Origin: Hydrogenobaculum sp. Y04AAS1
GTDB lineage: Bacteria; Aquificota; Aquificia; Aquificales; Aquificaceae
Direction: 5' to 3'
NCBI RefSeq assembly: GCF_000020785.1
Contig: NC_011126.1
Location: 372,001 to 436,000 of the forward strand
Length of the DNA stretch: 64,000 bases
Shown piece by piece: positions 1 to 64,000 of this stretch. Made by a program: the position numbers and the translations under genes. Numbering within the stretch: the stretch's first letter is position 1; each line of letters starts with the position of its first letter. The notes beneath the pieces were generated by a model. That model had not been told where the DNA came from. It made no database searches and was given only the letters and a program-made list of their open reading frames with translations.

Positions 1-1154
1 TGTCCTGCGGCTTCTTCATAGCCTGTGGTGCCGTTGAAGTTTCCAGCGTGGAACAGTCCATTAATCTTCTTAGTTTCAAGCGTTGGATATAGCTCCAAAG
101 GATCCACTATATCGTATTCTATGGCGTAAGCTGGTCTTATAAGCACTACGTTTTCAAGCCCTTTTATAGTCCTATACATCTCTTGCTGTATGTCTTCTGG
201 TAAGGATGTAGAAAGCCCGTTTGGGTATATTTCTATTGTATCTTCTCCTTCTGGTTCTAAAAATATCTGATGTTGGGCTTTTGATTCAAACTTTACAACC
301 TTATCTTCTATAGATGGGCAATATCTAGGACCAACACCTTTTATAAGACCACCGTAAAGAGCCGTTCTGTGTAGATTTTTTCTTATTATCTCATGGGTTT
401 TTGGGTTTGTATAGGTAATATAGCAATTTATTTGCTTTTTATTTGGCTCAAACCAATAGCTTCCTCTTGGGTCTGAAAACAATGAAAATTTGGGTGCTGG
501 TTCATCTCCTGGCGCCGGTTCTAGCTCATCAAAATTTATTGTTCTTTTATCAAGTCTTGCAGGTGTCCCTGTTTTAAACCTTTTTAGCGTAAATCCAAAT
601 CTTTTATAAAACTCATCAAGCGTCGTAGATGGTGGTTCCCAAGCTCTACCGCCTGGGAAAACTTTATCACCTATAAATATCTTTCCGTTTAAAAATGTGC
701 CTGTGGTTACCACTACAGCTTTACACTGATATTCTATGCCAAGTTTTGTTTTTACTCCAATTACTTCATTATCTTTTACAAGTATATCTATTACTTCATC
801 TTGTACAAGGTATAAGTTTGGTATGTTCATAAGGGCTTTTTTCATATATTCTTTGTATTTTAGCTTGTCTGCTTGAGCTCTTGGTGCCCATACAGCTTCA
901 CCTTTTCTTCTGTTTAGCATCTTAAATTGTATACCTGTAGCGTCTATGGCTTTTGCCATTTCACCGCCTAGTATATCTATCTCTCTTACTACGATGCTTT
1001 TTGCTATACCACCTATGGCTGGGTTGCAAGACATCTGTCCTATGTTATCTATGTTTATTGTAAAAAGCCCAACACTATCGCATAGCTTTGAAGCGGCTAT
1101 AGCTGCTTCTATACCGGCATGTCCTGCCCCTACAACTACCACATCAAATTTCAT
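1..1154 (-). CDS. mnmG: tRNA uridine-5-carboxymethylaminomethyl modification enzyme MnmG (partial, C-terminus beyond window)
   Basis: FAD-dependent subunit of the MnmE-MnmG complex, which installs cmnm5 groups on wobble uridine U34 of tRNAs in the cytoplasm. Translating the minus strand from the ATG at 1154 gives a dinucleotide-binding GAGHAG motif at residues 9-14 and the family motif SCNPAIGG at 42-49. The frame stays open to the window edge (about 384 residues), so the C-terminal part, which contacts MnmE, is not visible. It begins 5 nt after the stop of the thioredoxin-like gene and probably shares that transcript. A stand-alone MnmC2 at 44.5-45.4 kb acts later in the same U34 pathway. 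Confidence 0.95.
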   Translation of the reverse strand, partial: MKFDVVVVGAGHAGIEAAIAASKLCDSVGLFTINIDNIGQMSCNPAIGGIAKSIVVREIDILGGEMAKAIDATGIQFKMLNRRKGEAVWAPRAQADKLKYKEYMKKALMNIPNLYLVQDEVIDILVKDNEVIGVKTKLGIEYQCKAVVVTTGTFLNGKIFIGDKVFPGGRAWEPPSTTLDEFYKRFGFTLKRFKTGTPARLDKRTINFDELEPAPGDEPAPKFSLFSDPRGSYWFEPNKKQINCYITYTNPKTHEIIRKNLHRTALYGGLIKGVGPRYCPSIEDKVVKFESKAQHQIFLEPEGEDTIEIYPNGLSTSLPEDIQQEMYRTIKGLENVVLIRPAYAIEYDIVDPLELYPTLETKKINGLFHAGNFNGTTGYEEAAG

Positions 1155-1159
1155 ATATT

Positions 1160-1687
1160 TTAAGATAAACAGTGGTTGGCTTTTATGTATGAGTTTATAT
1201 CTTCTTTTTTATAGCTTTTAGTAGTGATAAAGTTTATAACACAGGCCATTGTCTTTGGTTTTACATAGCCAGGTACATTTAATATAACCTTACCTTCTTT
1301 GTTTAAGAAAAATATATTTGGATAAGCGTTTACTCCAAGGTCAGCGGTTATATCTTCTCCAGTGCCAATAAGTTTATGGTTGTTTATAACTAGTTTGTAA
1401 AGTTTTGAAGTATCATCTGCCAAAACTGATGCTACTTCAACGTTTTTTAAAGCTTTTATAAGCTCTTGGTTTGTGGTGATATCGTGTTGGAGTTTATGAC
1501 AGTATGGACAATCGCTACTTTCTATTATAAGCATCTCATAGTCTTTTGAAGGTATCAAACTCACTATTGGTACATTTTTGCTGGAGTTTGATTTTAGATA
1601 TTCATTTACGCCGTTTTGCTTAGAGCAAGAATTTATTAAAAGCCCTATACCTATGATAAAAAGAGATGTTTTTAAAAACTTTCTCAT
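1160..1687 (-). CDS. Thioredoxin-fold lipoprotein (SoxW/DsbE-like)
   Basis: Probable periplasmic thiol-disulfide protein of 175 residues. I chose the ATG at 1687, not the longer open frame from 1768, because it gives a classic signal: Lys/Arg-rich start, hydrophobic stretch 8-18, then a lipobox-like I-N-S-C with Cys21. The redox motif CPYC is at 60-63, and the segment GVNAYPNIFFL carries the likely cis-proline of the fold. The start overlaps the stop of the aminotransferase gene (ATGA), implying translational coupling. Sox-system thioredoxins (SoxW) have a similar DCPYC motif, but no other sox gene is in the window, so the substrate is unknown. Confidence 0.75.
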   Translation of the reverse strand: MRKFLKTSLFIIGIGLLINSCSKQNGVNEYLKSNSSKNVPIVSLIPSKDYEMLIIESSDCPYCHKLQHDITTNQELIKALKNVEVASVLADDTSKLYKLVINNHKLIGTGEDITADLGVNAYPNIFFLNKEGKVILNVPGYVKPKTMACVINFITTKSYKKEDINSYIKANHCLS

Positions 1688-2856
1688 AAACTTCTTAAAG
1701 CCTCGTTTATACGTTTTACACCTTCTGATAAGGTGTCTTCTGATACGCAGTAAGATAGCCTTGCCCAAAAGTCTTTTCCAAAGGAAGAACCAGGCACTAA
1801 AGCTACGTTACCTTTTTCTAAAATATAAGAGCTCATTTCTATATCGTCTTTGAAATTGTTTTTATACTTTGTTAAATCTATAAACATATAAAAAGCGCCC
1901 TTTGGTTTTGAATAAGGTATATGATAGTTTTCTAAAATACTTATAAGATGTGCTCTTCTTTTTGAAAACGTATTTTTCATATTTTCTATAAAAGCTTTTG
2001 AATTGTCGTTTTTCAAAGCTTCTAAAGCACCCCATTGGGCAAAGCTTGTGACGTTTGATACACTTTGACTGTTTAAATCAGCTATGATTTTTGCATAAGA
2101 AGAAGGGCAAGCTACATATCCTACTCTCCAGCCTGTCATGGAAAAGGTTTTGGAAAAAGCGTTTACTGTAAACGTTATTTGTCTTGCTTCTTTGCTAAAA
2201 GACGCTGGACTTACCATATAAGCCCCGTCGTATACAAAGTGTTCATAACATTCATCGGATATAATAAATATATTCCTTTCTATGCAAAATTCCACAATCT
2301 TTTGAAGGTTTTCTTCTGATATAACAGCACCTGTGGGGTTTGAGGGTGAGTTTATTATAACGGCTTTGGTTCTTGGACTTACGTATCTTTTTAGTATGTC
2401 AAGCGTTAGTTCAAAATTGTTATCCTCTTGAAGCTCTGCAAACACAGGTATTCCACCGAATAGCCTTATCTGTTCTGGATATGTTACCCAATAAGGTGAA
2501 GGTACGATAACCTCATCTCCTTCGTTTAATATAGCCATAAATATAAGAAATAAAACCATCTTAGCTCCAGTGGATACCACTATCTCAGAAGGGCTATACG
2601 CCACGTTGTTTTCGTTTTTTAGTTTTTGTGATAGTGCTTCTCTTAAAAGCGGAATACCAGAGGATGGTGTATATTTGGTTTTACCTTCTTTTAGAGCTTT
2701 TATGCAAGCTTCTTTGACAAAATCAGGTGTATCTATATCTGGTTCACCTGCTCCAAAGCTTATTATATCTATACCTTTTGCTTTTAGCTCGTTAGCTTTA
2801 GCGCTAACTGCCAAAGTGGGCGACGGTTTTAATGTTTCAACTCTATCTGCAAGCAT
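1684..2856 (-). CDS. aspC: Aspartate aminotransferase, class I (PLP-dependent)
   Basis: Transfers the amino group between aspartate and 2-oxoglutarate; cytosolic, fold-type I PLP enzyme of 390 residues. Family signatures are visible: NSPSNPTGAV, DECYEHFVYDG, and the PLP-lysine motif FSKTFSMTGWRVGY. The frame can be extended to a TTG at 2874, but the ATG at 2856 starts MLADRVETLKPSPTLAV, matching the usual N-terminus of thermophile AspATs. It lies 14 nt after the sfsA stop and overlaps the next gene by 4 bp. Prephenate aminotransferase activity, known for some close homologues, cannot be excluded from sequence alone. Confidence 0.88.
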   Translation of the reverse strand: MLADRVETLKPSPTLAVSAKANELKAKGIDIISFGAGEPDIDTPDFVKEACIKALKEGKTKYTPSSGIPLLREALSQKLKNENNVAYSPSEIVVSTGAKMVLFLIFMAILNEGDEVIVPSPYWVTYPEQIRLFGGIPVFAELQEDNNFELTLDILKRYVSPRTKAVIINSPSNPTGAVISEENLQKIVEFCIERNIFIISDECYEHFVYDGAYMVSPASFSKEARQITFTVNAFSKTFSMTGWRVGYVACPSSYAKIIADLNSQSVSNVTSFAQWGALEALKNDNSKAFIENMKNTFSKRRAHLISILENYHIPYSKPKGAFYMFIDLTKYKNNFKDDIEMSSYILEKGNVALVPGSSFGKDFWARLSYCVSEDTLSEGVKRINEALRSL

Positions 2857-2870
2857 AGAAATATTATAAA

Positions 2871-3536
2871 TCAAAAAACCTTTGGCATCTGGCCTTTTAT
2901 AAAAATTTCATTCTCTGAGGTATAACAATCAAAACAAAGTATGTCTAAACCCATTTCTTTGGCTTGTTTTAGAGCTTCTGAGAAGTTTGGATCTGTTTCT
3001 TCGTTTGGTTTGAAGGCTTTTGCATCTGGTCTTTGTACCACAAACACTATCATAGGTTTATATTCTTTTGTGATGTGTATATTTTTTAAAAGCTCAATAT
3101 GTTTTGTGCCACGCTCTGATGGCGCATCTGGAAACATGGCTATTTCATCTTTTACAAGGTTTACAGACTTTGTTTCTATGAGAACCTCGTTGTTTATTAG
3201 TATATCAAACTTATGATTATCACCATATTTTGGTTCTAGTTTTAGGCTTTTAATATCAAACAAATTCTCTTTTTTTATAAAATCCAAAAACAATTTAGGA
3301 GCCAGCAAAGAGTCGATATAAACCCAATGTCCGTGTTTGTTCACAGCCTTTAAATGCCAGTTGTATTTGCCACCTTCTTTTTTCTCCAAAAGACCCTTTG
3401 CTCCTTTTACCAAAAGCTCTGGAAGTCTTCCAGTGTTTCTAATATGAACAAGAATTTCTTTGTTGTCAACGATAACTTTTGCTACAAACCTGTTTAGTCT
3501 TTCTAAGACTATGCACTCTTTGAGGTCAAATTGCAT
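2871..3536 (-). CDS. sfsA: SfsA family protein (sugar fermentation stimulation protein homologue)
   Basis: 221 residues, the normal SfsA length. The N-terminal part (about 1-80) is the OB-like region with HIRNTGRLPELL; the C-terminal part has a PD-(D/E)XK-like core with KFDILINNEVLIETKSVNL, followed by FPDAPSERGTKHIELL, a family hallmark. In E. coli SfsA was reported to bind DNA and affect maltose metabolism; its biochemical role is unsettled, and the nuclease-like core suggests a nucleic-acid function. Its ATG (3536) lies inside the end of the upstream FliK-like frame (11 bp overlap), so the two are cotranscribed. Confidence 0.85.
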   Translation of the reverse strand: MQFDLKECIVLERLNRFVAKVIVDNKEILVHIRNTGRLPELLVKGAKGLLEKKEGGKYNWHLKAVNKHGHWVYIDSLLAPKLFLDFIKKENLFDIKSLKLEPKYGDNHKFDILINNEVLIETKSVNLVKDEIAMFPDAPSERGTKHIELLKNIHITKEYKPMIVFVVQRPDAKAFKPNEETDPNFSEALKQAKEMGLDILCFDCYTSENEIFIKGQMPKVF

Positions 3537-5571
3537 TTATAAATTCAAAGTCGCTTTCTTCAGAGCTTTGTTTTTTGTAATCTTCTTTATCGTCTTTGCC
3601 TTGTTCTTTGTCTTGCGAAAATCCCATTTGAGATTCTATGGTGGTGCCATTGATGGTTATATTTTCTACGCTAAAACCAAGGTTTTGTAGATTTTTAAGC
3701 AAATCTTTTATTTGAGAATCTTTGTATACAAGCTCTGTGTTTGTATTTATTGCTATAGATAAATTGTTGGCGTTAAATTTTATCTGAAGATCCGTCCCAT
3801 CGTCAAGTTGGATAGATACATTTTTCATCAAAACTGGATTTTTGGTTTCTTTCAATACAGTTTTTTCTACTTCTTTGAAAATTTTCTCAGTGTTTATACT
3901 GTTTGTTGTATTCTGTTGATTTGTTTGTATATTTTGCTGGTAGTTCGTGCTAAACCCTTCATTGTTGTCTTTGTTGTCTTTTTGTTTATCGTTTGTATTA
4001 AAAGCCTGAAAATCAAGACTTTCTTTCATAATATCTTTTATAGGGCTTGTAAAATCGTGAAGATTGTTTAAGCTTGTTTTCGGAAGTAGCTCTTTATCTA
4101 AATTTAAAGCGCTGACATTTTTTGCTATGTAATCTTTTATGTTTTTTTCATTTTCTTTATAATATGCTACGTTGGTTTCTTTAGGTGGTTGAATTTCATC
4201 TTTTTTTGTAAAGAGTTCTTGTTCTTCTACGTTTTTATAATAGCTTTTATTATCGGAAGTCTTAGTTTCTTCGTTAAGTGTAGTAAGGTTGTTGTCTTTA
4301 ATAGAAGCTATGTCTATTTGGTTGTTTTTTAATAGATCGTCTTTGCTAACCGACATATCTTTATCAGTTGGGGTGTTTTTGTTGTTGTCTGTGGTATCCT
4401 TATAAGATGTGATATCGTTTTTAATAGTGGTAGACTCGTTAGCTATATCAGAGCTGTATGGCGTGGTAGACTTATTAATTGTAGAAAACTCATTGTTTGT
4501 TTGGTTGGTATTAATTTCTTGCACCTGGTTTTTTGTATTTTCAGCATAAGTTTCTAATTGTTCATATTCTTTTATGGCTTGGTGGGGTTGGTTTGTATTG
4601 TTATTTATTTCTATATTTATCTCAACATTTTCAAATTTGTAAGTTATATTTTTAGTATCATCTAATTGTTCTGTTTTGGTTTGTTGATTTTCTAATTGTT
4701 TGTCAGTGTTTACCTGTGTGTCTTTGGATATGATTTTATCTGATGGTATATCGCTTTCTTCTAAAGTTTTTATATTGTTGGGTACATATACATTTATTTT
4801 GATATCTTCAAGTGGTTTGGTTTGGAGCGATAGGTTATTTAAGTTTGGTTTTTGGGCTTTTAGAGAGATTAACGTTTCTGATGTGTTTTCTTTTTCTAGT
4901 ATTAAGCTAAAAGATAAAGAGGATATATGAGATGATATATCTTTTTGTGAGAGTATGTGTTTGTCAAGGTTTGATAATATAGAATCTAAGAAGTTTGAGG
5001 CGTTTTTTGAAGTTGTGATAATTTCTTCGCGTATTGATATGGATAGGAGAAATGTTTCGTTTGATTTATGATTTTGTATATTTTTTATGATATTTTCTAT
5101 CGAGTTTGTATCAAAATTTGGGTTTATATCTTTTGAGAGTTTTTCTATGTCTTTTAACAAATTTACTGCAAAATTTTCGGCATTATCATATAATTTTATT
5201 AGAATATCTTCGGTACCTTGGTTTTTGTTTAGAGATGTATTGTTAGATAATGTATTGGTTATATTTTTAAAGAAATTAAAAATATCTTGGAATATGTCAC
5301 TTAAATCTTTTAAGACTTTATCTTTGTCAAGATTATCTTTGTTCAAATGCTTTTTGTTGGCAAGGCTATCCAATATATCTTTAAAATCTGAAGACTGAGG
5401 CAGAACGCTATTAGCTTGTTTCTGAGTTAAGGAAGAGCTAGAGGCACTTATTAGATCTGATAACAGCTTACAGCGCACTGTATTGTTTTGCGTTGTATCT
5501 TCTGGTGTTTTTGGAATTGGTATATCTATTTTGCTTATTAACTTGCCTAAACCTTCCAAAACATTTAGCAT
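3526..5571 (-). CDS. Long Asn/Lys/Thr-rich protein with FliK-like C-terminus
   Basis: 681 residues from the ATG at 5571; the frame extends to 5619 but that region holds the promoter-like box. Most of the protein is hydrophilic, low-complexity and rich in N, K, T, D and Q, like the disordered middle of secreted flagellar hook-length proteins. The C-terminal 120 residues contain a compact block (VSIQLDDGTDLQIKF, ELVYKDSQIKDLLKNLQNLG, VENITING) resembling the FliK/Flg_hook C-terminal domain, which signals the export-specificity switch. No other flagellar gene is in the window, so the assignment rests on composition and this block. A secreted or surface protein of other function is possible. Confidence 0.5.
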   Translation of the reverse strand: MLNVLEGLGKLISKIDIPIPKTPEDTTQNNTVRCKLLSDLISASSSSLTQKQANSVLPQSSDFKDILDSLANKKHLNKDNLDKDKVLKDLSDIFQDIFNFFKNITNTLSNNTSLNKNQGTEDILIKLYDNAENFAVNLLKDIEKLSKDINPNFDTNSIENIIKNIQNHKSNETFLLSISIREEIITTSKNASNFLDSILSNLDKHILSQKDISSHISSLSFSLILEKENTSETLISLKAQKPNLNNLSLQTKPLEDIKINVYVPNNIKTLEESDIPSDKIISKDTQVNTDKQLENQQTKTEQLDDTKNITYKFENVEINIEINNNTNQPHQAIKEYEQLETYAENTKNQVQEINTNQTNNEFSTINKSTTPYSSDIANESTTIKNDITSYKDTTDNNKNTPTDKDMSVSKDDLLKNNQIDIASIKDNNLTTLNEETKTSDNKSYYKNVEEQELFTKKDEIQPPKETNVAYYKENEKNIKDYIAKNVSALNLDKELLPKTSLNNLHDFTSPIKDIMKESLDFQAFNTNDKQKDNKDNNEGFSTNYQQNIQTNQQNTTNSINTEKIFKEVEKTVLKETKNPVLMKNVSIQLDDGTDLQIKFNANNLSIAINTNTELVYKDSQIKDLLKNLQNLGFSVENITINGTTIESQMGFSQDKEQGKDDKEDYKKQSSEESDFEFINAI

Positions 5572-5626
5572 ATCATAAATATAATAATTCAAAAACAATA
5601 GCTTATGATATATAATCATATATATG
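5569..5626. promoter_or_regulatory. Divergent leaderless-type promoter region
   Basis: On the plus strand TATAAT (5611-5616) ends 7 nt before the ATG at 5624. On the minus strand TATATT (5583-5578) ends 6 nt before the ATG at 5571. Neither gene has a Shine-Dalgarno sequence. The geometry places both transcription starts at or next to the start codons. Confidence 0.6.
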
Positions 5627-6676
5627 ATGAAAATAGCTCATGTTATAAATACTTTAGCAGGTGCAGGCGCTGAAAGGGTCGCTTTAGATGTTTTTGATTG
5701 TTTAAAAGGATATGATCAAGAGTTTATAGTGGCTAAAAACATCATAGATTATGAAATAGATTTTAGACCTAAGATATTGTTTAATATTAAAAAGAAGCCC
5801 TTTTATATACCAGCTTTTATATATGAGAAAATCCTTCTTAATAAGCTATCCAAGGCTTTAAAAGATTTTGATGTGATAATATCCCATCTAAGGGATATGA
5901 ATACAAGGCTTTGCCTTCTTAAGAGTAAAAATCTTATAAAAGCAAAGCTTATAATAGTAGAGCATGTACCAAAAGAGCTTTACTCTAAAAAAGAGATAAA
6001 GTATATAAAAAGTCTTTATAAATATGCAGATATAGGAGTGGGTGTATCAGAAAAGGTTGTTAAGGATTTGGAAGAATACGGAGTTAAAAAGACAGTTCTT
6101 ATAGAAAACGCGATAGATCACGATAAGATAAAAACGCTATCTTTAGAAGAAGATATAACCTTTGATAAATTTAGTTTTTTAAGCGTTGGTAGGCTAAGCG
6201 AGGATAAAGATTATTCCACACTTTTAAAGGCTTTTAAAATAGCAAATGTAGATGCACATCTTTTTATAATAGGAGAGGGTTCTAAAAAACAAGAGCTTTT
6301 AAATCTTTCTAAAAGCTTAAAAATAGAAGATAAGGTTAAGTTTTTGGGTTTTAAGAAAAACCCATTTCCATATGTAAGAGCTTGTGATGTGTTTGTTAGT
6401 TCTTCAAAAAGAGAGTCTTTTTCCATGGTGGTGTTAGAAGCAATGGGTCTTGGTAAAGCAGTTATATGTACAGATGTGGTGCCCTTTGCCAAAGATGGTT
6501 TTAACGCTTTGGTGGTGCCAAAAGAAGATGAAGAAGCTCTTTCAAAAGCCCTTATAAAAATTTACCAAGATAAGAATTTAAGAGATGGCTTATCTCAAAA
6601 TGCCTTTTTGTTTTCACAATCTTATTCCAAATCTTATTTTTGCGGGAAATATAAAAATATCATTACTATGCTATAA
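5624..6676 (+). CDS. Glycosyltransferase family 4-like protein
   Basis: Probable cytoplasmic or membrane-associated GT-B retaining glycosyltransferase, 350 residues. The N-terminal Rossmann half opens with the loop NTLAGAGAERVALDVF. The C-terminal donor-binding half has SVGRLSEDKDYSTLLKAF, the linker LGFKKNPFPYVRACDVFVSSS and the E-x7-E motif region RESFSMVVLEAMGLGKAVI. The acceptor is not evident; LPS or polysaccharide synthesis is likely given plsC next door and lptD nearby. ATG at 5624 or 5627; the former fits the upstream -10 box. Its stop codon lies within the TATAAT box in front of plsC. Confidence 0.82.
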   Translation: MMKIAHVINTLAGAGAERVALDVFDCLKGYDQEFIVAKNIIDYEIDFRPKILFNIKKKPFYIPAFIYEKILLNKLSKALKDFDVIISHLRDMNTRLCLLKSKNLIKAKLIIVEHVPKELYSKKEIKYIKSLYKYADIGVGVSEKVVKDLEEYGVKKTVLIENAIDHDKIKTLSLEEDITFDKFSFLSVGRLSEDKDYSTLLKAFKIANVDAHLFIIGEGSKKQELLNLSKSLKIEDKVKFLGFKKNPFPYVRACDVFVSSSKRESFSMVVLEAMGLGKAVICTDVVPFAKDGFNALVVPKEDEEALSKALIKIYQDKNLRDGLSQNAFLFSQSYSKSYFCGKYKNIITML

Positions 6677-6685
6677 TACTCTAAG

Positions 6686-7327
6686 ATGGAATGCCCAGAT
6701 ACAACGCTTGGGAAATATGTGATAAAACCTCTTTGGTTTGGTATAAGAGGTATTTTTAGAAGTGTATTTAAGATTAGGGCTTTTAACATAGAAAATATAG
6801 AAGGGCTTGAAGGGGTTATTTTTGCATCAAACCACAGATCTCATTTAGATCCACCAGTGTTAAACGCTTTGGTAAAAGAACCTCTTTATTTTATCGCCAA
6901 GAAGGAGCTTTTTGAAGCACCTGTCATAGGATTTTTATACAACCATATGAGGGCTATACCAGTCCAAAGAGGTTCTGGAGATTTTGGAGCTATTGAAAAG
7001 GCTATAGAGCTTTTAAATATCGGTTGTAATGTTTGCATATTTCCAGAGGGAAGAAGAGCGCCAGCTGGGGAGTTTTTAAAACCAAAAACTGGTGTTGGTA
7101 TAATGGTTGTAAAAACCAAAAAACCAGTGATACCAATATACATTGAAAATACGGATGTAAATTTTCCTATAGGAGCAAAGTATCCAGTGCCAAAAGAGCC
7201 TATAAACGTATACTTTGGAAAGCCCATTCATTTTGGAGATTTAGAAGATAACATTCAAAGCTACAAACTTGTGGCAAACACCATAATGGAGCACATCAAA
7301 GAACTTGCCTACAATAAACCTACTTGA
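6686..7327 (+). CDS. plsC: 1-acyl-sn-glycerol-3-phosphate acyltransferase
   Basis: Acylates lysophosphatidic acid to phosphatidic acid at the inner membrane. The 213-residue protein has the acyltransferase motif I NHRSHLDPP, motif II/III segments AIPVQRGSG and FPEGRRAP, and motif IV VIPIYIENT, in the expected order. The usual LPLAT length is 200-250. A TATAAT (6672-6677) overlapping the stop of the glycosyltransferase lies 8 nt before the ATG, so it may have its own leaderless transcript in addition to readthrough. Its 3' end overlaps the convergent TRIC-like gene by 8 bp. Confidence 0.9.
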   Translation: MECPDTTLGKYVIKPLWFGIRGIFRSVFKIRAFNIENIEGLEGVIFASNHRSHLDPPVLNALVKEPLYFIAKKELFEAPVIGFLYNHMRAIPVQRGSGDFGAIEKAIELLNIGCNVCIFPEGRRAPAGEFLKPKTGVGIMVVKTKKPVIPIYIENTDVNFPIGAKYPVPKEPINVYFGKPIHFGDLEDNIQSYKLVANTIMEHIKELAYNKPT

Positions 7328-7934
7328 ATTTAGGAAGTTTCCATTTTAACATTATAGCCAACATCCTTATTGAAAAAACCGATATTACACAAAAAGATGC
7401 CGCAAGCGTTATGTTTTTGAAAAACATCGTTGTAATATAAAAAATAACGGCACCTATGATGCTACAACTAGCGTAAAAGTCATCTTTTAAAACAGATGGT
7501 ATCTTTCCAAGAAGTATATCGCTTATGACTCCACCACCTACTCCCGTCAGAGTAGCCAGTATGACAATTCCAAATACGTTTACGCCTGCCTTATAAGCTA
7601 TCATGGCGCCTGTAGTGCTGAAAGCCGATAATCCTACAGCATCTGGTATCAGTATGAGCATCGAGCTTTCAATACCTTCGAACTTGTAAAGAGATATCCC
7701 TATCAAAAGCCCTAAAATGGCAAATATCATATTTTCTTTAGATTTAAAAGCTATTGGAATAGTATTTATTATGACATCTCTTAGTATACCACCCCCAAGG
7801 GCTGTGGTTATAGCTAAAACCGTTATACCAAGAAGATCTAAATCCTCTTTTATGGCTTTTAAAGCACCAGATATCGAAAAGGCTACTATACCAACCAAGT
7901 TTATAAAAGAAAAAACTGACCAAAAGTCAATCAT
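7320..7934 (-). CDS. TRIC/YadS (UPF0126) family membrane protein
   Basis: 204-residue inner-membrane protein with about seven hydrophobic segments arranged as two similar halves. Each half carries the family glycine motif (FSISGALKAIKE with TALGGGILRDVI; FSTTGAMIAYKAG with TGVGGGVISDIL), the duplicated UPF0126 pattern. Prokaryotic TRIC homologues form trimeric cation channels; some relatives have been proposed to move glycine. The ATG at 7934 overlaps the trmFO stop by 8 bp, so the two are cotranscribed although functionally unrelated. Confidence 0.85.
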   Translation of the reverse strand: MIDFWSVFSFINLVGIVAFSISGALKAIKEDLDLLGITVLAITTALGGGILRDVIINTIPIAFKSKENMIFAILGLLIGISLYKFEGIESSMLILIPDAVGLSAFSTTGAMIAYKAGVNVFGIVILATLTGVGGGVISDILLGKIPSVLKDDFYASCSIIGAVIFYITTMFFKNITLAASFCVISVFSIRMLAIMLKWKLPKFK

Positions 7935-9300
7935 ATATCTTGTGATGCTCTATAAACTTTTTCATATCAAAAAGTGCTCTGTAAGCTTTTAATAATTTTT
8001 TATGCTTTTTGTGAACCTCTATATCTGGTAAAAGCCCAAAAACTGGATTCATAGGTTGAAGCTCTCCTTCTTTGGAGCTTATGTAGTCTAAGAGTGCTCC
8101 TAACATGGTGGTTTTTGGTGGTGTTGTAGGTTCTTTGCCTTCTAATTTTAACCATGCGTTTATACCTGCTATAATACCAGTGGCAGCGGAAGCTGAGTAG
8201 CCTTCAACACCGGTTATTTGTCCTGCAAAAAGTATGTTTGGATTTTTTCTTAATTCAAGAGTTGGTTTTAAAAGTTTGTTGGATTGTAAGAATGTGTTTC
8301 TATGCATCGAGCCAAGCCTTGAGAAAACAGCATTTCTAAGGCAAGGTATAAGCCTGAACACTCTTACTTGTTCTTTATAGGTAAGTTTTGTTTGAAATCC
8401 CACCAAAGAAAGGGCTTCTCCTTCTTTTGTTTCTTTTCTTAGCTGTACTATTGCATATACGTCTTTTGATATGTGGTGTTTTAGACCTTTTGGGCTCATT
8501 GGTCCAAAAACAAGTGTTTCATAACCCCTTGATGCTATCTCTTCTATGGGAAGACATCCTTCAAAGTGCACCACTCTTTCAAAATCTTTGGTTGGTACTT
8601 TTTCTGCTTTTAAAAGCTCATTATAAAATATATCGTACTCTTCTTTGGTCATCGTACAGTTAAAATAATCATCTCCTTTGTCATATCTAGAACCCCAAAA
8701 TCCCTTTGAAAAGTCAACGCTTGAAGCTTCTACGATTGGAGCTATCGCATCGTAAAAGTAAAGATAATCATCTGTTATAAGATTCTTTAAGTATTTTGAA
8801 AACTTTTCTGAAGTAAGAGGCCCTGTGGCTACTATGTTTAGCTCGTTTTCATTTAGGCTTTCTACTTCTTCTCTTACAACTTCTATATTTGGATGAGACA
8901 ATATCGTTTTTGTTATAAAATCTGAAAACTCGTTTCTATCTACCGCCAAAGCGCTTCCGGCTTTGACATAAGAGTGTTTTGCAGCTTTTATAACAAGGGA
9001 GTTTAAAAGTTCCATCTCTTTTTTTAGAAGGCCTGCCCCAGTGGTTATTTCAAAACTTCCAAGGGTGTTGCTACAAACAAGCTCTCCAAATTTATCCGTT
9101 TTGTGAGCCTCTGTAGTAGTTATTGGTCTAGTTTGCGTAGCATTTCTTACATCGTGTGTTCCTGTTTTTTCATCTTGCCGAGAAGTAAAATGCGATGTTA
9201 TTGGTCTCATTTCAAACATTCTAACTTTTATACCTTTGTTTGCTAAAAAATAAGCCGCTTCTGAACCAGCAAGCCCTGCTCCTATGACGTTTACTTTCAT
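7927..9300 (-). CDS. trmFO: Methylenetetrahydrofolate--tRNA-(uracil-5-)-methyltransferase TrmFO with 26-residue insertion
   Basis: Folate/FAD-dependent enzyme that makes ribothymidine at U54 of tRNA. The N-terminus NVIGAGLAGSEAAYFLA is the FAD-binding fold; TDKFGELVCSNTLGSFE and GQITGVEGYSASAATG are family signatures. Length is 457. Odd feature: between the conserved FEMRP and TEAHKTDKF, residues 32-57 form an extra 26-residue segment bounded by a repeated R-P-I-T. At DNA level this is a 78-bp in-frame duplication-flanked insertion (see the element at 9119-9207). Homologues run directly from MRP to the H-TDKF motif. The insertion lies next to a conserved active-site region, yet the frame is intact. 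The start fits a TAAAAT box 6 nt upstream. Confidence 0.95.
   Translation of the reverse strand: MKVNVIGAGLAGSEAAYFLANKGIKVRMFEMRPITSHFTSRQDEKTGTHDVRNATQTRPITTTEAHKTDKFGELVCSNTLGSFEITTGAGLLKKEMELLNSLVIKAAKHSYVKAGSALAVDRNEFSDFITKTILSHPNIEVVREEVESLNENELNIVATGPLTSEKFSKYLKNLITDDYLYFYDAIAPIVEASSVDFSKGFWGSRYDKGDDYFNCTMTKEEYDIFYNELLKAEKVPTKDFERVVHFEGCLPIEEIASRGYETLVFGPMSPKGLKHHISKDVYAIVQLRKETKEGEALSLVGFQTKLTYKEQVRVFRLIPCLRNAVFSRLGSMHRNTFLQSNKLLKPTLELRKNPNILFAGQITGVEGYSASAATGIIAGINAWLKLEGKEPTTPPKTTMLGALLDYISSKEGELQPMNPVFGLLPDIEVHKKHKKLLKAYRALFDMKKFIEHHKIYD
9119..9207 (-). mobile_element. Interspersed 67-bp element inserted in frame in trmFO, with 11-bp target duplications
   Basis: GTTATTGGTCT occurs at 9119-9129 and again, identically, at 9197-9207. 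The 67-bp core (9130-9196) starts AGTTTGC, contains GCATTTCTTACATCG, and ends AAAATGCGAT. Similar ends occur in the copies at 30043-30109 and 41153-41218, and the left end also at 44100. Core plus one duplication is 78 bp, exactly 26 codons, so the reading frame is kept. The last residues of the insert (N-A-T-Q-T) correspond in position to C-L-K-H-T of the DinG-like protein. Confidence 0.82.
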
Positions 9301-9331
9301 GTTAATATTTTATGATAAAATAGTTGCTGTG
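9298..9331. promoter_or_regulatory. Overlapping divergent leaderless-type promoters of trmFO and hisZ
   Basis: Minus strand: TAAAAT (9312-9307), 6-nt gap, ATG of trmFO. Plus strand: TAAAAT (9316-9321), 7-nt gap, GTG of hisZ at 9329. Only 28 bp separate the two start codons, so each -35 region must lie inside or near the other gene's coding start. Confidence 0.6.
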
Positions 9332-10177
9332 AATGGTTTTTTAGATTTAAAAGCTTCAAAAGTGTTTAAACAATTTATAGTGTTTGCAGAAGAGATATTA
9401 AGTGAAAAAGGATATAGTTTTATAAAGCTTCCAATGTTTGATAGCTTTTATAATCAAATGAGAACCACCACCAACTACAATGAACTTATCACCATAAGGT
9501 CTTCAAAAGAGGTGTTTGTTTTAAGAAAAGACATGACTTATCAAGTGGCAAGCTATATAGCCTCTTTGAAAGAAAGAGCTTTACCTATAAGGATATATTA
9601 TGAAGGTGAAGTGTTTTCTTGGGAAAATGAAATAAAATCCGATTATCAGCTTGGTTTAGAATACATAGGATACGATAAAGACGATGGGATATTTGAAGTA
9701 ATTGATATTATATATAAGCTTTTAGCATTTTTTAACAACGATATTTTCATTTATATAAACGATGAAGCTATACTAAAGGAGCTTCTGTCAAAGTTTGATG
9801 ATAAACATAAAGAAGATGTAAAATACGCTCTTACATCAAAAAATCTAAATACACTTTATAAATATGACCTTGATTGGATGCTTTTGGAAGATGAAAATGT
9901 ACTTTTTGAAAAACTCAATGCTTTGAACATTGATGGTGTTAGGCTCCGGAATGTTTTTTATATTTTAAAAAATAAGTCTTTAAACGTAAGGCTTGATATA
10001 TCAGAGTTAAAATCTATCCCTTACTACGATGGTATAACGTTTTCTTTCTATTCGCCAAACCATCCTTTTGCAATAGCCTCTGGTGGTGAATATCAGATTT
10101 TAAAAAACGTTTATAATTTAGACATAAAAGCTTGCGGTGGTGCTATATATCTTTCTTCCATATTGGAGAAAATATAA
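9329..10177 (+). CDS. hisZ: ATP phosphoribosyltransferase regulatory subunit (HisZ-like)
   Basis: HisRS-paralogue that activates the short form of HisG in the first step of histidine synthesis. 282 residues from a GTG at 9329; an upstream extension to 9284 would run through trmFO's start and the promoter, and the GTG sits 7 nt after a TAAAAT box. Class II synthetase motif 2 is recognisable (VFVLRKDMT in place of LRPDMT), along with a motif-3-like PFAIASGGEYQIL. The C-terminal anticodon-binding domain of HisRS is absent, as in HisZ. hisF is encoded at 18.0 kb; hisG is not in the window. Confidence 0.75.
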   Translation: MNGFLDLKASKVFKQFIVFAEEILSEKGYSFIKLPMFDSFYNQMRTTTNYNELITIRSSKEVFVLRKDMTYQVASYIASLKERALPIRIYYEGEVFSWENEIKSDYQLGLEYIGYDKDDGIFEVIDIIYKLLAFFNNDIFIYINDEAILKELLSKFDDKHKEDVKYALTSKNLNTLYKYDLDWMLLEDENVLFEKLNALNIDGVRLRNVFYILKNKSLNVRLDISELKSIPYYDGITFSFYSPNHPFAIASGGEYQILKNVYNLDIKACGGAIYLSSILEKI

Positions 10178-12244
10178 TTACCTAGATATTGGTACGGTTA
10201 GATGCTCTAAGTTAAATACGTTAAAAGTCAAAAGAACATAATTTATATATTGATTTCTTGTACCATCAAAGTACTCTTGAAAAGATAACGATAAAGAATA
10301 ACATTCTCCGTTGTAGGTTAGGTTTAGATACCTAGATACATCGTGTCCACTTATATCATCATGGATTATGCCACCGTTTACGTTAAAAGTTTTGTAAGTA
10401 TAAGATGCGCCGTAGCTTTGCTGATTTAGTGTATATTTTCTGTTTATATCTTTTGCCGTGCTGTCACCAAGGTAAAAGTTGAACTTTTTAAAATTTATGT
10501 TTATATATTGGTTTTCTTCTGGAAATTCATTTTTGTTAAAATCATAAAAACTATCTATGGTATAAGACAAATTTTGAAAAGGTCTAAATGTTATTGTGGT
10601 CCTAAGAGGTAATAGCGGTTTATGCACTATGAGGTTTGAAGTTTGATAACTAGCGGATGTAACAAAGGAGTTAAGTGAACTAAGATATGTGGGAAAAGCA
10701 TACTCTTTTAAAAATGTATAGCCATCTTCTAAATATACGTTTGCAAAGTTATAACCGTTGTAAGTAAAAGCGTTGTTTATTTTAAAATCTAAATAATTTT
10801 GGTTTGACTGGTAATCTTTGTAATCAAATATTGGGTTGTTGGTATTGTTGAAGGGTTGATAGTTGTAAGATAACTCGTAAAAGTTGTTTATATTTAGGCT
10901 TTTAATATGAAAATTTTTGCTAAAAAACGTTTTGTTTTGAAATAGAACTTGATATGCTGAGGATTTGTAGCCACTTTGATTTAAGGCTATATACTTTGTA
11001 CCTAAGAAGTTTATATTGGTACTGTTGGTAAAAGGTCCAAAGCTAAGGGTTTTTGTTAGGTTTGGATTTACAATAAGCCTATCTCCTTTTAGTCCATCTT
11101 CTCTGTAAAAATACGTGTTTTGAGCACTTATGTTGTAGTAGATGTTATCAAAAAGAGGATGGTTTTTCCATAAAAAATCTATTTCTGGAAGCCTTTGGAG
11201 TGTATAGGCATTTGTGTTTGATGTAGTATCGTAAAAAAAGTGAAAACTTACATCTGCAAAAAAGTCTTTCGTATTTTTGCTGTAGTTTACATAAGAACTA
11301 AGGTATGGTATGGTCCTTTGATTGGTTCTAAAATACATGTCCTGCATAAAGTAAGGATCTGATATAGTATCTAGCTTGAAATCAATACCGTCGTATCTTC
11401 CAAAGATGTCTAACCTGTATCTGTTGGACCTAAATGTTGATAAATTTCTACCATACCACCATTCTCCCGGTGTAGAAGGCTCTTTAAAGTAGTATGTGTT
11501 GAAATTTATATAATCTTTTTTTGTAAAAGCCTGTCGATATTGGAAAGAGAGTCCTTCACCTTCGTTGTTTCTGTATTCCGGGGTTATTGTCATGTCTTTA
11601 TCTTGGGATAGTGCAAAATATATGGGCTGTTGATATATAAATGCATTGTAGGTGTTTGAGCCTATAAGAGGTGGAAGCAAGCCGCTCCTTCTTTTACCCA
11701 CAGGGAATATGGCGTAAGGTATATAAAGAATAGGTAGTTTTTTGTAAGCTAAAATGTTTGAATTTGCATATACGTATTTGTTGGTTACTTTTGCACTGAA
11801 AACGCAAAGACGCAACTTTTTATCCTTTAATTTTTTATCTATTTTACAAGTGCTTACCACTCCTTTTTTTATAAAATATACTTTATCATCTTTTATTATT
11901 TTATCAGCTACAAAGTATATGTTGTGAAATTTTCCGTAAGCGTCTAAAAAGTATCCTTGCTTTGTTGACAGGTTTAGTTCTCCCATTTTACCGTAAACGT
12001 TTTCCTGATTTACAACGTTGATAAGATGCACATGCCCAATCAAAGTTATAGTTTTTGAGTTTTTATCGTATATGGCTTTATCACAGTATATCGTATAATC
12101 TTCGTAGTATATCACCACATCTTTTTTTGCTATCACTTGGTTGTTTGGTTCTTTTATCAAAATATCCGATAGTATCTTTACAGGCTCAGTTCCGTATGAT
12201 AAAGCTACTATTAAAAACAAAAAAACTAAGATTCTAAACTTAAT
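10178..12244 (-). CDS. lptD: LPS-assembly protein LptD, probably with an ATT start codon
   Basis: Outer-membrane translocon that inserts lipopolysaccharide together with LptE. Residues to about 130 form an OstA/LptA-like beta-jellyroll (repeating KTITLIGHVHLINV patterns); the rest is a Tyr/Asn-rich beta-barrel with RSGLLPPLIGSN. The first conventional start, TTG at 12220, would cut off the positive part of the signal peptide. Reading upstream in the same frame adds K-F-R-I-L-V-F-L and reaches ATT at 12244, 6 nt after GGAGGA (12256-12251). This gives a full signal peptide KFRILVFLFLIVALSYG, so I extend to this rare start. It overlaps the end of the HAD gene by 19 bp. Confidence 0.85.
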   Translation of the reverse strand: MKFRILVFLFLIVALSYGTEPVKILSDILIKEPNNQVIAKKDVVIYYEDYTIYCDKAIYDKNSKTITLIGHVHLINVVNQENVYGKMGELNLSTKQGYFLDAYGKFHNIYFVADKIIKDDKVYFIKKGVVSTCKIDKKLKDKKLRLCVFSAKVTNKYVYANSNILAYKKLPILYIPYAIFPVGKRRSGLLPPLIGSNTYNAFIYQQPIYFALSQDKDMTITPEYRNNEGEGLSFQYRQAFTKKDYINFNTYYFKEPSTPGEWWYGRNLSTFRSNRYRLDIFGRYDGIDFKLDTISDPYFMQDMYFRTNQRTIPYLSSYVNYSKNTKDFFADVSFHFFYDTTSNTNAYTLQRLPEIDFLWKNHPLFDNIYYNISAQNTYFYREDGLKGDRLIVNPNLTKTLSFGPFTNSTNINFLGTKYIALNQSGYKSSAYQVLFQNKTFFSKNFHIKSLNINNFYELSYNYQPFNNTNNPIFDYKDYQSNQNYLDFKINNAFTYNGYNFANVYLEDGYTFLKEYAFPTYLSSLNSFVTSASYQTSNLIVHKPLLPLRTTITFRPFQNLSYTIDSFYDFNKNEFPEENQYININFKKFNFYLGDSTAKDINRKYTLNQQSYGASYTYKTFNVNGGIIHDDISGHDVSRYLNLTYNGECYSLSLSFQEYFDGTRNQYINYVLLTFNVFNLEHLTVPISR

Positions 12245-13002
12245 AATATCTCCTCCGTTTCTTTTAGAGAGCTTACTATGAAGTCTGGTCTAAAATCGGT
12301 TTTTTCTAAATCTTCTTTTTTATATTTACCAGTGGTAATAAATATAGTTTTTATGCCAAGAGCTTTAGCTCCTATCAAGTCTGTATAAAAATCATCGCTT
12401 ATTATTACACTATCTTTGTATTCATCGTTGTTTAAAGCTTTTGATAAAAATAGTTCTGACGGTTTTCCTAAGTTTGGTATATCTTCCTTGTAATCTGTGG
12501 CATTTGCTATCATAAAAGCCAAAGAACCAGAACCTTGAAAATAAAGCCCGTCAGAGTCCTTTACGATTTTGCTATGATTTATAGGTATTATTTTTGCTTT
12601 GTTTAAAAATACTGCTGATATTGCTTTTTTTAACTTTTCAAAGCTTAGCTGTTTGTCTTGACCTATGATTACACTTTCTACATCTATATCGTTTTTTACC
12701 TCTACAAATTTTGATAAATAAGCTTTTAAGTGGTCTGTACCTATTACAAAACAAGAAGATATGCCTTTTTCTTTAAGATAATCTGGTAGTATTTTTAAAG
12801 GTGTTAGAATATCTTTATCTTCAACGTTTAATCCTTTTTCGTTTAATATTTTCACTAGTTCTTCTGGTGGTTTTGTGGAGTTGTTTGATAATATTTTGAA
12901 GTTTTTGGTTTTTAAAAAGCTTAAAAATGCTTTTGAATCTTCAAAAAGGTTGAACTCTTTATCTTTTACCAATACACCATCTAAATCCACTAGTATTTTC
13001 AT
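12226..13002 (-). CDS. HAD-IIA family sugar-phosphatase-like protein (NagD/p-nitrophenyl phosphatase type)
   Basis: Cytosolic phosphatase of the haloacid dehalogenase superfamily, 258 residues. Motif I is VDLDGVLVKD at the N-terminus (nucleophile Asp6), motif II ILSNNSTKPPEE, motif III lysine in LGKPSELFLSKAL, and motif IV VIISDDFYTDLIGAKALG. The cap between motifs II and III is of the NagD C2 type. Substrate unknown. Start fits a TAAACT box 7 nt upstream on the minus strand; the lptD signal sequence starts inside its last codons. Confidence 0.82.
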   Translation of the reverse strand: MKILVDLDGVLVKDKEFNLFEDSKAFLSFLKTKNFKILSNNSTKPPEELVKILNEKGLNVEDKDILTPLKILPDYLKEKGISSCFVIGTDHLKAYLSKFVEVKNDIDVESVIIGQDKQLSFEKLKKAISAVFLNKAKIIPINHSKIVKDSDGLYFQGSGSLAFMIANATDYKEDIPNLGKPSELFLSKALNNDEYKDSVIISDDFYTDLIGAKALGIKTIFITTGKYKKEDLEKTDFRPDFIVSSLKETEEILLSLES

Positions 13003-13028
13003 AGAAAATAGTTTACAATGTTTTTATG
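13000..13028. promoter_or_regulatory. Divergent leaderless-type promoters with overlapping -10 boxes
   Basis: Minus: TAAACT (13015-13010) then 7 nt to the ATG at 13002. Plus: TACAAT (13014-13019) then 6 nt to the ATG at 13026. The two -10 boxes share two base pairs, so the promoters should be mutually exclusive. Confidence 0.5.
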
Positions 13029-13448
13029 GAACTTGTGGATATTTTTTATAAGAGAGCTATAATGTTTTGGAAAAGTTTTTTAGGTTTAATAATAATATCT
13101 TATATAGCGCTTTTGTTGTCTTACTTTATAATAAGACTGCCTATAAAACTTCCTTTTGAAATTAGGTTTTATTTGATTGGAGGGGAGGTATTTTTGGGTA
13201 TCATAGTGTTTTTCTTATCTTATTTTGTTAAAAAGCAATACATACCTGTATCGATTCATGAGCCTTATTGGAGTTATAAAGCTATAAAAGGTTATTTTTG
13301 GCCTTATGCGATAGCTTCTGCTCCTTTTTTGTTCGCTGGGATATTTTATCTTTTGGTGGCTGATTTAATAAGTTTAAGCGTAGGGTTTTTTATAAGCTTT
13401 TTTCTTATTTTTTATCAAAAGCCCAAAAAAGGTGATATAATATACTAA
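13026..13448 (+). CDS. Hypothetical four-helix membrane protein
   Basis: 140-residue protein of no recognised family. Hydrophobic segments lie at about 16-38, 47-67, 90-108 and 111-131, consistent with four transmembrane helices; the loop between helices 2 and 3 (KKQYIPVSIHEPYWSYKAIKGY) is charged and aromatic. It heads a plus-strand run leading to DUF465, leuD, pyrE and beyond, and has a TACAAT box 6 nt before its ATG. No function proposed. Confidence 0.7.
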   Translation: MELVDIFYKRAIMFWKSFLGLIIISYIALLLSYFIIRLPIKLPFEIRFYLIGGEVFLGIIVFFLSYFVKKQYIPVSIHEPYWSYKAIKGYFWPYAIASAPFLFAGIFYLLVADLISLSVGFFISFFLIFYQKPKKGDIIY

Positions 13449-13470
13449 CATCAAGCTGGAGGTTTTTAAT

Positions 13471-13704
13471 ATGGATAGAAAAGCTGTTGAAGAAAAGTTA
13501 TACAAAGAAGATCGCCATTATAGGCATTTGAAGGACAAACATGATGAATTGGACAAAGAAATAATGAAAATGGAAAAGCACCGTCCTATGACTTCTGATT
13601 TGGAACTTCAGATAGAGGCTATCAAAAAAGAAAGGCTTAAGTTAAAAGACGAAATGGAGTTAATTGTTGTAGAATATATGAAAAAGCATGGAGAAGTAGC
13701 ATGA
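13471..13704 (+). CDS. DUF465 family small coiled-coil protein (YdcH-like)
   Basis: 77 residues, almost entirely charged and helical. The DUF465 pattern is present: an early DxxYRHLKDKHDELDKEI helix, a short turn with P (MTSDLELQ), then a second helix with I-KKERLKLKDEM. It probably forms a helical hairpin; the family's role is unknown. A GGAGG site lies upstream of the ATG, and its stop overlaps the leuD start (ATGA). Confidence 0.8.
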   Translation: MDRKAVEEKLYKEDRHYRHLKDKHDELDKEIMKMEKHRPMTSDLELQIEAIKKERLKLKDEMELIVVEYMKKHGEVA

Positions 13705-14198
13705 TTATAAAAGGTAAAATATGGAAGTTTAAAGATAATATAGATACAGATCAGATTATACCTGCAAGATATTTAAACACGTCAGACCCTTTGGAACTTG
13801 CTTCTCACGTAATGGAAGACTCTGAAAAACCAAACTTTGCGAAAGAGCATCAAGAAGGTGATATCATAGTAGCTGGTAAAAATTTTGGTTCTGGCTCTTC
13901 TAGGGAACATGCTCCTATAGCTATAAAGTATGCTGGTGTACCAGTGGTGGTGGCTAAAAGCTTTGCAAGGATATTTTTTAGAAATGCAATAAACATAGGT
14001 CTTCCGATAGTAGAGTGCAAAGAAGCTGTGGATGAAGCTGAAGATGGAGATATTTTTGAAATAGACCTTGAAAATGGTATAGTAAAAAATGTTACAAAAA
14101 ACAAAACCTATTCTTCTACTAAATTTCCAGAAGAGCTTATGGCTATACTAAGAGCTGGTGGGTTGATGGAATATGCAAAATCAAGATTATCTTCTTAA
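13701..14198 (+). CDS. leuD: 3-isopropylmalate dehydratase small subunit
   Basis: Small (swivel-domain) subunit of isopropylmalate isomerase in leucine biosynthesis; pairs with LeuC, which is not in the window. 165 residues, the short LeuD2 form seen in archaea and thermophiles. Signatures are [13 protein letters not shown] near the N-terminus and the phosphate-loop-like [14 protein letters not shown], followed by [18 protein letters not shown] homoaconitase-type role is possible since the short forms are hard to separate by sequence. pyrE starts inside its last 26 bp. Confidence 0.92.
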
Positions 14199-14727
14199 GT
14201 TAAAAGAACTTATAAAAAAATATTCTCTTTTGGTAGCAGATGAACCTAAGTTTAAACTAGTTTCTGGTAAACTTAGCAGGTACTATATAGATTTAAAACA
14301 AGTTACCTTTGATCCAGAAGGCATATACATACTTGGCAACGTTTTGTATGATATGTTAAAACCTTTTGACGTTGATGCTGCAGGTGGGCTTACGCTAGGA
14401 GCCGATCCTATGGCATATGCGGTTTCAATTATATCCTTTGAAAAAGGTAACCCTATAAAACCTTTTGTAGTAAGAAAAGAGCCAAAAGATCACGGCATGG
14501 GTAAGCAAATAGAAGGTAAGCTAGAAAACGTTAAAAATGTGGCTATATTAGAAGATGTATCTACTACAGGTGGGTCTTCTTTAAAAGCTGCAAACGTTTG
14601 CAAAAACGCTTCTTTGAACGTGGTAGGTATATTTACCATCGTAGATAGAGAAGAAGGCGCCAAAGAAAATATAGAAAAGGAAGGTTTTAAATTTTATTCT
14701 GTGTTTAAATTATTTGAGCTTTTGTGA
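14173..14727 (+). CDS. pyrE: Orotate phosphoribosyltransferase
   Basis: Makes OMP from orotate and PRPP in pyrimidine synthesis. 184 residues with SGKLSRYYIDLKQVTF near the N-terminus, the flexible loop RKEPKDHGMGKQIEG, and the PRPP-binding motif NVAILEDVSTTGGSSL. The ATG at 14173 lies inside leuD (26 bp overlap), implying coupled translation; no better internal start preserves the N-terminal helix. The stop overlaps the GTG of tlyA (GTGA). Confidence 0.93.
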   Translation: MQNQDYLLKLKELIKKYSLLVADEPKFKLVSGKLSRYYIDLKQVTFDPEGIYILGNVLYDMLKPFDVDAAGGLTLGADPMAYAVSIISFEKGNPIKPFVVRKEPKDHGMGKQIEGKLENVKNVAILEDVSTTGGSSLKAANVCKNASLNVVGIFTIVDREEGAKENIEKEGFKFYSVFKLFELL

Positions 14728-15464
14728 AAAAAAGACTAGATCTATTGTTGGTGGAAAAGGGCTTGGTTTCTTCTCGTGAGAAAGCTCAAGCTTTTATAAT
14801 GGAGGGAAGGGTTTTTGTAAATGGTAAAGCTGTTTTAAAAGCTGGCACCCTTGTGCAAGAAGAAGATGGTATTGAGCTTTTAGGAGAAGAAAAATTTGTA
14901 TCAAGAGCAGGTTATAAGCTTGAAAACGCCATAAAAGAGTTTGATGTGGATGTGTCTGAGAAAATATGCCTTGATATAGGATCTTCTACGGGTGGGTTTA
15001 CGGATTGTCTTCTTCAATACGGTGCAAAATTGGTTTATGCTGTAGACGTAGGGCATCTTCAAATGCATGAAAAGCTAAGAAAAGATCCAAGGGTAATGTT
15101 GTTTGAAGATACAGACATAAGAGTTTTTAAAAAGCCAGATGATATCGATTTTGATATTGTTACTGTAGATGTGTCTTTTATCTCTCTTAAGAAGATAGGA
15201 GAGTATATTAAAAATCTTTGCTCTTATTATACAAAACTTCTTATGCTTGTAAAACCTCAATTTGAGCTTTCTCCAAAATATCTAAAAAAAGGAATAGTAA
15301 AAGATGATAGTGCTAAAATGCTTGCTTTAGAAAGTGTCATATCTCATTTTGAATCTATAGGTTTTGAGCTTTTAGCATATACAAAAGCAAGACCAAAAGG
15401 TACCAAAGGAAACGAAGAATTTTTTACTTATTTCATATTAAAGGATTATAATAAGACAAAATGA
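14724..15464 (+). CDS. tlyA: TlyA-family RNA methyltransferase (S4 plus FtsJ domains)
   Basis: 246-residue protein predicted to 2'-O-methylate ribosomal RNA; the family founder methylates 16S and 23S rRNA and is historically called hemolysin A. An S4 RNA-binding domain spans about 1-60 (RLDLLLVEKGLVSSREKAQ), followed by an FtsJ-like Rossmann methyltransferase with the SAM motif CLDIGSSTGGFTDCLL and the catalytic-region motif VTVDVSFISLKKI. GTG start overlapping the pyrE stop; its own stop overlaps the ATG of the PBP gene. Confidence 0.92.
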   Translation: MKKRLDLLLVEKGLVSSREKAQAFIMEGRVFVNGKAVLKAGTLVQEEDGIELLGEEKFVSRAGYKLENAIKEFDVDVSEKICLDIGSSTGGFTDCLLQYGAKLVYAVDVGHLQMHEKLRKDPRVMLFEDTDIRVFKKPDDIDFDIVTVDVSFISLKKIGEYIKNLCSYYTKLLMLVKPQFELSPKYLKKGIVKDDSAKMLALESVISHFESIGFELLAYTKARPKGTKGNEEFFTYFILKDYNKTK

Positions 15465-18007
15465 AAAACATACTTTCTTTTTTAGGTTTTTTTATAGTTG
15501 TTGTATTTGTGCTTTTAGGAGTATATGTTTATAGCGTAAGTATTGGGCTTCCGGACGTGAGAGCCTTAGAGAATTGGCATCCACCAGAAGCGTCAATGGT
15601 GTACGACTCAAACGGTAAACTTATAGGTACGATAGGAGCTCAGAATAGGATTTATGTAACAATAGACAAAATACCTAAAATAGTTCAAGATGCTTTTGTT
15701 TCTGCTGAAGATAAGACTTTTTATCACAACATAGGAATAGACCCAACAAGTATAATAAGGGCTTTAATAGTAGATTTAGAAAAGGGAAAGGCTGTAGAAG
15801 GCGGAAGCACTATAACCCAGCAACTGGCGAAAAACCTTTTCCTTACCCCTAAGAAGACAATATCTAGGAAGATAAAAGAAGCAATCCTTGCCATAGAGAT
15901 AACCCATACTTTTCCCAAAAGCAAAATACTTGAAATGTATCTCAACCAGATATATTTGGGGCATGGTGCCTTTGGTGTAGAAGCTGCATCGGAAACTTAC
16001 TTTGGTAAACACGTTTGGCAACTGGGCCTTGACGAAGCTGCTCTTTTGGCTGGGCTTCCTAGGGCTCCTACAAAGTATGATCCATATATAAATCCAAACT
16101 TGGCTCTTCAGAGAAGAAACTACGTTTTGTATAGAATGTATAAAGATGGCTATATTACGAAAGAAGAGTACCTTAAAGCCTCTCAGAAACCTATTGTTTT
16201 AAACAAACATACAAACCCCATCACCAATAGCGATTATTTCGTTAGTTTTTTAAAAGATTATATGTATAGAAATTTTCCCGATCTTATTTATCAAGGTGGA
16301 TTAAAAATTTATACCACTTTAAATGAAACGCTTCAGCAAGCAGCGGAAAATGCTGTTAGAAACCAAATATTGTATATATCTAAACTAGAACATTATCCAG
16401 TTCTACCTTGGTCTATTACCGATACTATAGCAAAATTTAAGGCTCAAAAAATAGATCTTAAGAAATCCAGGTATTATATAGGTTTTGTTAAAAGCATAAA
16501 AAATAATCAGGCAAATATAGATATAAACGGCACAGAGGTCACCGCTAAAATTTTCCCCGGTATAAACGCTGGCGAGTACGTAATGGTAGAACTTTCACGC
16601 CCCACAAGTATGCCACGATCTACAAGTATGCCACGATCTACAAGTATGCCACGATCTACAAGTATGCCACGATCTACAAGTATGCCACGATCTACAAGTA
16701 TGCCACGATCTACAAGTATGCCACGCCCCAATAACGGATTTAATGCAAAGATAATACCGCAGCTTCAATCGGCTTTGGTTAGCATGAACGTACATAATGG
16801 TGCTATATTGGCTTTGGTGGGTGGATACTCTTATCAGCTTTCTTCTTACAATAGAGCAGTTTATGCTTTAAGACAGACTGGTTCTGCTATAAAACCTATA
16901 GTTTACCTATCAGCCTTGATGAAAGGCTATACTCAGATAACCGAGATAGACGCTACGCCTCATGCTTATAAAGATCCATCTGCCCCGGGTGGATTTTGGA
17001 CACCTAGAAATTATGAGGGAGAGAGTTTTACTACAATTACCTTAAGAAAAGCTTTGGCTTACAGCGTTAATACTGCGAGCGTAAATCTTTTGGCTCAGGT
17101 GGGTTTTGATCTACCAATATCTTTAGCAGCAAGGGTGGGTATAAAACTTCCTCCATATTATTCTATGGTGCTTGGTAGTACAAGCGTTACTCCGCTTCAA
17201 CTTACAAACATGTTTCAAGCTTTCGCCAACTTAGGGACTTACTGTGAACCGTATTTTATAACAAAGATAGTAAACTCTCAAAACCAAGTGGTATATACAG
17301 GTCATCCAGTTTGCTACAACGTATTCCCAGCTCCTTACGATAGAGTCTTGATATCTATGTTAGAATATGTGGTAAAAGTTGGGACTGGCTATGCTGCCCA
17401 TGTGTTGGGACCTTATATAGCTGGTAAGACAGGTACTACAAACCATTACGACGATGCTTGGTTTGAGGGCTTTTCCTCTGATGTGGTGACTGGTGTTTGG
17501 ACTGGGTTTGATATAAGAAAAAGAATAGGCTACAATATGGCTGGTGCTGCAGCATCGCTTCCTACTTGGATAAACTATATGAAAGAAGCACTAAGCATAT
17601 ATCCGGAAAAGCCGTTTCCTTTGCCAGATGGGGTAGAGTATGTGGATATAGACCCAAAAACCTACTTAAGGGCTACCCCTTCTTGTCCTGGAGAACCTAT
17701 ACTTTTTGTAAAAGGTACAGCACCAAAAACAACTTGTCAAAACGTTTCCTTGCCGGTTCTTCAAAGTTTAAACCCAAATCAACCGCAAAGCCCCGGAAGT
17801 CCTTTGCAGCCTTTAAACAACACTCCCTCATCATCTCAACAACAGTCGTCTCAAGGCACTATATCACCTACCAAGCCTCCCGCAAACCCTAATTCAAAAA
17901 ATCCAAATGGCGTATTACCTAAAATAATACAAGAGATAAACAAAGAAACTTATCAAATAGATAATGAAACGAAAAATATAAATAAGGAGTTAAACAATGC
18001 TCGCTAA
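15461..18007 (+). CDS. mrcA: Penicillin-binding protein 1A with hexapeptide-repeat insertion
   Basis: Bifunctional peptidoglycan synthase, 848 residues. One N-terminal membrane anchor (about 5-25). Glycosyltransferase-51 domain with catalytic Glu83 (EDKTFY), [15 protein letters not shown] and [18 protein letters not shown]. Transpeptidase domain with Ser475-x-x-Lys478, Ser535-V-N and Lys656-T-G. The extreme C-terminus is Pro/Ser/Gln-rich and probably disordered. Odd feature: residues 382-423, in the linker just before the transpeptidase domain, are seven tandem copies of a hexapeptide T-S-M-P-R-S/P, encoded by an 18-bp DNA repeat also found in intergenic DNA. All catalytic motifs are intact. 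hisF starts within its last 11 bp. Confidence 0.95.
16598..16729 (+). repeat. Seven-copy 18-bp tandem repeat inside the PBP1A gene
   Basis: Core ACAAGTATGCCA starts at 16604, 16622, 16640, 16658, 16676, 16694 and 16712. Spacers between cores are all CGATCT; the array is bounded by CGCCCC on both sides (16598-16603 and 16724-16729). The same core at the same 18-bp pitch, but with varied spacers, lies in noncoding DNA at 21638-21691 and 41106-41141. Confidence 0.95.
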
Positions 18008-18755
18008 GAGGATTATACCATGTCTTGATATAAAAGATGGTAGGGTAGTAAAAGGTATAAACTTTGTAGATTTGAAAGACGCTGGGGACCCAGTGGAAAA
18101 TGCAATTGTTTATGAAGAGCAAAAAGCTGATGAAATAGTGTTTCTAGATATAACAGCTTCTTATGAAAAAAGAAATACGGTGATAGATTTGGCAAAAAGA
18201 GTAGCTCAAAATATCTTCACCCCTTTTACCATAGGGGGCGGCATAAGAACCTTAGATGATATAAGAAAACTTCTAGAAGCTGGAGCTGATAAAGTATCTA
18301 TAAACTCAGCTGCTGTTAAAAATCCTCAACTTATCTATGAGAGTGCAAGGAAATTTGGTTCTCAGTGTATAGTTGTGGCAATAGATGCAAAACACGTGGA
18401 AGATGATACTTGGCATGTTTATATAAACGGCGGAAGATTAAATACAAACCTAGATGCTGTAGAATGGGCTAAACAAGTGGAATCTCTTGGAGCTGGTGAG
18501 ATTCTTCTAACATCTATAGATAAAGATGGTACAAAATCAGGTTACGATATAAAACTAACAGATCTTATATCGAAAGCTGTAAATATACCAGTTATAGCCT
18601 CTGGTGGGGCTGGTAGAAAAGAGCATTTTTTAGAAGCTTTTAAGCTAACAGAAGCAAGCGCTTGTTTAGCGGCTTCTATATTTCACTTTAAAAAGATATC
18701 TATACCAGCGTTAAAAGCTTATTTGAAAGAAAATAACGTTCATGTTAGAATATAA
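17997..18755 (+). CDS. hisF: Imidazole glycerol phosphate synthase subunit HisF
   Basis: Cyclase subunit that, with HisH, converts PRFAR to imidazole glycerol phosphate and AICAR. A 252-residue beta/alpha barrel with the catalytic Asp in [14 protein letters not shown] near the N-terminus, the phosphate-binding loop [11 protein letters not shown], the second catalytic Asp in AIDAKH, and C-terminal [20 protein letters not shown] lies ahead of the ATG, which overlaps the PBP gene. It is separated from other his genes, as hisZ at 9.3 kb also is. Confidence 0.96.
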
Positions 18756-18808
18756 TTTACAAATAAAATAGGTTAGGGGTGCTATAAAAAAGTTTTTATC
18801 TTATAAAA

Positions 18809-19393
18809 CTACGTTCTCATTGATACAAAAGCTTTTATAAACTCTTCAGCGTTTTTTAATTCGAGTTCTCTATTCCAGATTTTTAATTCTGCTCCCGATG
18901 TACTTATTATAGCAATTTTTGAAAAACCAAAGATTCTACCTAAAGGGCTTTGTTTTAACACTATGTTTGATATTTTGTCAAGGCTATAATCAATTACGTT
19001 GTTACTCCAAGTCCCATAAGCTAAGATAAGCCTTTTGTTTGTAATAAAAAGTTTTGTGGTTTTCTTTAAAACATAAGGCTTTACCAATATAGATAAGCTA
19101 AAGCTTGCTGCGTATAAAAATACCAAGAAGAATAGGCTTATATCTTTTTTGGCCAGTAATACCAATACGCTTATTATGAGACCGATTATACCTGTCAACG
19201 TGGCTGTGATGATTTCCTTTATGTATACCATCTCTCCTTCTACTATTATATGTTCATCCTCGGTTAGGTATTTTTGGATAAGCTTTTCTTTGTTTCCTAC
19301 TTTTACTTTTATGGCGTTTATTGTTGTTACTAAAAGCCAATATACTAAAAGTATGCCAAAGGCCAAAGATACTATTGAATGATTTTTTTCCAT
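18809..19393 (-). CDS. PH (bPH/YdbS-like) domain membrane protein
   Basis: 194 residues: an N-terminal hydrophobic helix (about 8-26), then two more (about 62-82 and 86-106), followed by a bacterial PH domain with TKLFITNKRLILAYGTWS, SLDKISNIVLKQSPLGRIFG and a final KNAEEFIKAF helix. Proteins of this group sit in the inner membrane; the PH domain is cytosolic and its ligand is unknown. TAAAAT lies 6 nt before the ATG with no Shine-Dalgarno, another leaderless-type start. Confidence 0.75.
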   Translation of the reverse strand: MEKNHSIVSLAFGILLVYWLLVTTINAIKVKVGNKEKLIQKYLTEDEHIIVEGEMVYIKEIITATLTGIIGLIISVLVLLAKKDISLFFLVFLYAASFSLSILVKPYVLKKTTKLFITNKRLILAYGTWSNNVIDYSLDKISNIVLKQSPLGRIFGFSKIAIISTSGAELKIWNRELELKNAEEFIKAFVSMRT

Positions 19394-19405
19394 AAAACAA
19401 TTTTA

Positions 19406-19855
19406 TCACATGTTATATCTCAAAGCGCTTGCTAGAAAAACTATACCAAGACTTAAAATTAAGTTTAATATACCTAGTATTCTTGTTATTTTTGCATATT
19501 TTTTAGAGTTTTTGGCTTTTGGACTAAAATAAAAATCATGAAGAACTGATATAAATACTACCAAGAAGAAAGTATGAATTTTAATTTGAAGCGTTTTCTG
19601 ATACAGTGACTCCGGATGGAGTAATGAATTATAAGGTATTGATAAAAAATGCATGTTTAGAAGTCCCGTTATAAAAAGCGTCGGAAGACCTATTAGAGTA
19701 CCTATGTTGCTAAATCTTTTTCCTATGTTTTGAAAAGCTTCATCTTTAAAGGGTGTTCTTCTTATATAAGGAGAAGATACAAACACCATAAATAGCATAC
19801 CACCTACCCATAAGCAAGCGGATGTTATATGTATGAAGAGCACCAATATATTCAT
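19406..19855 (-). CDS. CopD-like four-helix membrane protein
   Basis: 149 residues with about four transmembrane helices. The opening segment FIHITSACLWVGGMLFMVFV resembles the first helix of CopD/DUF2269-type proteins, in which the early His and Trp-x-Gly-Gly are conserved. Later helices contain His (KIHTFFLVVFISVLHD), so copper or haem binding is possible but unproven. TATCAT lies 6 nt before the ATG. Confidence 0.55.
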   Translation of the reverse strand: MNILVLFIHITSACLWVGGMLFMVFVSSPYIRRTPFKDEAFQNIGKRFSNIGTLIGLPTLFITGLLNMHFLSIPYNSLLHPESLYQKTLQIKIHTFFLVVFISVLHDFYFSPKAKNSKKYAKITRILGILNLILSLGIVFLASALRYNM

Positions 19856-19940
19856 AAGTAAATGATAACTTATGTATTTGTGAAAATCTATGATATTGTA
19901 TATTGTAAGAAGCTGGCGTAAAGCCAGCTATATAAGATGT

Positions 19941-20387
19941 TTACTTTTGTTCTTCTACATTTACTTTTATACTAGCGTATATGTCGTTGTGTAGTCTAAC
20001 TTTGATGGTATATAAACCTAAGTTTTTAATGGGTGAACTTATTATTATTTGTTTTTTGTCTACGTTGAAGCCTTTTTCGTTGAGAGCTTTGGCGATGTCT
20101 GAAGTGGTTATAGCACCAAAGAGTTTACCATTTTGACCCACAGGTTTTTTAATGGTGATTTCTGCACCGTCAAGCTTTTTGGCAAGTTCTTGAGCTTGAG
20201 TTCTTATTTTCTCAAGTTTTCTGGCTTTTTGGGAAAGTATGCTTTGAATATGTTTTATATTACCTTCTGTGGCTGGTAATGCCAATTTCCTTGGTATTAG
20301 ATAGTTGTTGGCAAAACCATCTTTTACCGTTATAATATCTCCAAAACTTCCACGTCCTTCCAATTCTTCTAAAAGAATTACCTTCAT
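19941..20387 (-). CDS. rplI: 50S ribosomal protein L9
   Basis: 148 residues. The N-terminal 23S-rRNA-binding domain has the L9 signature GSFGDIITVKDGFANNYLIPRK (residues 13 onward), a long connecting helix (about 40-75), and a C-terminal globular domain. Last gene of the rpsF-ssb-rpsR-rplI operon. AGGAGG precedes the ATG. Confidence 0.97.
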   Translation of the reverse strand: MKVILLEELEGRGSFGDIITVKDGFANNYLIPRKLALPATEGNIKHIQSILSQKARKLEKIRTQAQELAKKLDGAEITIKKPVGQNGKLFGAITTSDIAKALNEKGFNVDKKQIIISSPIKNLGLYTIKVRLHNDIYASIKVNVEEQK

Positions 20388-20397
20388 GATATCCTCC

Positions 20398-20619
20398 TTA
20401 TACTACTACGTAAGGCAGTAAAGCTAGCTGTCTAGCCCTTTTTATTTCATTGGCTAACTTTCTTTGATGTTTGGCACATACGAAAGTCATTCTTCTTGGA
20501 AGAATTTTGCCATGCTCAGACATAAACTCTCTTAGTTCGTTATAGTTTTTGTAGTTTGGGTCTCTTTTTTCCATGCAAAACTTGCAAACTTTAGCTTTTT
20601 TCATCTTGGTTTCCATCAT
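20398..20619 (-). CDS. rpsR: 30S ribosomal protein S18
   Basis: 73 residues with the S18 core [17 protein letters not shown] and C-terminal basic helix. The N-terminal CKFC pair and a later Cys-x-x-His suggest the zinc-binding form. Start candidates are ATG at 20619, 20616 and 20604; the first two follow an AAGGAG site at normal distance. Partner of S6 in the 30S platform, encoded upstream in the same operon. Confidence 0.95.
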
Positions 20620-20644
20620 ACTTCACACTCCTTTTTCAAAGTTT

Positions 20645-21103
20645 TTAAAATGGTACGTCATCATCGTCTTCTAAGCTTTTTTCTATATCAGACTTAATAT
20701 TTTCTATACCGTTTATATCTTCATCGTTGTAAAAGCCTTCAGACAAATCTTCTTGTGCGGAAGCTTTATTTTGTGTACCTTGTGGTCTTGAGATTATCTT
20801 TATGCTTTCGGCTACTATGCTTACTTTAGACATATTTTTACCATCTTGAGAAGTCCACCTATCTTGAGCGAGCCTTCCTTCTACAAGTATCATATAACCT
20901 TTTGATATTTGTGTAGATAGTCTATCAGCCAATGCTCCATAGGCTTTTACATCAAAATAGTGCGCTTCTTCTTTCCACTCGTTGTTTACTCTGTAGTTTC
21001 TGTTGTAGGCTATAGATATATCAATTGTCTTGTTGCCAGATGGAAGTATCCTTAGCTCTGGGTCTTTTGTCAATCTACCTATCAAAATAACTTTGTTTAT
21101 CAT
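20645..21103 (-). CDS. ssb: Single-stranded DNA-binding protein
   Basis: 152 residues with an N-terminal OB-fold (about 1-105: MINKVILIGRLTKDPELR, ISIAYNRNY, GYMILVEGRLAQDRWTSQDG), a short acidic linker and a C-terminal tail ending DDDVPF, the tip that recruits replication and repair proteins. Sits between rpsF and rpsR, the usual location. Confidence 0.96.
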   Translation of the reverse strand: MINKVILIGRLTKDPELRILPSGNKTIDISIAYNRNYRVNNEWKEEAHYFDVKAYGALADRLSTQISKGYMILVEGRLAQDRWTSQDGKNMSKVSIVAESIKIISRPQGTQNKASAQEDLSEGFYNDEDINGIENIKSDIEKSLEDDDDVPF

Positions 21104-21115
21104 AAAATCCCCTAT

Positions 21116-21454
21116 TTATTGCGAAACTTTTTCCTCGCTGGTTTCTTTGGATAAGATATTTAACCATCTTATAATATCTTCATTTATTTTGTAGTAAAAG
21201 TCAAGGTCGTTTGGCAGTTGCGAATTTGTAGAAAATATTTTGAAGAAGTGGTATCTTCCATGCCCAAATCCACTTATTTTATAGGCCAAATTTTTAGTAC
21301 CCCAATCTTCTTCATGGACAATATTTCCACCTTTTTTGGCTATGAAGTCTTTCACTTCATTTAGCTTTGTATTGTACTCATCCTCGGTAAGTGTGGGTTT
21401 AAACACCACCACACTTTCGTACATCCTCTGTGCACGATAATGTTTTGAGCTCAT
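21116..21454 (-). CDS. rpsF: 30S ribosomal protein S6
   Basis: 112 residues: RMYESVVVFKPTLTEDEYN, EEDWGTKNLAYKI and RYHFFKIFS match the S6 ferredoxin-like fold. First gene of the operon, with a strong GGAGG upstream of the ATG. The minus-strand leader region upstream contains TATAAT-like boxes; the exact promoter is not resolved. Confidence 0.96.
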   Translation of the reverse strand: MSSKHYRAQRMYESVVVFKPTLTEDEYNTKLNEVKDFIAKKGGNIVHEEDWGTKNLAYKISGFGHGRYHFFKIFSTNSQLPNDLDFYYKINEDIIRWLNILSKETSEEKVSQ

Positions 21455-21554
21455 ACTACCTCCTTAAAATTAGTCAAAGTTTAACACTTTAAATAAATAT
21501 TTTACCATAATTTGTTGTTTTAATATTATAACTTATACTATGCACTCTCATGAT

Positions 21555-21726
21555 ATTGTATAAGTTCATACACTATGAATACAGAGTGGATAAGCACGTT
21601 TCAGATACCTGTCTTTTTAAAAGACATTAATCTCACGACAAGTATGCCACGGTTCACAAGTATGCCACGCAATAAAAGTATGCCACGGTCTATGTACTTA
21701 CAATGTATTGAACTTGTACATGTAAG
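21555..21726. repeat. Composite intergenic repeat cluster upstream of the toxin-antitoxin pair
   Basis: This region has no gene. It starts with TATAAGTTCA followed by a degenerate ACACTATGAATAC. A stretch at 21598-21628 (CACGTTTCAGATACC, then CTTTTTAAAAGACA) matches the reverse complement of 44137-44166. Three 18-bp units with core ACAAGTATGCCA lie at 21638-21691. The block closes with CTTACAATGTATTGAACTT, an inverted relative of the opening motif and a near-match to 54773-54795. Confidence 0.75.
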
Positions 21727-21755
21727 TTGACGTGAGTGGGTTTGAGGATTATAAT
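21727..21755 (+). promoter_or_regulatory. Sigma-70-type promoter of the toxin-antitoxin operon
   Basis: TTGACG (21727-21732), 17-bp spacer, TATAAT (21750-21755), about 20 nt before the antitoxin ATG, with AGGAG between. The -35 box abuts the end of the repeat cluster. Confidence 0.75.
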
Positions 21756-21776
21756 TATATATAGGAGATTTTAGTT

Positions 21777-22001
21777 ATGAAGAATGATTATAAATCTAAG
21801 ACACATAAAAGCTTTTATGCCCCATCAACAAAGAAAGGTATCAAAAGAAAACCTACAAGTATACCACGACCTACAAGTATACCACGATCAGCAAGTATGG
21901 CGCCACGTCCTTCTTTTGAATGGAGGGGCTGTTTATCTGATTTAAAGGATAAGTATACATCTGTGGAGTTACAACATAAGATTTGGGATATTGAATTATA
22001 A
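21777..22001 (+). CDS. Putative antitoxin carrying in-frame repeat units
   Basis: 74 residues. The C-terminal part (PSFEWRGCLSDLKDKYTSVELQHKIW, about 45-70) looks like a small conserved antitoxin domain that would cover the toxin's active site; I do not recognise a named family with confidence. Residues 26-45 are the repeat-derived P-T-S-I-P-R units, in frame, placed in the linker before the conserved part. It precedes the PIN protein by 3 nt and has its own promoter and AGGAG site. Role inferred from the partner gene. Confidence 0.6.
   Translation: MKNDYKSKTHKSFYAPSTKKGIKRKPTSIPRPTSIPRSASMAPRPSFEWRGCLSDLKDKYTSVELQHKIWDIEL
21855..21910 (+). repeat. Three degenerate 18-bp repeat units inside the antitoxin gene
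   Basis: Cores ACAAGTATACCA at 21855-21866 and 21873-21884 and a variant GCAAGTATGGCGCCA at 21891-21905, separated by CGACCT and CGATCA. Same 18-bp pitch as elsewhere; the third unit has a 3-bp insertion, which keeps the reading frame. Confidence 0.85.
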
Positions 22002-22004
22002 AAT

Positions 22005-22418
22005 TTGGTGCTTTTATTAGACACAAACATAATATTGGAAATAGCATTGGAACAAGAAAAAGCTCAAGAATGTGTAAATTTGTTAGAACAGTACGATAAA
22101 ATTGATTTTTTTATATCTGATTTCTCGATTCATTCAATAGGTGTAATACTTAAGAAACGAAACAAGCTTGAAAAATTTGATAAATTGATAGAAGACCTTA
22201 GACTTGTTCTAAAAGCTATATTGTCGCTAGACCATTATTATGACTTAAAACGATTGATAAATATAATGAAAGTGTTTGATCTTGATTTTGATGATGCTTA
22301 TCAATATAGAATAGCAGAAAAATACAAACTAACCATTGTTAGTTTTGATAAAGATTTTGATAAAACAAAATTAGGCAGGAGAACAACAACAGAGATTTTA
22401 CAAACAATCAATCATTGA
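22005..22418 (+). CDS. PIN-domain ribonuclease toxin (VapC-like)
   Basis: 137 residues. The PIN fold is indicated by LLLDTNIILE at the N-terminus (first acidic residue), then a mid-protein helix region, LDFDDAYQYRIAEKYKL, and IVSFDKDFDK, which supply the further metal-binding acidic residues. Such proteins cut tRNA, rRNA or mRNA and are neutralised by the upstream partner. Start TTG 22005 or GTG 22008; neither has a clear Shine-Dalgarno, consistent with translation coupled to the antitoxin stop at 22001. Confidence 0.78.
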   Translation: MVLLLDTNIILEIALEQEKAQECVNLLEQYDKIDFFISDFSIHSIGVILKKRNKLEKFDKLIEDLRLVLKAILSLDHYYDLKRLINIMKVFDLDFDDAYQYRIAEKYKLTIVSFDKDFDKTKLGRRTTTEILQTINH

Positions 22419-22498
22419 CGCTAAGCTTTTAAAGCCAAAATAGTGGTTTTTGTGTCTTATACATTATATTTTCATTTAGAATGAGTATAATATAAGCT

Positions 22499-23701
22499 GT
22501 GAGATTTAAGGCATTAAAGATAGCTATAAGATATTTGCTCAGTTTTAAAGGAAGTACATTTATCATAAGCTTGATATCGTTTTTTGGGATTGTGATAAGC
22601 ACCGCTGGGATACTTCTTACAAACGGCGTTTTTGAAGGATTTCAAGACAATCTTAGAATTAAGCTTTTGGGGTCTATGCCAAATTTAATACTGACATACG
22701 TAGGAGATAATTCTAAGGCCGATATACCTAAAGTTTTGGGGCTTTTAGAAAAAAACAAAAAAGATATAAAGATGTTCTCCTATTTCAAGATATATCACGG
22801 GGCTATTCAAAGGGGCTCTTATATAAGTGCTGTCAATGTAGATGCTATGGATTTTGGCAACACTAAAAATTTGAGTTTTTTTGCAAATAAGATAAAAGGT
22901 TCTTTGGATAAAAAAGGTGTTATTCTTGGTAAAGATTTGGCTGCTATGCTTGGGGTGTCAAAAGGTGATTATGTTAGTATCATATCGCCTGTGGGTGTAC
23001 AAACGCCTTTTGGTTATATGCCAAAGGTTCAAAACTTGCCTGTGGTGGGTACTCTTAACAGTGGTATATTTGATATAGATTATTCTACCGTGCTTATGGA
23101 TAACAGTGTTGCAGACAAGCTTTTTGTAAATAATCCGCCCACAAGAGTCGTTGAGATAAATTTAAAAAATCCATTTTATGCTCCTTCTTTTGCTAAAAGC
23201 CTAAAACCTATGATAGGAGAAAAATTTATAATAACCACTTGGATAGATATGAATAAACCGCTTTTTGAAGCTCTTCAAACCGAAGAAAGAGGTATATTTT
23301 TTGTACTTACTCTCATGATAGTAGTGGCATCTTTTAATATTACAAGCCTTCTTTTTATAAAAGTAAAAGAAAAGCTAAGAGATATAGCCATATTTAGAGT
23401 TTACGGAGAACCAAAATCTTTTATCATGGCTATAATACTTATACAAGGGCTTTTACTTAGCCTTAGTGGGTTTTTGGTGGGTGTTTTGACGTCTTTTGTT
23501 TTGGAGTTTTTTATAAACAAATTTAAACTAATACATGTCCAAAAAAGCATATACCTTATGTCTTATGTGCCAGTTTCTATATCTTTTAAAGATGTGATGG
23601 AGGTCTTTTTGTTGGTGATATTTTTAAGCCTTGTGGCAGCTTTTATACCCTCTTATTACGCTGTAAAAGAAAACATAGTAAGGATACTAAGAAATGACTG
23701 A
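22499..23701 (+). CDS. LolC/LolE-like ABC transporter permease (FtsX domain)
   Basis: 400-residue inner-membrane protein: one N-terminal helix (about 20-42), a large periplasmic MacB-like domain, then three helices at about 270-290, 310-340 and 365-385. AIRYLLSFKG at the start and the C-terminal AAFIPSYYAVKENIVRILRND are typical of LolC/E, which extracts lipoproteins for transfer to LolA. GTG start at 22499 follows TATAAT (22486-22491) by 7 nt. It overlaps the ATPase gene by 8 bp. Confidence 0.82.
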   Translation: MRFKALKIAIRYLLSFKGSTFIISLISFFGIVISTAGILLTNGVFEGFQDNLRIKLLGSMPNLILTYVGDNSKADIPKVLGLLEKNKKDIKMFSYFKIYHGAIQRGSYISAVNVDAMDFGNTKNLSFFANKIKGSLDKKGVILGKDLAAMLGVSKGDYVSIISPVGVQTPFGYMPKVQNLPVVGTLNSGIFDIDYSTVLMDNSVADKLFVNNPPTRVVEINLKNPFYAPSFAKSLKPMIGEKFIITTWIDMNKPLFEALQTEERGIFFVLTLMIVVASFNITSLLFIKVKEKLRDIAIFRVYGEPKSFIMAIILIQGLLLSLSGFLVGVLTSFVLEFFINKFKLIHVQKSIYLMSYVPVSISFKDVMEVFLLVIFLSLVAAFIPSYYAVKENIVRILRND

Positions 23702-24326
23702 CGGTATGATAGAACTAAAAAACGTATCAAAAATATACAAAGATAAGCCTGTAGTTGAAGGTTTAAGCCTTTCTATAAAAAAAGGTGAGTTTGTAGGTAT
23801 AATGGGGCCCTCTGGTTCTGGTAAATCTACAACCCTTCATATAATAGGTGGTATAGAAACCCCTTCTTCTGGTGATGTAAATATACTTGGTGTTTGGTAT
23901 GCAAAAGACGGAAAAGTACTAAACGAAAAAGCTGTATCTAAGCTTAGGAAAAAATACATTTCTTTTATATTTCAATTTTATTATCTTTTAGAAGATTTTG
24001 ATGTGCTTGAAAATGTATCTTTGTTTGGAGATAAGAAAAAAGCCATAGAGCTTCTTAGCTTTCTTAGATTGGACCACAGGCTAAACTACAAACCTTACGA
24101 ACTCTCCGGCGGTGAACAGCAAAGGGTAGCTATAGCAAGAGCCCTTGTAAGAGAACCTCAAATCCTCATAGCCGATGAGCCCACTGGAAACCTTGATCAC
24201 AAAGAATCTCATAAGATTTTTTCTTTATTAAAATCCCTAAACAAAGAATCAAATATAACTATAATTGTAGCTACTCACAACGAAGAACTAAAACCATTTT
24301 TTGATAGAGTTATATATCTTGGATAA
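23694..24326 (+). CDS. lolD: LolD-like ABC transporter ATP-binding protein
   Basis: 210 residues with Walker A GPSGSGKST, Q-loop FIFQFYYLLEDF, signature LSGGEQQRVAIARALV, Walker B ILIADEPTGNLD and H-loop VATHNEE. Matches the LolD/MacB/FtsE subgroup. Translated from ATG 23694 (overlapping the permease) or ATG 23706. Together with the permease it would form a lipoprotein-sorting or efflux complex in the inner membrane. Confidence 0.85.
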   Translation: MTDGMIELKNVSKIYKDKPVVEGLSLSIKKGEFVGIMGPSGSGKSTTLHIIGGIETPSSGDVNILGVWYAKDGKVLNEKAVSKLRKKYISFIFQFYYLLEDFDVLENVSLFGDKKKAIELLSFLRLDHRLNYKPYELSGGEQQRVAIARALVREPQILIADEPTGNLDHKESHKIFSLLKSLNKESNITIIVATHNEELKPFFDRVIYLG

Positions 24327-24350
24327 AAAGGAAGGCCAAAGGCCTCCTTT
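24327..24350. terminator. Bidirectional Rho-independent terminator
   Basis: AAAGG(A)AGGCC - AAA - GGCCTCCTTT hairpin with one bulged A and A/T tracts on both sides, between the convergent lolD-like and FadL-like genes. Confidence 0.8.
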
Positions 24351-24360
24351 AAAGTTTATA

Positions 24361-25749
24361 TCAAAATCTCCATTCAAGAGCTACGTTTATGGCATCTTCT
24401 GCGTTTTTTGCACCTATAGAGCATGGATTATTAGTGTTATTTAAACCATCATAACAATATCCACTATCCGTTACGCTATGTTGGAAATCATGCTCATAAG
24501 CAAGCGATACACCAAAGGTGTTTGTAAACTGATAGCTTCCACCAAGCGTTATAGCTTCTTCTGTAATAGCTGGGAATCCGTATAGGTTAAAGAAGTCTAT
24601 AGCATATTGATTAAACTGGGCTCCGCTTATAGAGGCGGCTGGCGTTTGACTCATGTTTGATCCAAAATTGTTGCTTCTTATAGGGCTTCTTGCATAGTTA
24701 AAACCAGCTCTTAATGTGAGTTTTGGTGTTAGCTTGTAAGATGTACCAAGAGCAAATACCCATTGGTCTTTCCAGCCAAAGTCTTTGTAACCATCGGCAT
24801 TTGACCAGTTTATCCATCTAACATCAGCACCTACGTTCCATTTGTTAGTGGGTGCTATACCTACACCAAAAGCAAGCTCTTGAGGTTGTTCAAGTTTAAG
24901 ATCTTGGAAACTTCCAGTAAAATTATAATGGGATGCTCCTTGAAAATCAAACACATGTCTATATGTCATAGATATAGGTGTTTGATAGTTTAAACCAGCG
25001 TATACAAAATTCCCGAAGTTAAAGGCTACACCAAGCTGACCACCTATACCAAGTGCCGAACTTTGACCCCCACCGTAAGATGCTTTGCTGGTACAATAGA
25101 GATAAGGAGGTTGCATTAAAGGTGTACATTCATTTGGCATAGTAGCGTTCATATCAAGTGATCCGTAGGCAAAATCTATACCGGCACCTACGCTTATCAT
25201 TGGGTTTATCTGGTAAGATAAGGCTGGTATTATACGCATAAACTGAAGCGTTGTTCTCATGTTGTAAAAAGCTGGAATTGTAACTGGGCCTTGAGCGTTT
25301 TGCCCTATAATCTGCTGCGGACCCTTACCGTTGTAATCTGTACCCATACCAGATACACCAAAAGCACCTATACCAAATACAAGTTTATCGTTTATCTTGT
25401 CCACTATACCTATCTCTGGCACTAAAAAGAGGTTTGCGTCGCTATCAGCAGAAGCAGATGATGGTGCACCAGAAGTGCCTATAAATGCATTATTGCTTTC
25501 AGCTTTTACGCTTGGCATAAAAAGCATACCGCCAAACTGGACTTTGTTTGATCTTGCTACGCTCATCCAAGCTGGGTTTCTAAAGATAGAGTCCACAGAA
25601 CCCACAGGCATACCAACACCTATGCCACCCATTGCCTCTGAGTTTGGTGTAACGCCTATAAGATCATCGCCATTTGTGGCAAAAGCACCTGTTTGCCACA
25701 CTCCAATTAAACCTGTAAACACCGCCAAAGCAAGAAGCCTCTTTTTCAT
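24361..25749 (-). CDS. OmpP1/FadL-family outer-membrane protein
   Basis: 462-residue outer-membrane transporter for hydrophobic substrates. A signal peptide with KKR start, hydrophobic core and cleavage near TGAFA-T, followed by the FadL hatch-like N-terminus NSEAMGGIGVGMPVGSVDSIFRNPAWMS (shortened here as N-E-A-M-G-G and NPAWMS). The remainder alternates in beta-strand pattern and ends in aromatic F (VALEWRF), the BAM signal. Two Cys pairs in loops may form disulfides. AAAGGAGG precedes the ATG; a TATAAT box lies at 25787-25782 on the minus strand. Confidence 0.88.
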   Translation of the reverse strand: MKKRLLALAVFTGLIGVWQTGAFATNGDDLIGVTPNSEAMGGIGVGMPVGSVDSIFRNPAWMSVARSNKVQFGGMLFMPSVKAESNNAFIGTSGAPSSASADSDANLFLVPEIGIVDKINDKLVFGIGAFGVSGMGTDYNGKGPQQIIGQNAQGPVTIPAFYNMRTTLQFMRIIPALSYQINPMISVGAGIDFAYGSLDMNATMPNECTPLMQPPYLYCTSKASYGGGQSSALGIGGQLGVAFNFGNFVYAGLNYQTPISMTYRHVFDFQGASHYNFTGSFQDLKLEQPQELAFGVGIAPTNKWNVGADVRWINWSNADGYKDFGWKDQWVFALGTSYKLTPKLTLRAGFNYARSPIRSNNFGSNMSQTPAASISGAQFNQYAIDFFNLYGFPAITEEAITLGGSYQFTNTFGVSLAYEHDFQHSVTDSGYCYDGLNNTNNPCSIGAKNAEDAINVALEWRF

Positions 25750-25781
25750 GAAAAAAACCTCCTTTAAAATACTTGACTATC

Positions 25782-25787
25782 ATTATA
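25782..25787 (-). promoter_or_regulatory. -10 box of the FadL-like gene
   Basis: TATAAT on the minus strand, 32 nt before the ATG, leaving room for a leader with AAAGGAGG. The rest of the 204-bp interval to the rhodanese gene is AT-rich with no other feature I can name. Confidence 0.5.
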
Positions 25788-25953
25788 GTGAAATGTTTGT
25801 GATTTTAGTTTTTTATTTTCTTATAATACTTCGTAGTAATTGTTATATAAGAATATTCTAATATTCATTTTTAAACTATAAAATATCATTTTCAAATAAT
25901 TCTAAATTAATATATTTTGTTAATTAAAACTAACTCTAAAAGGAGGTGCATTT

Positions 25954-26334
25954 ATGTTCGGAATGCTTGTGGACAAGATTGAAAAAGCCATTGAGCAAGA
26001 CAAGAAAAAGCCAAACTTAGGGCTTATAGACATTGAAAAGGTAAAAGAGCTGTACCAAAACGGAGCCCTCATATTGGATGTAAGACCTGTGGGTAAGGTA
26101 GAAGGTAAAAATGTAGAAGAAGCAGGTATCAAAAATGCTTACTACATACCAATTACAGAGATTACAAAGCACCTTGATAAGCTTCCAAAGGATAAGGAAG
26201 CACCAATTATAACCACTTGTAAGCTTGTAAAATTTGCCAATAGAGCTATGGGTTATCTGGAAGCTCTTGGCTATACAAACGTATATGTATTTGATGGTTC
26301 TACGCCAGATTTAATAGCAGCACTTTCAAACTGA
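25954..26334 (+). CDS. Single-domain rhodanese-like protein
   Basis: 126 residues. After a helical N-terminal 30 residues, a rhodanese domain follows: DIEKVKELYQNGALILDVRP, KNAYYIPITEI, then the active-site loop IITTCKLVKFANRAM, in which Cys is the likely persulfide carrier, and LGYTNVYVFDGS. The loop is less Gly/Ser/Arg-rich than in classical rhodaneses, so activity may differ. AAAAGGAGGTG precedes the ATG, and a strong terminator follows: a single-gene transcript. In a sulfur-oxidising host it may carry sulfane sulfur (inference). Confidence 0.82.
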   Translation: MFGMLVDKIEKAIEQDKKKPNLGLIDIEKVKELYQNGALILDVRPVGKVEGKNVEEAGIKNAYYIPITEITKHLDKLPKDKEAPIITTCKLVKFANRAMGYLEALGYTNVYVFDGSTPDLIAALSN

Positions 26335-26347
26335 TAAATTTATTTAC

Positions 26348-26370
26348 ACCCCCATTTTGGGGGTTGTTTT
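26348..26370 (+). terminator. Rho-independent terminator after the rhodanese gene
   Basis: ACCCCC - ATTTT - GGGGGT hairpin followed by TTGTTTT; also faces the end of the convergent ArsB gene. Confidence 0.88.
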
Positions 26371-26378
26371 ATAAGCTT

Positions 26379-27680
26379 TTAAGCTAAACTAAAAACATAA
26401 AGACTAAGAAGCGTAAGTATCAAAACCGGTATCGTAAGGATGATACCAACTTTTATATAATAAGCATAAGATATGTTTAAACCTTTTTTGTTTAATACGT
26501 GAAGCCATAAAAGTGTTGCCAAAGAACCAATGGGTGTCATCTTTGGACCTATATCTGTACCTATTAGATTTGCCAAAGCTAAAATATGGCTCATGTGATC
26601 AGCCGGGTTTGCAAGTTTGATGTTTAAATTTATAAGCATAACGGTGGGAAGGTTGTTGATAAGAGCCGATAAAACCCCTGATAACACACCTACGCCCATA
26701 ATTGCCACAAATTTACCACCATCTATAAAAAATCTTATTACACCGGGCATTATCTGATACAAAAACGCTTTTTGAAGACCAAACACCACCACGTACATAC
26801 CTATTGAAAATATGAGTATTTGCCAAGGGGTTTCTTTGAAAATGATATGTTTTAGATTTACTTTTTTGTTTTTTAAACTTCCTATAGATATCAAAATCCC
26901 GGCAAATATGATGATAAAAGATGTTGGGATGTTGTATATGTGGGATACCATCAAAAGCCCTATAGCCAAAGCACCTATTGGCCAAGCCAAATAAAATAAA
27001 AATCTATCTTTTATGGCTTCCTCTGGGTTTTTGTCTTCTAAAATCTCTTTTTTGTAGCTTTTAGGAAGATGATTTTTATAATAAATAAGTAAAACCGCTA
27101 TGGAACTTACGATAGATACAATATTTACAAGAAGCATAGATTTGGCATATTCTAAAAAGCTTATGTGAAAAAAATCCGCTGTGATAATGTTTGTTAAATT
27201 TGATATTACAAGCCCAATACTTGCAGTATCAGATATAAAACCTCCTCCTACCATGTAAGCTCTTGCTTGTTCATCTTGAAGGTTTAAATGCTTTATCTTA
27301 GAATAAACGATAGGAGTTAGCATCAAAGCAGCGCCGTCGTTGGCTAAAAATATAGATATCAAAGCTCCTATTAGAAGCATATAAACATATAGCTTGATGC
27401 CATCTTCGTTGGCTTTGTCTATGGCTTTTAGCGAAATCCACTCAAAAAACCCTATGTTGTCAAGCACCACCGATATGAAGATAATGCCTATAAAAGCCAA
27501 GCTTGCATCCCATACGAGTTTTATAACCTCATATATATCGTTTATATTTACTATCCCAAGCAAAAAGCTCAAAACCCCTCCAACAACAACAGATATACCA
27601 ATGGGTATATTTTTTGGTTGTTTTATAACAAGAAACATCGTAAGAAGAAAAATGATGACGCTTTCTATCTCTTTTAGCAC
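26379..27680 (-). CDS. arsB: ArsB/NhaD-family ion permease (putative arsenite efflux pump)
   Basis: 433-residue inner-membrane protein with about eleven hydrophobic segments. Ion-transporter-superfamily features include the re-entrant region SIFLANDGAALMLTPIVYS, ISDTASIGLVISNLTNI and C-terminal NNLPTVMLIN with TDIGPKMTPIGSLATLLWL, which match ArsB. Start is GTG at 27680, directly after the TAA of the Cys-rich gene. Related SLC13/NhaD carriers share the fold, so the substrate is inferred; the Cys-rich neighbour supports a thiophilic metalloid. Confidence 0.8.
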   Translation of the reverse strand: MLKEIESVIIFLLTMFLVIKQPKNIPIGISVVVGGVLSFLLGIVNINDIYEVIKLVWDASLAFIGIIFISVVLDNIGFFEWISLKAIDKANEDGIKLYVYMLLIGALISIFLANDGAALMLTPIVYSKIKHLNLQDEQARAYMVGGGFISDTASIGLVISNLTNIITADFFHISFLEYAKSMLLVNIVSIVSSIAVLLIYYKNHLPKSYKKEILEDKNPEEAIKDRFLFYLAWPIGALAIGLLMVSHIYNIPTSFIIIFAGILISIGSLKNKKVNLKHIIFKETPWQILIFSIGMYVVVFGLQKAFLYQIMPGVIRFFIDGGKFVAIMGVGVLSGVLSALINNLPTVMLINLNIKLANPADHMSHILALANLIGTDIGPKMTPIGSLATLLWLHVLNKKGLNISYAYYIKVGIILTIPVLILTLLSLYVFSLA

Positions 27681-27974
27681 TTATTTTGAACACTCGGTAT
27701 TTTCATAACACTCACATCTTTCCATAGAAGCTTTTATATCTTCTTTTGATACGTTACCAACTATTACGATATTTAGTTTGCCATTTTCTTTTTTAAGATA
27801 CATAGATGTGATCTTGTTTTTCATATCAGTGCTCATGCAATCACATTGCCCTGTTTTGCAAGCGTTTAGCATGTTTTCTATCTTGTTTTCATCTACATGT
27901 TCTGTTATCTCTATATTTACGCCGTCGGCGAACTCCTTTATCTTAGCTATATCCTTTAGGCTTTTGCTTTCCAT
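27681..27974 (-). CDS. Small Cys-rich protein cotranscribed with the ArsB-type pump
   Basis: 97 residues with two cysteine clusters: CKTGQCDC in the middle and CECYENTEC near the C-terminus, seven Cys in all. The rest has a beta/alpha pattern (VNIEITEHVDENKIENML, KLNIVIVGNVSKEDIKASM). No family recognised. GGAGG precedes the ATG at 27974, and the stop abuts the GTG of arsB. The spacing of thiols would suit binding of arsenite or a soft metal, so a chaperone or sensor for the pump is my inference. Confidence 0.6.
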   Translation of the reverse strand: MESKSLKDIAKIKEFADGVNIEITEHVDENKIENMLNACKTGQCDCMSTDMKNKITSMYLKKENGKLNIVIVGNVSKEDIKASMERCECYENTECSK

Positions 27975-28020
27975 AAATAAAACCTCCTTTCAAGATAGAA
28001 ACTAATATATAAAAAATTTT

Positions 28021-29052
28021 TTATATGTGTATGATATAGATATCGTCTGTTTTTATGACCTCTTTGTTTTTTTTGCCTATTATATTTTTTAGTTCTTTGG
28101 AATCGTACTGGACTTTTCCTTTACCTATCATAATACCTTGTTCATCTGATATACTTACCAGATCCCCTTTTTTGAAAACTCCGTCAAAACCTTTTATACC
28201 TATGGCAAGGAGTGCTTTTCTGCTTAAAAGTGCTTTTTTAGCCCCTTCATCTATATATATGATGCCTCTTGAATACTGGGCCAATTTGATAAGATCTTTT
28301 GGTTTTAGTTTTGAGTTTTGTTTTGGTGGTATTTTGGTGCCTATAGCTTTGTCAGTGTATATATCTATAAGTCTTTGGCTTTTAGAGGTTATAAAAACCT
28401 CTATACCGATGTTTGATGCCATCATGGAAGCTTGTAGTTTGCTAAGCATGCCACCGCTTCCAAAGGTGCTTTTGGAGGGGTTTACCTCTTTGAAAGCCTC
28501 TTCAAAATTTGACACTTCTTTTATGAGGGTTTTGCCATCTTTTGTATAAAGCCCGCCGGCAGTTGAGAATATAACAAGTTTTGAGGCTTTTGATATATAA
28601 GATACGTAAACGCTTAAAAAATCGTTATCTCCAAATATAAGCTCTTCGGTGGCTATAGCGTCGTTTTCGTTTATAATGGGTATGATGTTGTGATCTAAGA
28701 GTCCTTCTATCGTCCTCTGGGCGTTTGAAAACATGTTTTGATTTGTAAAAATATCAGAGGTTATAAGTATTTGGCTTATAGTAAGGTTATAATTTGAAAA
28801 TATGTTGTCGTACAAAGACATAAGCCTCGATTGGCCAACGGAGGCAAGTATTTGTCTTGAAAGGATGGAATCCCCTTTTATATTTAGGATTTTTTTTCCA
28901 GCCATAACGGCTCCGGAGGATACTATAAGAAACTTAATATGTTCTTTTTGTAGAGTTTTTATATCCTCGGCGATGGAGGAGATAAAGCTTATGTCAAAAT
29001 CCCCTCCCTCTGTAGATAAGACGTTTGAACCAATTTTGATAACAAAGATCAT
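28021..29052 (-). CDS. proB: Glutamate 5-kinase
   Basis: First step of proline biosynthesis, phosphorylating glutamate. 343 residues: an amino-acid-kinase domain (FVIKIGSNVLST, VSSGAVMAGKK, PIINENDAIATEELIFGDND, STFGSGGMLSKLQAS) followed by a C-terminal PUA domain (about 260-343). Lies 8 nt downstream of rpmI in the aspS-dinG-infC-rpmI run, taking the place where rplT usually sits. Confidence 0.94.
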   Translation of the reverse strand: MIFVIKIGSNVLSTEGGDFDISFISSIAEDIKTLQKEHIKFLIVSSGAVMAGKKILNIKGDSILSRQILASVGQSRLMSLYDNIFSNYNLTISQILITSDIFTNQNMFSNAQRTIEGLLDHNIIPIINENDAIATEELIFGDNDFLSVYVSYISKASKLVIFSTAGGLYTKDGKTLIKEVSNFEEAFKEVNPSKSTFGSGGMLSKLQASMMASNIGIEVFITSKSQRLIDIYTDKAIGTKIPPKQNSKLKPKDLIKLAQYSRGIIYIDEGAKKALLSRKALLAIGIKGFDGVFKKGDLVSISDEQGIMIGKGKVQYDSKELKNIIGKKNKEVIKTDDIYIIHI

Positions 29053-29060
29053 TATCTATG

Positions 29061-29264
29061 TCATATATTTTGTAAAAGTGGTTTTAGCTTCCTTTCTACT
29101 TTTGGATTTGTAATAAGGGTTTTCTTTCTTAGTCTTCTTTTTCTGTCTTTTGGTTTTCTGGTGTTGTAGTGGCTTCCGTTTGCTTTGGCCCTTTTGATGT
29201 GGCCGTTGGCGGTGAGTTTAAACCTTTTTGCCATAGTTCTATTCGTCTTCATCTTTACCTTCAT
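29061..29264 (-). CDS. rpmI: 50S ribosomal protein L35
   Basis: 67 residues: MKVKMKTNRTMAKRFKLTA at the N-terminus and GSHYNTRKPKDRKRRLRK, the L35 pattern. The open frame begins earlier at TTG 29276, but that stretch is the GGAGG leader, so ATG 29264 is chosen. Follows infC by 38 nt. The usual next gene, rplT, is absent. Confidence 0.94.
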   Translation of the reverse strand: MKVKMKTNRTMAKRFKLTANGHIKRAKANGSHYNTRKPKDRKRRLRKKTLITNPKVERKLKPLLQNI

Positions 29265-29302
29265 AAAAACCTCCAAACTTAGTTTAAGCTTATTATTATA
29301 AC

Positions 29303-29818
29303 TTATTTTTTCTTAGGAAGCAATGTAAAGGTCAAGAATGCGTTTTCTTTTAGAGGAGGCTTTTCCAAAACACCAACATCCGCTAACTCGTTTATAATTT
29401 TATCCACAAGCTTGTTACCAAGCTCTGGGTATATGTTTTCTCTTCCTCTAAACCTTATACGCACTCTTACTTTGTCTCCATCTTCTAAAAACTCTCTCAT
29501 CTGTTTAATTTTGATAGCTAAATCGTGATTGTCTATCATCACTTTAAGGTTTATATCTTTTACATTTATAGCAGATTCTTTTTGTTTTTTCTTAGCTTCT
29601 TTTTCTTTTTTTTGAATCTCATACTTAAACTTGCTGTAGTTTAAAATCTTACATACCGGTGGATTTGCCTGCGGTGCTATTTCCACAAGGTCAAGGCCTT
29701 TTCTGTTTGCAGCTTCAAGAGCTTCTCCTATTGGTACTATGCCTATTTGATTTCCGTTCTCGTCTATTAGCCTTACCTCTCTTGCTGTGATCTTTTCGTT
29801 TACTCTATACTCTTGCAA
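29303..29818 (-). CDS. infC: Translation initiation factor IF-3
   Basis: 171 residues: N-domain (EYRVNEKITAREVRLID, GLDLVEIAPQANPPVCKI), a Lys-rich linker (about 73-92), and C-domain with GDKVRVRIRFRGRENIYPE. The start is a TTG with an AGAGGT site 5 nt upstream. Non-ATG starts are typical of infC because IF-3 rejects poor start codons and so regulates its own translation; the usual AUU is replaced here by UUG. Confidence 0.95.
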   Translation of the reverse strand: MQEYRVNEKITAREVRLIDENGNQIGIVPIGEALEAANRKGLDLVEIAPQANPPVCKILNYSKFKYEIQKKEKEAKKKQKESAINVKDINLKVMIDNHDLAIKIKQMREFLEDGDKVRVRIRFRGRENIYPELGNKLVDKIINELADVGVLEKPPLKENAFLTFTLLPKKK

Positions 29819-29847
29819 GCTTACCTCTTCTTATTGCAAAGATATTT

Positions 29848-32040
29848 TTAGTCGCCTCTTTGCTGGCGATAATATATTTTAACTCTTAAGCTTTTAATAA
29901 AATTTATAAACTCTTCATATCTCCATATCCTAGAATCGCATATTATGATGGTGCCTTTGTCTTTTTTGCTTCTTACAAGTCTTCCAAATCCTTGTTTAAA
30001 TTGCAAAAACGCCTTTTTCCTCATATAAATAAAACCATCCATAGTGTGCTTTAAGCATTTTTCTGAGCTACTGTGTGCCATTGCCTGTTCCATAGATCCA
30101 AAATGTGATGTCGTCGCTTTGTTATGTTTTTTGAAATACCTCATCCTATGGTAGTTTATGGGATCTTCAGGAGAGTCAAAAGGAAGCTTTGCCATCAAAA
30201 GCCCCTTATCTCCTTTCAAATCTATACCTGTCCATACAGAATCCACCCCTACCAATACGTTTTTATCTCCATTTTCTACCATTTCTATGGCTTTTCTTAA
30301 GGTTGTTGTATTTTGGAATATAATATCCTCATCTTTTGGTATATATTCCATTTGTTCATAGCTTGTTAAAAGCACCAAAACTTTGCTATAGAATGTTCTT
30401 AAATATCTTAGACTATTTATTAGCTCTTCTTTCCATAAATCTTTATTTTTTGGCACTATATTTTTTATGATAAAACTAACATCTTCATAATTGAATACAT
30501 GCTCTAAAGAGTGATATTCACCGCTTATGCCTGTGGTAAGCTCTATGAGGTCTTTGTCAAGAGTTGCAGATGTTAGTATTACATATTTGTAATTAGATAG
30601 ATCTATAGCATCTCTTGGGAATATTGGAAAAGCCTCTATTTTGTAGTTAAAATCCCCAAGCTTTTTAGAAAATTCCCTACTTACCACAAAACCTATAATA
30701 TCTTTATTTTCTTCATCTTCCATGTATTTTAGAGTGTTGTAAATGTTTGATACGCGGTTTGAGATAGATTTGAATTTTGCTATAAGCCTCATAATTTCAC
30801 GTTCTAACCTATCTGCTGATCCATCTGCAAAATCATCTTGAAGTTCGCTTGTATCTATGCTAAATCTATTTAAAAATTCATTTTCAAATAACAAGGAGCT
30901 TTCCAAAAAAGCCTTAAACTTTCTGCTTATGGTATTTTTGTATTCAAGCCTTTCTTTGACGATGTTTATGACATAATTTTTTATGACGTTTACAGCTTGG
31001 TTTAAAGGTTCATATACCATACTAATTAATGGTTCTACAAAAAAAGGTTTATCCAAAGGTATTGAGCTTGGAGCTTTACCTATGGTAGACTTATTAGTTG
31101 GTTTTTGTTTTTTATTTTCAAAGATACCTTCAAATAAACGTTTAAATAGTGTGCTTAGCATTTCTTGGAACGATGACATGCCATTGACACTCCTTAGCTC
31201 TGAAACACGATTCCATCGCTCTATTTCAAGTATATCAACATTATCAAGCATATTTTTATTATCGTTTGGAAGCATATCTCTTATAGATGCTACAAGTCTC
31301 ATTAGACTGATTACAGAAAATCCAGAAGTAAGGGATTTTACCAAAGCTTCATCAAGTTCATGCGCCTCATCTATTACAAGGATTTTCTCTTCTGTATCGT
31401 CAAAGTTTTTTAAAACCAAAAGGCTATGGTTTATTACCAAAATATCCGCTAGTTTTTCTTTGTCTTTTAGCTTTTTATAGTAAAAACAATCTTTTAGATA
31501 AGGGCAAGATTTTCTATAATTGGAATCACAGTAATTTTCGTCTATATTTATATCAGTCCATACCTCTAAGGGTATGTTGGTAAATTCTATATCTCCGTCC
31601 CATCCTGAGGATTCTATAAGTTCTCTTATAGTATTTGCGAGGCTTACTTTTCCAAATATTGTGGTTTGTTTTAATTCGTTTTCTTTATCGTAAAATCTAT
31701 CAAGACAAAGGTAGTTTGCTTTTCCTTTTAATATAAGATAATTTATACCTTTACCAAAATAGTTTTTTCTTATAGAAGATAGGTGTTCAAGGTCCCTTCT
31801 TAGTTGTTCTTGTAGGATTTTTGTCTTGGTGGATATTATTGCTTGTTTACCATGCTCTATGATAGGCAGTAAATATCCAAAGCTTTTGCCAACTCCAGTG
31901 GGAGCTTCTATTAAAACGACGTTTTGCTCCTCATCATCAAAGTCTTCTTTATTTATACATTCTTCTACTATGCTAAACATTTTCTCTTGGCTTTTTCTTC
32001 TTTCGTAGCCAAGGTTTAACAGCGTTTTGTAAAGTTCCAT
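29848..32040 (-). CDS. dinG: DinG/XPD-type superfamily 2 helicase with in-frame element insertion
   Basis: 730 residues. Motif I EAPTGVGKSFG (about 44-54), motif II DEAH, and helicase C-terminal motif QFKQGFGRLVRSKKD. Four Cys between motifs Ia and II (one in NYLCLDRF, then C-x6-C-x5-C in the YCDSNYRKSCPYLKDC segment) fit the 4Fe-4S domain of this family, which unwinds 5'-3' during repair. Odd feature: residues 641-666, just before the last motifs, are a 26-residue segment with T-S-H-F, aligning in length and sequence ends with the trmFO insertion. ATG 32040 overlaps the aspS stop. Confidence 0.85.
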   Translation of the reverse strand: MELYKTLLNLGYERRKSQEKMFSIVEECINKEDFDDEEQNVVLIEAPTGVGKSFGYLLPIIEHGKQAIISTKTKILQEQLRRDLEHLSSIRKNYFGKGINYLILKGKANYLCLDRFYDKENELKQTTIFGKVSLANTIRELIESSGWDGDIEFTNIPLEVWTDINIDENYCDSNYRKSCPYLKDCFYYKKLKDKEKLADILVINHSLLVLKNFDDTEEKILVIDEAHELDEALVKSLTSGFSVISLMRLVASIRDMLPNDNKNMLDNVDILEIERWNRVSELRSVNGMSSFQEMLSTLFKRLFEGIFENKKQKPTNKSTIGKAPSSIPLDKPFFVEPLISMVYEPLNQAVNVIKNYVINIVKERLEYKNTISRKFKAFLESSLLFENEFLNRFSIDTSELQDDFADGSADRLEREIMRLIAKFKSISNRVSNIYNTLKYMEDEENKDIIGFVVSREFSKKLGDFNYKIEAFPIFPRDAIDLSNYKYVILTSATLDKDLIELTTGISGEYHSLEHVFNYEDVSFIIKNIVPKNKDLWKEELINSLRYLRTFYSKVLVLLTSYEQMEYIPKDEDIIFQNTTTLRKAIEMVENGDKNVLVGVDSVWTGIDLKGDKGLLMAKLPFDSPEDPINYHRMRYFKKHNKATTSHFGSMEQAMAHSSSEKCLKHTMDGFIYMRKKAFLQFKQGFGRLVRSKKDKGTIIICDSRIWRYEEFINFIKSLRVKIYYRQQRGD
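30043..30109 (-). mobile_element. Copy of the 67-bp interspersed element inside the DinG-like gene
   Basis: Begins AGTGTGCTTTAAGCATTT and ends AAAATGTGAT on the plus strand, matching the ends of the elements at 9130-9196 and 41153-41218, with the same core length of 67 bp. Encodes most of residues 641-666 on the minus strand. No 11-bp flanking duplication is recognisable here, so it is probably the oldest copy. Confidence 0.65.
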
Positions 32041-33824
32041 CAAGTGATTTTTATATGCAGTTCTTTAAGTTGCTTATCTGAAACTACATCTGGAGCACCG
32101 GTAAGCAAGCAAGTACCTTTCTGGGTTTTGGGGAAAGCTATAACATCTCTTATAGAGTCAAAACCAAGCATCATAGCCATAAGTCTATCAAAACCAAAGG
32201 CCAGCCCTCCATGTGGTGGTGCTCCGTATTTTAGAGCTTCCAATAAAAATCCAAACTTCATAGCTGCTTCTTCATCCGTTATATTTAAAATCTTAAATAC
32301 AAGCTTCTGTATATCTTGCTTGTGTATTCTTATAGAACCTCCTCCTATCTCAACACCGTTTAGCACAATATCGTAAGCCCTTGCACCAATGTTTTCACCA
32401 ATATTAATTATATCTTCTTTATCGGACTTGTCAACAATATATTTTATCTTATCTAAATCCTCTGTTTTTGGAGATGTGAAAGGATGGTGCATAGCCTCAA
32501 GCCTTCCTTCCTCTTCATTGTATTCAAACATTGGAAAATCCACTACCCATAGAAACGCAAATTTGGATTCATCTATAAGATTTAGCATCTTACCAAGTTG
32601 CAATCTTAAATTTCCAAGTATTTTATATACGTTTTTAGGCTTGTCTGCTGAGAAAAATATCATATCTTGATCTTTGGCCTCAAGCCTTGAAAGCATCGCT
32701 TTTATCTCTTCTTCTGTAAGGAATTTGGCTATGGGGGAGCTAAACTCACCATTTTCAATTTTTCCCCAAGCAAGTCCTTTTGCACCTAATCCTTTTACAT
32801 ATTCTGTAAGATTGTCTATCTCTTTTCTTGATAAAATTTTGTTTATTTTTATAGCTTTTATAATACCTTTTTGCTCTATAGCGCTTTTAAATACGTTGAA
32901 GTTGGTATTTTTGAAGATATCACTAAGGTCTACAAGCTCTAAGCCAAACCTTGTATCTGGTTTATCAGAGCCATATCGTTCCATCGCTTCTTTGTAGGTG
33001 ATTCTTTTAAAGGGTGTACTCAGCTCTATGTCTAAAAGCTCTAAAAATAGTTTAGAAAGAAGTTTTTCTGATATTTCCATGATATCTTGTTCTTCTACGA
33101 ATGACATTTCAAAATCTATCTGGGTAAATTCTGGTTGTCTGTCAGACCTTAGATCTTCATCTCTAAAGCATCTTGCTATTTGAAAGTATCTATCAAAGCC
33201 AGATATCATAAGTATTTGTTTGAAAAGCTGTGGGGATTGAGGAAGAGCATAGAATTTGCCAGGGTGAAGCCTTGATGGCACCAAGAAATCTCTTGCTCCT
33301 TCTGGTGTTGATTTTATTAAAAAAGGTGTCTCTATCTCGTAAAAGCCGTTTTCTTCAAAAAAATCCCTTGTTATCTTAAGGGCTTTACTTCTTGTTTTTA
33401 TAGCTTTTTGAAACTTTGGTCTTCTTAAATCAAGATATCTATATTTTAATCTTAGTTCCTCTGAAATATCTACATTATCATCTATGGGAAACGGCAATGT
33501 CTCCGATGCGTTTAAAAGCTCAATACGCTCTATTAAAAGTTCTACGTTGCCAGATTTTATTTTTGGATTTTCCGTACCGGATGGTCTTCTTCTTACCAAA
33601 CCTTCTACCAATACAACGCTTTCTTCTTTAAAATGCTTTGCTATATCATAAAGTTCTTTATTGCCCGATTCTTCTAAAACCGCCTGAAGTTTACCTTCTT
33701 TATCTCTTAAATCAATAAACAAAACACCGCCGTGATCTCTTATGGAATCTATCCATCCTGCCAATTTAACGTGTTTTCCTATAAAGCTATCGTCTACTAA
33801 GCCTATATATGTGTCTCTTAACAT
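32040..33824 (-). CDS. aspS: Aspartyl-tRNA synthetase (bacterial type)
   Basis: 594 residues. OB anticodon-binding domain first (about 1-105: KLAGWIDSIRDHGGVLFIDLRD), class II catalytic core with motif 2 FQIARCFRDEDLRSDRQPEFTQ (given here for position, residues about 215-236), an inserted GAD domain (about 300-410), and motif 3 GLAFGFDRLMAMMLG. Heads the run to dinG, infC, rpmI and proB. TATAAT lies 6 nt before the ATG. Confidence 0.96.
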   Translation of the reverse strand: MLRDTYIGLVDDSFIGKHVKLAGWIDSIRDHGGVLFIDLRDKEGKLQAVLEESGNKELYDIAKHFKEESVVLVEGLVRRRPSGTENPKIKSGNVELLIERIELLNASETLPFPIDDNVDISEELRLKYRYLDLRRPKFQKAIKTRSKALKITRDFFEENGFYEIETPFLIKSTPEGARDFLVPSRLHPGKFYALPQSPQLFKQILMISGFDRYFQIARCFRDEDLRSDRQPEFTQIDFEMSFVEEQDIMEISEKLLSKLFLELLDIELSTPFKRITYKEAMERYGSDKPDTRFGLELVDLSDIFKNTNFNVFKSAIEQKGIIKAIKINKILSRKEIDNLTEYVKGLGAKGLAWGKIENGEFSSPIAKFLTEEEIKAMLSRLEAKDQDMIFFSADKPKNVYKILGNLRLQLGKMLNLIDESKFAFLWVVDFPMFEYNEEEGRLEAMHHPFTSPKTEDLDKIKYIVDKSDKEDIINIGENIGARAYDIVLNGVEIGGGSIRIHKQDIQKLVFKILNITDEEAAMKFGFLLEALKYGAPPHGGLAFGFDRLMAMMLGFDSIRDVIAFPKTQKGTCLLTGAPDVVSDKQLKELHIKIT

Positions 33825-33893
33825 GCTTATATTATATACTAAAAATCTTATATCATTGAAATTTTATTTGATAGGTATATAATAAATTTTATG
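33822..33893. promoter_or_regulatory. Divergent leaderless-type promoters of aspS and the secreted protein gene
   Basis: Minus: TATAAT (33836-33831), 6 nt, ATG of aspS. Plus: TATAAT (33878-33883), 7 nt, ATG at 33891. No Shine-Dalgarno on either side. Confidence 0.65.
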
Positions 33894-34331
33894 TTAAAGC
33901 GGGGAGTGGTTGTTTTAGGGTTTTTTCTATTTGGACATTTGTCTTTTTCTAAACCGCTAAAACTTGATATAAAAATACCATGTAAGGATGTAAATTTTAA
34001 AACTAACTATCATACATACACAAGTATATCATCCCCTTTGCCAAGAGATGAGAAGCAAAGTGTGGGATTTTCATTCTTTTTCAACAGGCTTCCTTCTGTA
34101 AGCGCTATAGTGGATAATATCAGGTCTCTTAATTTATCAAAAACTTATCAAGAACCACCCCCAGAGATATACACCTCTGATATAAGGAGACATGCTGATT
34201 ATTACGAAAAAGATATTATTACCAAAAATACATATATAAGACCTACCAACAAAGGCAATGAACTTGTTCAACTTTATAAAAACGATCCCCAGCTGGATTT
34301 TGGTGTAGCTCTAAACGCTCGTTTCAAATAG
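33891..34331 (+). CDS. Hypothetical exported protein
   Basis: 146 residues with a Sec signal peptide (KR, hydrophobic 5-17, cleavage near LSFS-K). The mature part is polar, contains one Cys (PCKDV), a Pro run (QEPPPEIYTSD) and no domain I recognise. Its last segment GVALNARF ends in Phe, weakly like an outer-membrane strand, but it is too short for a barrel. Transcribed divergently from aspS; followed by a 250-bp AT-rich interval. Confidence 0.55.
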   Translation: MLKRGVVVLGFFLFGHLSFSKPLKLDIKIPCKDVNFKTNYHTYTSISSPLPRDEKQSVGFSFFFNRLPSVSAIVDNIRSLNLSKTYQEPPPEIYTSDIRRHADYYEKDIITKNTYIRPTNKGNELVQLYKNDPQLDFGVALNARFK

Positions 34332-34545
34332 TGAAAACTTGATCTAAACTTGATTTACTTGCTATATAGTAATTTTTTTTGAAATTTCATTTTTAGTTAG
34401 TATATATATACTTTTTATTAAAAAATAGTTTTACACGTATATTTCACAACGCTTATATATTATGAGTTATTTTTATTTTACTATTATCATATGATATATT
34501 ACATTGTAATAAGATAATTTTTCAGTTAAATTAAACTTATGTAGG

Positions 34546-34573
34546 TTGGTTGACGCTAATCAACCAAAGGAGG
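34546..34573 (+). promoter_or_regulatory. Perfect 8-bp inverted repeat abutting the Rieske gene ribosome-binding site
   Basis: TTGGTTGA (34546-34553), 6-nt loop, TCAACCAA (34560-34567), then AAAGGAGG ending at 34573. Could be an operator or a 5'-leader hairpin limiting access to the ribosome-binding site. Upstream (34332-34545) the DNA is very AT-rich with no gene; TTGTAA at 34504 may be a -35 box. Confidence 0.45.
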
Positions 34574-34581
34574 TTTTGCGT

Positions 34582-35133
34582 ATGGAAGCGTCAAGACGTG
34601 ATTTTTTGGAATATACAGTTGGTGCATTTGGCGTTATGGCAGCGGTAGGAGTGCTATATCCAGTATTAAAAAGTTTAGGTCCAAACGCAGCTACCAGTTT
34701 ACAGTCAAAAGTATCTTATGATATATCTCAATTTAAACCTTTAGAGCTAAGAGTTACATCATGGAGAGGTTTTCCTACTTTTGTTATGAAACTACCAACG
34801 CCTTTTGATTGGAATGGACCAGAAAGAGATAACAAGTATAAAAATCATAATAAAGACATATTGGGTAATCATAACGTATACGCTATCATAGGTGTATGTA
34901 CTCATCTTGGTTGTATTCCTTTGTGGAAACTAGATGGAGATCCAGGGGTACATCTTCCAAATACTCCCATATTTCATTGTCCTTGTCACGGTAGTTTATA
35001 TACTCCTTGGGGAGATAACATATCTGGTCCAGCACCTTTACCTCTTGGTATACCACCGCAAGCTTTAAACGGCAATATCCTTGAGATAGGTACTCCTGGT
35101 TTTGTTAAGAAGTTCTGGGATCCTTATACTTGA
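34582..35133 (+). CDS. Rieske iron-sulfur protein with Tat-type signal
   Basis: 183 residues from the ATG at 34582, which follows AAAGGAGG; an open extension to 34546 runs through the hairpin and is rejected. N-terminal R-R-D-F-L with a hydrophobic helix (about 13-30) is a Tat-type signal anchor. The 2Fe-2S ligands are Cys106 and His108 (CTHLGC) and Cys133 and His136 (CPCHGS); Cys111 and Cys135 would form the disulfide. Pro-loop GPAPLPLGIPPQ follows. Cytochrome b and c1 genes, its usual partners, are absent; instead cydA follows after 30 nt. Confidence 0.92.
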   Translation: MEASRRDFLEYTVGAFGVMAAVGVLYPVLKSLGPNAATSLQSKVSYDISQFKPLELRVTSWRGFPTFVMKLPTPFDWNGPERDNKYKNHNKDILGNHNVYAIIGVCTHLGCIPLWKLDGDPGVHLPNTPIFHCPCHGSLYTPWGDNISGPAPLPLGIPPQALNGNILEIGTPGFVKKFWDPYT

Positions 35134-35163
35134 TTAATAATCTTTTAAAAGGAGGTATAGATT

Positions 35164-36708
35164 ATGGACTTGCTTGACTTGTCCAGGTTTCAGTTTGCCT
35201 TTACGGCGATCGTCCACTTTATTTTTGTGCCTCTTACGTTGGGGCTCTCTGTGTTCATAGCCATAGTAAAGACTATAGCTTACAAAACCAAAGATCCTAA
35301 GTATGACAAATTGGCTATGTTTTTGATGAAGCTTTTTGCAGTAAACTTTGCTGCTGGTGTGGCTACAGGTCTTACTATGGAGTTTGAGTTTGGTACAAAT
35401 TGGTTTACCTATTCAAAGTTTGTAGGTGACATCTTTGGAGCACCGCTTGCCATTGAAGGTCTTATGGCTTTCTTCTTAGAGTCAACTTTTATAGGTGTAT
35501 TCTTATTTGGAAAAGATAGAATATCTGATGGTATGCACACGTTTTCCGCTTGGATGGTAGCTCTTGGTAGCAACCTATCCGCTCTTTGGATTTTAATAGC
35601 AAATTCGTGGATGCAAACCCCTGCTGGATACAAAATAGTCCAAACTCCACAAGGTATAAGAGCCGAGCTTACAAACTTTTGGGAAGCTGTTATAAACCAT
35701 ACTACTGTCATAAGGCTTTTGCATACTGTAACAGCAGGTCAAATTACCGCTGGTTTTTTTGTAATGGGTGTAATGGCTTATTTCTTATTAAGAAACAAAA
35801 ATATCGACATGGCCAAAGCTGGTTTAAAAGTAGCTCTTATTTTTACTGTCATAGTATCCGTATCTGAAATTATAATAGGGGACACGGCTGGACACTTAGT
35901 GGCAGAATATCAACCCCTTAAACTTGCTATGATGGAAGGTAAATGGAACACCGAGCAACCAGCTTCTTTAGATGTTTTTGGTTATGTAGACCAAAGTGCC
36001 CAAAAGACTTATCCTTTTATACAAATCCCTGGTTTGTTATCTTTCTTGTCTTATCATAACTTTGATGCCAAAGTATACGGTATAAACGATTTGATAACTA
36101 TGTACGATCAAAAAGCCCAAAACTATGCAAACGAAGAAAAAACATTAGAAGCCCAATACGCTTCTAATCCAAACCCAGCTTTGAAAGACAAGATAGTGGC
36201 CGATAAAGCTTATGCCAAAGCTTACAACATTTCTTTAAAAGATCTACCACCTATAAATCTTGTCTTCATGCCATTTCATATAATGGTTGGTCTTGGATTT
36301 TTCTTTGCATTTGTAACTTTGTGGGGTCTATATCTCTATAAAAAAGGTACTCTTTATACCAACAAAGCTTTCTTAAAGACCGTTTTATATTCAATTCCCC
36401 TTCCATTTATAGCTTCTGAGCTTGGCTGGATGACCGCTGAAATAGGTCGTCAACCTTGGATAGTTACTGGCGTGCTTAAAACTGCCGATGCTGTATCTTT
36501 TAATTCTACTTCAAATGTAATGTTCTCTGTGCTTACTTTCGTGACAATATACATACTACTATTCTACGTATATGTAACCACTATGATAAAGAAAGTAAAA
36601 GAGTACGAAGACACCGAGGCTCCTTCTACAGCTCCAGCTATGGGCTCGACGAGTACAGCTTTGCAAGCTTCTAAGACAGATTTGAACAACGATAACAGGA
36701 TTTCTTAA
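35164..36708 (+). CDS. cydA: Cytochrome bd quinol oxidase subunit I
   Basis: 514 residues, about nine transmembrane helices. Haem ligands by position: His18 (AIVHFIFVPLTLGL), His187 (RLLHTVTAG) and Met423 (GWMTAEIGRQPW). The Q-loop between is of the short type. The enzyme oxidises quinol and reduces oxygen without pumping protons, with high oxygen affinity. AAAGGAGG precedes the ATG. The C-terminal 40 residues are a polar Ser/Thr/Ala tail of unknown use. Confidence 0.95.
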   Translation: MDLLDLSRFQFAFTAIVHFIFVPLTLGLSVFIAIVKTIAYKTKDPKYDKLAMFLMKLFAVNFAAGVATGLTMEFEFGTNWFTYSKFVGDIFGAPLAIEGLMAFFLESTFIGVFLFGKDRISDGMHTFSAWMVALGSNLSALWILIANSWMQTPAGYKIVQTPQGIRAELTNFWEAVINHTTVIRLLHTVTAGQITAGFFVMGVMAYFLLRNKNIDMAKAGLKVALIFTVIVSVSEIIIGDTAGHLVAEYQPLKLAMMEGKWNTEQPASLDVFGYVDQSAQKTYPFIQIPGLLSFLSYHNFDAKVYGINDLITMYDQKAQNYANEEKTLEAQYASNPNPALKDKIVADKAYAKAYNISLKDLPPINLVFMPFHIMVGLGFFFAFVTLWGLYLYKKGTLYTNKAFLKTVLYSIPLPFIASELGWMTAEIGRQPWIVTGVLKTADAVSFNSTSNVMFSVLTFVTIYILLFYVYVTTMIKKVKEYEDTEAPSTAPAMGSTSTALQASKTDLNNDNRIS

Positions 36709-36721
36709 GGAGGTGAATACT

Positions 36722-37762
36722 ATGGGTATATTACCAGATGGACTTTTTACCTTACAAGGTTTGTGGTTTTTGATAGCAGGTGTATTTTTAATTGGCTACT
36801 CAATAACTGATGGATTTGATTTGGGTAGTGCTTTTCCTATGATATTTATGAAAAAAGAATATGACAGAATAGCTCTTTATAATTCTGTAGCGCCAGTATG
36901 GGATGGAAACGAAGTTTGGCTTATAGCTGGTGGCGGCTTACTGTTTGCTGCTTTTCCTACAGTTTACGCTGCTTCGTTTTCTGGCTTTTATTTAGCGATA
37001 CTTCTTGTCTTATGGGCTCTTATAGGAAGGGCTGTGGCTTTTGAATACCGCAACAAAAGAGAATCCATGGCTTGGAGGCATACATTTGATTTTATATACT
37101 GGCTTGGCAATGTTTTACCTGCTATTCTTTTTGGAGTTGCCGTAGGGAATGCTGTAGTAGGCGTACCTATAGATCAAGACGCTGTATACCATGGTACATT
37201 TTTCACGCTTTTAAGACCAGTACCTCTTGCAATGGGATTGGTAAGCTTTTTCATGTTTGCTATGCATGGAGCTGCATACTTGTTGCTTAAAACCGAAGGT
37301 TCTGTTTTCGAGATGGCTAAAAAGTACGCTAGCATAAGTGTTATAGGATATGTAATATCTGTAATATTAACAAACGCATTGGCAATGCAAGAAGCCCCAT
37401 TTTTGTATAAAAACTATTTTACTTATCCAATACTTTTTGCAATACCTTTGATGATGTTTGTAGGTGTTGTACTCTATGTAAGCTTACTAAAATCTGGTAA
37501 ATACGAAAAAATGGTTTATGCATCTGGGCTTGTTAATGCTTTCACTGTTTTAAATGTAGCTTGTGCTTCTTTCCCAGTTTTGATGCGCTCAAGTATAAAT
37601 CCAGATTACAGTCTAACAGTGTTTAACGCTTCTTCTTCTACCCTCACTCTAACAGTGATGCTTATTGTAACGGTTATATTTATGCCTATAGTTATATATT
37701 ATACTAGGTATGCGTATAAGGTATTTAGTGGAAAAGTAAGTGGAGAAAAGAGTTATTATTAA
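36722..37762 (+). CDS. cydB: Cytochrome bd quinol oxidase subunit II
   Basis: 346-residue polytopic partner of CydA. N-terminal signature GYSITDGFDLGSAFPMI, PVWDGNEVWLIAGGGLLFAAFP and RAVAFEYRNK match CydB. The open frame starts at GTG 36713, but AAGGAGGTG ends just after that and places the ATG at 36722 at optimal spacing, so the latter is chosen. Lies 13 nt after cydA and is followed by a terminator. No small CydX-like frame is evident after it. Confidence 0.95.
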   Translation: MGILPDGLFTLQGLWFLIAGVFLIGYSITDGFDLGSAFPMIFMKKEYDRIALYNSVAPVWDGNEVWLIAGGGLLFAAFPTVYAASFSGFYLAILLVLWALIGRAVAFEYRNKRESMAWRHTFDFIYWLGNVLPAILFGVAVGNAVVGVPIDQDAVYHGTFFTLLRPVPLAMGLVSFFMFAMHGAAYLLLKTEGSVFEMAKKYASISVIGYVISVILTNALAMQEAPFLYKNYFTYPILFAIPLMMFVGVVLYVSLLKSGKYEKMVYASGLVNAFTVLNVACASFPVLMRSSINPDYSLTVFNASSSTLTLTVMLIVTVIFMPIVIYYTRYAYKVFSGKVSGEKSYY

Positions 37763-37806
37763 TTTTCTTGAAGCGTCTTGATGCAACCATTCCTATCCTT
37801 CTTTTA

Positions 37807-37829
37807 CCCCTCTTTTGAGGGGGCTTTCT
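37807..37829 (+). terminator. Rho-independent terminator of the Rieske-cydAB operon
   Basis: CCCCTC - TTTT - GAGGGG hairpin followed by a pyrimidine-rich CTTTCT. The remaining 95 bp to the obg stop are AT-rich and featureless. Confidence 0.8.
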
Positions 37830-37924
37830 AAATATATAGTTAACTTATCATTAGAAATAATTTATCACTATGATACATATTATATATATCTATAAATATC
37901 TGATGAAACTGATTTTTTATGCTT

Positions 37925-38908
37925 TTAATGGTTCATTAAGTTTGTTATGTATTCTTTTAAGTATTCTATATTTTGTCCTGTGGTAGAAGAAACCGGTATA
38001 AAATCAAGGGATTTTTCTTTGGCTAATTTTTCTAAAAGCTCTAAATTTTCTTTCTTTGCTATATCAAGCTTTGTACCTACAATGGTTTTAACTTTTTGTA
38101 TTAAGCTTTTATCGTAAAGATAAATTTCAGTGATTAGGATTTCAAAATCTTTAACAGGGTTTTCGCTAGACAAATCGATAGCAAGAACCAAATATTTTGA
38201 ACGTTCTATGTGCTTTAAAAAATCAAGCCCAAGCCCAGCTCCTTTGTGAGCGTTTTCTATAATTCCTGGTATATCAGCGATGGTAAAAGATTTATCATCG
38301 GTTTTAATAACCCCTAACTCTGGATAAAGCGTAGTAAAAGGATAATCGGCGATTTTTGGATGTGCATTGGTTAAAACCAATAAAAGTGTTGATTTGCCAA
38401 CGTTTGGTAAGCCTACTATGGCTATGTCGGCTATTGTTTTTAATATAAGAATAAGCTCTTTTTCTTCTCCTTTTTTGCCATGTGTAAACTTTCTTGGAGT
38501 TTGATTTGTAGGTGTTGCAAAGTGAGCGTTGCCAAGACCACCATCTCCGCCTTTTGCCACTACACAACTTTGACCATGTTTTACAAGGTCACATAGAACA
38601 TCGTTGGTTTTTTTATCTATTACTATAGTTCCTACTGGCACTTTTATTACAATGTCTTTACCGTTTTTACCATGCTGATTTTTTGGTTTTCCATGCTCTC
38701 CGTTTTGAGCTACAAAATGCCTTTTATATTTAAAATCCAAAAACGTTGTTTTTGAAGAATCCGCTTGTAATATAACAGAACCGCCTTTTCCTCCATCTCC
38801 ACCTGCAGGCCCCCCATAAGGTCTATACTTTTCTCTTAAAAAATAAACTCCTCCGTTTCCACCATCTCCAGCTTTTACCTTTATTTGGGCTATATCTATA
38901 AAATTCAA
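37925..38908 (-). CDS. obg: GTPase Obg/CgtA
   Basis: 327 residues. N-terminal Obg glycine-rich domain (about 1-155, many G-G-x-G-G turns such as [11 protein letters not shown] and [12 protein letters not shown]), then the G domain with [10 protein letters not shown], switch [16 protein letters not shown] and TKLD. The C-terminal OCT domain is missing, as in many thermophiles. Acts in large-subunit ribosome assembly. TTG start at 38908, 7 nt after the gapA stop. Confidence 0.94.
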
Positions 38909-38915
38909 TTTTGTT

Positions 38916-40634
<1,719 letters not shown>

Positions 40635-40635
<1 letters not shown>

Positions 40636-40973
40636 CAACCCGGAGGCCACATCATCGGTCTTCCGCCTATTATGTGTAGGTGTATATGAAAAACCGTTTG
40701 ACCTCCATACTCTCCTACGTTGAAAACAAGTCTATAGCCTTCTTTTAAGTTTAGCGTATTGGCTATATCTTTAGCCTTTAGTATCATCTTGCCCACCAGA
40801 GCTTCATCTTTCTCGGTCAGAGCTTGTATCCCTTCTATATGCTTTTTTGGTATTATAAGTACATGCGTTGGAGCCACAGGTTTTATATCTTTAAAAGCCG
40901 CAAAAAGCTCATCTTCGTAAACTATATCCGACCCAATCTCCTTATTTGCTATCTTACAAAAAATACATTCCAT
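40635..40973 (-). CDS. HIT family nucleotide-binding protein (HinT-like)
   Basis: 112 residues: CIFCKIANKEIGSDIVYED with a zinc-type Cys-x-x-Cys, then the histidine triad VFHIHLHIIGGRPM. HinT-type proteins hydrolyse adenosine phosphoramidates. TAAAAT lies 7 nt before the ATG with no Shine-Dalgarno. Confidence 0.92.
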
Positions 40974-41026
40974 AATTTTTATTTTAGCATATTTTGCTTA
41001 ATAATACTAATAGTGTGTATAAGTTC

Positions 41027-41141
41027 ACTACATCGTGAACACATAAACTGTGGCATACTTGTAAACCATGTTAGACTTGTCTGTTCTTTAGCTCTGAAAT
41101 GCGCTACAAGTATACCACGCTTCACAAGTATGCCACGCCCC
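41027..41141. repeat. Intergenic repeat cluster (TATAAGTTCA motif and 18-bp units)
   Basis: Part of the 480-bp gene-free interval 40974-41453. Starts with TATAAGTTCACTACATCGTG, related to 21562 and 54773. An inverted core TGGCATACTTGT lies at 41051-41062; direct cores ACAAGTATACCA at 41106-41117 and ACAAGTATGCCA at 41124-41135 follow at 18-bp pitch with spacers CGCTTC and CGCCCC. Confidence 0.8.
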
Positions 41142-41229
41142 GATAGCGCTCTAGTGTGCTAAAGGCATTTCTCATAGTTTCTGAGTGACTGTTTTGTTTA
41201 TTAGAATTAAAATGCGATGTTATCGCTCT
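41142..41229. mobile_element. Intergenic copy of the interspersed element with 11-bp direct repeats
   Basis: Flanks GATAGCGCTCT (41142-41152) and GTTATCGCTCT (41219-41229) match at 9 of 11 positions. The 66-bp core starts AGTGTGCTAAAGGCATTTCT and ends AAAATGCGAT. On the minus strand, the core and flank still translate with Y-F-K, A-I-T-S-H-F and H-S-E resembling the DinG segment, but with a stop-prone, decayed frame. It lies directly next to an 18-bp repeat unit. Confidence 0.75.
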
Positions 41230-41360
41230 GTTTAGATTCTTGAAATAATATATCCTTGTTCAGAGAGATATTTTAAAGAATAATAAGTAGAGTAAACCAG
41301 TTTCTACATTTAAAAGGTTATCATATGAAGTTTTGCAAATATTCAACAGGAGATTACATC

Positions 41361-41445
41361 ATGAGATACAAAACTATTGACAAGATTCTAAGAAGGTATT
41401 TGTTCATATAATCTATCTGAACTTATAAAACTACTTTGTGGTATA
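41361..41445 (+). pseudogene. Short gene remnant
   Basis: AGGAG at about 41348 is followed by ATG 41361 and 16 codons (M-R-Y-K-T-I-D-K-I-L-R-R-Y-L-F-I), then TAA. Shifting frame by one base continues as Y-N-L-S-E-L-I-K-L-L-C-G. Probably the start of a decayed small gene, possibly an antitoxin-like protein. Too short to identify. Confidence 0.3.
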
Positions 41446-41453
41446 ATCACAAT

Positions 41454-42990
41454 ATGAAGCTTTTACCAATAGGTATACAAACATTTGAAAAAATAAGAAA
41501 TAGCAACTATTATTATGTAGATAAAACAATGTTTGTTAAAAAATTAGAAAACGGTGGATATTATTTTTTATCCCGCCCAAGAAGGTTTGGAAAATCTCTT
41601 TTTCTTGATACACTAAAAGAAGCATTTTCTGGCAACAAAGAGCTTTTTAAAGGACTTTATCTATACGATAATTGGAATTGGGAGAAAAAGTATCCAGTGA
41701 TAAGGCTTGATTTAAGCCAAGCTTATCCAGATACAGAGGAAAATCTTCAAAAATCTATCAATTCTTTTTTGAGAAAAATATCAAATGAGCATGGAATACC
41801 CTTAGAAGAAGAGATCATAGGCCTAAAATTCCAAGAGCTCATCCAAAAATTATACGAAAAATACAATCAAAAAGTAGTAGTGCTTATAGATGAATACGAT
41901 AAGCCTATTCTTGATGTAATAGAAGATGTAGAAAAGGCAAAGCAAAATAGAGAGATACTAAAAAAGTTTTTTGAGATATTAAAGCCCTCTGACCCATACC
42001 TAAAGCTTGTCTTTCTTACAGGGGTATCAAGGTTTTCTAAGGTATCTATCTTTAGTGGACTGAATCAACTTCAAGATATCACTTTAAATGAAGAGTTTTC
42101 AACTGTATGCGGTTATACCCAATCTGAGCTTGAAAGTGTATTTTCCGATAGACTAAAAGATTTTGATAAAGAGAAGGTAAAACAGTGGTACAACGGTTAT
42201 AGTTGGCTTGGAGAGAGTGTTTACAATCCTTTTGATATACTGCTGTTGTTTGATAAGAAAATTTTTAAACCATACTGGTTTGAGGCAGAAACACCTACAT
42301 TTTTGATAAAGATGATTGTGGAAAATCAATACTACCTACCAGAGCTTGAAAACCTTGAAGTAGGAGAAGAGATTTTATCTAATCTTGATGTAGACAACAT
42401 AATGGTAGAAAATCTTTTGTTTCAATTAGGATATCTTACGATAAAAGAGTTTTTAGAAGAAGATGGAGTGTATATCCTATCTTATCCAAACTTAGAAGTA
42501 AGGAAAAGTTTAAACAACGCCTTTCTTTTTTATTTAGATTTTGGCACTAGTAATATAACAAAAACAGAACTTAATATAAAACAAATTTTCAAATTCTTAA
42601 AGAGAAAAATATAAACAAACTAAAAGATGCTATATACACATTATTTGCCAGCATCTCACATGATCGGTATAGAAAAACGGCATAGACTCCTATGAAGGTT
42701 TTTACGCATCTATTGTATATGCGCTTTTTAACGGAGCAGGGCTAAATGTGATAGCAGAAGACAACACAAACAAAGGTCAGATAGATCTTAGTGTCTTTAA
42801 CCAAGACAGCGTTTATATTATAGAGTTTAAGGTAGTAGAAGACAAAGAAGAGGGTATCGCTTTAAAACAGATAAAAGAGAAAAAATATTATGAAAAGTAT
42901 ATAGGCAAGTACCAAGAGATCTATCTAATAGGTATAGAGTTTAGTAAAAAAGATAAGAACGTTGTGGGCTTTGAGTGGGAAAAGGTATAG
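41454..42990 (+). pseudogene. AAA-ATPase-like / PD-(D/E)XK nuclease gene, copy 1, frameshifted twice
   Basis: Starts KLLPIGIQTFEKIR, with YYVDKTMFVKKL and the Walker-A-like RPRRFGKSLFLDTL, then LIDEYDKPI (Walker B), which is the PF09820 AAA-ATPase_like pattern. The frame breaks near 42598 (TTAAAGAG), stopping at 42614. A second frame gives the missing N-L-K-D-A-I-Y-T-L-F-A-S region, a second one-base loss occurs near 42676, and a third frame (42748-42990) carries the nuclease core GQIDLSVF with YIIEFKVVED (PF08011). Total length is 1537 nt, the same as copy 2. A TATAAT box lies 6 nt before the ATG. Family function is unknown; many bacteria carry decayed families of it. Confidence 0.85.
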
Positions 42991-43066
42991 TATTTCATCT
43001 GAATCGTTTAGATTCCAATATCAGCATAGTCTGCCAAATGCTTTTGATTTGTAGTAAAATAAATCT

Positions 43067-44013
43067 ATGGATATACAACCACATGATTCATTTTTTAAGC
43101 AGATATTTTCTGATCCTAGGAGAGTAAAGACGCTTCTTGATATCTTTGCTAAAGATGTATCTAAAAGTATAAGCTCTATAAGCTTAGTAAATACAGAAAA
43201 GTTTTCTTCAAAATCTCAAAAGTTTATGCTTGATTTACTTTTTAGCTGCAAGGTAAAAGATCAAGATGCTTATTAAGGATTGTACTTGAACACAAATCTT
43301 ATCTTGATAAAGAACTACCTATTCAGCTTTCTTACTATAACAGTGCTATTTGGGAAGAGACTATAAAAGAAAAAGAGTATTACCCTCCTATTATCAATAT
43401 TGTTTTTTACCATGGAAAAGGATATTGGAACATACCTACATCTTTACCAGTATTAGAAGACCAGAACTTAGAAAAATATGTATCTAAGCTAAATTATATA
43501 CTTATAGATCTAAACAAAGTATCAGACAATGAGCTAATAAATGAAGCCTACATAGATTTTTGCTTTACATCTGCTGTTATTGCAATGAAGTATGTACATG
43601 ACAACATAGAAAAGATTAAAGCTGTGTTTAGACCACTGGTGGAATACGTTCAAATTCATGAAGATGAAGAAGGATATCATTGTTTATTTTTCTCATTTAA
43701 CTATATTTCATATGTGAAAGGTGATACCAAAGAGGCAGAAAATGCCTTGAAAGAACTTATAGGAGGTGATAAGAAAGCTATGACACTGATAGAAAAATGG
43801 ATTATGGAAGGATTAGAAAAAGGTAAACAAGAAGGACTACAAGAAGGATTAATTAAAGCCAAAAAAGATGACATTAAGAGTGCCATTCTCATCAAGTTTG
43901 GAGTACTGCCAAAAGAGCTTGAAGAGAAGATAGAAAGCACAAATGATATGCAGATCTTAGATGATATGTTTAAAAAGGTTATACTAGCTGGTAAGATTGA
44001 AGAGATTTTGTGA
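43067..44013 (+). pseudogene. Rpn-family recombination-promoting nuclease/putative transposase, one frameshift
   Basis: The first frame (43067-43276) starts with PHDSFFKQIFSDPRRVKTLL and LDLLFSCKVKD, the PD-(D/E)XK core start of the Rpn/PDDEXK_2 family. It stops at TTATTAAGG; restoring one T gives A-Y-L-R-I-V-L-E-H-K-S-Y, the catalytic E-x-K region, and continues through QLSYYNSAIWEE and VFYHGKGYW to the C-terminal ALKELIGG and GKQEGLQEGLIKAK helix ending at 44013. Length 947 nt equals a 948-nt gene minus one base. TAAAAT lies 6 nt before the ATG. Rpn proteins promote RecA-independent recombination in E. coli. Confidence 0.85.
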
Positions 44014-44099
44014 GCTAAAAACCCACTCCCATCGACTAAGCTTTTTATATAATCTAATTTAAGTTTTTGATTTTTGAGAGGAAAGAAGCAAGTTTGTAT

Positions 44100-44170
44100 A
44101 GTGTGCTGTGAGCATTTCTTACATCGTATAATAGGTGCCTTTTAAGAAGACGGGTATTTGAAACGTGGTT
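44100..44170. repeat. Partial or variant copy of the interspersed element
   Basis: Left end AGTGTGCTGTGAGCATTTCT followed by TACATCGT matches the trmFO copy. The right part (CTTTTAAGAAGACGGG, then TATTTGAAACGTGG) instead matches the inverted sequence at 21598-21628. Suggests a second subfamily or a recombined copy. The interval 44014-44266 holds nothing else I recognise. Confidence 0.6.
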
Positions 44171-44266
44171 AGAGCACTCTATTCATATCTATCTAAACCC
44201 ATACACCATTATATTTTATGCATTTTATTATGGAAAGCTTTTATACAAATTTTATATTTTCTAAGC

Positions 44267-44563
44267 ATGGAATACCCTAAGGAAAAATTTAAAGAATTAG
44301 CAAGGTGCATCAAAAGTATGGCTATAAGTCCAGAGATAGATTTGGCTATATGTTTTCCTGGTATTGAAGAAGCCGAATGTGAAGAGAAAGAAGAATACCC
44401 CTGTGTTTTGGTTTCTTACTTAGGAGACGATGGTGATGGACCTTCTAAAAAGGTGGTCTTCACTGAATCTTATTGGAACTCTTCTGTAGAATTACTCCTT
44501 GGAGCTATCATGCATCAAGTAAAATCCTTGATGGAAGAACTTCAATCTTTTGAAGGTGAATAG
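44267..44563 (+). CDS. Hypothetical small acidic protein
   Basis: 98 residues from ATG 44267; the open frame to 44165 starts inside the repeat and encodes an unlikely hydrophobic lead. Contains Cys in ELARCIKSM, AICFPGIEEAECEE and YPCVLVSYLGDDGDGPS, and a C-terminal helix LLGAIMHQVKSLMEELQ. No family recognised. Its 3' end overlaps the convergent mnmC2 gene by 22 bp. Confidence 0.55.
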   Translation: MEYPKEKFKELARCIKSMAISPEIDLAICFPGIEEAECEEKEEYPCVLVSYLGDDGDGPSKKVVFTESYWNSSVELLLGAIMHQVKSLMEELQSFEGE

Positions 44564-45432
44564 TATTTGGATTTTAAGAGATAAACTCTTATGAAATAAT
44601 CAGATATTATTTTTCCCTCATCGGTATTAAGAGTAATATCTCTCATAGGTATAGAGTAAGGGTTTTGAAAGTCTATGTTTGATTTATGTTTAGGTGTTTT
44701 TAAAGCTATTATAGAGGGCTTTTTTCGTCCTACAGGTGCTATAAAATCTATTTTGAAGTTTAAAAAACTAAGAGAAGATTGAACGCTTTTGTTTGATGTA
44801 TAGCTTATCCAAATACCTTCTTCTTTTAGGTTTTTATAAAGCAAATATAAAAAATCCAGTGTCCATAAAGATGGGTTTCTATACGGTGAAAACCCGTCGT
44901 GTAGTATGATATCAAACATCATATTTGTTTTAAGGGCTCTTGCATCTTCTAAAACCACTTGCCACGTTAAGTTGTTGCTATTTATATAAAAGTTGTTTTT
45001 ATAAAGCATATACCTTATTTCGTCTGAATCGTGATTTAAAGCTATAAAAGGAGGTATTTTTTTATCTATACTTATTATATTTACAGATTTGCCCAGTTTT
45101 AAAAGCTCATAAGCCAAAACTCCAGAATTTACAAACATACCAGAACCTATATCCAATACATTTATAATGGTTTTTTCTCTTAAAAGCCCAAAAACAGGGT
45201 TTACAAACTTGCTGTATGCTTCTTCTAAAGGTCCTGTGGTAATGCTGTGGTAAAACTCGTTGTAGTATTCATCGTATAAATTGGTTTGATCTATGTGAAG
45301 TATTTGGGTGTTTTCCTTATATATGTTTGAAAGCTCTTTTAAAAGTATCTCTTGATATCGCTCGCTTAAAATATAAAATCTTTTATCGTTTTTTAAAGTG
45401 ATCAAAACCCGTTCTTTCAAGCTCTTTCCCAT
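44542..45432 (-). CDS. mnmC2: tRNA 5-aminomethyl-2-thiouridine methyltransferase, stand-alone MnmC2 (DUF752)
   Basis: 296 residues. SAM-binding Rossmann motif NVLDIGSGMFVNSGVLAYEL and the MnmC2 signature DIILHDGFSPYRNPSLWTLDF, then SYTSNKSVQSSL and PVGRKKPSIIALK. Lacks the MnmC1 oxidase domain, as established for the Aquifex DUF752 protein, which methylates nm5U34 made by MnmE-MnmG. ATG 45432 overlaps thiL by 50 bp; a TTG at codon 5 would give a shorter overlap. Works in the same pathway as mnmG at the window start. Confidence 0.88.
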   Translation of the reverse strand: MGKSLKERVLITLKNDKRFYILSERYQEILLKELSNIYKENTQILHIDQTNLYDEYYNEFYHSITTGPLEEAYSKFVNPVFGLLREKTIINVLDIGSGMFVNSGVLAYELLKLGKSVNIISIDKKIPPFIALNHDSDEIRYMLYKNNFYINSNNLTWQVVLEDARALKTNMMFDIILHDGFSPYRNPSLWTLDFLYLLYKNLKEEGIWISYTSNKSVQSSLSFLNFKIDFIAPVGRKKPSIIALKTPKHKSNIDFQNPYSIPMRDITLNTDEGKIISDYFIRVYLLKSKYYSPSKD

Positions 45433-46303
45433 TTACAAGTACCAACGCTTTGCCCTGTTCTATCACACGTCCTATCACTGTGTTATCTAAAAATGGATTA
45501 AAGTGTTCTTTTTTTTGGCAAAATAAAAGCTGATAATCCTCTCCTCCAGACAAAGCTATATCGTAAGGGTTTAGATTTTCTTTTGAAGCGTAAAGTCTTA
45601 GTTCCCGAGAAATAGGTATTTTATTTAAATCTATTTCTATTACAACGTTTGAGCGCTCTGCAATATGCCATAAATCAGAAGATAGTCCATCGGATATATC
45701 CATGCAAGCACTGGCGTATTTTCTTATATGATTTATATAGTCTATCCTGGCAGTGGGTCTTAAATGCCTTTCTATGAGTCTTAATTCATAGTCCTCATAC
45801 TCTTTTTTTGTTGTTAAAAGCCTAAAACCAGTGTACGAATCCCCAAGGGTTCCACTTACTACCACATCATCACCCACGTTTGCACCAGCTCTTGAAACAA
45901 ACCTATCTATTTCACCTATTAAAAATACATCTATACCAAGCTTTGAAGCTTTTGATACATTACCCCCTACTATCCTAAGTTTATAAAAATCACAGGCAGA
46001 TTTTACACCTTCGTATATACGTTCTATAAATCTTTCATCTATATCCTCTGGTATCATAAGAGAGATAAGACCATAAAGAGGTTTGCCTCCATTTGCCACA
46101 ACATCTGATACATTTATAGATATGGCTTTAAAGCCAATGGCTTCTGGTGGATAGTGTCTTAAAAAATGAACATCTTCTAAAAAAGCATCGCAGGTGATAT
46201 TGAGCCCAGTCTCTCCAATCTTTATATAAGCTGTATCGTCTCCTATAGTATTTTCTCCAATTATTGAAGTTAATTTTTTTATAAGCTCAAACTCACCTAT
46301 CAT
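45383..46303 (-). CDS. thiL: Thiamine-monophosphate kinase
   Basis: Last step of thiamine diphosphate synthesis. 306 residues of the PurM/ThiL fold: GDDTAYIKIG near the N-terminus, ITCDAFLEDVHF, FKAISINVSDVVANGGKP and GDDVVVSGTLGDS; later CMDISDGLSSDLWHIA and ALSGGEDYQLLF. ATG overlaps the stop of the preceding membrane-protein gene (ATGA). Confidence 0.94.
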   Translation of the reverse strand: MIGEFELIKKLTSIIGENTIGDDTAYIKIGETGLNITCDAFLEDVHFLRHYPPEAIGFKAISINVSDVVANGGKPLYGLISLMIPEDIDERFIERIYEGVKSACDFYKLRIVGGNVSKASKLGIDVFLIGEIDRFVSRAGANVGDDVVVSGTLGDSYTGFRLLTTKKEYEDYELRLIERHLRPTARIDYINHIRKYASACMDISDGLSSDLWHIAERSNVVIEIDLNKIPISRELRLYASKENLNPYDIALSGGEDYQLLFCQKKEHFNPFLDNTVIGRVIEQGKALVLVNGKELERTGFDHFKKR

Positions 46304-46689
46304 CTTAAGATATAAAAAATAGCTAATATCATATTAAAAACTAATAAAAACGAGGATGTTTTAGAAACCTTTCTAAATTTTATCCTTCTTGGATCGTTTA
46401 TATCTATCTTATCTATATCTCCTAAGCTTTGTTTTAGGCTTTTGGTATAATAAGATAAATATATGTTTGCCAAAAGACCCAAAAGCATAAAAAACGTATA
46501 AAAGCTTATGTTTAAAATAAACACCAAAAGAAGCTCTAAAAGTGCTATCTTGTAAAATCTCCAAAGGATTTGACCATATATCCTACCGGCTAAGTTCTTT
46601 GAATCTAGCTTTTTAAAAAGCACATAAGAGACTATAAAAACTATTGAAAATATCTCACCGGCGTATAAACCCACTAAAAGCTTTACCAT
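46300..46689 (-). CDS. Small polytopic membrane protein (DUF4149/TMEM205-like)
   Basis: 129 residues with four hydrophobic helices (about 4-25, 46-62, 64-82, 109-127). The pattern GLYAGEIFSIVFIVSYVLFKKL and DPRRIKFRKVSKTSSFLLVFN resembles DUF4149 proteins, in which an R-x-x-F-x-x-x-H/S motif precedes the last helix. Role unknown. Overlaps both neighbours by a few bases. Confidence 0.5.
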   Translation of the reverse strand: MVKLLVGLYAGEIFSIVFIVSYVLFKKLDSKNLAGRIYGQILWRFYKIALLELLLVFILNISFYTFFMLLGLLANIYLSYYTKSLKQSLGDIDKIDINDPRRIKFRKVSKTSSFLLVFNMILAIFYILR

Positions 46690-47321
46690 AAACCTCTTAG
46701 AAATGGATTGAATTTTAACTCATGCTCTAAGCTTGTATCTTGGTAGTGTCCACATATAACATGGGTATCTTTTGGAAGTATAGAAAAAATCTTTTTTAAA
46801 GACTTTGATAAATCTTCCCAAGAACCACCGGGTAGATCTGTCCTTCCAACACCACCTTTAAAAAGCGTATCCCCAGCTATAAGTGTATTTTGAGATGGTA
46901 GATAAAAACAACACCCGCCGGGGGTATGACCTGGTGTGTGGATAATCTCTATATCTACACTGGCAATACTGAGCTTATCACCATCTTTTATATAAAAATC
47001 TGGTTTTGGTGGTGTTTTTGCGTTTAGATAGATTGAAAACCCAGGAAATAGCTCATCGTTTAATAAAAACTCATCTTCTTTATGCATGTAAAAAGGTACG
47101 TTGTAGCGTTCTTTTAACGTAGCCACTTGTCCTATGTGATCATAGTGCCCGTGGGTGGCTAGTATAGCTACTAATTTGAAATCACCTATAGTTTCTAATA
47201 TAGCCTGTATATCTGAGCCTGGGTCTATCACTATAGCTTCTTTTGTATCTTCGTTTTTTATAACAATACAGTTTTCATCAATCGGTTTGGTCGGTATCGT
47301 TTCTATTTTCAGTTTTTCCAT
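46683..47321 (-). CDS. Metallo-beta-lactamase-fold hydrolase (glyoxalase II-like)
   Basis: 212 residues. Metal-binding motif THGHYDHIGQV, then HTPGHTPGGCCFY, AGDTLFKGGVGRTDLPGG and ICGHY, the order seen in the glyoxalase II/persulfide-dioxygenase-like group. The product could hydrolyse thioesters such as S-lactoylglutathione analogues. Start chosen at ATG 47321 because GGAG lies 9 nt upstream; ATG 47336 is also possible. It begins 44 bp inside the upstream gene. Confidence 0.85.
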   Translation of the reverse strand: MEKLKIETIPTKPIDENCIVIKNEDTKEAIVIDPGSDIQAILETIGDFKLVAILATHGHYDHIGQVATLKERYNVPFYMHKEDEFLLNDELFPGFSIYLNAKTPPKPDFYIKDGDKLSIASVDIEIIHTPGHTPGGCCFYLPSQNTLIAGDTLFKGGVGRTDLPGGSWEDLSKSLKKIFSILPKDTHVICGHYQDTSLEHELKFNPFLRGLW

Positions 47322-47517
47322 TGGTTTTTGCTCCATCGTTAAACCCAAATAAAATATATAACGGAACACTAATAAAGCCAAGGGGTAAAATAGCTATGAA
47401 AACAGCCCATCCCCATTTTTTTCTTCTTATGGCATCGTATAGAAAGTAAAATAAAATGCCAAATACCCCAGCCACTAATACAAAATCACTACTAAAAAGA
47501 TGCTTTAAATAATCCAT
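47278..47517 (-). CDS. Small two-helix membrane protein
   Basis: 79 residues: helices at about 11-30 and 36-58 with RRKKWGW between, and a polar Asn/Asp/Thr tail. Unrecognised. A TATAAT box lies 9 nt before the ATG. The tail-coding part overlaps the start of the MBL gene, suggesting that the tail is not strongly constrained. Confidence 0.5.
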   Translation of the reverse strand: MDYLKHLFSSDFVLVAGVFGILFYFLYDAIRRKKWGWAVFIAILPLGFISVPLYILFGFNDGAKTNGKTENRNDTDQTD

Positions 47518-47547
47518 TTGCTATAAATTATAACATGTTGCCAATTT

Positions 47548-48447
47548 TTACGCTGTAGCCAAGAATCTTAAAATCTTTATATAATGAAACATAGAATCGC
47601 TTGGCGGGATAACAAAACCATTCCAATCAAGCCCTACTTTTGCATTTTGTTTTGAGGCTTCTAACACTATAAAACTCATACAAGATAGTTTTTGTTCTAA
47701 ATCCATATCAAAATCCTCTGGTCTTAGTATTATTTCTTTGCTTATAAAATCTGAAAAATCGTTTACCATCAACTTTTGCACCTTGGCTGAAGCTTTCCAG
47801 TTTATATACTTTGGATGTTCGCTATTATATTCTCTTATTTGATAAAGCTCTTGTCCCTCGTTTGTCTTTATAAAACCTTTTTCTGATCTGTAGTTAGCTG
47901 TATTTATTTTGTATTGTTTGGGATTTGGATATACGTATATATCTGCTGGGACTACATATTTTATCTCTCTATATGCAAAACCAAAAGGAAAATCAGAGGA
48001 TATATAAACCTCAAGCTCTTTGTAATTGCCTCTTTTTTCAAAACTTAATATAAGCTCTATCTGTTTTTCTTCTTTGGCTTTTAGCATAAAAATAGATTTT
48101 TCATAGACTATTTCAAGGGTTTTGTATGTTTTAAAAAATCTTTTTACATCTTTATTTAAATCTTTTGCCACAAATACATTTATAAGAAAAGAGGGCCAGC
48201 TTTTTTTATTTCTTATAGATATGATCACTTTTCCTGGTTCATTTGCAAAAAAATCATAGGCTTTTATAAATGTAAGTTCTAAAAATTTAATATTGTAGTA
48301 GGATATAATACCACTTATTATCATAAAAGCCATCATAAAAGATGTGATCATATAAAGGAGATTGTTGGTGGTGTTTATGGCGGCAAAGCCAAAAAGAAGC
48401 ATTATAATTATATAAAATATACCAAGTGGGGTTATCTTTACATTCAT
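47548..48447 (-). CDS. DUF58 domain protein
   Basis: 299 residues from ATG 48447, which overlaps the ABC permease stop (ATGA); the longer frame to 48528 lies in the permease. Two N-terminal helices (about 8-28 and 32-52), then a soluble region with the DUF58 motif QIREYNSEHPKYINWKASAK. DUF58 proteins often pair with MoxR ATPases; none is nearby. Probably an envelope-associated protein of unknown role. Confidence 0.78.
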   Translation of the reverse strand: MNVKITPLGIFYIIIMLLFGFAAINTTNNLLYMITSFMMAFMIISGIISYYNIKFLELTFIKAYDFFANEPGKVIISIRNKKSWPSFLINVFVAKDLNKDVKRFFKTYKTLEIVYEKSIFMLKAKEEKQIELILSFEKRGNYKELEVYISSDFPFGFAYREIKYVVPADIYVYPNPKQYKINTANYRSEKGFIKTNEGQELYQIREYNSEHPKYINWKASAKVQKLMVNDFSDFISKEIILRPEDFDMDLEQKLSCMSFIVLEASKQNAKVGLDWNGFVIPPSDSMFHYIKILRFLATA

Positions 48448-49397
48448 CCTTGCTCTGATAATCCGTCTCCTAAGAGGTTTAACGCCACTATAAGTAAAAA
48501 TATCACAATAGCTGAGGATAGCGTCCAAGGATAGAGCAGTATAATGTATATGCTTTTTGGTAGCATGTTTCCTAAAGATGGATATGGTTCTTCTATACCA
48601 AGTCCTAAAAAGCTAAGAGAACCTTCAGCTACTATGTAAGCAGGTATAGATAAAACTGTGCTTATCACGATGTAGCTTTTTATATTTGGTAGAATATGCT
48701 TAAAGATGATATAAAAAGGGTTTGCTCCGTAAAATTTTGCAACATTTACATAATCGTATTCTCTTATTGATAAAACCATTCCCCTTATAATCCTTGAAAA
48801 GGGTGCAAAACCAAAAAACGACAATATAAAAACGATCATTCCAAACACATAAACCCCAGATATATCAAGGGGAAAAAGCGCTCTTATAGATAGCATAAGA
48901 TAAAATGTAGGCATAGCCATCATAACTTCTACAAATCTCATCACTATGTTGTCTAAAATACCACCTACATATCCAGCTAAACTACCTATCAAAGTACCTA
49001 TTGTAATTGTGGTAATAGCACCTATTATAGATATTGCAAGGGATACCCTTAAAGCGTATAAAAGTCTAGAAAATTCATCTCTTCCAAGAGCATCTGTACC
49101 AAGTAAAAATATATGCCCACAGTTTGGTCTAAAAAGCTTAAAATCGTTTTTTGATTTTACGAAAAAATCTATATAACAGATTTTATTTTTATCCTCTATA
49201 TAGGTCCTGGTTAGAGATTGAACAGGTTTTAATTTGTATATATAAAGCCCATGTAAGGATAAATGTAGAGGAGTAGGCGGGGCAAAGACATACTCTCTAA
49301 ATTGCTTTTTATATGAGTAAGGGGCTATAAAATCTGCACCTACAGCAAGGATTGTTAAGAACACAATTATACTAAGTGCAAACTTAGTTTTCCACAT
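48444..49397 (-). CDS. Dipeptide/oligopeptide-type ABC transporter permease (DppC/OppC-like)
   Basis: 317 residues: N-terminal helix (about 8-27), a periplasmic insert of about 70 residues, the OppC signature [20 protein letters not shown], five further helices, and the EAA loop around [22 protein letters not shown]. Partner permease, ATPases and binding protein are not in the window. N-terminal end overlaps the FAH-family gene by 14 bp. Confidence 0.88.
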
Positions 49398-50064
49398 CTT
49401 CTTTAACGATGTTTGTTAAAATACCTATTCCTTCTATCTCTATGCTTACTTTGTCCCCTATTTGCATAGGGCCAACACCCGGTGGTGTACCTGTGATAAT
49501 TATATCGTGTGGATAAAGACTCATAATATGCGATACAAAGCTTACAATCTCATATACATCAAATATCATATCTGAAGTGTTGCCCTGCTGCTTCAATTGG
49601 TTGTTTAGATACGTTTTTATATTTAGATCAAATGGATCTACATCTTTTACTATTGCTGGTCCTACAGGGCAAAATGTATCAAAGGACTTTGATCTTGTGA
49701 ACTGTATATCTTTTTTCTGCAAATCTCTTGCTGTGACATCGTTTGCTATACAAAATCCCAAGATTGCATCTTTTGCATCTTTGTAAGAGAGTTTTTTGGA
49801 TGTTTTAGATATAACGATAGCGAGCTCTCCTTCGTAATCAACTCTTGTAGAGGCTCTTGGATATATTATATCTTCTTGATCTAAAATTATACTGCTTGTG
49901 GGTTTTAAAAACAAAAGTGGTTCTTTTGGTATATCCATATTGAGCTCTTTGGCATGGGCTTTATAGTTTAACCCAACGCATACAACCTTTGTGGGTTTAA
50001 ACTTTACTTCTTTGTTTTTTCCTAAAAGCCAGATACTATCGTTTTTTCTTTGAAATCTATACAT
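49384..50064 (-). CDS. Fumarylacetoacetate hydrolase family protein
   Basis: 226 residues: [44 protein letters not shown] and [23 protein letters not shown], the complete FAH-fold pattern with E-x-E metal ligands. Small members include oxaloacetate decarboxylases and acylpyruvases, so the substrate is open. A TATAAT box ends 8 nt before the ATG. Confidence 0.88.
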
Positions 50065-50087
50065 GAAATCTAATTATAGCATAGACT

Positions 50088-53000
50088 TTAAGATACCTCT
50101 TTTAAAGATTTGAAGGTAAGGGTTTTTGAAATACCGTCTTTGTTGGTTACTCCTATAAGCTTATCTGCAAAGTTTGCCAGGTTTTCTCTGAGGGTTACCA
50201 CTATAAACTGCACATTTTTTGATTTTTCTTTTATCATCTGACCAAGAAGATAGGCATTTGCCTCGTCTAAATGAGCATCTATCTCATCAAAGTAATAAAA
50301 CACCGATGGTTTATACTCTTGTATGGCAAAGATCAAAGACATTGCCGCCAGCGTTTGCTCTCCACCAGACATCGCCTCTACGTACTGCACATCTTTTCCT
50401 CTTGGTTTTACAAATATAGAAACACCACCAGAAAATGGGTCCTCTTCGTTGTCCAAAGATAAATCCGCTTTTCCTTGATAAGATACTTTAGCGTATATTT
50501 CTTTGAAATTTTTTCTTATGTTGTTAAAAGCCTCCATAAAAGCGCTGTACTTTTTTCTATCTATCTCCTCTATCATAGCCTTTATCGCTTGCTTGTCTTT
50601 TATGAGTTGATCTAATTTTTCTTTGTAGTCTTTTAATCTGTTTAGGGTTTCTTCGTATTCTTCTTCGGCTTTTAGATTTATATCGCTCATACTCTCCAAA
50701 AGTTTTTTGGTACGTTCTAGTTCTTCTTTTAATTTTGAAGCGCTTTGGTTTTGCTCTTCGTAGATGGTACCGTCGTACTCCTTTTCTTTTAGAGCTTCGT
50801 TTATAGATTCTATCTTTGTTTGAATTCTTGTGATGTCGTTTGATAAAGAGCCAATCTCCTCCAAAAGTCTCTCGTGCTCTAGCTTAAGACCACCTAGTTC
50901 TGATTGTAAATTTTTTTGCTCTTTCTCTAAAAGCTCTTTCTCTTCGTAAAGCTTATAAAACATTGCATTTGATTCTTTCAACTCTTCTTCTGCGCTTTTT
51001 AGTTCAAGATCTAAAGACGTTAGCTCTTGTTCTAAACTCTTTATTTGAGAATGAGCTCCAATAAGTTCTTGCTTTTTTTGGTCTACAGAGGATTTTACAT
51101 ATTCTATATTTTTTGAGATGTCATTTTTCTTTAGTTCTATGGTGTTTAGTTCTTTTGTTTTGTCTAAATGAAGCTTTTTGTAATATTCTATAGTATCTTT
51201 AAGCTCTTTTATCTCTTTGCTAGTATAGTATGAAAGTATATCTTTTTTTCTAAGTTCTAGGTTTGTAAGCTTTTCTTCTATATATTTTATCTCCTCTTTC
51301 AAAGGTTCTAACATCTCTAATAGCTCTTTTTTCTTGTTTTCTAAGTGCTCTATGTATTCTTCACCAGATTTTATACGCTCTAATATATTTGATTTTTGTA
51401 AGAGCGTATCTTTTTTTTGATTTTCCAAATCTTTGATATACTTTGTATTTATTGCTATTACACCTTCTTTTTCTATGAGCGAAGACTTTGCTTTACCGAT
51501 ATTTTGGTCTAGCTGTTGTTCTTTTGCTTTTAAGAGGTTATATTTTTCGTTTAAAAATTCTAGTTTTTCTAAAAGGGCTTTTTTGCCGATGTTTGAGTGT
51601 TGTTTTGCTTTTCCCCCTGTTATAACACCAGATTTTTCAAATACTTCTCCTTCTAATGTTACACATCTATAGTTTTGTAGGCTTTTAGCCACATCAAAGC
51701 TCTCTACCACAAGAGTATCGCCAAAAACAAAGCTTATGGCAGGCTCTAACGCTTTATCGTAATCAACAAGCTTTACTGCAAAGTCTATATATCCGCGCTG
51801 TCTTGGATAAGGTGGTAAACTTTGGGTTTTTATACGGTTTAGCGGTATAAAGCTTACTCTTTTATCAGAGTTCTTTTTTAAAAGCTCAATACAAGTTTTT
51901 GCTATTTCCTCAGATTCCACAACCACATAAGAAAGCCTAGCCCCAGCCGCAGCTTCTATAGCTGTTTTGTATTCTTCATCTTTTAAGCTTATAAGATCTT
52001 CTACTTTACCATAAACGCCTTTTATATTTTGGAATATATAAGTATCATCCTCATTGTATCTAAGCTGAGACTCTATTCTTGCTTTTTCTGATATGATTTG
52101 CTCTATTTCTTTCTTTGTTTCTGTCAAGGAACTTGTATATTTGGCTATAGTTTGCTGTATCGCTTCTATAGAAAGCCTTGCCTCTTCTATATTTTTTTGG
52201 AATGTTTTTAGTTTTTCTTCAACAAAATCTTTTTGTTCTAACGCTTGTAAATCGGCTTTTAGTCTTTGTATGTCGTCTTTGTATCTATTTTGTTTTTGGG
52301 ATATATCTTGGATTTGGTCTATATATTGCTGGTATTGTTTTTTCTTTTGTTCTAAAATGGACTTTAACTCTTTTTCTTTTTTCTCTATCTGTTCTATCTC
52401 CTCTGGTGATAGATTTAGCTTTTCTTCGGTGGATTTTAGTTCTTTTTCTTTTTCTTTTATAAGCTCTTCTATGCTATAAAACTCTTTTTCTTTTGATAAT
52501 TTTTCTTGTTCTATCCCTAAAAGCTCTTTTTCTAAACTAAGCAAATCTTTTTCAAGAAAATCAATCTTTTTTTCAATATCTTCTTTATGGGATAGCTCTT
52601 TTTTTAGTTCTTGCTCTTTCGAGGCTTTTTGCTCTTTTATGTATTCTATCTTTGCCGATAGCTTACCAGAAGATTCTCTGTAAGGAAGAAGGGTTTCTTG
52701 TAAGTTTGTGATTTTTTGTTCTACATCCTTTAGTTCTTTGGTTTTAATATCTATGGTTTCTAAAAGTTTTGAGCTTTTAGTCTCTAAAGCTTCTTTTTCC
52801 TCGGAAGTTTTTTGCAAGTCCTTTAGAAGGCTTTGTTTTTCTTTTAAAAGCAAAACACACTCAAGTATATGTTTTTTCTCCATCAAAGCTTTGTATTGAT
52901 GAAGCCTTTCTTTTTCTTTCTCAAATTTTTCTAAATTTGCCTCTAATTCTTCTACAAGTGGTTTTAACTCTCTTATTTTTATATCAGCCTCTCCTAGTTC

Positions 53001-53534
53001 TTCTAAAGCAAACTGTCTTTTTTGCTCGTATTCGCTTATACCTGCTACATCCTCTATGATTTTTCTTCGCTCTAAAGGTGTTATTTTTACAAATTTTACT
53101 ATATCTCCTTGTAATACTATGTTGTAGCCTTCTTTGTATATGCCACCTCTTGCAAGTATTAGATGCAAATCTTTTTCTCTTATAATTTTGCCGTTTAGTT
53201 TATATACGCTTTTACCATCTTTATAGATAATCCTTGTAACTACAAACTCATCGTATCCAAATATTTGTGGGTTTGAAAAGTGTATATCCACCTGTGCAAA
53301 ATCTTCTCTTTGACCTTGTTTTGAATATATAAGGTGTGTGAGGTTTTTAGCCCGCATGGTTTTTGATGTGGAAAGCCCAAGACCAAAGGATATAGCATCA
53401 CCTATGTTTGATTTTCCAGCTCCGTTTGGCCCCACTATCCCTATAAAGCCCTCTCCTATTGGTATTTCTAGTTTTTCTGTGCCATAGGATTTAAAGTTTG
53501 TAACTACAATTTTTTCTATGTAGGCATTTTCCAT
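50088..53534 (-). CDS. smc: Chromosome segregation protein SMC
   Basis: 1148 residues: N-terminal ATPase half with Walker A GPNGAGKSNIGD (about 34-45), two long coiled-coil arms (about 170-490 and 670-1000), a hinge in between (about 500-650, GVYGKVEDLISLKDEEYKTA and SGVITGGKAKQ), and the C-terminal half with VEAMSGGEQTLAAMSLIFA and YYFDEIDAHLD. Condenses and individualises chromosomes with ScpA/B. Begins 1 nt after argG. Confidence 0.96.
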   Translation of the reverse strand: MENAYIEKIVVTNFKSYGTEKLEIPIGEGFIGIVGPNGAGKSNIGDAISFGLGLSTSKTMRAKNLTHLIYSKQGQREDFAQVDIHFSNPQIFGYDEFVVTRIIYKDGKSVYKLNGKIIREKDLHLILARGGIYKEGYNIVLQGDIVKFVKITPLERRKIIEDVAGISEYEQKRQFALEELGEADIKIRELKPLVEELEANLEKFEKEKERLHQYKALMEKKHILECVLLLKEKQSLLKDLQKTSEEKEALETKSSKLLETIDIKTKELKDVEQKITNLQETLLPYRESSGKLSAKIEYIKEQKASKEQELKKELSHKEDIEKKIDFLEKDLLSLEKELLGIEQEKLSKEKEFYSIEELIKEKEKELKSTEEKLNLSPEEIEQIEKKEKELKSILEQKKKQYQQYIDQIQDISQKQNRYKDDIQRLKADLQALEQKDFVEEKLKTFQKNIEEARLSIEAIQQTIAKYTSSLTETKKEIEQIISEKARIESQLRYNEDDTYIFQNIKGVYGKVEDLISLKDEEYKTAIEAAAGARLSYVVVESEEIAKTCIELLKKNSDKRVSFIPLNRIKTQSLPPYPRQRGYIDFAVKLVDYDKALEPAISFVFGDTLVVESFDVAKSLQNYRCVTLEGEVFEKSGVITGGKAKQHSNIGKKALLEKLEFLNEKYNLLKAKEQQLDQNIGKAKSSLIEKEGVIAINTKYIKDLENQKKDTLLQKSNILERIKSGEEYIEHLENKKKELLEMLEPLKEEIKYIEEKLTNLELRKKDILSYYTSKEIKELKDTIEYYKKLHLDKTKELNTIELKKNDISKNIEYVKSSVDQKKQELIGAHSQIKSLEQELTSLDLELKSAEEELKESNAMFYKLYEEKELLEKEQKNLQSELGGLKLEHERLLEEIGSLSNDITRIQTKIESINEALKEKEYDGTIYEEQNQSASKLKEELERTKKLLESMSDINLKAEEEYEETLNRLKDYKEKLDQLIKDKQAIKAMIEEIDRKKYSAFMEAFNNIRKNFKEIYAKVSYQGKADLSLDNEEDPFSGGVSIFVKPRGKDVQYVEAMSGGEQTLAAMSLIFAIQEYKPSVFYYFDEIDAHLDEANAYLLGQMIKEKSKNVQFIVVTLRENLANFADKLIGVTNKDGISKTLTFKSLKEVS

Positions 53535-53535
53535 C

Positions 53536-54744
53536 TTATTTTTGGTTTTTAGCTTTTACGCGACCTAAAACTTTTAAAGGCAAGCCGTAAACCTTTGTAA
53601 ACATAGCACCAGCTTTATGATCGAAAGCATCTTTCTCTGTGTATGTGGAAAGCTCTTCAATATATAGAGCGTTTGGAGATTTTCTTCCCACCACATCTAT
53701 ATTTCCTTTGTATAGCTTTAGCCTTACTGTACCGTTTATATATTTTGATATGTTGTTGTTAAAAGCGTCCAAGGCTTCCCTTAAAGGAGAAAACCAAAGC
53801 CCTTCATATACTAAATTTGCGTAGGTGTTTGATACATGTCCTATTAGATACTGATAAGTGTATTTGTCCAAAGTCAAAGATGCTAAGTCGTTGTAAGCTT
53901 TGTATAAACACATAGCCCCAGGAGCTTCGTAAATCTCTCTACTTTTTATGCCTACCAGTCTATTTTCTACCATGTCTATGCGTCCTACGCCGTGAGGAGC
54001 TGCTATATCGTTTAGATGTTCTATAAGCTTATAAAGAGTATCAAAGCTTTTACCGTTTATAGCTACAGGAGTTCCTTCTTCAAAGGTAATATCTACATAT
54101 TCTGGAGTATTTGGTGCTTCTTCTGGATCTTTTGTGATTTGATAGGCATCTTTTGGTGGCTCTTGATAAGGGTCTTCTAAGATACCACATTCTATAGATA
54201 CACCCCAGAGATTTCTATCTATGGAGTATGGGTTTTCTTTTGTAGCTTTTACAGGAATGTTGTATTTTAAAGCATATTCTATCTCTTGCTCTCTTGATTT
54301 AAATTCCCATTCTCTTACAGGTGCTAATACTTCTATATCTGGGTTTAAAGCCCAAGCTGATACTTCAAATCTCACTTGGTCGTTTCCTTTACCGGTGGAC
54401 CCATGGGCTATGTAATCTGCATTTCTTTTTTTGGCGTATTCTATAAGTTTTTTAGATATAAGAGGTCTTGATAAAGAAGCTGTAAGAGGATATTTACCCT
54501 CATACAAAGCCAAAGCCCTAAGGGTTGGAAGACAAAAATCTTTGACAAACTCCTCTCTTATGTCTTCTACTATGGCCTCTACAGCCCCGGCTTTTCTAGC
54601 TTTTTCTGGTATTTCTGAAAGTTCTTCTTTTTGTCCTACATCTGCTGTGTAGGTCATCACCTCGAAACCTCTTTCCGTAAGCCATCTTACTATGATAGAC
54701 GTATCCAAACCACCAGAATAAGCAAGTATCACTCTTTTTGCCAT
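53536..54744 (-). CDS. argG: Argininosuccinate synthase
   Basis: 402 residues. ATP-pyrophosphatase motif AYSGGLDTSIIVRWL at the N-terminus, HGSTGKGNDQVRFE and GVSIECGILEDP in the middle. Seventh step of arginine synthesis; argJ is at 60.4 kb. ATG 54744 is chosen over the open extension to 54768 because the start MAKRVILAYSGGLDTS is the family norm and the extension covers the -10 box. Confidence 0.96.
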   Translation of the reverse strand: MAKRVILAYSGGLDTSIIVRWLTERGFEVMTYTADVGQKEELSEIPEKARKAGAVEAIVEDIREEFVKDFCLPTLRALALYEGKYPLTASLSRPLISKKLIEYAKKRNADYIAHGSTGKGNDQVRFEVSAWALNPDIEVLAPVREWEFKSREQEIEYALKYNIPVKATKENPYSIDRNLWGVSIECGILEDPYQEPPKDAYQITKDPEEAPNTPEYVDITFEEGTPVAINGKSFDTLYKLIEHLNDIAAPHGVGRIDMVENRLVGIKSREIYEAPGAMCLYKAYNDLASLTLDKYTYQYLIGHVSNTYANLVYEGLWFSPLREALDAFNNNISKYINGTVRLKLYKGNIDVVGRKSPNALYIEELSTYTEKDAFDHKAGAMFTKVYGLPLKVLGRVKAKNQK

Positions 54745-54756
54745 TATATTATTATA
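54742..54756 (-). promoter_or_regulatory. Leaderless-type promoter of argG-smc
   Basis: TATAAT (54756-54751), 6 nt (AATATA), ATG. The TATAAGTTCA repeat lies 17 bp further upstream. Confidence 0.6.
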
Positions 54757-54772
54757 CTTCAAAAACAAAAGT

Positions 54773-54795
54773 TTATAAGTTCAACACATTGTAAG
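54773..54795. repeat. TATAAGTTCA-type short repeat upstream of argG
   Basis: TATAAGTTCAACACATTGTA, whose reverse complement nearly matches 21700-21722 (CTTACAATG, then one difference, TTGAACTT). Related degenerate copies occur at 21562 and 41032. Confidence 0.7.
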
Positions 54796-54901
54796 TTGGT
54801 TTTGGTGTCTATGTAATAAGATTCTTCTAAAACTCTTTTAATTAAATTTATAATCTACCTTGGCTCATTAATCTCATGGTTAACTATGTTATAATCACAA
54901 T

Positions 54902-56438
54902 ATGAAGCTTTTACCAATAGGTATACAAACATTTGAAAAAATAAGAAATAGCAACTATTATTATGTAGATAAAACAATGTTTGTTAAAAAATTAGAAAAC
55001 GGTGGATATTATTTTTTATCCCGCCCAAGAAGGTTTGGCAAATCTCTTTTTCTTGATACACTAAAAGAAGCGTTTTCTGGCAACAAAGAACTGTTTAAAG
55101 GCTTGTATCTATATGAGAACTGGGGTTGGGATAAAAAATATCCTATTATAAAATTTGATTTAAGTCAAGCTTATCCTGATACAGAAGAAAATCTTATAAA
55201 ATCATTAGATTCTTTCCTAAAAGCTGTAGCAAAAGAGCATCAGATAACCTTAGAAGAAGAGATATTAGGCCTAAAATTTAAAGAGCTCATCCAAAAACTG
55301 TATGAAAAATACAATCAAAAAGTAGTAGTGCTTATAGATGAATACGATAAGCCTATACTTGATGTAATAGAAGATATAGAAAAAGCAAGAAGAAATAGAG
55401 ATATACTAAAAAAGTTTTTTGAGATACTAAAACCCTCTGATCCTTATCTTAAACTTGTATTTCTTACAGGGGTGTCAAGGTTTTCAAAAGTATCTATATT
55501 TAGTGGACTAAATCAGCTAAACGATATAACCATAGACCCAAGTTTTGCCACTGTTTGTGGATATACACAATCTGAACTTGAAAGTGTATTTCATGATAGG
55601 CTAAAGGATTTTGATAAAGAGAAGATAAAACAGTGGTACAACGGCTATAGTTGGCTTGGGGAAAGTGTTTACAATCCTTTTGATATACTCCTTCTTTTTT
55701 CAGAAAAAAGGTTTAGAGCCTTTTGGTTTGAAACAGCAACACCTACATTTTTGATAAAGATGTTTATGAAAAACAGATACTACATCCCAAAGCTTGATAA
55801 CCTGGAAGTAGGAGATGAGATCTTATCAAATCTTGATGTAGACAACATAAGGGTAGAAAATCTTTTGTTTCAATTAGGATATCTTACGATAAAAGAGTTT
55901 TTAGAAGAAGATGGAGTGTATATCCTATCTTACCCAAACTTAGAAGTAAGGAAAAGTTTAAACAACGCCTTTCTTTTTTATTTAGATTTTGGCACTAGTA
56001 ATATAACAAAAACAGAACTTAATATAAAACAAATTTTCAAATTTTAAAGAGAAAAATGTAAGCAAACTAAAAGATGCTATATACACATTATTTGCAAGCA
56101 TCCCACATGATTGGTATAGAAAAAACGATATAGACTCTTATGAGGGTTTTTATGCATCTATTGTATATGCACTTTTTAACGGAGCAGGGCTAAATGTAGT
56201 AGCAGAAGACAACACCAACAAAGGCCAGATAGATCTAAGTGTACTAAGTGATAACAGCATTTATATCATAGAGTTTAAGGTAGTAGAAGACAAAGAAGAG
56301 GGTGTTGCTTTAAAACAGATAAAAGATAAAAGGTATTATGAAAAGTACAAAGGCAAATATAATGATATATGCCTAATAGGCATAGAGTTTAGCAAGAAAG
56401 ATAAAAATATTGTAGGTTTTGAGTGGGAGAAGATATAG
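54902..56438 (+). pseudogene. AAA-ATPase-like / PD-(D/E)XK nuclease gene, copy 2, frameshifted once
   Basis: Colinear with 41454-42990 at the same total length of 1537 nt. The first about 130 nt are identical, the middle diverges, and the 192 nt before the frameshift (55852-56043) differ at one position. The frame breaks at ATTTTAAAGAG near 56043, stopping at 56047. The nuclease half continues in another frame to 56438 with GQIDLSVLS and YIIEFKVVEDKEEG, and has no start codon of its own. TATAATCACAAT before the ATG is shared with copy 1; sequence upstream of it is not. Confidence 0.85.
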
Positions 56439-56521
56439 CGTTAATCTTAGCTTATACAAAAAATATAAGCTTACCAATAAGATAATATGTAAAATTTTCA
56501 AAAATATTTTATAATATTCCT

Positions 56522-57685
56522 ATGGAATTTGAGTTTTCTGAAAGGCTAAAGGTTTTACCACCGTATTTGTTTGCGGCTATTGATAAGAAAAAAAGGGAAA
56601 AGGCTGCTCAAGGAGCAGACATAATAGACTTAGGTATAGGCGATCCAGACCTTCCAACTCCAAAGCCTATAGTGGAAGCTGGAAAAGCGGCTTTAGAAAA
56701 ACCAGAGCATCATAGGTATCCTTCTTACGAAGGTATGTATGCTTTTAGGAAAGCTGTGGCAGATTGGTATAAAAAGCGTTTTGGCGTACTGCTAGATCCA
56801 GATAAAGAAATTGTGACACTTATAGGTTCTAAAGAAGGGATAGCTCATTTTCCACTTGCTTTTGTAAATCCTGGAGATTACGTGCTTTGTCCAGATCCTG
56901 GTTATCCGGTTTACAAGATATCCACTATCTTTGCTGGTGGCATTCCTTACATGTTGCCCCTAAAAGAAGAAAATGGCTTCTTGCCAGATATAGATTCTAT
57001 ACCTCAAAATGTTTTACAAAAAGCCAAAATAATATGGGTAAACTATCCAAACAATCCCACCTCTGCAAAAGCGCCAGATTCTTTTTATAAAAAGCTTATA
57101 GAGTTTGCTCATAAATACGGTATTATAATAGCCTCTGATTTGGCTTATTCTGAGATATACGCATCAGAACCGCCTCGCTCTATTCTTGAATTTGAAGGAG
57201 CTAAAGATGTGGCTATAGAGTTTCACTCTTTATCCAAAACTTACAACATGACTGGTTGGCGTATTGGTATGGCAGTTGGTAATCCAAGTCTTATAGCTGG
57301 TCTTGGCAAGATCAAGACAAACGTAGATTCAGGACAGTTTCAAGCCATACAAGAAGCAGGTATAAAGGCCCTTAGCTTAGACGATAGCGTAGTTCAAAAT
57401 CTTAGAGATATATATAAAGAAAGAAGAAAAGTTATGACAGAGGCTTTAAAAGCCATAAACCTTGACGTATTCGAATCAGATGCCACATTTTACCTTTGGA
57501 TTAAAGTGCCAAAAGGTTTTACCTCTGCTGGTTTTGCAGAGCTTTTGTTAGATAAACTTGCCATAGTGGTAACACCGGGTAGTGGTTTTGGTGAAGCGGG
57601 AGAAGGTTATTTTAGGATATCTCTTACCGTAGATACAAATAGACTAAAAGAAGCTGCCGATAGGATAAAAACGCTCACTTTATGA
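56522..57685 (+). CDS. dapL: LL-diaminopimelate aminotransferase
   Basis: 387 residues. Converts tetrahydrodipicolinate to LL-diaminopimelate in one step, bypassing DapC/D/E, for lysine and peptidoglycan. Signatures: PPYLFAAIDKKKREKAAQGAD, GIGDPDLPTP, WVNYPNNPTSAKAP, and PLP lysine in HSLSKTYNMTGWRIG. TATAAT lies 6 nt before the ATG. First of a plus-strand run with the Trm112-like gene overlapping its stop. Confidence 0.93.
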   Translation: MEFEFSERLKVLPPYLFAAIDKKKREKAAQGADIIDLGIGDPDLPTPKPIVEAGKAALEKPEHHRYPSYEGMYAFRKAVADWYKKRFGVLLDPDKEIVTLIGSKEGIAHFPLAFVNPGDYVLCPDPGYPVYKISTIFAGGIPYMLPLKEENGFLPDIDSIPQNVLQKAKIIWVNYPNNPTSAKAPDSFYKKLIEFAHKYGIIIASDLAYSEIYASEPPRSILEFEGAKDVAIEFHSLSKTYNMTGWRIGMAVGNPSLIAGLGKIKTNVDSGQFQAIQEAGIKALSLDDSVVQNLRDIYKERRKVMTEALKAINLDVFESDATFYLWIKVPKGFTSAGFAELLLDKLAIVVTPGSGFGEAGEGYFRISLTVDTNRLKEAADRIKTLTL

Positions 57686-57867
57686 TAAACAAAGAACTAT
57701 TAGATATCATAGCTTGTCCTAAGTGTAAGGGCGGGCTTCTTTACAACGAAAAGAAGGATATATTAATTTGTGGTAATTGTAAACTCGTTTACGAGATTGA
57801 AGAAGATATACCAATTCTTCTTGTAGAACAAGCAAAACCTCTTGATGAATACATCAAAAAACCTTAG
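57682..57867 (+). CDS. Trm112/YcaR family small protein
   Basis: 61 residues: LLDIIACPKCKGGLLYNEK then LICGNCKLVYEIEEDIPILL. Two C-x-x-C pairs form a zinc ribbon-like unit. In other organisms Trm112 is a methyltransferase partner; the bacterial role is not settled. Overlaps dapL (ATGA) and the oxidase gene. Confidence 0.88.
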   Translation: MINKELLDIIACPKCKGGLLYNEKKDILICGNCKLVYEIEEDIPILLVEQAKPLDEYIKKP

Positions 57868-59122
57868 TTTTCTCTGTGGGTGGGGTAGATTTCCTTGCAT
57901 AGAAGCAAATGTTTTAGATAAAGTAGATTTTTCTAAAAGCTTTATACCAAGAGCTTACGGTAGAAGTTACGGCGATGAAGCTTTGTATAAAAATATATAC
58001 GATACAACGGGTTTAAATCTATTTTTAAATGTAGATTTTGAAAAAGAATACATAGAAGTTCAATCTGGTATACAACTTCAAAAATTATTGGAGTTTTTAT
58101 TACCAAGAGGATACGCTTTGCCGATAGTTCCTGGTACTTCTCTTATAAGTGTAGGTGGTGCTATAGCAAACGATATACACGGCAAAAGCTCAAAGGGGGT
58201 TTTTGGAGATTTTATAGAGGGTTTTGAAATAATAACACCAAGAGGTGTTTATCAGTGCTCTAAAGAAAAAAACAGTGAGCTTTTTTGGGGTGCTATAGGG
58301 TCAATGGGCCTTCTTGGAATTATCACAAAAGCTAAACTAAAGATAGTAAAGGCAAGCCAGTATATAAGACAAAATATCATACCTACCAAAGGCATAGACA
58401 AGGCTATAGAGTTATTGGAAACATTTGACAAAAATTACGAATTTTCAGTATGTTGGATAGACGCTTTTACCGAAAATGCTTTGGTAATGTTTGGAGATTA
58501 TGAGTATTATGAAAAGCTTCCTCTTGATTTAAAATTTAGTTTTAAGGCTTTTAAAAGCAAAAAAACAATAGATATACCTTTTGTGATGCCAAACTTTATC
58601 TTAAACGATATGGATATAAGAGCTTACAATGTTTATTATTTTACCAAGATGCCAAAAGGCGAATCTTTGGTACATTATTTTGATTTTTTCTTTCCTTTGG
58701 ACAATATAAAAAATTGGAACAGATTTTACGGCAAAAGAGGGTTTTTGCAATATCAGTTTGTAGGACCAAAAGAGGCTTGTTTTGAAGTTTTTGATATTAT
58801 AAAATCTCATAAGATATATCCATATCTAGTGGTGTTAAAAAGAATGAAAAACGCTTCAAATAGAGTGTTTTCTTTTGCGAAAGAGGGCTTTACGCTGGCC
58901 TTAGATTTTCCAGTGAAAGACGATGTCCTTAAGATGCTTCATAAATTTGACGATGTCGTTGTGCGTTATAACGGACTTATATACATGGCAAAGGATTCAA
59001 GGCTTCCTAAAGACGTGTTTCAGCATATATACAAAGACCAAATAAAAGCTTTATTATCTTTAAAAGCCAAATACGATGAGAATTTTATACTAAAGTCTTT
59101 GATGTCAGAACGGCTTTTGTGA
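57845..59122 (+). CDS. FAD-linked oxidase, DprE1-like
   Basis: 425 residues from ATG 57845 (TTG 57842 also possible). N-terminal FAD-binding domain with PRAYGRSYGDEAL, LPIVPGTSLISVGGAIAND, DIHGKSSKGVFGDF and ELFWGAIGSMGLLGII, the DprE1 (decaprenylphosphoryl ribose oxidase) pattern, then a cytochrome-type substrate domain. DprE1 with DprE2 epimerises a polyprenyl-phosphate sugar; no DprE2 is in the window. A role in a lipid-linked sugar for the envelope is inferred. Start lies within the Trm112-like gene. Confidence 0.8.
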   Translation: MNTSKNLSFLCGWGRFPCIEANVLDKVDFSKSFIPRAYGRSYGDEALYKNIYDTTGLNLFLNVDFEKEYIEVQSGIQLQKLLEFLLPRGYALPIVPGTSLISVGGAIANDIHGKSSKGVFGDFIEGFEIITPRGVYQCSKEKNSELFWGAIGSMGLLGIITKAKLKIVKASQYIRQNIIPTKGIDKAIELLETFDKNYEFSVCWIDAFTENALVMFGDYEYYEKLPLDLKFSFKAFKSKKTIDIPFVMPNFILNDMDIRAYNVYYFTKMPKGESLVHYFDFFFPLDNIKNWNRFYGKRGFLQYQFVGPKEACFEVFDIIKSHKIYPYLVVLKRMKNASNRVFSFAKEGFTLALDFPVKDDVLKMLHKFDDVVVRYNGLIYMAKDSRLPKDVFQHIYKDQIKALLSLKAKYDENFILKSLMSERLL

Positions 59123-59134
59123 GATAATTAATAA

Positions 59135-60424
59135 ATGGAGAAAATCGTTATAACCGGAAGAGCAAACGTTGGTAAATCTACACTATTTAACAAGATTTCC
59201 AAAAGAAGGATATCGATAGTAGAAAATATACCAGGGATCACAAGAGATGTGATAGAGTCTAAAGCTGTTTTTCAAGATAAGGTTTTTAAGCTGGTGGATA
59301 CCGGTGGTTTGACAGATTCTAAAGAAGAGATATCTCAAGCTATAAGGGATAAAGTGCTTAAACTTTACAAAGAAGCTTATAAGATAATATTTGTAGTGGA
59401 TGGCAAGACCGGGCTTATGCCAGAAGATAAAGATATTGCTAAGCTTCTTTACCCTTATAAAGAAAAAGTTTATGTGGCGGTAAACAAAACAGATAGTAAA
59501 AAAGCCAGTGCTTCAGAGTTTTATGAGCTTGGGTTTGATAACGTATTTGAGATTTCAGCCACTCATGGTACCGGTGTTTTTGAGCTTTTAGAAGAGATAA
59601 CAAAAGATTTAAAAGCTATGGAAGAGCTAGAAGAAAAGGCTGATTTTATAAAACTAAGCTTTGTTGGAAAGCCAAATAGTGGTAAATCTTCTTTGCTAAA
59701 CTCTATTTTAAAGCAAGATAGAGTGATAGTTTCAAACATAGCTGGCACTACAAGAGACGCTGTTGATGTAGAGTTTAGCTATGAAGGTAAAGATTTTATC
59801 TTGGTGGATACTGCTGGTATAAGAAGGCCTTCAAATATAGATTATGGTGTAGAGTTTTTTGCGGTAAATAGAAGTTTAGAAGCTATAGAAAAATCAGATG
59901 TTTGTGCTCTTGTGATAGATGCTACAGAAGGAGTTTCAAGGCAAGACATGAGGCTTGCTAGTCTTGTGAATAGGAAAGGTAAGGGGCTTATAGTGGTATT
60001 AAACAAAATAGATTTGATAAAAGACATCGAGGCTCTTAAAAAACACGTAGATAAAAAGTTAGAGTTTGTTTATTTTGCTCCAAGAGTTTACGTATCCGCA
60101 AAAGAAGGTATAAATGTTTTTTCTATACTGCAAAAAGCTATAGATATTTACGAAGAATATTCAAAGCCTATTAAGACTTCCTATGTAAATAGAGTTGTAG
60201 AAAAAATTTTAGAAGAGTATCCACAAAACTCAACAAAATCTATAAAAGTTTATTATACAGTATTTTCGCCAAAGCCTCCAACCATTGTGCTTCATACCAA
60301 CAACAAAGATTTTTGGAGAGAGGATTATCTTAGATTTTTTGAGAAAAAGTTAAGAGAGAAACTAAATATAAACTATGCACCTTTAAATATAATATTAAAA
60401 GAGCATCAAAAGAAAGAGGTATAG
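59135..60424 (+). CDS. der: GTPase Der (EngA)
   Basis: 429 residues with two G domains: GRANVGKSTLFNK, DTGGLTDSK, NKTD, then GKPNSGKSSLLNS, DTAGIRRPSN and NKID, followed by a KH-like C-terminal domain. Essential for 50S subunit maturation. GATAAT (59123-59128) lies 6 nt before the ATG, so it may be transcribed separately despite the short gap to the oxidase gene. Confidence 0.96.
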   Translation: MEKIVITGRANVGKSTLFNKISKRRISIVENIPGITRDVIESKAVFQDKVFKLVDTGGLTDSKEEISQAIRDKVLKLYKEAYKIIFVVDGKTGLMPEDKDIAKLLYPYKEKVYVAVNKTDSKKASASEFYELGFDNVFEISATHGTGVFELLEEITKDLKAMEELEEKADFIKLSFVGKPNSGKSSLLNSILKQDRVIVSNIAGTTRDAVDVEFSYEGKDFILVDTAGIRRPSNIDYGVEFFAVNRSLEAIEKSDVCALVIDATEGVSRQDMRLASLVNRKGKGLIVVLNKIDLIKDIEALKKHVDKKLEFVYFAPRVYVSAKEGINVFSILQKAIDIYEEYSKPIKTSYVNRVVEKILEEYPQNSTKSIKVYYTVFSPKPPTIVLHTNNKDFWREDYLRFFEKKLREKLNINYAPLNIILKEHQKKEV

Positions 60425-60427
60425 ATT

Positions 60428-61558
60428 ATGAACAACGTTTTAATGGGGATTGCAAAAGCTGGTATAAAAGAATCTGGAAAAGAAGATTTGCTTGTGATAA
60501 AGCTTCCCTTTGCCTGCGAATCTCACTTTGTATTTACCACAAATCATTTTGCAGCAGCACCGGTGCTATATTCTAAGAACATGCTTGAGGCTTCTGGTAA
60601 CAGGGTGAGCGCTATGGTTATAAACAGTGGAAATGCCAATTGCGGTACTGGTATAGAGGGTTATGAACATGCAAAGATGATGGGAGAAAAAGTAGCAGAG
60701 CTTTTTGATATACCAAAAGAAGAGGTACTTGTCTTTTCTACAGGTATTATAGGAAAACCACTTCCCATAATAAATGTATTAGAAGGTATAGAATATGCTG
60801 TAAATCATTTAGAGGTTTTAGACCTTGAAATGGCTGCTAAGACAATATCCACCACCGATAGATTTCCAAAGTACGCTTTTTGCAAAAAAGATGACTATGA
60901 GGCTTTTTGTTTTGGTAAAGGAGCCGGTATGATTCATCCTGATATGGCTACCATGCTTGCTTTTTGTTTTGCAAATTCAAAACTTATGCCAAGAAAACAT
61001 TTTGACGATATTTTAGAGAAAACGTTTAACTCTATAGATGTAGATGGGTGTCAAAGTACCAACGATTCTTTTGGCGTTATATCTTACGGAGACTTAGATT
61101 ATTCTAACGATGTATACAGCTGTGTATACAAAGTTTGCAAAGAAGTGTCTGATATGATAGTAAAGGACGGGGAAGGAGCTACCAAGATAATAACTATAGA
61201 AGTTAAACACGCTAGTATTAAAACAAAAGCAAAAGTTATAGCAAACGCTGTAGCCACTTCTAACCTTGTAAAAACTGCAATGTTTGGAGCCGACCCCAAT
61301 TGGGGGCGTATATTGGCTGCCGCTGGTTCTACTGTCTTTCCTATAGATCCACTGAAAATAAGTTTATCTATAATGGGTACCAAAGTATACGACAAAGAGC
61401 CTCTTCATTTTAACGAAGAGAAACTAAGTCAAAAGATGAGAGAATCTCAAGAAGTAGAGATTGTTTTGGATTTGAAGGAGGGTAAAGAACATTTTAGCTA
61501 TAGATTTTCTGATCTTGGATACGAATATATTAAGATAAACGCTGAATATACTACTTAG
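60428..61558 (+). CDS. argJ: Glutamate N-acetyltransferase / amino-acid acetyltransferase ArgJ
   Basis: 376 residues. Transfers acetyl from N-acetylornithine to glutamate in arginine synthesis. Autocleavage site in KGAGMIHPDMATMLAF (Thr nucleophile of the ATM motif), N-terminal VINSGNANCGTG, C-terminal GADPNWGRILAAAG. Whether it is mono- or bifunctional cannot be told. 3 nt after der; overlaps the convergent def gene by 4 bp. Confidence 0.95.
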   Translation: MNNVLMGIAKAGIKESGKEDLLVIKLPFACESHFVFTTNHFAAAPVLYSKNMLEASGNRVSAMVINSGNANCGTGIEGYEHAKMMGEKVAELFDIPKEEVLVFSTGIIGKPLPIINVLEGIEYAVNHLEVLDLEMAAKTISTTDRFPKYAFCKKDDYEAFCFGKGAGMIHPDMATMLAFCFANSKLMPRKHFDDILEKTFNSIDVDGCQSTNDSFGVISYGDLDYSNDVYSCVYKVCKEVSDMIVKDGEGATKIITIEVKHASIKTKAKVIANAVATSNLVKTAMFGADPNWGRILAAAGSTVFPIDPLKISLSIMGTKVYDKEPLHFNEEKLSQKMRESQEVEIVLDLKEGKEHFSYRFSDLGYEYIKINAEYTT

Positions 61559-62049
61559 GTTTTTCTTTTAAAAAGATTATCTAAAGATGTGAGTCTATCA
61601 AGGAACAATATACCGTTTAAATGGTCTAGCTCATGTTGAAATAAAACAGCTTCTGGACCTTCTAAATCTAGTATTATTTCATTTTCTTTTTCGTCTAAGG
61701 CTTTTACAGATACGTGTTTATACCTTTGGATGTTGGCGGTATATTCTGGTACGCTAAGACACCCTTCTCTAAAAATTATGCTGTCTTCAGATTTTATTAT
61801 GACAGGGTTGATAAGTGTGATAAGGCCATGGTGGTTTTTAGGCGGTTTTCTAAAGCGGGAAGCGTCCATTACTACTATATTTTGTAAGACACCCACTTGA
61901 GAAGAGGCTATACCGGTACAAAAATCTTTTGAATACATAGTTTCTTTAAGGTTTTCTATATGTTTAATAATATTGTCGTCTATTTTATTAACATCTTTTG
62001 ATTTTTCTTTGAGTAAAGGATTTGGATAAACAAGGATTTCGTATATCAA
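61555..62049 (-). CDS. def: Peptide deformylase
   Basis: Removes the formyl group from nascent proteins. 164 residues from TTG 62049: motif 1 TGIASSQVG (a variant of G-x-G-L-A-A-x-Q), motif 2 EGCLSVPE and motif 3 QHELDHLNG with the metal-binding Cys and two His. The TTG overlaps the TGA of the ACT gene and has AGAGG 5 nt upstream; the longer TTG at 62064 is less likely. Confidence 0.92.
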   Translation of the reverse strand: MIYEILVYPNPLLKEKSKDVNKIDDNIIKHIENLKETMYSKDFCTGIASSQVGVLQNIVVMDASRFRKPPKNHHGLITLINPVIIKSEDSIIFREGCLSVPEYTANIQRYKHVSVKALDEKENEIILDLEGPEAVLFQHELDHLNGILFLDRLTSLDNLFKRKT

Positions 62050-62543
62050 AGGACCTCTTTGCAAACCTCCTGCAAAGATATATCTACGTTTAGCTCTTTT
62101 GACAAATCCTTTAAAGCTTTTTCTAAAGATGATAAACTAACGTCTTTAAGCTCTACTTCCATAAGCATTATATATATATTTTTCACCTTGTGAGTCCTAA
62201 GATCGGTTATGTTTATATTTTTTGATGCTAAAAGCTTTGAAACGCTGTAAACTATGCCGGCTTTATCCGCTCCATATATGGATATAATAGCGTTGCAATT
62301 TGACTCTTCTTGGGGTTCTTTGTCTTCTACTGGTTTTATGTCTACTTCTATATCCTCTAGGTCAAAATCTTCTTTTTGTATGGGGTTTTTAGAAGTAAAA
62401 AGAAGCATAATAACAAACTGACCAGATAATCTGCTCATAGATGAGTCTTCTATGTTGGCACCCATCTTGTACAAAATCTCTGTAATAGAGGCTACAATCC
62501 CAGGTTTATCTTTTCCAAAAGCTGTCAGTATATATTTTTTCAT
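62046..62543 (-). CDS. Tandem ACT-domain protein (GcvR-like)
   Basis: 165 residues from ATG 62543; the open frame to 62594 only reads through the tRNA gene. First ACT domain: TAFGKDKPGIVASITEILYKMGANIED; second: IYGADKAGIVYSVSKLLASKNIN, ITDLRTHK (each given in parts). Such proteins bind amino acids and regulate; the E. coli relative GcvR represses glycine cleavage. The ATG lies 6 nt after the CCA of tRNA-Gly, linking it to glycine both by position and perhaps by regulation (inference). Confidence 0.8.
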   Translation of the reverse strand: MKKYILTAFGKDKPGIVASITEILYKMGANIEDSSMSRLSGQFVIMLLFTSKNPIQKEDFDLEDIEVDIKPVEDKEPQEESNCNAIISIYGADKAGIVYSVSKLLASKNINITDLRTHKVKNIYIMLMEVELKDVSLSSLEKALKDLSKELNVDISLQEVCKEVL

Positions 62544-62549
62544 ATTAAA

Positions 62550-62624
62550 TGGAGCGAGCGACGGGACTCGAACCCGCAACAACCACGTTGGCAACGTGGT
62601 GCTCTACCATTGAGCTACGCTCGC
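62550..62624 (-). tRNA. tRNA-Gly (anticodon GCC)
   Basis: 75 nt with CCA encoded. Acceptor stem GCGAGCG/CGCTCGC, D-arm AGCTCAATGGTAGAGC, anticodon stem CCACG/CGTGG with loop TTGCCAA, T-arm GCGGGTTCGAGTCCCGT. All stems pair on the minus strand. Confidence 0.97.
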
Positions 62625-62635
62625 TTAGAATTTCC

Positions 62636-62664
62636 ATTATATCACATCTATATCGTTTATGCAA
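62636..62664 (-). promoter_or_regulatory. Promoter of tRNA-Gly
   Basis: TTGCAT (62664-62659), 17-bp spacer, TATAAT (62641-62636), 11 nt before the tRNA 5' end. Confidence 0.8.
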
Positions 62665-62747
62665 CATGATATGTATCAATTTATATGAAAGATACTTTGT
62701 ATATGGCTTTTGATATATAATATTAAAAAGCTTTATAGGAGTGTAGT

Positions 62748-64000
62748 ATGGAGTATAGGATTGAAAGAGATACCATGGGCGAAGTAAAAGTCCCAGCCGA
62801 TAAGTACTGGGGAGCTCAAACTCAAAGATCTTTAATGTATTTTAACATTTCAAACGATATAATGCCTATTGAAACAATAAAGGCTTTGGCTCTCATCAAA
62901 AAAGCAGCAGCTATTGTAAACAACGAACTTGGAAAACTAGATGATTATAGAAAAGATCTCATTGTAAGAGTAGTAGATGAGATATTAGAAGGCAAACTAG
63001 ATGAACATTTTCCTTTAAAAGTATGGCAAACTGGTTCTGGAACCCAAAGCAATATGAATGTAAATGAGGTAATAGCAAATAGAGCGGCTGAGCTAGCGGG
63101 TAAACCCTTAGGCTCTAAAGACCCAATACATCCAAACGATCATGTTAACATGTCTCAGTCTTCCAACGATACATTCCCAACTGCTATGCATATATCTGCA
63201 GTACAAATCCTTCAAGATAAGCTCATACCATCTATAGAGTATCTAAGAGATGCTTTAAAGGAAAAAGCCGAAGAATTTAAGGATATTGTAAAAATAGGAA
63301 GGACTCATCTTCAAGATGCTGTACCAATGACCCTTGGACAAGAATTTGGTGGGTATGTGCATCAGTTAGACACTGCCCTTGAGCGTATAAAGTTGGTGTT
63401 ACCGGAGTTAAAAGAAATAGGTATAGGTGCAACAGCAGTAGGCACAGGTCTAAACGCTACAAAAGGTTTTGATAAAAGGATGGTAGAGGTTTTATCAGAG
63501 CTTACCGGTATAGATTTTAAATTGTCTAGAAACAAGTTTGCGTTTTTAAGTTCTCACGATCCTTTTGTGATGGCAAGCGGTGCTATGAAATCTTTAGCGG
63601 CGGCTTTGATGAAGATAGCCAACGATATAAGATGGCTTGGCTCTGGTCCAAGAGCTGGCATAGGAGAACTCATACTCCCAGCCAATGAACCTGGTTCTTC
63701 AATAATGCCAGGGAAGGTTAATCCCACACAATCAGAAGCTATGACGATGGTTTGTGTGCAGGTGATGGGAAACGATACGGTTATAGGCTTTGCCGACTCC
63801 CAAGGTAATTTTGAACTAAACGTGTTTAATCCAGTGATTATATTTAACTTTTTAAACTCTGCAAAACTTCTATCTGATGCTATGAGATCATTTGCCGATC
63901 ACATGGTAAAGGGTATAAAACCAAACCTAAAGAAAATAAACTCTTATGTGCAAGAGTCTCTTATGCTTGTGACAGCACTTAATCCTTACATTGGTTATGA
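62748..64000 (+). CDS. fumC: Fumarate hydratase class II (partial, C-terminus beyond window)
   Basis: Interconverts fumarate and malate in the (reductive) citric acid cycle. About 417 residues visible. Signatures: [55 protein letters not shown] and [15 protein letters not shown], which carries the catalytic serine. AGGAG precedes the ATG; a TATAAT box is at 62716-62721. The last 40-50 residues lie outside. Confidence 0.96.

Follow-up and report, generated by a model that had tools for sequence, protein, structure and literature searches.

A dispersed 78-bp hairpin-forming repeat in Hydrogenobaculum protein genes and tmRNA that probably enters mostly at TA

The window analyzed here (64,000 nucleotides) belongs to the genome of Hydrogenobaculum sp. 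Y04AAS1 (G000; 1,559,514 bp, one contig). At 41142 to 41229, the initial annotation described a 66-bp core (41153-41218, starting with AGTGTGC and ending with ATGCGAT) between two degenerate 11-bp direct repeats, which were taken for a target duplication. The two 11-mers, GATAGCGCTCT at 41142-41152 and GTTATCGCTCT at 41219-41229, are indeed present and identical at 9 of 11 positions, and the trmFO copy, described there as having the same termini, has a 67-bp core (AGTTTGC..ATGCGAT). However, the 11-mers do not constitute a target duplication: two tandem units abut here, each 11-mer is the 3' end of one of them, and the flanks resemble each other as parts of the element. In the 41153 unit, the right 11-mer forms the 3' end, where it belongs to the last of three hairpins (hairpin C, GCGAT gtt ATCGC). 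In most units, NNTANCGCTCT forms the conserved 3' end, and the resemblance of the two 11-mers is above chance for this reason.

The upstream unit has been enlarged by insertions (Table 1), and its terminal hairpin, GCGCT..GATAGCGC, is split by two 18-bp repeats. Hairpin C of this unit reads GCGCT - ACAAGTATACCACGCTTC ACAAGTATGCCACGCCCC - GAT - AGCGC - TCT, and it is because the two 18-bp repeats were inserted beside the 3-nt loop that GATAGCGCTCT seemed to be a free-standing flank. The covariance model R1 (see below), run with filters off, also matched this unit at 41077-41148 (E 0.001 in 500 bp). At its window site, the 41153 unit did not arrive alone; its counterpart in the congener G003 (G003:599167) also lies directly behind another, different unit. 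The pair lies at the left edge of a segment of about 3.2 kb. Between the element copies of this segment (41460-44013), an AAA-ATPase_like/PDDEXK gene and a broken Rpn/Transposase_31 gene were found, both from families that are multi-copy in G000.

Table 1. Units of the repeat and associated features in the window
Feature	Position	Strand	Basis
Copy in frame in 697-aa ORF (3526-5619, -)	5402..5479	-	R1
trmFO copy, in frame; gene on - strand, 7927-9300	9130..9207	+	R1; GIDA Pfam match
Copy in frame in DinG-like helicase gene (- strand, about 29851-32064)	30043..30120	+	R1; site also filled in G003
Second copy in the same DinG-like helicase gene	31148..31222	+	R1; site empty in G003 and G001, TA duplicated
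Segment missing at the matching place in G003, G001 and G004, ~3.2 kb, approximate extent	40992..44213	.	Genome comparison
Upstream tandem unit, 141 nt, enlarged by insertions, 3' end = GATAGCGCTCT	41012..41152	+	R1 match G000:413011-413153; sequence
Terminal hairpin of upstream unit, GCGCT (41101-41105) pairs with AGCGC (41145-41149)	41101..41149	+	Direct reading
Two 18-bp repeats (ACAAGTATRCCACG type) in the loop of the upstream-unit hairpin	41106..41141	+	Sequence
Unit in question, 77 nt, AGTGTGC..GCGATGTTATCGCTCT	41153..41229	+	R1, 78 bits; 99% identical unit with same right flank at G003:599167
Copy at right edge of the ~3.2-kb segment missing from G003	44100..44180	+	R1

A DNA search of G000 with the element returned 50 partial matches, several of which overlapped in head-to-tail order at a periodicity of about 78 bp, and 24 full units could be aligned cleanly as TAGTGTGC-TNNA-GCATTTCT ... 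GAAATGCGAT-NNN-ATCGCTCTA. The modal unit has 78 bp (TA + GTGTGC..CGCTC) and is a quasi-palindrome with short imperfect terminal inverted repeats (TAGTGTGC / GCGCTCTA) and three adjacent hairpins, A (TGCY..RGCA), B (ATTT..AAAT and beyond) and C (GCGAT NNN ATCGC); the GCGCTgatAGCGC hairpin is uninterrupted in many units. R1, a covariance model of the unit, was searched in G000, in the congeners G001 to G004 and in 112 Aquificales genomes. About 70 copies were found in G000 and 56 in G003, while G001, G002 and G004 gave no match, and neither did any of the 110 other Aquificales genomes (2 of 112 positive; the 110 include these three congeners). Two units scored with R1 on both strands. The earlier proposal of a dispersed, non-autonomous mobile repeat is supported, and a short palindromic repeat dispersed within one genome is also what characterizes elements of the Rickettsia palindromic element (RPE) kind. 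Rfam reported one tRNA and nothing else in the window. In genome and viral collections, the pattern AGTGTGCN{2,6}GCATTTCT gave scattered single matches only, at chance level; a stricter pattern hit one phage locus three times among viral contigs, at 26.7 bits to the model, which was judged to be chance. We found no description of such an element in Aquificota in the open-access literature, and the family is apparently new for this phylum.

Copies lie in frame within ORFs in 19 of the 48 array clusters of G000. These ORFs (140 to 1039 aa) are open throughout, and the element is read in both orientations and in at least four frames. A length of exactly 78 nt was seen for 19 of 30 units in ORFs vs 25 of 96 outside. 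By Pfam, the host proteins comprise IleS, ribonucleotide reductase, topoisomerase, TrmFO and a DinG-like helicase, and copies were also located in a TnpB-like protein and, twice each, in an EAL protein and an IS481-like transposase. Among the hosts, IleS, ribonucleotide reductase (four copies) and the topoisomerase are essential enzymes that carry selfish inserts of about 26 codons. Such copies may persist in genes because 78 bp make a whole number of codons (26) and the unit is often open in at least one of its six frames. The four copies in ribonucleotide reductase are in the large subunit gene (G000:1215036-1218053, minus strand); in G003, a two-unit array occupies a further place in this gene, and one of the sites filled in both genomes holds differing units. 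The two units in the IS481-like (rve) transposase gene (G000:622801-623823, minus strand) are in frame. In G003, a repeated segment of about 1.8 kb (157292-159074 and 1304558-1306344) with an ORF of about 550 aa, TnpB-like by eye, holds a unit at either location, each time in the same context.

RNA genes are also affected. Exactly one 78-nt unit is present in the tmRNA gene of G000 (60554-60633, minus strand), and the four congeners are without it. A "78-nt hairpin-like insertion" in Hydrogenobaculum tmRNA has been reported as an isolated oddity, given without explanation, and the repeat family goes unmentioned in the accessible part of that report (PMC4227106). The published insertion is one copy of the 78-bp element, which explains this odd feature of the tmRNA. 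Insertion into an RNA gene is another property of RPE-like elements.

To compare filled and empty sites, the G000 stretches around matches were set against G003, which is about 95% identical, and against the element-free G001, G002 and G004. Four insertions were clean: G000:403147, in the window's helicase gene (AAA-TA-[GTGTGC..CGCTC]-TA-TT), 1216526, in ribonucleotide reductase (CTTA..TAGG), 1188365 (CTATA..TATATGG) and, with two units, G003:1215045 (CTATA..TATCTT). Each gained whole units and one extra TA and had no 11-bp repeat, which speaks against the 11-bp staggered cut that had been proposed as the mechanism; formally, the TA gain is equivalent to insertion of a 78-bp unit between T and A. 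In three further insertions, the junctions were 1 to 3 nt off the TA rule (tmRNA, gaining 78 nt; 151440, gaining 81; G003:1194469, gaining 75). Two sites were exceptions. At G000:29804-30180, a five-unit array begins right after the TGA stop codon of a gene; about 18 bp from the end of this gene recur beyond the array, whose last unit lacks its 3' end. At trmFO, GTTATTGGTCT (9119-9129) is repeated exactly at 9197-9207 with no TA, and the site is empty, with a single GTTATTGGTCT, in G003, G001, G004 and G002. Of the two 11-bp duplications claimed initially, the one in trmFO thus stands, while that at 41142-41229 does not. Nine of the 11 positions of the trmFO target are shared with the 3' end of the unit, and the simplest reading of this likeness is that similarity to the unit end guided the entry. 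With two complete, closely related genomes that have filled and empty sites, three element-free congeners and base-exact junctions, movement of the element is testable.

In the four clean cases, a duplicated TA target was found along with terminal inverted repeats, the combination expected of MITEs driven by IS630/Tc1 transposases. TA-flanked MITEs (Correia/NEMIS, ERIC, RUP) likewise have terminal inverted repeats and 5'-TA-3' ends and are non-autonomous (PMC2229807). Unlike these, the Hydrogenobaculum units form head-to-tail arrays, and an IS630-type (DDE_3) transposase was found in none of the five congener genomes, including G000 and G003. Nor was any Y1 transposase (Y1_Tnp; REP/RAYT, IS200 type) or serine recombinase found in G000 or G003. 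Since the element is non-autonomous, its movement must depend on a factor acting in trans, and the mobilizing enzyme has been lost, is of another type or lies outside the families searched (DDE_3, Y1, serine recombinase). Neither of the two repeated nuclease gene families of the 3.2-kb segment is supported as a driver: AAA-ATPase_like (PF09820) is also present in the element-free congeners, and Rpn/Transposase_31 (PF04754), which occurs in G000, G003, G002 and G004 and not in G001, does not track the element. The feature at 41012-41229 is best described, in our judgment, as two abutting copies of a non-autonomous, mobile, hairpin-forming palindromic repeat of about 78 bp that probably enters mostly at TA through an enzyme acting in trans. 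New copies would be inserted by this enzyme mostly at a TA dinucleotide, leaving one extra TA.

All 36 abutting pairs had the same orientation and none the opposite, and 13 further pairs within 400 bp were also in the same orientation. The identity of neighbors averaged 76% vs 70% for random units, with a few at 96 to 100%, and the numbers of units in arrays varied between G000 and G003. At a gene site shared by the two genomes, the units may be less alike than their flanks, as at the ribonucleotide reductase site (80%, flanks about 91 to 95%). Local duplication, exchange and repeated entry at one spot are each possible sources of such arrays. Under entry in trans at TA, they would grow head to tail because the end of each unit, CGCTC-TA, would offer a preferred or homologous site for the next entry; local duplication may account for part of the growth, but most neighbors are diverged units. 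An alternative is cassette-like site-specific recombination, in which an excised (circular) unit recombines at a unit-end/TA site, comparable to integron cassettes at attC, producing head-to-tail arrays and unit swapping at fixed places. The uniform orientation of the 36 pairs, neighbors barely more alike than random units and the differing units at the shared ribonucleotide reductase site would all agree with this. However, the searches of G000 and G003 gave no serine recombinase, no attC-like core site was seen by eye, and the same arrays could result from unequal homologous exchange combined with divergence; we regard this alternative as unlikely. Slightly more doubtful still is its fuller form, a miniature cassette system in which 78-bp units would be excised and re-inserted head to tail at unit-end/TA by an undescribed enzyme, units being swapped even in ribonucleotide reductase and other housekeeping genes with frame and function kept.

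The arrays also account for the pattern from which the initial annotation set out. Its model was that of a 66/67-bp element mobilized by a transposase whose cuts, staggered by 11 bp, leave 11-bp target duplications. Among the 36 units directly behind another unit, the left and right 11-mers usually agreed at 7 to 11 positions, whereas at the 90 outer array boundaries of G000 and G003 the agreement was about that of shuffled pairs. There was no excess of 11-bp flanking duplications over shuffles at these boundaries except in three cases, namely trmFO and two arrays with unit-like left 11-mers (TAAACCACTCT, GTTACCGCTCT). With agreement inside arrays and chance level at their boundaries, the pattern is the signature of tandem units. 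Moreover, hairpin C spans the core and the "11-mer" with compensatory changes; its right arm lies inside the "11-mer", which therefore belongs to the unit, and the clean insertions carry the full unit, "11-mer" included, with TA alone duplicated. The exact duplication in trmFO, single in the congeners, is what such a transposase would leave, but it is the only 11-bp host repeat. As a general rule, 11-bp target duplication is rejected by the empty sites and the boundary statistics, and we consider the model very improbable.

The pairing itself was assessed across 96 distinct copies. In the terminal inverted repeats and the three hairpins together, 77.6% of cells were paired vs 29 to 43% in slid versions, and double changes with pairing kept were seen in 176 cells vs 33 to 71 in slid and 97 in shuffled versions. 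The imperfect terminal inverted repeats were paired in 98% of cells, and hairpin C occurred as CGAT/ATCG, CGCT/AGCG, CGGT/ACCG, CGTC/GCCG, CGTT/AACG and others. Compensatory changes in hairpins A and C, together with the very stable fold of the tmRNA copy in the tmRNA sense (-30.7 kcal/mol, z -4.8), could indicate that the element is retained for a host role, as a structured RNA with a function or as a regulatory element, and is not selfish DNA. However, single copies mostly folded no better than shuffles, and in hairpin C there were 7 G-U and 9 A-C cases; G-U was not favored over A-C, hence the pairing does not have to occur in RNA. The element is also absent from three congeners and polymorphic between G000 and G003, and within coding regions it is found in either orientation and read in at least four frames, which makes a host role a very remote prospect. 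A plain tandem repeat (minisatellite) spread by slippage and homologous recombination, with no transposition, would fit the few arrays with identical or near-identical neighbors and the differing unit numbers, but it is refuted for the dispersed copies by single units at many unrelated sites, precise ends, sites empty in congeners and the tmRNA insertion, and can hardly be correct.

As a mobile palindromic repeat, the family is closest in kind to the RPEs, a likeness of description. Both are short, palindromic and non-autonomous, occur in frame in unrelated housekeeping proteins and in tmRNA, and have no known transposase; RPEs have been found in RNase P RNA as well (PMC2229807, PMC10969869). 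RPEs have 105 to 150 bp and reside in obligate intracellular alphaproteobacteria, whereas the unit here has 78 bp and resides in a thermophile of another phylum. It also differs from them in its head-to-tail arrays of diverged units and in the filled and empty sites that yield TA; for RPEs, the target duplication is listed as "?" (PMC2229807). In-frame palindromic insertions are also known from Wolbachia (WPE), as Methanocaldococcus jannaschii palindromes and as PARCELs, some of the latter in tandem (PMC2996958), all in other taxa. PARCELs encode a conserved amphipathic domain (PMC2996958), in contrast to an element read in at least four frames. Rickettsia, Wolbachia and one archaeon are the main known sources of protein-coding palindromic repeats; the present family is from a free-living thermophile of the Aquificota.

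A second repeat, 18 bp (6 codons) long and of the CAAGTATGCCACG type, was found in the window at 16603-16736, 21638-21670, 21855-21886 and 41106-41141. In the 563 kb of G000 examined, it had 77 core matches, often in tandem at 18-bp spacing; 11 were inside 78-bp units, often in their loops, and 15 were within 150 bp of one.
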